Part shown: positions 1-16,575 of the stretch, one piece after another
How positions within the stretch are numbered: position 1 is the first letter of the stretch
Layout: every line of letters starts with the position of its first letter
Source: Chloroflexota bacterium
GTDB taxonomy: Bacteria > Chloroflexota > Anaerolineae > UBA4142
Length of the DNA: 16,575 bases
Reading direction: 5' to 3'
Assembly (NCBI GenBank): GCA_023380675.1
Contig: JAMCRS010000052.1
Coordinates: 1 to 16,575 of the forward strand
Position numbers and translations under genes: made by a program
The notes under the pieces: model-generated
Database searches by the model: none
The model's input: only the letters and a program-made list of their open reading frames with translations
Told to the model about the DNA's origin: nothing

Positions 1-18
1 GAACGAGATAGCGAACGG

Positions 19-67
19 AACAGGTAGACAGGGCAATGCTGCAAGTTGCCTGTCTGCCTGTTATTTT
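19..67 (+). terminator. Rho-independent terminator of an upstream gene outside the window
   Basis: Positions 19-36 pair with 46-62: about 17 base pairs with one G-T wobble and one bulged G, and a 9-nt loop. The T-rich run TTATTTT follows at 61-67. On the plus strand this fits an intrinsic terminator closing a gene left of the window. Little room is left for a promoter between it and the ATG at 88, so the next gene may depend on read-through or on a promoter overlapping the hairpin. Confidence 0.7.
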
Positions 68-87
68 GTGTACGGACGTGATTCACT

Positions 88-822
88 ATGAAACCTCTCA
101 TCTTTGGTCATCGCGGTGCAAGCGCCTACGCGCCGGAGAACACGCTGGCGGCCTTCAAGCTCGCATTCGACCTGGGAGCCGACGGCGTCGAGCTGGACGT
201 GTCCGTGACAAGGGACGGCGTCCCGGTCGTGCTCCACGACGATACCGTCGATAGAACGACGAACGGCCGCGGCGCCGTCAAAACGATGACGCTCGAGGAG
301 ATCGAACGCCTCGATGCCGGTGAACGATTCCACAGTAAGTTCCGCGGCGAGCGCATCCCGACGCTTGAACAAGTCCTGTCGACCGAGGGCGCGCGCGGTA
401 TCGTGAACATCGAGCTAAAAAGTGGCCGGCTGCCGATCGTCGGCCTGGAGACTGTCGCCGTCGCAAACGTCATCCGAAAGCTGCGCGCGCAGGATCGAGT
501 CATCATCTCCTCGTTCAATCATTTTGCGCTGCACCGAATAAAGGCGCTGGACGCTCGGCTCACGCTTGGACTCTTGTACTTCAACCGTGTGCCTCTCCCC
601 TTCCCGTTGGCGCAGGAGCGCCCGCTCGCTCAGCCCGCCGCGCTCCACCCACGTTTTACGGTCGTCACGGAAGAGTTCGTAAAGTGGGCCAAGGGCAAGG
701 GCTACAAGCTGAATACCTGGACTGTCGACGACCCGACCGAGGCTCGGCGCCTCGCAGACCTCGGCGTCGATTCGATCATGAGCAACTGCCCGGATGTCCT
801 CAGACAAGCCCTTTCGACCTAG
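88..822 (+). CDS. ugpQ: Glycerophosphodiester phosphodiesterase (GDPD family)
   Basis: Hydrolyses glycerophosphodiesters to an alcohol and sn-glycerol 3-phosphate, in phospholipid turnover or phosphate and carbon scavenging. The 244-residue protein opens with the family signature: HRG at 8-10 (catalytic His8), PENT at 16-19, the metal pair in VELDV (Glu35, Asp37), His50-Asp51, and NIELK with Glu109 and Lys111. The C-terminal NTWTVDD segment is also typical. The length matches short bacterial cytoplasmic GDPDs, and no signal peptide is seen, so a cytoplasmic UgpQ-like role is likely. The ATG at 88 gives the canonical N-terminus, but no good Shine-Dalgarno sequence precedes it. It is convergent with the GNAT gene and is followed by a hairpin terminator. 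The family call is secure; the substrate and the exact symbol are inferred. Confidence 0.93.
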   Translation: MKPLIFGHRGASAYAPENTLAAFKLAFDLGADGVELDVSVTRDGVPVVLHDDTVDRTTNGRGAVKTMTLEEIERLDAGERFHSKFRGERIPTLEQVLSTEGARGIVNIELKSGRLPIVGLETVAVANVIRKLRAQDRVIISSFNHFALHRIKALDARLTLGLLYFNRVPLPFPLAQERPLAQPAALHPRFTVVTEEFVKWAKGKGYKLNTWTVDDPTEARRLADLGVDSIMSNCPDVLRQALST

Positions 823-850
823 TTCCGCCGGCTCGACTCTGATAAAATAC

Positions 851-883
851 AACAGACTGCCGTAACCTTCTCGGCAGTCTGTT
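851..883. terminator. Two-way terminator between convergent genes
   Basis: A perfect 12-bp inverted repeat (851-862 with 872-883) has a 9-nt loop. It lies 29 bases after the GDPD stop on the plus strand and about 150 bases after the GNAT stop on the minus strand. On the minus strand the hairpin is followed by GTATTTTATC, and on the plus strand by TTCTGCTCTT, so it can plausibly serve both genes. Nothing else is recognised in 884-1035. Confidence 0.75.
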
Positions 884-1035
884 CTGCTCTTGCCAGTCCT
901 TTACAGTAGGTCCCCGGCATGTGTTCGCGCGCGCCGTCACCCAGGTCCCATTGCACGCCGACGGACGCACTGCAGAGTCTCGGCTAGATGGAGTATGCGG
1001 GCGTAGCTCCAAAGTCAACGCCGAGGGCACTCCCG

Positions 1036-1563
1036 TCAGCGCAGCGTCAGCGAAAACAAAAGCGCGATGTCCCGGTTTGGGTAAAGCTGATCGTTAAAGC
1101 CGCAAAATGCAAACCCGTGCTTTTGGTAGAAGCAGATCGCTGGATAGTCTTTAGTCGACGTGTCCAGCATCACGGCACGCAGCTTTTTCTGTCGCGCCCA
1201 ATCCAGCGCCGCGCGCATCAGCCGCGTCCCGACCCCTTTGCGACGGAACCCGGGCGCGACGGCAAGGTTGTTGACGTACGCCATCTGGTTCCAACCGGTG
1301 GCGGATACGTCGATAAAGCCTTTGATCCCGCCTTCGTCCGCGACGAAGAGCACGCCGCCGTGCTGAAAGTTGAATAGAACGTCATCGCCCGATACGACGC
1401 CGGTCACTTTCATCGGGCGGGGCAGCCGGGCAAGGCGAAACGAGACGTTGACGTCGGTCGGCCCCGTCCGTTCTTCCATCTGCCATACGAAATCGGTCTC
1501 GAACGAATCGTCGACCGCGATGCAGGTATTCAGGTCGCTCAGGTTAGCTGGACGAATCTCCAT
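1036..1563 (-). CDS. GNAT-family N-acetyltransferase, streptothricin-acetyltransferase-like
   Basis: Transfers an acetyl group from acetyl-CoA to an amine. The 175-residue protein has the GNAT acetyl-CoA loop RRKGVG at 107-112, preceded by the beta strand YVNNLAVAP (97-104), and the C-terminal CFYQKHGF segment (144-151). From recall, the second half (NLAV...DWARQKKL...MLDT...YPN) resembles Sat-type streptothricin acetyltransferases, but the true substrate cannot be told from sequence. The ATG at 1563 is preferred; an in-frame TTG at 1572 lies in the U-tract of the upstream terminator. No clear Shine-Dalgarno is visible. It lies downstream of the ABC ATPase on the same strand but behind a terminator, so it may be expressed separately or by read-through. 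Confidence 0.85.
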   Translation of the reverse strand: MEIRPANLSDLNTCIAVDDSFETDFVWQMEERTGPTDVNVSFRLARLPRPMKVTGVVSGDDVLFNFQHGGVLFVADEGGIKGFIDVSATGWNQMAYVNNLAVAPGFRRKGVGTRLMRAALDWARQKKLRAVMLDTSTKDYPAICFYQKHGFAFCGFNDQLYPNRDIALLFSLTLR

Positions 1564-1569
1564 AGTTGT

Positions 1570-1608
1570 CAAAGAAACAGGTACACGGGACGACGCCCGT
1601 GTACCTGT
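1570..1608 (-). terminator. Terminator after the sugar ABC ATPase gene
   Basis: A perfect 13-bp stem (1577-1589 with 1596-1608) with a 6-nt loop is followed on the minus strand by TTTCTTT. It lies 24 bases beyond the stop of the ABC ATPase gene and ends a few bases before the GNAT start, so it should limit read-through into that gene. A role in controlling GNAT expression is possible but not shown. Confidence 0.85.
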
Positions 1609-1632
1609 CGCAGCCTTGATGGCTCGGCAAGA

Positions 1633-2733
1633 CTAAAAGACCGCTTGCTCGGTCGCTTTGTCGAATACGTGCAAGTGGTCGATGTTGAGCATAACCTCGA
1701 TCCCTTTGCCCGGACGGGCCTGGCTGCGGGGATCGACGCGCGCGACGAACGACTGCGAACCGCTCACCAGGTACAGGTAGATCTCGCTCCCCATCGGCTC
1801 CATGACGTCCACCTGCGCCGCCACCGCCGCGCCGCTGATCGCCCCCGGCACGAAATCGCGATCGTGGATGTCTTCCGGTCGAACCCCCAGCACCACCGAC
1901 TTGCCCACAAGCCCGTTGAGTTTTTCGCGCCGGCCGGTCGGCACTTGGACCTTGAACGAGCTCGCGTCCAGCGAAATGTCCTCGCCCGAACGGCTCACGG
2001 TCGCGTCGAAAAAGTTCATGGCCGGGCTGCCGATAAAGCCGGCGACGAAGATGTTCGCCGGAAAGTCGTACAGGCGCTGCGGGCTGTCCAGCTGCTGCAA
2101 CACGCCGTCCCGCATGACCGCGATGCGCGTCCCCATCGTCATGGCCTCGGTCTGATCGTGCGTAACATAGATGAAGGTGGTCTCGAGGCGCTGGTGAAGC
2201 TTGGAGATCTCGGCGCGCGTTTGCACGCGCAGCTTGGCGTCGAGGTTCGAGAGCGGTTCGTCCATCAAAAAGACCTTCGGCTCTCGGACGATCGCCCGGC
2301 CGAGCGCGACGCGCTGCCGCTGCCCGCCCGAAAGCTGCTTCGGCTTGCGGCCCAAAAGCCCGTCGATCCCTAGAATGTCCGCCGCTTCTTTGACGCGTCG
2401 ATCGATCTCCGATTTGGCCGTCTTGCGCAGCCGCAGGCCGAACGCCATGTTATCGTAGACGCTCATGTGTGGATAGAGCGCATACGACTGAAACACCATG
2501 GCAATGTCCCGGTCCTTCGGCGCCACTTCGTTCACTACCCGTTCCCCGATCTTGATCTCACCCGCGCTAACCTCTTCCAGGCCGGCGAGCAAGCGAAGGG
2601 CGGTCGTCTTGCCGCATCCGGAAGGCCCTACCAGAACCAGAAATTCCTTGTCTTTGATCTCAAGGGAAAGGTCGTTCACGGCTTTGACTTCGCCGAACTG
2701 CTTCGTTACGTGCTCGTACAACACACCGGCCAT
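1633..2733 (-). CDS. ugpC: Carbohydrate ABC transporter ATP-binding protein (UgpC/MsmX/MalK type)
   Basis: ATPase subunit of a CUT1-type sugar or glycerol-3-phosphate importer, acting on the inner face of the membrane. The 366-residue protein has Walker A GPSGCGKTT (36-44), Q-loop Gln82, signature LSGGQ (134-138), Walker B VFLMDEP (154-160), H-loop His192 and a C-terminal TOBE/OB regulatory part (about 235-366). The reading frame continues upstream, but the ATG at 2733 is chosen because AAAGGAG lies 7-8 nt before it and homology starts there. It has its own promoter at 2771-2798 and a terminator at 1570-1608. No permease or binding-protein gene is beside it, so it may serve several transporters, as MsmX does in Bacillus. 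The specificity name ugpC is provisional. Confidence 0.93.
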   Translation of the reverse strand: MAGVLYEHVTKQFGEVKAVNDLSLEIKDKEFLVLVGPSGCGKTTALRLLAGLEEVSAGEIKIGERVVNEVAPKDRDIAMVFQSYALYPHMSVYDNMAFGLRLRKTAKSEIDRRVKEAADILGIDGLLGRKPKQLSGGQRQRVALGRAIVREPKVFLMDEPLSNLDAKLRVQTRAEISKLHQRLETTFIYVTHDQTEAMTMGTRIAVMRDGVLQQLDSPQRLYDFPANIFVAGFIGSPAMNFFDATVSRSGEDISLDASSFKVQVPTGRREKLNGLVGKSVVLGVRPEDIHDRDFVPGAISGAAVAAQVDVMEPMGSEIYLYLVSGSQSFVARVDPRSQARPGKGIEVMLNIDHLHVFDKATEQAVF

Positions 2734-2770
2734 GACTGTTCTCCTTTGAAACGATGTCCGCCCTAACTCT

Positions 2771-2798
2771 ATTCTACACAACCACCCGAGTTTGTCAA
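2771..2798 (-). promoter_or_regulatory. Sigma-70-type promoter for the ABC ATPase gene
   Basis: On the minus strand TTGACA (2798-2793) is followed after 16 bases by TAGAAT (2776-2771), a good housekeeping promoter. The predicted start is near 2764, about 30 nt before the ATG at 2733. The -35 box begins four bases after the stop of the subtilase gene, and no terminator separates them, so read-through from the protease operon may also reach this gene. Confidence 0.75.
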
Positions 2799-2801
2799 CG
2801 C

Positions 2802-4103
2802 TTAACGTCGCGACCACAATCGCGTGAATTGGCCAAAACACCCGCGCCCTGAGCGAACGGGGACCGGCAATGGCGCCGGGGACGGAACGGGCGCTGGGGT
2901 TGGGGAAGGTGCGGGAGAGGGTTCTGGCGCCGGAGCGGTCTTTGCAATCGCCTTTTGATAGGCCGCATAGACTTGCGCTCGTCCGTCCCCCTCCACATTC
3001 GCCGGCACACCCAAGTCCTTGGCAGTGCTCATAAGCAGATCCTTGACTTGCTGTGGGGAAAGAGTTGGATTTGCTTGAAGCAAAAGAGCACACGAACCTG
3101 TAGCGTGTGGAGTCGCCATCGACGTTCCTGAGGCAGTCGTGTAGGAGGCGTTCACGGGCGTGCCCATGGTCGTGCCGGTCGCGCGGCAGGAAACGATGGA
3201 TACGCCGGGGAAGCAGACGTCCGGCTTGATCCGGTTATCGCTCGTCGGGCCGCGCGAGGAGAAATCCGCCACTTGGTCCGACTTGCTCGTCGCTCCGATC
3301 GTGATGACGTTCCGTGCGCACCCCGGCGATCCGACGGTCGACGATGCCGGGCCGGCGTTCCCCGCAGCCACGCATATCGCGACCCCGCGGCCGACTGCCG
3401 CGTCGCAAGTGACCGACAACGCATCTGTGCCGTCGCAGGCGCCGTCGCTGCCGAGTGATAAGTTGATCGCCTGCACGCCCTGCTGAACGGCCCATTCGAC
3501 GCCGGCAATTACGTCGCTCGTGCTCCCGGAACCGTCGGCGCGCAGCACCTTGGCCGTATAGTACAGGCACTCGGGAGCGACCCCTTTGTATTTGCCGCCG
3601 CTGGCTGCTCCTGATCCCCCCACGATGCCGGCGACGTGCGTCCCGTGACCGTGATTGTCGTTCGGACCTTCGCCGGTGAAATCCTTCATCAGGGCGATGC
3701 GGCCAGCAAAATCCGGGTGGGACGGGTCGATGCCGGTGTCGACGATGCCGACTTTGATCCCCTTGCCGGTGACGCCTTGCTGCCAAACGCTTGGGGCGCC
3801 GATCAACGGCACGGACACGTCGAGCATCGTATGGACCGGCTCGTCGAACCAGATCGTCTCGACGGCGTCGAGGCTGGCCAACGCATCGATCGCGCTCGGC
3901 AGAACCGTGTGTGCGCTTGCCGATATGAGGCGAAACGCATAGTGCGTCGCCGCCACGCCCGCGACCGCTGAGGCGACGTCGAGCAGTCCCGACCGATATT
4001 GGACGATGATGCGCAGCGGAATCACGCTCGGTCCGAGGGCGTGTAACTGCATGCGGCTGGCGAGGTTGGAATGGACCTTCGATTGATTCGGCTGGACGAC
4101 CAC
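2802..4103 (-). CDS. Subtilisin-like serine protease (S8) with its own I9 prodomain
   Basis: Serine endopeptidase of 433 residues. An I9-like propeptide spans about 29-93. The S8 catalytic domain (about 94-385) has Asp122 in IVDTGID, His153 in HGTHVAG, oxyanion Asn249 in AAGNAG and Ser328 in SGTSMATPH. A Pro/Ala-rich linker (390-416) ends in a short basic tail. The GTG start at 4103 is supported by GGAGG six bases upstream. By analogy with subtilisin BPN', where the propeptide ends HAY, self-cleavage is expected after Met93 (V-H-T-M) to give a mature N-terminus at Leu94. No signal peptide or hydrophobic N-terminal helix is visible, which is unusual for a prodomain-bearing subtilase. It follows a standalone I9 gene by 21 bases in the same frame. 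The activity call is secure; location and target are unknown. Confidence 0.93.
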   Translation of the reverse strand: MVVQPNQSKVHSNLASRMQLHALGPSVIPLRIIVQYRSGLLDVASAVAGVAATHYAFRLISASAHTVLPSAIDALASLDAVETIWFDEPVHTMLDVSVPLIGAPSVWQQGVTGKGIKVGIVDTGIDPSHPDFAGRIALMKDFTGEGPNDNHGHGTHVAGIVGGSGAASGGKYKGVAPECLYYTAKVLRADGSGSTSDVIAGVEWAVQQGVQAINLSLGSDGACDGTDALSVTCDAAVGRGVAICVAAGNAGPASSTVGSPGCARNVITIGATSKSDQVADFSSRGPTSDNRIKPDVCFPGVSIVSCRATGTTMGTPVNASYTTASGTSMATPHATGSCALLLQANPTLSPQQVKDLLMSTAKDLGVPANVEGDGRAQVYAAYQKAIAKTAPAPEPSPAPSPTPAPVPSPAPLPVPVRSGRGCFGQFTRLWSRR

Positions 4104-4124
4104 GGTCTTCCTCCGAAGGACGGG

Positions 4125-4379
4125 CTACATTGTGTGGACCGTTCTGTCCTCTTCGACAGAGTCCACCCAGGACTCGTTCGCCAACGCAAGCACTGCGGCG
4201 CCGGTCCCTTCGATCGCAAGGGTCGAAGTCAGCGAGAATGTGTATCGTACGACGACGCCGTGCGCTTGAGCGGCAGCCGCGCAAGCGCCGGCGTCGCCGT
4301 TGAAGCGAACGATCACCTTGATGGATGCTGACGCGTTCTGGGTCAAGCGGGTCTGCAATTCGGGCGGGATATTCGCCAT
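4125..4379 (-). CDS. Standalone I9-type propeptide/inhibitor protein
   Basis: An 84-residue protein that is essentially one I9 fold: strand KVIVRF (21-26), helix with repeated Ala (about 29-40), strand VVVRYTF (42-48), second helix (60-69) and strand WVDSVEED (71-78), ending in VHTM. It resembles the prodomain of the protease encoded next to it and stops at the equivalent of the cleavage site. Standalone I9 proteins such as yeast proteinase B inhibitor 2 and Pleurotus POIA1 inhibit subtilases, so an inhibitor or trans-acting folding helper is the natural reading. The stop is TAG at 4125-4127; seven sense codons then lead, in the same frame, to the protease GTG. The ATG at 4379 has GGAGG twelve bases upstream, rather far. 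No signal peptide is seen. Alternatively this is the first half of a tandem-prodomain protease interrupted by an amber codon. Confidence 0.82.
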   Translation of the reverse strand: MANIPPELQTRLTQNASASIKVIVRFNGDAGACAAAAQAHGVVVRYTFSLTSTLAIEGTGAAVLALANESWVDSVEEDRTVHTM

Positions 4380-4406
4380 AATCGTACGCTACCTCCACGC
4401 CCATCT

Positions 4407-4435
4407 ATCTTAACATAGATTCGGAGACTGAGCAA
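4407..4435 (-). promoter_or_regulatory. Promoter for the I9-subtilase operon
   Basis: On the minus strand TTGCTC (4435-4430) and TAAGAT (4412-4407) are 17 bases apart. Transcription would start near 4400, giving a leader of about 20 nt before the ATG at 4379. The -35 box is four bases from that of the opposite promoter, so the two RNA polymerase sites overlap. Confidence 0.55.
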
Positions 4436-4439
4436 TGTA

Positions 4440-4468
4440 TTGCCGATTTCCTGGAACGATAGTATAAT
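4440..4468 (+). promoter_or_regulatory. Promoter for the Thr/Pro-rich lipoprotein gene
   Basis: TTGCCG (4440-4445) and a perfect TATAAT (4463-4468) are 17 bases apart. The predicted start is near 4475, about 23 nt before the TTG start at 4498, and AAGGAG sits between them at 4485-4490. It is back to back with the protease promoter. Confidence 0.75.
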
Positions 4469-4497
4469 GCGCGCGATCATTCAGAAGGAGAGTGCAC

Positions 4498-5163
4498 TTG
4501 GAAAACAAACGCCTGATCGGAATGCTTGGAGTCATCGGCATGACGCTGCTCCTGCTTGCGTGCGAGGGGTCGAATGTCGTCGCTCTTATCAGTCCCCCGA
4601 CTCCAACCGCTACCCGAACGCCGCGTCCAACCTTCACTCCGCGTCCGACCGAGACCGAGACTCCTGCTGACACTCCGACTCCAGAAGCCACTAATACGCC
4701 CAGACCGCTCCCGACCGCAACACGCCGGCCCGCCGCCACCGCCAAACCGCCGGAGCCCACGGCCGTTCCGGCCCCGGTGTTTCCCGTGAGTATCCTGGAC
4801 TCGTATTCGTGTCCGCAGTCGGGGAACGTGTGGCAGGTCATCGCGCGCGTCAATCGGTCTACGCCTCCCGCGATCTTCCTTGGCGATTATACGATCGCGC
4901 TCGTCGATCCGAGTGGAGCTATCGTAAAAACCGACGTCACGGTTCCGGACGGTCAGCAAGTGATGGGCTTGTGGATCAACTGCCGGGTCGACAAGGTCTT
5001 TCCATACAATGCAAAGATCGACGCCCCCGAATATCGCGGACAGGGCGGCTTTAAGGTGAGAGTGATCAAATCCGCCGGCGATCACACCGCCCTTTCGCCC
5101 GACATCCCCGTGGATTTCTCGCAACAGTCGATCTGGTTCGTGTTCTTTACCGCACCGTCCTGA
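4498..5163 (+). CDS. Predicted lipoprotein with Thr/Pro-rich linker
   Basis: Secreted, probably lipid-anchored protein of unknown function (221 residues). A lysine/arginine start, a hydrophobic stretch and the lipobox LLAC (Cys at about residue 22) form a signal peptidase II site. A low-complexity linker rich in Thr, Pro and Arg (about 32-92) follows, as is common in Chloroflexota surface lipoproteins. A compact C-terminal domain (about 95-221) with two cysteines comes last, probably all-beta. The TTG at 4498 is chosen because AAGGAG ends seven bases before it; the in-frame GTG at 4492 is only one base from that site. The gene has a good promoter and a terminator. It is divergent from the protease operon, so shared regulation is possible. 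No family was recognised for the C-terminal domain. Confidence 0.82.
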   Translation: MENKRLIGMLGVIGMTLLLLACEGSNVVALISPPTPTATRTPRPTFTPRPTETETPADTPTPEATNTPRPLPTATRRPAATAKPPEPTAVPAPVFPVSILDSYSCPQSGNVWQVIARVNRSTPPAIFLGDYTIALVDPSGAIVKTDVTVPDGQQVMGLWINCRVDKVFPYNAKIDAPEYRGQGGFKVRVIKSAGDHTALSPDIPVDFSQQSIWFVFFTAPS

Positions 5164-5184
5164 GGTCTACGCCAGCTATTCGAT

Positions 5185-5211
5185 GGGCCGAGCACAGTCG
5201 CTCGGCCTTTT
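5185..5211 (+). terminator. Terminator after the lipoprotein gene
   Basis: GGCCGAGC (5186-5193) pairs with GCTCGGCC (5200-5207) around a 6-nt loop, and TTTT follows at 5208-5211. It lies 22 bases after the lipoprotein stop and only 14 bases before the next ATG at 5226. The glycosyltransferase is therefore expressed either by read-through or from a promoter not seen here. Confidence 0.8.
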
Positions 5212-5225
5212 CCTACCTCTCCGTT

Positions 5226-7934
5226 ATGAAACGCATCGACCATCGGATCGTTCTTGGACTGATCCTGCTCCTCGGGCTGGCGCTGCGGATGGTTCGGCTC
5301 GACCTGCAGCCGCTCTGGGCTGACGAAGGCTACAGCCTTTTTTTCGCGACCCGCGATTTCGTCACGATGCTCAATCGTACAGCGGTGGATATCCATCCAC
5401 CGCTATACTATGCGCTGCTCCAGCTTTGGATGGCGGCCGCCGGCAAGACCGAGCCAGCCGTGCGTCTCTTTTCGGTGCTCGTCGGGACCGCAGCCATCCC
5501 TGCGATCTACGTGTTGGGGCTCAAGTTGTCCGCACGCCGGCCGATTGCGCTTACAGCCGCATTTCTCCTCGCCGTCTCGCCCCTGGACGTTTACTACTCG
5601 CAAGAAGTCCGGATGTACGGGCTGGTCACTCTCCTCTGCCTGGTTTCGATCTACCTATTTGTCCAACTCCTCGAAATGCAGCCCGGCGCGCCGCGGACCG
5701 CGTTGGTTGCGTGCGGCTATATCGGGATCACGAGCGCCGCGTTGTACACCCAGTACTACGCTGCCTTCATACTCGCGGCCGAGATCGTGTGCTTCGGCAT
5801 CCTCGCGGTGAGACGGTCGCCGTTCGCAACGCGACAAGCCGTGTTACATTGGACGGCGGCATGGGCCGCGATCGTCGTGCTCTACGTTCCATGGCTCGCC
5901 TTCGCAGGCCAAAAGCTCTACACGTACGTTAGAAGCAAAGTCGCGATCGAGCAGTACTCGCGCCTCGATCCGGTGACTTTTATCGCCCAGCACCTGGCCG
6001 CCTTCTCGACCGGTCATTTGACTGACTGGTCTTGGCTCGCGTGGGGCAGCCTTCTCTTCGTGGCACTAGGTCTCGTGGGAGTTGCCGCGATCGCGCGGCA
6101 AGCACGTTCGATGCCGGCGCGGGAACTCGCTGGGGCTAGATCGCACAGTCTTCTGCTCCTGCTTTCGAGCTATCTCGGGATACCCCTCCTCTTCGGCTAC
6201 TTGATCAATCTCATCTACCCGTTCCATCCGCTCCATAACGAGCGGCTGCTCCTATTATCCGCGCCCGCATTTCTGATTCTCATCGCATTCGGATTGAACG
6301 AGGTGTGGGACCAGCATCCACGGATCGGACTGGCCGCGTTGGCGCTCATTACGGCCCTCGCCGCGGCCTGCCTGTATGATTTCTATACCGTCCCGCGATA
6401 TCCCGACGACGACTATCGTCCGCTCATCGCGCAAGTACAGTCGCTCGCACAGCCCGGCGATGTGTTCCTTGCCCCTTATCCCTGGCAGATCGGATACCTC
6501 GAGTCATACTATACCGGCGCTCCTCTGACGATCGTCGAGACGCCGAGCGACTCGTGGGTCAATCAGCCCGGAAAACTGCACGACGACCTCGACGGCCTAA
6601 TGGCAAAGCAACCACGCGTTTGGCTGCCGGCTCTTCAAACGCTCGGACGTGTGCTCGAAGACAAGATCGACGCCGACCTCGCTCCCCGTACGTTCACCAT
6701 TCTCGACACGTGGTTTGGAAACACGCGACTCGAGCTGTTTGAGCGCGCGGCTGATCCTCCCATTGCAGGGCGGCCGCTCGATTTTGATTATCTCGGCCGA
6801 ATGAGATCGGTCGCGGCAGGCCAAGATATCGTCCGGCTGCTAATCAAACCGGACCAGCGCACGAGCAGCAATCTCAAGGCCAGTTTCCGGCTTGTAGACG
6901 TGAACGGTAATCTCTGGGCCCAAGACGATCGGGACATCTCGCGCAGTGAACAGCGCATCGGCATTGCGATTCCCCTGGGTACGCCGCCGGGGACTTTTCA
7001 TTTGAAGCTTGCGGTGTACCGTGTTCTGGACGGAACCGCGCTCAAGCCTCGCGGCGACCCTAAGGATCCTGAGGTTACTCTGGCGGAGGTCCAAGTCATT
7101 GCGCCGGCGCAGCCAGATCTCGCTGCGATTCCGGGGCGCACGTTAGTCGACTTGGGAAGGGGGATGCGTATCGTAGGCATTCGGACGCCGCCCTTCGTCT
7201 CGCCAGGAGAGCCAGCGCCATTGGTGCTCTATTGGCAAGCCGCGAGCGCGATCGGTTCAGACGAGTCTGTCGTCCTTCAAATTCGCGACTCGAGCGGATC
7301 AGTCCACGGCGAAACGAGATCTGTGCCATCGCTCGGAATTTACCCGCCAACCAAATGGCTCCCCGGCCAAATCGTCAAAGACCCGCATTTGATCTCGGTA
7401 CGGGCGGACACACCGGACGGGAGCTACGGCTTGTTCGCGGGAATCGCTCAAGGGGTCACGACTAAGCCAATCTCGATGGCGCAGGTGGGATACGTGACGG
7501 TGCGCGGGCGGCCGCACTATTACGAGGCTCCGGCACCGGCCGCAGCCCTAGCCGCACAGTTTGGGAGTACAGCCAAGCTAATCGGCTACGACCTCTCAAA
7601 CGATAATCGTAACATCCGGCTGGTGCTCTATTGGCACGCGCTGGAGACGTCGAATACGTCTTACACCGTCTTCGTTCACGTTCTCGATTCGAGCCAAGTG
7701 ATCCGCGCTCAACAAGACCACGTGCCTGGGGACGGCGCATTTCCGACGACGAGCTGGGTAAAGGGCGAATACCTGGCCGATCTCTACCAATTGCAGATTC
7801 CGGCAGACGCGGCTCCAGGCGGTTATATTGTCGAGATCGGAATGTACGACGCCAAGACGGGCATCCGCCTACCCGTTCAGCCCGGCGGCGGCGACAGCGT
7901 CCTTCTTCCGACCTCAATAGCGGTTTCACCGTAA
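5226..7934 (+). CDS. Membrane glycosyltransferase, GT39/ArnT-like (GT-C fold), with C-terminal beta-sandwich domains
   Basis: Probably transfers a sugar from a polyprenyl-phosphate carrier to a protein, lipid or glycan on the outer face of the membrane. The 902-residue protein starts with a membrane helix, then the GT-C acidic motif ADEGYS (Asp33, Glu34) in the first external loop, HPPLYY (57-62) and SQEVRMY (125-131). About ten further hydrophobic segments run to about residue 385. The remaining 500 residues are extracellular. They include two similar beta-rich stretches, each with a VLYW motif (near 675 and 800), of a kind often fused to such enzymes in Chloroflexota. The ATG at 5226 gives a normal N-terminus but has no visible Shine-Dalgarno and follows a terminator. 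The family call is firm; the substrate is unknown. Confidence 0.87.
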   Translation: MKRIDHRIVLGLILLLGLALRMVRLDLQPLWADEGYSLFFATRDFVTMLNRTAVDIHPPLYYALLQLWMAAAGKTEPAVRLFSVLVGTAAIPAIYVLGLKLSARRPIALTAAFLLAVSPLDVYYSQEVRMYGLVTLLCLVSIYLFVQLLEMQPGAPRTALVACGYIGITSAALYTQYYAAFILAAEIVCFGILAVRRSPFATRQAVLHWTAAWAAIVVLYVPWLAFAGQKLYTYVRSKVAIEQYSRLDPVTFIAQHLAAFSTGHLTDWSWLAWGSLLFVALGLVGVAAIARQARSMPARELAGARSHSLLLLLSSYLGIPLLFGYLINLIYPFHPLHNERLLLLSAPAFLILIAFGLNEVWDQHPRIGLAALALITALAAACLYDFYTVPRYPDDDYRPLIAQVQSLAQPGDVFLAPYPWQIGYLESYYTGAPLTIVETPSDSWVNQPGKLHDDLDGLMAKQPRVWLPALQTLGRVLEDKIDADLAPRTFTILDTWFGNTRLELFERAADPPIAGRPLDFDYLGRMRSVAAGQDIVRLLIKPDQRTSSNLKASFRLVDVNGNLWAQDDRDISRSEQRIGIAIPLGTPPGTFHLKLAVYRVLDGTALKPRGDPKDPEVTLAEVQVIAPAQPDLAAIPGRTLVDLGRGMRIVGIRTPPFVSPGEPAPLVLYWQAASAIGSDESVVLQIRDSSGSVHGETRSVPSLGIYPPTKWLPGQIVKDPHLISVRADTPDGSYGLFAGIAQGVTTKPISMAQVGYVTVRGRPHYYEAPAPAAALAAQFGSTAKLIGYDLSNDNRNIRLVLYWHALETSNTSYTVFVHVLDSSQVIRAQQDHVPGDGAFPTTSWVKGEYLADLYQLQIPADAAPGGYIVEIGMYDAKTGIRLPVQPGGGDSVLLPTSIAVSP

Positions 7935-7949
7935 GTACGAGCCACTCCT

Positions 7950-8060
7950 CTACAATGCCTGCACGACCGCGGCAATTCCTTGACCGCCACCTATACACAT
8001 GCTCGCCACGCCACATTGTTTATTTCGCCGATATGCGGTAGTCAAGTTGCGACCCTTATA
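7950..8060 (-). pseudogene. Thiolase (acetyl-CoA acetyltransferase) C-terminal remnant
   Basis: The minus strand encodes CGVASMCIGGGQGIAAVV followed by Q-A-L and a TAG stop at 7952-7950. It contains a complete match to the thiolase active-site signature around the catalytic Cys (G-V-A-S-M-C-I-G-G-G-Q-G-I-A). About ten residues before it (LTTAYRRNKQ) also look thiolase-like. Further upstream the similarity fades, and an in-frame TAA occurs near 8100, so about 30 of the usual 390-odd residues remain. It lies between the glycosyltransferase stop and the glnA terminator. The simplest reading is the 3' end of a thiolase gene lost by deletion or left behind by a rearrangement. It is too short to be functional. 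Confidence 0.8.
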
Positions 8061-8130
8061 GACAACAGGCAATTCCACCTGCTTTTCAAAGGGAGCGGAT
8101 TATTCTCCGATGATCTTCACTTCCCATAAT

Positions 8131-8165
8131 AACGAACAGACCCGAAGCAACGTGCTTCGGGTCTG
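8131..8165 (-). terminator. Strong terminator after glnA
   Basis: A perfect 13-bp stem (8137-8149 with 8153-8165) with a 3-nt loop lies six bases beyond the glnA stop. On the minus strand it is followed by TTCGTTATTAT, a moderately T-rich run. Nothing T-rich follows on the plus strand, so it serves glnA. Confidence 0.85.
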
Positions 8166-8171
8166 GCACGG

Positions 8172-9509
8172 TTAGACGACTTCAAAATACCGGTTCCACT
8201 CCCACTGGCTGACCTGGAGACGATACTCATCCCATTCACGGCGCTTGGCGCGAACGAACGCCTTGTAACCGTGCTCCCCAAGCGCGTTGCGCACGATTGG
8301 GTCTTTGTCCAGCTCGTCCAACGCTTCGTCGAGCGAGCCGGGGAGTACGCCGATGCTGCGCTCGCGCAGCGCATCTTCGGTCAGCTCGTACGCGCTTTCT
8401 TCAATAGGAGCGGGTGCCTGCGCGTTGTGCTCGACGCCGTCCAGCCCGGCTGCAAGCATGACGGCCAGCATGAGATAGGGATTGGTGCTACCGTCGGGGC
8501 AGCGCAACTCCATCCGCGTCGACGTTTCGCGTCCGGCGGAATAGCGCGGGATCCGAATCAACGCCGATCGGTTGATCTGTCCCCAGCAGATATAGCACGG
8601 CGCTTCGTACCCCGGCACGAGGCGTTTGTACGAGTTCACCGTCGGAGCGACGACGGCAGCCAATGCCCGCGCGTGCTGCAACTGCCCGGCCAAAAAGCTG
8701 TACGCCAGCGGCGAGAGATGGTAGGCGTCCTTGGCATCGTAAAAGAGATTCGTCCCGCCGTTCAGGCTGAAGAGACTCTGGTGCGTGTGCATGCCGCTGC
8801 CGTTGATGCCGGCGACCGGCTTGGGCATGAACGTAGCATACAAGTCGTGCGCCTGAGCGATCGCCTTCACGGTGTATTTGAACGTCATGAGTGCATCGGC
8901 GCTGCTCAACGCGTCCGCATACCGAAAATTGATCTCGTGCTGGCCGGTCGCGACCTCGTGATGACCGCGCTCGACCTCGATCCCCAGCGCTTCCAGAGCC
9001 AGGATGATGTCCTGACGGACCTCCGAGGCGAGATCGCGAGGCGAGAAATCAAAATACCCTGCAACGTCGTGGGGGACCGGACGGGTGTTCTCGTCTTTGC
9101 GGAACAAAAAGAATTCGGGCTCGGAGCTCGTCGTATATCGAAAACCGAGCGCCTGCGCCCGCTCGACCACGCGGCGGAGAATGCCGCGCGGGTCGCCTTC
9201 GAACGGCCGCCCGTCAGGTGTAAAGGCGTCGCAGATAATTCGAGCGAGCAAATGATCTCCCTCCGTCCACGGGAGAACACGATACGTGTCCGGGTCGGGC
9301 ATCATGAACATGTCGCTCTCGTAAATCCGCGTAAATCCCTGGATCGACGATCCATCGAACCAAATACCGTGTTCGAGCGCCTCGCCCAGTTTCGCCACCG
9401 GGATCGTGATGTTCTTGATCGCCCCAACCACGTCGGTTAATTGCAGGCTGACGAATTGGACCCGGTCCGCCTGCGCCCGCTCGATCAGCTCGTGTTTACC
9501 GTCACTCAT
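8172..9509 (-). CDS. glnA: Glutamine synthetase, type I alpha
   Basis: Makes glutamine from glutamate, ammonia and ATP, the central ammonia-assimilation step in the cytoplasm. The 445-residue protein matches the GSI-alpha length (Bacillus enzyme 444). Key motifs are FDGSS (51-55), metal-ligand region SSEPEFF (Glu130, Glu132), GHHEVATGQHE (Glu185, Glu192), the ATP-binding pattern from Lys230 to Ser245 with His241, and the GYEAP flap (Glu302). Arg61 corresponds to the Arg62 needed for feedback inhibition in Bacillus GSI-alpha. The adenylylation-site Tyr region of GSI-beta is not seen, so control by adenylylation is unlikely. The ATG at 9509 has GGGAGG eight bases upstream. It lies 37 bases downstream of an EamA transporter gene and probably shares its transcript. 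No GlnR or PII gene is nearby. Confidence 0.96.
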   Translation of the reverse strand: MSDGKHELIERAQADRVQFVSLQLTDVVGAIKNITIPVAKLGEALEHGIWFDGSSIQGFTRIYESDMFMMPDPDTYRVLPWTEGDHLLARIICDAFTPDGRPFEGDPRGILRRVVERAQALGFRYTTSSEPEFFLFRKDENTRPVPHDVAGYFDFSPRDLASEVRQDIILALEALGIEVERGHHEVATGQHEINFRYADALSSADALMTFKYTVKAIAQAHDLYATFMPKPVAGINGSGMHTHQSLFSLNGGTNLFYDAKDAYHLSPLAYSFLAGQLQHARALAAVVAPTVNSYKRLVPGYEAPCYICWGQINRSALIRIPRYSAGRETSTRMELRCPDGSTNPYLMLAVMLAAGLDGVEHNAQAPAPIEESAYELTEDALRERSIGVLPGSLDEALDELDKDPIVRNALGEHGYKAFVRAKRREWDEYRLQVSQWEWNRYFEVV

Positions 9510-9546
9510 CGGTTACGCCTCCCATGATTCGCAGAGTTTGACTTGC

Positions 9547-10413
9547 CTATTTCGCGAGCGCGACGAGCGCCAGACCCACAACCATCGTCGCGGCCGCCAG
9601 TACACGCACGAGACCGAAACGCTCCTTGAGCAGGAGCCATCCGAACAGAGCGCCGATGACGACACTCGTTCCGCGGACCGCGCCCACGTAGCTCGCCGAA
9701 GTCATGGCAAGCCCGACGAGGGCCAGGACGTAGCTGCCGACCGTCGCCACGCTGCCGACGAGGATGCGGCGCCAATTGGTCCGCAGCTCGAACAGCGTGC
9801 TGGCTCGATTCGCGCGCGACCAGGCCACCGGCGCATAACCCACCGCGATCCCGACGTACACCCAAACGTTGTAGACGAGCGGAGTACTGTACCCGACTCC
9901 GATCTTGTCCAACGTCGTATATACCGCGACGGTGACCGCGGCCAAGATCGCCCACTGCGCCGGGCGATGCGACAGGGCGCTGAGCGGCTGCCAAACCTCG
10001 GCCAGGCTGGGGATGCTCGCAAAGTATATCCCGACCATGAGAAGCGCGATGCCGGCGTACCCCAGCCAAGGCAGGCGCTCACCCAGGAATACGGCACTGA
10101 ACAGCGCGATGAGCAACGGAGGGGAGCCGCGAGCGATCGGATACACCTGTGAGAGATCGCCGGCGGCATAACCGCGAGTGATCAGCGCGAGGTAGGCGAT
10201 CTCCGCGACGATGCTTACTGCGACCAAAAGCCAGATCTCGCGCGGAATGCCCAACCAGGCCTGGGCCACCATCCAGCCGCCATACCAGACGGCGCCCACG
10301 GCGACGCCCCACCACATGAGCGCGGCCGAATCGCGAGCATCCTTGGCGAGCAAATTCCAGAACGCATGCAGCACCGCTGCGACGAGGACAATAACAAGAG
10401 CCCCGAATGGCAT
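9547..10413 (-). CDS. EamA/DMT-superfamily transporter
   Basis: Inner-membrane exporter or importer of small metabolites, of unknown specificity. The 288-residue protein starts MPFGALVIVL and has about ten hydrophobic helices arranged as two EamA repeats. Typical family landmarks include HAFWNLLAK (16-24), PIARGSPPLL near the end of the first repeat with GERLPWLGYAG after it, and VRGTSVVIGALFGWLLLKER in the second. The frame is open far upstream, but the ATG at 10413 is chosen because the membrane helix and homology begin there; the Shine-Dalgarno is weak (GGCGG). It sits directly before glnA on the same strand, hinting at a nitrogenous or amino-acid-like substrate, but that is a guess from position only. 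Confidence 0.88.
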   Translation of the reverse strand: MPFGALVIVLVAAVLHAFWNLLAKDARDSAALMWWGVAVGAVWYGGWMVAQAWLGIPREIWLLVAVSIVAEIAYLALITRGYAAGDLSQVYPIARGSPPLLIALFSAVFLGERLPWLGYAGIALLMVGIYFASIPSLAEVWQPLSALSHRPAQWAILAAVTVAVYTTLDKIGVGYSTPLVYNVWVYVGIAVGYAPVAWSRANRASTLFELRTNWRRILVGSVATVGSYVLALVGLAMTSASYVGAVRGTSVVIGALFGWLLLKERFGLVRVLAAATMVVGLALVALAK

Positions 10414-10478
10414 ACTGACCGCCGGATGTCTTTGATATCCAGCCGCGCTGCCCGAATGGACGCCGGCTGGCCTTGCAG

Positions 10479-10837
10479 CTATGAAGACTCGAGCGGCACC
10501 GCGAAGAGCTCTACGCGGTCTTCGTCCGGGCTCATGTGCATGCGAAGAAATCGTGCGCGCGCGTTCGCCGAACGCTTGTCTCGATAGGCATCGAGCAGCA
10601 CCGGTACGGCGCGCTCTGACTTGACGACGACCCAAAGCCGTCGCGACTTGTGCGTGTTGCGTTCATCCCGTGCGCATCGGCGGCGCGCTCTAGTTCCGTG
10701 AGCCAGTTGCGCTTTAGGTCCGGCGCATTCACGGCCGGGTCTCCGGCCTGCTTGATCCACGCCAGAAGGAGACTCACGTCTACTCTGTATCCGATCGCAC
10801 GACCGATCTCATTCGGCCGAGATAATGGCTTGGCCAC
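10479..10837 (-). pseudogene. Frameshifted small gene of unknown function
   Basis: Two overlapping frames together give one plausible protein of about 118 residues. The first part starts at GTG 10837 and reads IGYRVDVSLLLAWIKQAG and on to LERAADAHGMNAT. The second continues one frame back as KSRRLWVVVKSERAVPVL and ends in VELFAVPLESS at 10479. The switch lies near 10640-10660 and is explained by one missing base. The first frame alone runs into a serine- and arginine-rich stretch typical of out-of-frame reading. The start is 12 bases after the stop of the upstream Vps62-like gene, so they were probably one operon. No family was recognised. A sequencing or assembly error cannot be excluded. 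Confidence 0.55.
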
Positions 10838-10849
10838 GACCCTCTATTC

Positions 10850-11545
10850 CTAGACGCGTCCCAGCCACCAAGCGACGCGCGCCGGAATCCATTCATGGAG
10901 TATCTCCCACGGCACGAGCATCTCACGCGTGATCGGCAGCCTCTTTGTGAATTTCCAAGAGGGAGCAAAAGCGCGCTGACGAAGATAGGACGCCACGCGA
11001 TCATCATTCTCCGGCGACTTGTGGAGTCGCCCGCGAAAGAGCTCGGTTTCGTGCACGCCTCCCTTGCCCGCGTTCGGCCCCGCCTCCTGCTCGCCCCATT
11101 CCCTGATCTCCTCAAAGGGACCCACCGAACCGGCCATCGCGTGCTTGCCGGGCTGCGCATACAGAACCGGATGCGTGCCCTCCAATGCCACATTTTCCGC
11201 CTGACCGTACATCCCGTGCCAGCTCGCTTCGACCGCGGCGATAGCGCCTCTGCTATCGACAAATGTCCAGGCGTGTTCGAGTTCGTACAAATGACCGATG
11301 TCCCAATCCCACCACAAGGCGTATTCCACCGCCTGACACGCCGGGTATCCTAAGTCGCTCCAACCGACCCGCCGGTGCGGCACAAAAGAAGGTGACATTC
11401 CCTCCTGGTCGAACACCGTATACCCCACGACCGACACCGAAAATGGCTCGCGTTCGTCCAGCAGTAGTATTGGAGCGTATCGAGCCGCGAGTTCGAGTTC
11501 CCTTCCCTCTCCTATCCTCCGGGGAACGCTAGACGCCGTGAACAA
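10850..11545 (-). CDS. Uncharacterised protein, possibly Vps62/DUF946-like
   Basis: A 231-residue protein without signal peptide or membrane helices. Its strongest features are ALWWDWDIGHLYELEHAW (76-93), VEASWHGMY (105-113) and HPVLYAQPGKHA (125-136). The aromatic, His- and Asp-rich layout, with a late H-P-V-x-Y...G-x-H-A motif, recalls Vps62/DUF946 proteins, but this is a weak resemblance from memory. The conserved His and acidic residues could bind metal. The start is TTG at 11545, supported by AGGAG eight bases upstream; homology-like sequence begins near residue 18. It heads a run with the frameshifted small gene, EamA and glnA. The reading frame is confident; the function is not known. 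Confidence 0.75.
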   Translation of the reverse strand: MFTASSVPRRIGEGRELELAARYAPILLLDEREPFSVSVVGYTVFDQEGMSPSFVPHRRVGWSDLGYPACQAVEYALWWDWDIGHLYELEHAWTFVDSRGAIAAVEASWHGMYGQAENVALEGTHPVLYAQPGKHAMAGSVGPFEEIREWGEQEAGPNAGKGGVHETELFRGRLHKSPENDDRVASYLRQRAFAPSWKFTKRLPITREMLVPWEILHEWIPARVAWWLGRV

Positions 11546-11631
11546 AGCGAAATCTCCTACGCACGGTGTTCGGTCCTAGTCTGATTCCATCTACAGACAT
11601 ATGCAGCAAACCATAGAGACATGCCTACGCG

Positions 11632-11662
11632 AAAAGATTGGACGAGCGCGGGTCGTCCAATC
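11632..11662 (-). terminator. Terminator after the methyltransferase gene
   Basis: A perfect 10-bp stem (11636-11645 with 11653-11662) with a 7-nt loop is followed on the minus strand by TTTTC. It lies 22 bases after the methyltransferase stop and divides the two minus-strand gene runs. Confidence 0.8.
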
Positions 11663-11684
11663 CGAATCGTCCATCCGATCGAGA

Positions 11685-12743
11685 CTATGATTTTTCATTC
11701 TTTGCCGGCGGCTTGTCTATGCGCCGCGCGCTAACGAGACCCCAATCGTCCTTATGGGCCACGACTTCTGAGAAACCAGCGGTCTCCAACATTCCCCGGT
11801 ACTCCACGAAGGTGTAGGTGTCTCCCTCGGGGCTGAACAACAAGAGGTCGATCCCTGCCATCGGCACCTGACCTGGCCCCCGGTGGTCTTCGTCGGCGAT
11901 CGGTGCCCAGATGACGACCCGGCCGTTGGGCACCAGAGCCTCGAAGGCCCTGCGCAGCATTCCGATGTTCTGTTCTGGACTCAGATAGTCGGTGATGTTG
12001 CCGACCAGGACCAAATCGAACGAGTCCGGTCTCAGGTCAAGGTCTAAGCCGTCGCCAGCCTGAAGCGTAACCTGAGACACGACCCCGATCGCTTCTGCCA
12101 ATTGTTTCACGTACGGGAGCACCATGGGGCGATCGATCATGGTCAGCCGCACGATCGGATAGCGCTTGGCCAACGCAAACGAAAGCAGCCCGGAGCCGCA
12201 TGCGATATCCAGAACGCGGAGCGTCTTGAGGCCGTCACCGGAGACGCTCAGCTTGTCCCAAAACGCTTCGGCGTCCTCAATCTGCCGCTCCCAGTCCGCC
12301 AGACCTGCCGCGGCCGCTCCAGCCCAGGTCGGTTCAGATGAATCGCTGAATGCCGCCGGCAAAAGCGGCTTGCCGGTTCGCAGGATCTTGGCCAATTGGC
12401 CGCGCGCATCCCACGCGTAATCGCCGAGCATTGCGTCGCCGTAGTAGGACGGTTTCCCCTTGACCAGAAATGACTCTGCCGTCGCCGACAGCCGGTACTC
12501 GGTGTGTTGTTTTGTCAACAGACCCATGAAACAGAGAGCGTCCAGCAGAATGCGCGTGCCACGTTCGTTGGTCCCGCCGATGCGCGAGAGGGCCGGGACG
12601 GTCCGATGTCCCTCGGCGATTCGGGTGAACACTTCCAACTCGACCGCCGCCTTGAGCGCCGTCGACTTGACCAGTCCAAAACTGATCTCATCCAGTACGT
12701 CCCGGTTCGCGTATTCGTCGACGCGCGTTGCACGACGGGCCAT
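11685..12743 (-). CDS. SAM-dependent methyltransferase, small-molecule O-methyltransferase type
   Basis: A class I methyltransferase of 352 residues. The N-terminal part (about 15-95) looks like the winged-helix dimerisation domain of plant-type and polyketide O-methyltransferases (LKAAVELEVFTRI, then a GTNERGTRILLDAL segment and YRLSATAESFL). The catalytic domain starts with motif I VLDIACGSG (177-185), followed by the acidic loop TMIDRP and motif LVLVGNITDYL. The C-terminal DWGLVSARRI strand completes the fold. The ATG at 12743 has GGAG nine bases upstream. It is last in the DinB-to-methyltransferase run, 43 bases after the ferritin-like gene, and ends at a terminator. The substrate cannot be inferred; bacteriochlorophyll and polyketide methylases share this layout. 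Confidence 0.85.
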   Translation of the reverse strand: MARRATRVDEYANRDVLDEISFGLVKSTALKAAVELEVFTRIAEGHRTVPALSRIGGTNERGTRILLDALCFMGLLTKQHTEYRLSATAESFLVKGKPSYYGDAMLGDYAWDARGQLAKILRTGKPLLPAAFSDSSEPTWAGAAAAGLADWERQIEDAEAFWDKLSVSGDGLKTLRVLDIACGSGLLSFALAKRYPIVRLTMIDRPMVLPYVKQLAEAIGVVSQVTLQAGDGLDLDLRPDSFDLVLVGNITDYLSPEQNIGMLRRAFEALVPNGRVVIWAPIADEDHRGPGQVPMAGIDLLLFSPEGDTYTFVEYRGMLETAGFSEVVAHKDDWGLVSARRIDKPPAKNEKS

Positions 12744-12786
12744 AATGTGACTCCAATCTACACCCTTCCGAACCGCGCCGGCAGCG

Positions 12787-13221
12787 TCAGGGCTGCCAGC
12801 CGCGCAGCATTCTTTCCAGGCTGCGCATGTGCTCGGTCTCCTCAGCGAGGAGCGCTTCCAACTGCAGCTTGATCCCGATTTCCCCGACGCTTTCAGCCTG
12901 CTTGGCGCGCTCGCGATACTCGAGGATCGCCTCGCGCTCGAGATCGAGATCGTGTTCCAACATTTGCTTCAGCTCGCGTACCTCGCTGAACTTGGGCGCG
13001 GCCATCTTGGGCACTCCGCCCAGATTCACGATCTGATCGCTCAAGAAGGCCGCGTGCTTCAACTCATCCTGCGCCTCCTGACGCAGGAGCGGAGCGAGGG
13101 TCAACGCACGCAGGCCGAGCACCATCGACGATTGATAGAGATACTGCAGCACGGCCTTGAGCTCGCGGTCCAGATCGCTCTGCAGGCCGTCGAGAAGCTT
13201 TTGAGTCTTACGGTCGGCCAT
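12787..13221 (-). CDS. Ferritin-like / bacterioferritin-type di-iron protein
   Basis: A four-helix ferritin-like protein of 144 residues, likely storing iron or protecting against oxidants. Ligand-like residues appear in each helix: Glu20, the pair Glu53-x-x-His56, Glu97 (or Glu95/Glu101), and Glu128-x-x-His131, matching the E, ExxH, E, ExxH pattern of a ferroxidase site. In E. coli bacterioferritin the heme ligand Met52 sits in EMKH; here the motif is ELKH, so the heme-binding Met is absent and a heme-free protein is expected. The protein is a little shorter than Bfr (about 158). The ATG at 13221 is chosen over upstream in-frame starts because GAGGAG lies seven bases before it. It follows the broken oxidoreductase by 35 bases. 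Confidence 0.87.
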   Translation of the reverse strand: MADRKTQKLLDGLQSDLDRELKAVLQYLYQSSMVLGLRALTLAPLLRQEAQDELKHAAFLSDQIVNLGGVPKMAAPKFSEVRELKQMLEHDLDLEREAILEYRERAKQAESVGEIGIKLQLEALLAEETEHMRSLERMLRGWQP

Positions 13222-13256
13222 AGTCACTCTCCTCGAATTGCGAGTCGCGTCGCGGC

Positions 13257-14281
13257 CTAGACGACCACCCACGCGCGTTGGTGGGACGCGCGGCGAATGG
13301 AGTCGATCACGTCAGCCACGGCCGCCCCATCTCCAAAATCCGGCACCATCGACGTGTCGCTCGAATTGTCAATACGTGCGACCATGCGCTCGGCTAGCCG
13401 CGCCATGCCCCACATCAGCGGATCTTGCGGGCTTGAACCCAACTCGAGTCGTTTGGGGATCGGCAGTATTGCCATTTCGCGATCGCCGTCGCGCATGCCC
13501 ATGAGCTGGCCGCTGTTCACGATCAGCGTACCGCGTTGACCGTACGCACTGATCGTCCAACCCGGGTCGTGCCGCCCTCCGGTGACAAAGTTCAGCAGCG
13601 CCTCGCCGCCGCCCTCGAATTCCAGCGCGCACCAAAATGCGTCATCCGCCGTCACCGGGCGGTTTTCGAACCCGTTCGTCTTGGCTCCCCCGGACTTGGA
13701 AACGCGGACCGTCGGAAAATGGGTCCGGCGCACGGCGGCGACGCGTGCGATCGCGCCAAACCACCACAACGCGACGTCGATGAAATGCGCGCCCAACTCC
13801 ATTAAGAGTCCGCCGCCGCGCGCGTCTTCGGCCGCCCAATTGCCGTGCTCACCCCAGGGACGCTCCATGACCATCGTGACGTCGGCTCGCAGGAAAGAGC
13901 CGATATAGTCCTCCTCGATCAATTCCTTGGCGTAGGCGACGGCCGGCAAATAGCGCATCTCGAAATCGACCGCGTGGACGATCCCGCGTGCCTGCGCGCA
14001 ACGGAGCAGGTCGTGTGCCCCAGCTCCGGAGAGCGCCAGAGGCTTTTCGCACAAGACGTGGAACCCCGCCTCGATCGTCTGCCGCGCCATCCGTTCGTGG
14101 AACTCGGGTGGAGACGCGATGCTGACCAGGTCGATTGACTTGGACGCTTTTGCGCCACCTGATCGCGCGTCGCTTCGGTATCGCAAACGGCGGCGACCTG
14201 TGCATTTCGCACGTGTTGGAATGCCTCGATCTGGAGCGATCCCCAGCCGGTGCCGACGACGCCAATTCGGACCTTAGCCAT
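13257..14281 (-). pseudogene. Gfo/Idh/MocA-family oxidoreductase, broken by a small deletion/frameshift
   Basis: A NAD(P)-dependent sugar- or inositol-type dehydrogenase split between two frames. The first part starts at ATG 14281 with IGVVGTGWGSLQ (dinucleotide-binding glycines) and runs through AAVCDTEATRDQVAQK (the Asp that contacts the ribose). The second part picks up as SKSIDLVSIASPP, then CEKPLAL (catalytic Lys), ELGAHFIDVALWWFG and the C-terminal beta domain, ending at TAG 13257. Only about four residues remain where homologues have roughly 15-20 between VAQK and IDLV, so an internal deletion that is not a multiple of three near 14145-14152 is likely, not a simple one-base slip. The ATG overlaps the previous gene's TGA by one base (TGATG), indicating an operon. 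Assembly error is possible. Confidence 0.82.
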
Positions 14282-14643
14282 CAATCCGCGCCTGGCAGCA
14301 AGGACTCGTCGCCGAAGCGAATCAGCCGGTTGACCGGCTGCCTGACCCACAGGCTCAGCACGTCGACGCCCTCGACCTTTTCCAGGTTGGCGCCGATGAT
14401 ATCGACCTGCCGGCGCAACCCGTCCATTTGCTTATAGTCCAATCGAATCGGTCGGTTCGTTCCCCACGCGCGCAGACAACGGTCCATCAATTTCTGTCCG
14501 TTGAACGACCGCACCTGACACGTCGCGGCGACGTACGCCTTTTGACCCTCCAGTACCGAAAGCGTCCACGGGTCGGTCGACAGGTGAAAGTCGGGCGTCG
14601 GTCCCTCCACGATCGTGATCAATTCAGGCTCAACCGAGTCCAC
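14281..14643 (-). CDS. Small conserved-looking protein of unknown function
   Basis: A 120-residue soluble protein, not recognised. It has no signal peptide, membrane helix or cysteine cluster. Visible stretches are LITIVEGPTPDFHLSTDPW (8-26), KLMDRCLRAWGTNRPIRLDY (51-70) and ANLEKVEGVDVLSLWVRQP (85-103), consistent with a mixed alpha/beta fold. The frame is supported by tight packing: its GTG at 14643 lies three bases after the enoyl-CoA hydratase stop, and its TGA overlaps the oxidoreductase ATG by one base, so it is translationally coupled on both sides. The Shine-Dalgarno (AGGGA) lies within the end of the upstream gene. It may belong with the hydratase or the oxidoreductase; no function is proposed. 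Confidence 0.75.
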   Translation of the reverse strand: MDSVEPELITIVEGPTPDFHLSTDPWTLSVLEGQKAYVAATCQVRSFNGQKLMDRCLRAWGTNRPIRLDYKQMDGLRRQVDIIGANLEKVEGVDVLSLWVRQPVNRLIRFGDESLLPGAD

Positions 14644-14646
14644 GTT

Positions 14647-15420
14647 CTACTTCCCTTTCCACGCCGGTTTTCGTTTCGCCACGAAAGCGTCCATGCCTTC
14701 CCGCTGGTCTTGCGTAGAGAACAAAAGATAAAAGAGGCGACGCTCGTACTCCAAGCCCTCTCCGAGCGGCTCTTCGTGGGCCTTGTTCACAGCCTCTTTG
14801 GCGAGTTGCGCCGCGATGGGCGCCTTGGAGGCGATCTCACGCGCAAGCGCCTTCGCTTCGTCGAGATAGGACTCGATTGGCACCACGCGCGAGACGAGTC
14901 CTCTCGCTTCCGCTTCGCGCGCGGCCATGAATTTGCCGGTCAAAATCATCTCCATCGCACGCGATTTACCGATCGCGCGCGTCAAACGCTGCGTCCCCCC
15001 TGCTCCCGGAATGACGCCCAGATTGATCTCGGGCTGGCCGAACTGCGCCGACTCGGACGCGACGATCATGTCGCACGCCATCGCGAGCTCGCAACCCCCG
15101 CCCAGACAGTAACCGCTCACAGCCGCAATCGTCGGCTTGCGAGTACGGCGCAAACGATCCCACTGCGCGATCCAATTTTGGGTCAGCATCTCCGCCGGCG
15201 TAGCGGCGCGCATTTCCTCGACGTCGGCGCCGGCGCTAAACGCCCTGTCACTTCCATGAACGAGGATGCACCGCACGGAGTCGTCCGCGTCGAACCCGGC
15301 AATCGCATCGCCCAGCTCGATCATCATTCGGCTGTTGAGCGCATTCATCACTTTGGGGCGATTGAGTGCTACGACGCCGACGGCGTCCTCAGTGGAGACG
15401 ACGATGTTCTCGAATGCCAT
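14647..15420 (-). CDS. Enoyl-CoA hydratase/isomerase (crotonase family)
   Basis: Adds water across the double bond of enoyl-CoA esters, in fatty-acid or aromatic/short-chain acid degradation. The 257-residue protein has the oxyanion segment AFSAGADVEEM (60-70) and the GGGCELA motif with catalytic Glu111. The second catalytic Glu131 lies in FGQPEINLG, followed by VIPGAGGTQRL (136-146). Both glutamates match those of rat mitochondrial hydratase (Glu144, Glu164), so true hydratase activity is likely. The ATG at 15420 is chosen because GAGGAG lies four to five bases upstream; the ATG at 15432 overlaps that site. It is 39 bases downstream of DinB and three before the unknown 120-residue gene. A thiolase remnant elsewhere in the window is not adjacent. 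Confidence 0.93.
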   Translation of the reverse strand: MAFENIVVSTEDAVGVVALNRPKVMNALNSRMMIELGDAIAGFDADDSVRCILVHGSDRAFSAGADVEEMRAATPAEMLTQNWIAQWDRLRRTRKPTIAAVSGYCLGGGCELAMACDMIVASESAQFGQPEINLGVIPGAGGTQRLTRAIGKSRAMEMILTGKFMAAREAEARGLVSRVVPIESYLDEAKALAREIASKAPIAAQLAKEAVNKAHEEPLGEGLEYERRLFYLLFSTQDQREGMDAFVAKRKPAWKGK

Positions 15421-15459
15421 GCTTCTCCTCATCCGACCTGAACGGGTCTTGCGCCGAGC

Positions 15460-15951
15460 TCATCCATTGAGCTCTCTGAGCAGCGCTTTGTCACGCAACG
15501 CGACGATTTGCGCGAGGTGATCCAATGTATGCTGATAGTCGTGCGAAGCAAGCCAATCCAGAGAGATTTTGCCATAGTCGGGATGTGCGGCCCAGTTGGC
15601 CCAATCCTCGTTCGAAGCTTGACGCAGGAGCGAGACAAATTTGCGCCGCGCCGCGCGAAATTCAGCCACAATCTTTGTAAAAGGCTCGGTTGCGGCATAG
15701 TGCTCGCGGTTCCATTCGACCTGATCGAAATTGGCAACCGCGGGATGCGGTCCGGCCATGATCCGCTGTGTACGCTCAACGAAGACGTACTGCTCCGTGT
15801 CGCGCATGTGAGCGACCACCTGGTGGATCGTCCATTCGCCGGGCGCCGGCGCCTGCGCGATATCGTCCGCGCTCAATTGTGAAATATACCACATATAGTC
15901 CTTGCCGCTCTGTTCTATCCGATCGACAAGCCCAGCGCGTTTGCGGTTCAT
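15460..15951 (-). CDS. DinB-family protein (putative metal-dependent thiol transferase fold)
   Basis: A 163-residue four-helix DinB/YfiT-type protein. The metal-binding pattern is visible: His48 in VVAHMRDTEQY and His141-x-x-x-His145 in HDYQHTLDHLAQI. The GEWTIHQVVAHM segment is typical of the family. Members bind Ni, Zn or Fe and some act as bacillithiol- or mycothiol-dependent transferases, but the reaction here is unknown. The ATG at 15951 has GAGGAG seven bases upstream. It is first in the long minus-strand run and is preceded by a leader of about 195 nt and a consensus promoter at 16154-16183. Its stop codon lies inside a 7-bp palindrome (15456-15474) with no T-run, probably without function. 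Confidence 0.88.
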   Translation of the reverse strand: MNRKRAGLVDRIEQSGKDYMWYISQLSADDIAQAPAPGEWTIHQVVAHMRDTEQYVFVERTQRIMAGPHPAVANFDQVEWNREHYAATEPFTKIVAEFRAARRKFVSLLRQASNEDWANWAAHPDYGKISLDWLASHDYQHTLDHLAQIVALRDKALLRELNG

Positions 15952-16147
15952 TACGTGACTCCTCAGGATCGTTCAAGATCCGAGCCGATTCTACCTAGCC
16001 AATTGCACGAAAGCGCTGTCCCTCTACATAGACCAATCTCCAAAAAGGGACGTGTCTTCCCGCCAAGGCACTGCCAAATTCATGGTGCTCGGCTCGCCGA
16101 CCTGGCATCCCAGCAAGTACGACCGGTCAAGTTGTTTTCGATGCCCT
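15952..16147 (-). other. Long leader before DinB with a terminator-like element
   Basis: If transcription begins near 16147 from the consensus promoter, the DinB leader is about 195 nt. Within it, on the minus strand, GGGAAGACACGTCCC is followed by TTTTT (16042-16061), a weak 4-bp hairpin with a clear U-run. Before that come two short self-complementary stretches, TCGGCGAGCCGA (about 16096-16107) and a TTGGCA/TGCCTTGG pair (about 16062-16077). Premature termination at the U-run would leave an RNA of about 100 nt. No known riboswitch core was recognised, and no convincing coding sequence is present. Confidence 0.35.
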
Positions 16148-16153
16148 TCGGTC

Positions 16154-16183
16154 ATTATAACCGCGTTGCGAAATGGATGTCAA
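16154..16183 (-). promoter_or_regulatory. Consensus sigma-70 promoter upstream of DinB
   Basis: On the minus strand a perfect TTGACA (16183-16178) and perfect TATAAT (16159-16154) are 18 bases apart. The expected start is near 16147, reading toward DinB and the genes after it. This is the strongest promoter seen in the window. Confidence 0.8.
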
Positions 16184-16238
16184 GGGTTTGCACTCGGAAC
16201 GAGATTTCTGCAAAGTCGCGCGGATGCAACAAGTTACG

Positions 16239-16268
16239 CGAACGCGCTAGCGCATTGCAGCGCGTTCG
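16239..16268. repeat. 10-bp inverted repeat in the intergenic region
   Basis: CGAACGCGCT (16239-16248) pairs perfectly with AGCGCGTTCG (16259-16268) around a 10-nt loop. No T-run follows on either strand, so a terminator is unlikely. It lies 56 bases upstream of the DinB promoter -35 box and could be a protein-binding site; that is speculation. Apart from this and a 5-bp GAAA-loop hairpin at 16359-16372, nothing is recognised in 16184-16440. Confidence 0.45.
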
Positions 16269-16443
16269 AACCATGAAGCATCGGCTCCGCGGCAAATTCC
16301 CAATGCGCCGGCCTCTCCTCCCCAGTCTGTGGAAGAGGAGAACGTCGCTGGCTCGAATCGGTTGAAAAACCGGGGCTGGGGCTGTGATTTCAAGTTGACC
16401 CGCCGCCGGCAACCGAGAAATACCGTGCGCGCGGCGGCCGCTA

Positions 16444-16481
16444 ACTTGAGTAAACTACCACCGCCAAAGGCGGTGGCTTTG
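16444..16481 (-). mobile_element. Possible IS200/IS605-type right end (hairpin and flank)
   Basis: On the minus strand a perfect 8-bp stem CCACCGCC / GGCGGTGG with loop TTT (16476-16458) is preceded by AAAG and followed by TAGTTTACTCAAG. Many IS200/IS605 right ends, as I recall them, look like AAGCC-hairpin-GGTAGTT(C/T)AC, which this matches closely. It lies about 40 bases after the stop of the gene entering from the right edge, where a tnpB gene would be expected. In such elements the RNA guide of TnpB spans this end. The same hairpin could instead be an ordinary terminator, although no long T-run follows it. The element body is outside the window. Confidence 0.45.
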
Positions 16482-16519
16482 AACCATTGCGCCTGGAAGG
16501 CGCGCGCTTACTTTAGCCG

Positions 16520-16575
16520 TTAGTCGAACAGCTTGGTTTGCACGGCCTCAACTTGCTTTTCTTGCTTCTCTTGCC
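16520..16575 (-). CDS. 3' end of a gene entering from the right edge
   Basis: The minus strand reads QEKQEKQVEAVQTKLFD and then TAA at 16522-16520. Only the last 17 codons are in the window. The tail is charged, with repeated Gln-Glu-Lys, and is followed after about 40 bases by the IS200/IS605-like hairpin, so a TnpB-type protein is one possibility. The residues themselves do not prove it, and an unrelated gene with a coiled-coil tail would look the same. Confidence 0.45.
   Translation of the reverse strand, partial: QEKQEKQVEAVQTKLFD

Follow-up and report, generated by a model that had tools for sequence, protein, structure and literature searches.

An open reading frame (ORF) of 84 residues, with the predicted fold of a subtilisin prodomain, lies directly ahead of the gene for an S8 subtilase in a Chloroflexota bacterium, and the subtilase carries a prodomain of its own. 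The question raised by this locus is whether the ORF encodes a separate protein and, if so, what a second, free prodomain would do beside an enzyme that already has one in cis. The window, that is, the whole stretch of DNA that was analyzed, comprises 16,575 nucleotides, and the parts of the gene pair within it are as follows.

4391..4396 (-): GGAGGT, Shine-Dalgarno-like, 11 bases ahead of the standalone ATG, a rather long spacer (sequence)
4125..4379 (-): standalone protein of predicted I9 fold (trans-prodomain), 84 aa, ATG start, TAG stop at 4125-4127
4110..4114 (-): GGAGG, Shine-Dalgarno-like, 6 bases ahead of the protease GTG (sequence)
2802..4103 (-): S8 subtilase, AprX-like, 433 aa, no signal-peptide-like segment by hydropathy (PF00082, E = 1.4e-66)
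3825..4103 (-): the protease's own cis prodomain (residues 1-93), with VHTM as its last residues before LDVSV (homologue alignments and model)
3000..3767 (-): catalytic domain, PF00082 residues 113-368 (Pfam match)

The ORF, its TAG, the seven codons that follow, the protease GTG and the GGAGG were all found in the window sequence at the positions given by the original prediction. The seven sense codons occupy 4124..4104, and the GTG at 4103 is located 21 bases past the standalone gene in the same frame as the 84-residue ORF. The boundary of the cis prodomain at VHTM/LDVSV was inferred from alignment, and the last four residues of the standalone, VHTM, are also the last four of the neighboring cis prodomain. 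A sigma-70-like promoter (TTGACA-16-TAGAAT, 11/12) is present at 2798-2771 (-), directly behind the protease stop and ahead of an ABC transporter ATPase gene. This gene is therefore probably outside the two-gene unit formed by the standalone and the protease.

The assignment of the protease was based on the presence of a Peptidase_S8 domain with its catalytic motifs. Across 27 sequences, D122 and H153 were invariant and S328 nearly invariant, and by motif these three residues are presumed to be the catalytic triad. A search with the protease returned 7,589 proteins at E ≤ 0.001, and among the matches listed there were 119 other homologues with 56 to 84% identity to the window protease. Source records call some of the homologues "serine protease AprX", and some are from Chloroflexota or Anaerolineae. 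Most of the 119 begin no more than a few residues from the start of the window protease and have their own prodomain (...SKIHPNL...), and inspection by eye showed no second prodomain in front of any of them. Peak hydropathy was 0.49 over the first 25 residues of the window protease, whereas another ORF of the window, taken as a control, reached 2.65 within its first 40 residues. By hydropathy only, a value of 2.0 or more within the first 25 residues was reached by 1 of 116 proteases (the window's included) and by none of 111 standalones. Judged in this way, the window protease is apparently cytoplasmic.

Many of the listed proteases end in a proline-rich linker followed by a short tail, GCL---(I/L/V)KSLLGG(R/Q). 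The tail of the window protease (2802-2860, minus strand) reads GCFGQFTRLWSRR, and the protease P0109 ends in a hydrophobic segment in place of the GCL-type tail. A 60%-identical protease with its own prodomain was also observed at the end of a viral-classed contig (IMGVR_UViG_3300015195_000006; L005, 4830-5978), where it is located behind a long repetitive ORF that resembles a tail protein by eye and is not accompanied by a standalone prodomain.

Coding status and predicted fold of the 84-residue ORF

The GC content of the ORF by codon position (0.59/0.49/0.75) and its codon likelihood (0.23 per codon) were both within the range of the other window genes, and the best of the five alternative frames over the same stretch reached 0.17 and contains a stop. 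A profile of 116 prodomains, from which the ORF was excluded and in which the window's own cis prodomain was included, matched residues 4-84 of the standalone with 36.8 bits (E = 4e-10), the best of 2000 shuffles scoring 9.5 bits. The original prediction had aligned the ORF along its length with residues 29-93 of the protease. In the pairwise comparison, BLASTP paired residues 46-84 with residues 55-93 of the protease in a weak match of 39 residues (38% identity, E = 7e-4). Taken alone, the pairwise likeness of the standalone to the neighboring protease is modest.

The Pfam I9 model PF05922 gave no match over its cut-off to the window standalone, and the ORF was therefore filed by its predicted fold and by its homology to cis prodomains. 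The same model matched 10 of the 25 members of the prodomain alignment A1 at E ≤ 10, with a best E value of 6e-4. The structure model and its PDB matches correspond to a subtilisin propeptide (I9) with a free C-terminal tail, and the window standalone is a separate protein with a predicted I9 fold.

As an alternative, the ORF might be what is left of a protease duplication, or have arisen by chance. Such an origin would be in keeping with the outcome of searches of 5.8 billion proteins by a method that needs shared exact words, where the ORF alone retrieved only itself and the alignment A1 retrieved the ORF and four protease pieces, nothing else. A scan of genome contigs gave three distant loci only, a scan of viral contigs with the prodomain alignment gave no confirmed match, and all 635 matching records of a plasmid search were below 60% identity. 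Against such an origin, a profile search identified standalone frames in roughly one hundred genomes, as described below, and closely related pairs of standalones displayed purifying selection. The dN/dS of the standalone gene was 0.07 to 0.61 with a median of 0.22 in 16 of 49 pairs, namely those that were at least 65% identical, and was 0.127 and 0.119 in two further comparisons (L090/L099 and L101/L103, respectively). The 49 pairs had been selected by lowest dS, and the other 33 were only 20 to 46% identical and saturated, their values of 0.45 to 1.55 not being used. Close relatives of the standalone gene are under purifying selection. A remnant or chance ORF is ruled out by the codon statistics, the profile score and the conservation, and we attach practically no probability to it.

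Recurrence and descent of the pair

The only sample that was not chosen for positives consisted of 400 genomes of one phylum (that of G067), for which the best four candidates per genome were scored. Nine of these genomes contained relatives of the window protease at E = 1e-70 or better. A separate prodomain frame was located just upstream of the protease at six of the nine loci (L090, L091 and L094-L097), and the other three (L092, L093 and L098) had the protease without a small gene just upstream. Two orders were then included that had been picked because each contained a positive genome, and here the upstream frame was present at 5/5 new loci (7 genomes) and at 4/4 (5 genomes). When 400 genomes were searched with the standalone profile, 37 of them were matched at E = 0.001, six by pairs already known. 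One further match (L114) is a frame of 188 residues close to the end of its contig, with no S8 gene in reach, and the other frames listed are at least 381 residues long. Four short I9 frames were also followed. At L086 and L087 the S8 part is nearby but in different frames, L088 runs off the end of its contig with S8 in the same frame, and L089 is a true standalone/protease pair.

A larger set was obtained with the profile A4, which was built from 16 standalones. With a threshold of E = 1e-6, it matched 113 of the 244 genomes in one class (that of G673), for the most part in short frames. This class is probably within Chloroflexota, an assignment drawn from the names of some of the protease homologues and from the matches of a glutamine synthetase and a glycosyltransferase of the window to G067 and similar genomes. 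The pair was also found in a second phylum, that of the genome of L003 (Acidimicrobiia). Among the A4 matches listed there were 98 further loci with short frames, which together with 15 earlier ones make 113 standalone loci, the window not being counted and two loci sharing one genome. At 105 of the 113, an S8 gene with its own prodomain is located downstream on the same strand, adjacent to the standalone and co-oriented with it, a figure that gives the frequency of a protease beside a standalone and not of a standalone beside a protease. The remaining eight comprise two that are cut by a contig edge and six without an S8 gene nearby. The median distance from the standalone stop to the start of the cis-prodomain match was 26 nt (105 loci).

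These loci bear directly on a proposal of the original prediction, that the locus encodes a tandem-prodomain protease from which amber read-through would yield both a free inhibitor and a double-prodomain form. In the window itself, the agreement of the two frames, with one TAG as the sole interruption, speaks for the proposal. The relatives contradict it. Their standalone stops are TGA (42), TAA (34) and TAG (29), the standalone is in frame with the protease at 34 of the 105 loci and out of frame at 71, and none of the 105 has an S8 frame with two prodomains. Furthermore, the window protease has its own GGAGG, and most of its listed homologues start near the same place. Amber read-through as a general scheme is refuted by the varied frames and stops, and as a reading of the pair it is given next to no credence. 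A comparison of the stop codon across genomes had been set beforehand as a check on the separation of the two products, and the variation is well illustrated by L106 and L107, whose standalones are 85% and proteases 92% identical. The stop is an out-of-frame TAA in the former and an in-frame TAG in the latter, with possible protease GTG starts 1 and 0 nt after it, respectively. Stop and frame vary and the split is kept. The pair is conserved, and the standalone I9 protein and the protease with its own prodomain are separate proteins, which was the other reading offered by the original prediction.

The protease also occurs by itself. In 11 of 11 genomes of other orders of the G363 class (L142-L152), a protease with an EED-type cis prodomain was found with no standalone gene at the locus, and these genomes provide a useful natural comparison to the paired loci. 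The gene neighbors differed between the 8-kb loci L162 and L163 when their longer ORFs were compared by eye.

The distances between standalones correlated with those between the catalytic domains of their partners (r = 0.85, 0.79 and 0.71 for n = 16, 14 and 11, respectively). In the same sets, the cis prodomain and the catalytic domain gave r = 0.84, 0.74 and 0.53, so that the standalones did equally well or better. The correlation shows joint inheritance and not contact.

With respect to descent, birth of the standalone by duplication of this protease's own prodomain, as originally suggested, is not favored by the identities. The window standalone is 45 to 54% identical to five full-length standalones (L171, L172, L175, L176 and L178), whose proteases are 67 to 72% identical to the window protease, compared to 27% identity (alignment) to the cis prodomain of its neighbor. 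In a first tree of 16 standalones and 42 cis prodomains, the standalones formed one side of a branch with support of 90/88, recovered in 88% of 200 bootstrap trees. For a second tree (41 standalones, 47 cis prodomains), the earlier standalones were joined by one in three of the longer new ones. Its best tree again needed one change, with support of 6/0 and recovery in 4% of the bootstrap trees; the bootstrap trees mostly needed two changes, and shuffled labels about 29. The window ORF grouped among the standalones in the best trees once other standalones were added. A recent copy of the neighboring prodomain was set aside on these trees, and this is the least firm of the rejections, as kinship to the neighbor's prodomain was not rejected by the AU test when the window was the sole standalone (p = 0.44). 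The standalones are probably one lineage or two rather than recent or repeated copies of the neighboring prodomain.

Trans and cis signatures and the proposed function

In subtilisin and in SUB1-ProM, Glu69 and Asp71 are involved in helix capping and the tail is placed in the active-site groove, according to the available text of PMC6993865. These features were examined in 114 standalones, the window included. Glu is kept at the position of BPN' Glu69 in 107 and Asp at that of Asp71 in 109, and a Trp is present seven residues ahead of the latter position in 105. The C terminus falls exactly at the P1 equivalent, the residue expected to occupy the S1 pocket, in 45/114 and within -1 to +2 of it in 75/114, the P1 residue being mostly Leu (41) or Met (31). 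A tail of 3 to 22 residues extends beyond the P1 equivalent in 38/114, and a free C terminus at P1 is therefore not required.

The cis prodomains differ at the first of these positions. At 100 partner loci from the class and phylum of G673, the residue in place of Glu69 is Trp (87), Tyr (12) or Phe (1), and the window has Trp; one of the 105 partner proteases did not align. Glu is found there in 4/4 cis prodomains of the G363 order, and the cis-trans difference is thus not universal. Glu was also seen by eye in L142-L152, the 11 loci without a standalone. In the larger group, only the cis copy has replaced Glu by an aromatic residue, which points to a division of work between cis and trans prodomain, with the classical binding feature left to the latter.

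We consider it likely that the co-encoded, trans-acting prodomain inhibits the protease and that the cis prodomain folds it. The upstream gene would give a free, prodomain-like protein of I9 fold, and the downstream gene an AprX-like subtilase whose cis prodomain would fold the enzyme and then be cut off. The free protein, encoded first and next to the protease, would occupy the active-site cleft of the mature enzyme by means of its C-terminal tail (VHTM in the window). It would in effect be a ready-cut prodomain, acting as a product-like, tight inhibitor that may shield the cell until it is degraded or outnumbered. With a protease that lacks an export signal, such a protein would be an antidote.

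A different assignment is suggested by the six standalones that have no S8 gene in the surrounding 12-19 kb. Five are located upstream of a gene for an M3 oligoendopeptidase F on the same strand (Pfam M3, E = 6e-45 to 8e-63), four of them within about 45 nt; the sixth (L268) precedes a GDP-mannose dehydratase gene. The M3-linked standalones are as follows.

L267, 804-1076 (+): standalone directly before the M3 gene
L269, 8443-8721 (+): standalone directly before the M3 gene
L271, 9567-9863 (+): standalone directly before the M3 gene
L272, 2712-3056 (+): standalone directly before the M3 gene
L270, 14373-14651 (-): standalone about 650 nt before the M3 gene

From this arrangement, the free protein could be thought to serve another target, either a different subtilase or, as an adaptor or regulator, peptide turnover together with oligoendopeptidase F, with adjacency to S8 being one of several contexts. 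The great excess of standalones that precede an S8 protease (105/113) and the correlation of standalone with catalytic-domain distances speak against it, and we regard it as very unlikely. Inhibition of the adjacent subtilase is retained as the preferred function.

Relation to known systems and significance

SUB1-ProM of Plasmodium is a standalone propeptide-like protein that inhibits a subtilase with its own propeptide, and its gene is in a locus adjacent to subtilase genes (PMC6993865). The window standalone is alike in its neighborhood and would be alike in its inhibition. SUB1-ProM and SUB1 are eukaryotic and secreted, whereas the window pair is bacterial, apparently cytoplasmic, and arranged in direct tandem. 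POIA1, the yeast peptidase B inhibitor, Arabidopsis SPI-1 and TgMIC5 are, in the source passages available, all eukaryotic, unlike the window pair. The SpeB-Spi and staphopain-staphostatin systems involve cysteine proteases, whereas the window protease is an S8 subtilase. Spi resembles the prosegment of SpeB. In both systems, transcription of the bacterial protease gene is coupled to that of the inhibitor gene, protection of the cytoplasm is the role attributed to the inhibitors, and Spi and the staphostatins are described as mutually unrelated in sequence (PMC3462683). The Bacillus subtilis protein IPI, an inhibitor of the intracellular subtilisin Isp1, is similar to the role proposed here but has an Ig-like fold, unlike the I9-fold standalone. 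According to PMC3901451, its gene is near a subtilisin gene in no complete genome, and an intracellular location of IPI in every case is doubted there.

In ASP-ORF2 of Aeromonas sobria, the chaperone of a bacterial subtilase is encoded by a separate, adjacent gene, and the C terminus of ORF2 sits at the catalytic site and inhibits (PMC5638518). By analogy, the free protein of the window could be mainly a foldase in trans for the protease, with inhibition as a by-product. This interpretation is consistent with I9 prodomains both folding and inhibiting (available text of PMC6993865) and with the small gene being first and close at the median spacing given above. However, ORF2 is encoded downstream of a protease, ASP, that is called propeptide-deficient in a title cited in PMC5638518, whereas the window standalone is upstream and its protease has a prodomain. 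All 105 downstream S8 frames likewise have a cis-prodomain match, and a propeptide-less partner of the ASP type was found in none of them. Members of the protease family without a nearby small gene also exist. A mainly folding role for the free protein is thus unlikely, and inhibition in trans beside folding in cis is preferred.

Standalone inhibitors of I9 type, co-encoded pairs of protease and inhibitor in bacteria, and a chaperone acting from outside on a subtilase that lacks a propeptide are known already from the sources cited. The literature searched, which mostly excluded subscription papers, gave no description of a standalone I9 protein encoded beside a cis-I9 subtilase in bacteria, or of trans and cis prodomains combined in a conserved bacterial tandem. 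The standalone I9-type inhibitors named in the available text of the cited papers are eukaryotic, and the Bacillus inhibitor of intracellular subtilisin has another fold and an unlinked gene.

A wider reading, to which we give somewhat less than even credence, is that an old lineage of diffusible I9 proteins and a cytoplasmic subtilase with its own prodomain constitute a module of control, common throughout one class (probably within Chloroflexota) and present also in a second phylum. The cis copy would fold the enzyme, having given up the acidic helix cap for an aromatic residue, and the trans copy, which retains this cap, would be a standing antidote that in some genomes has moved beside oligoendopeptidase F. 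If this is true, an antidote beside oligoendopeptidase F would link the first protein cut to peptide breakdown. The pair offers a tractable system for how a cell tolerates a powerful cytoplasmic protease and for telling apart the folding and inhibiting jobs of prodomains, and specificity could be studied on the roughly one hundred matched pairs that nature provides at these loci.
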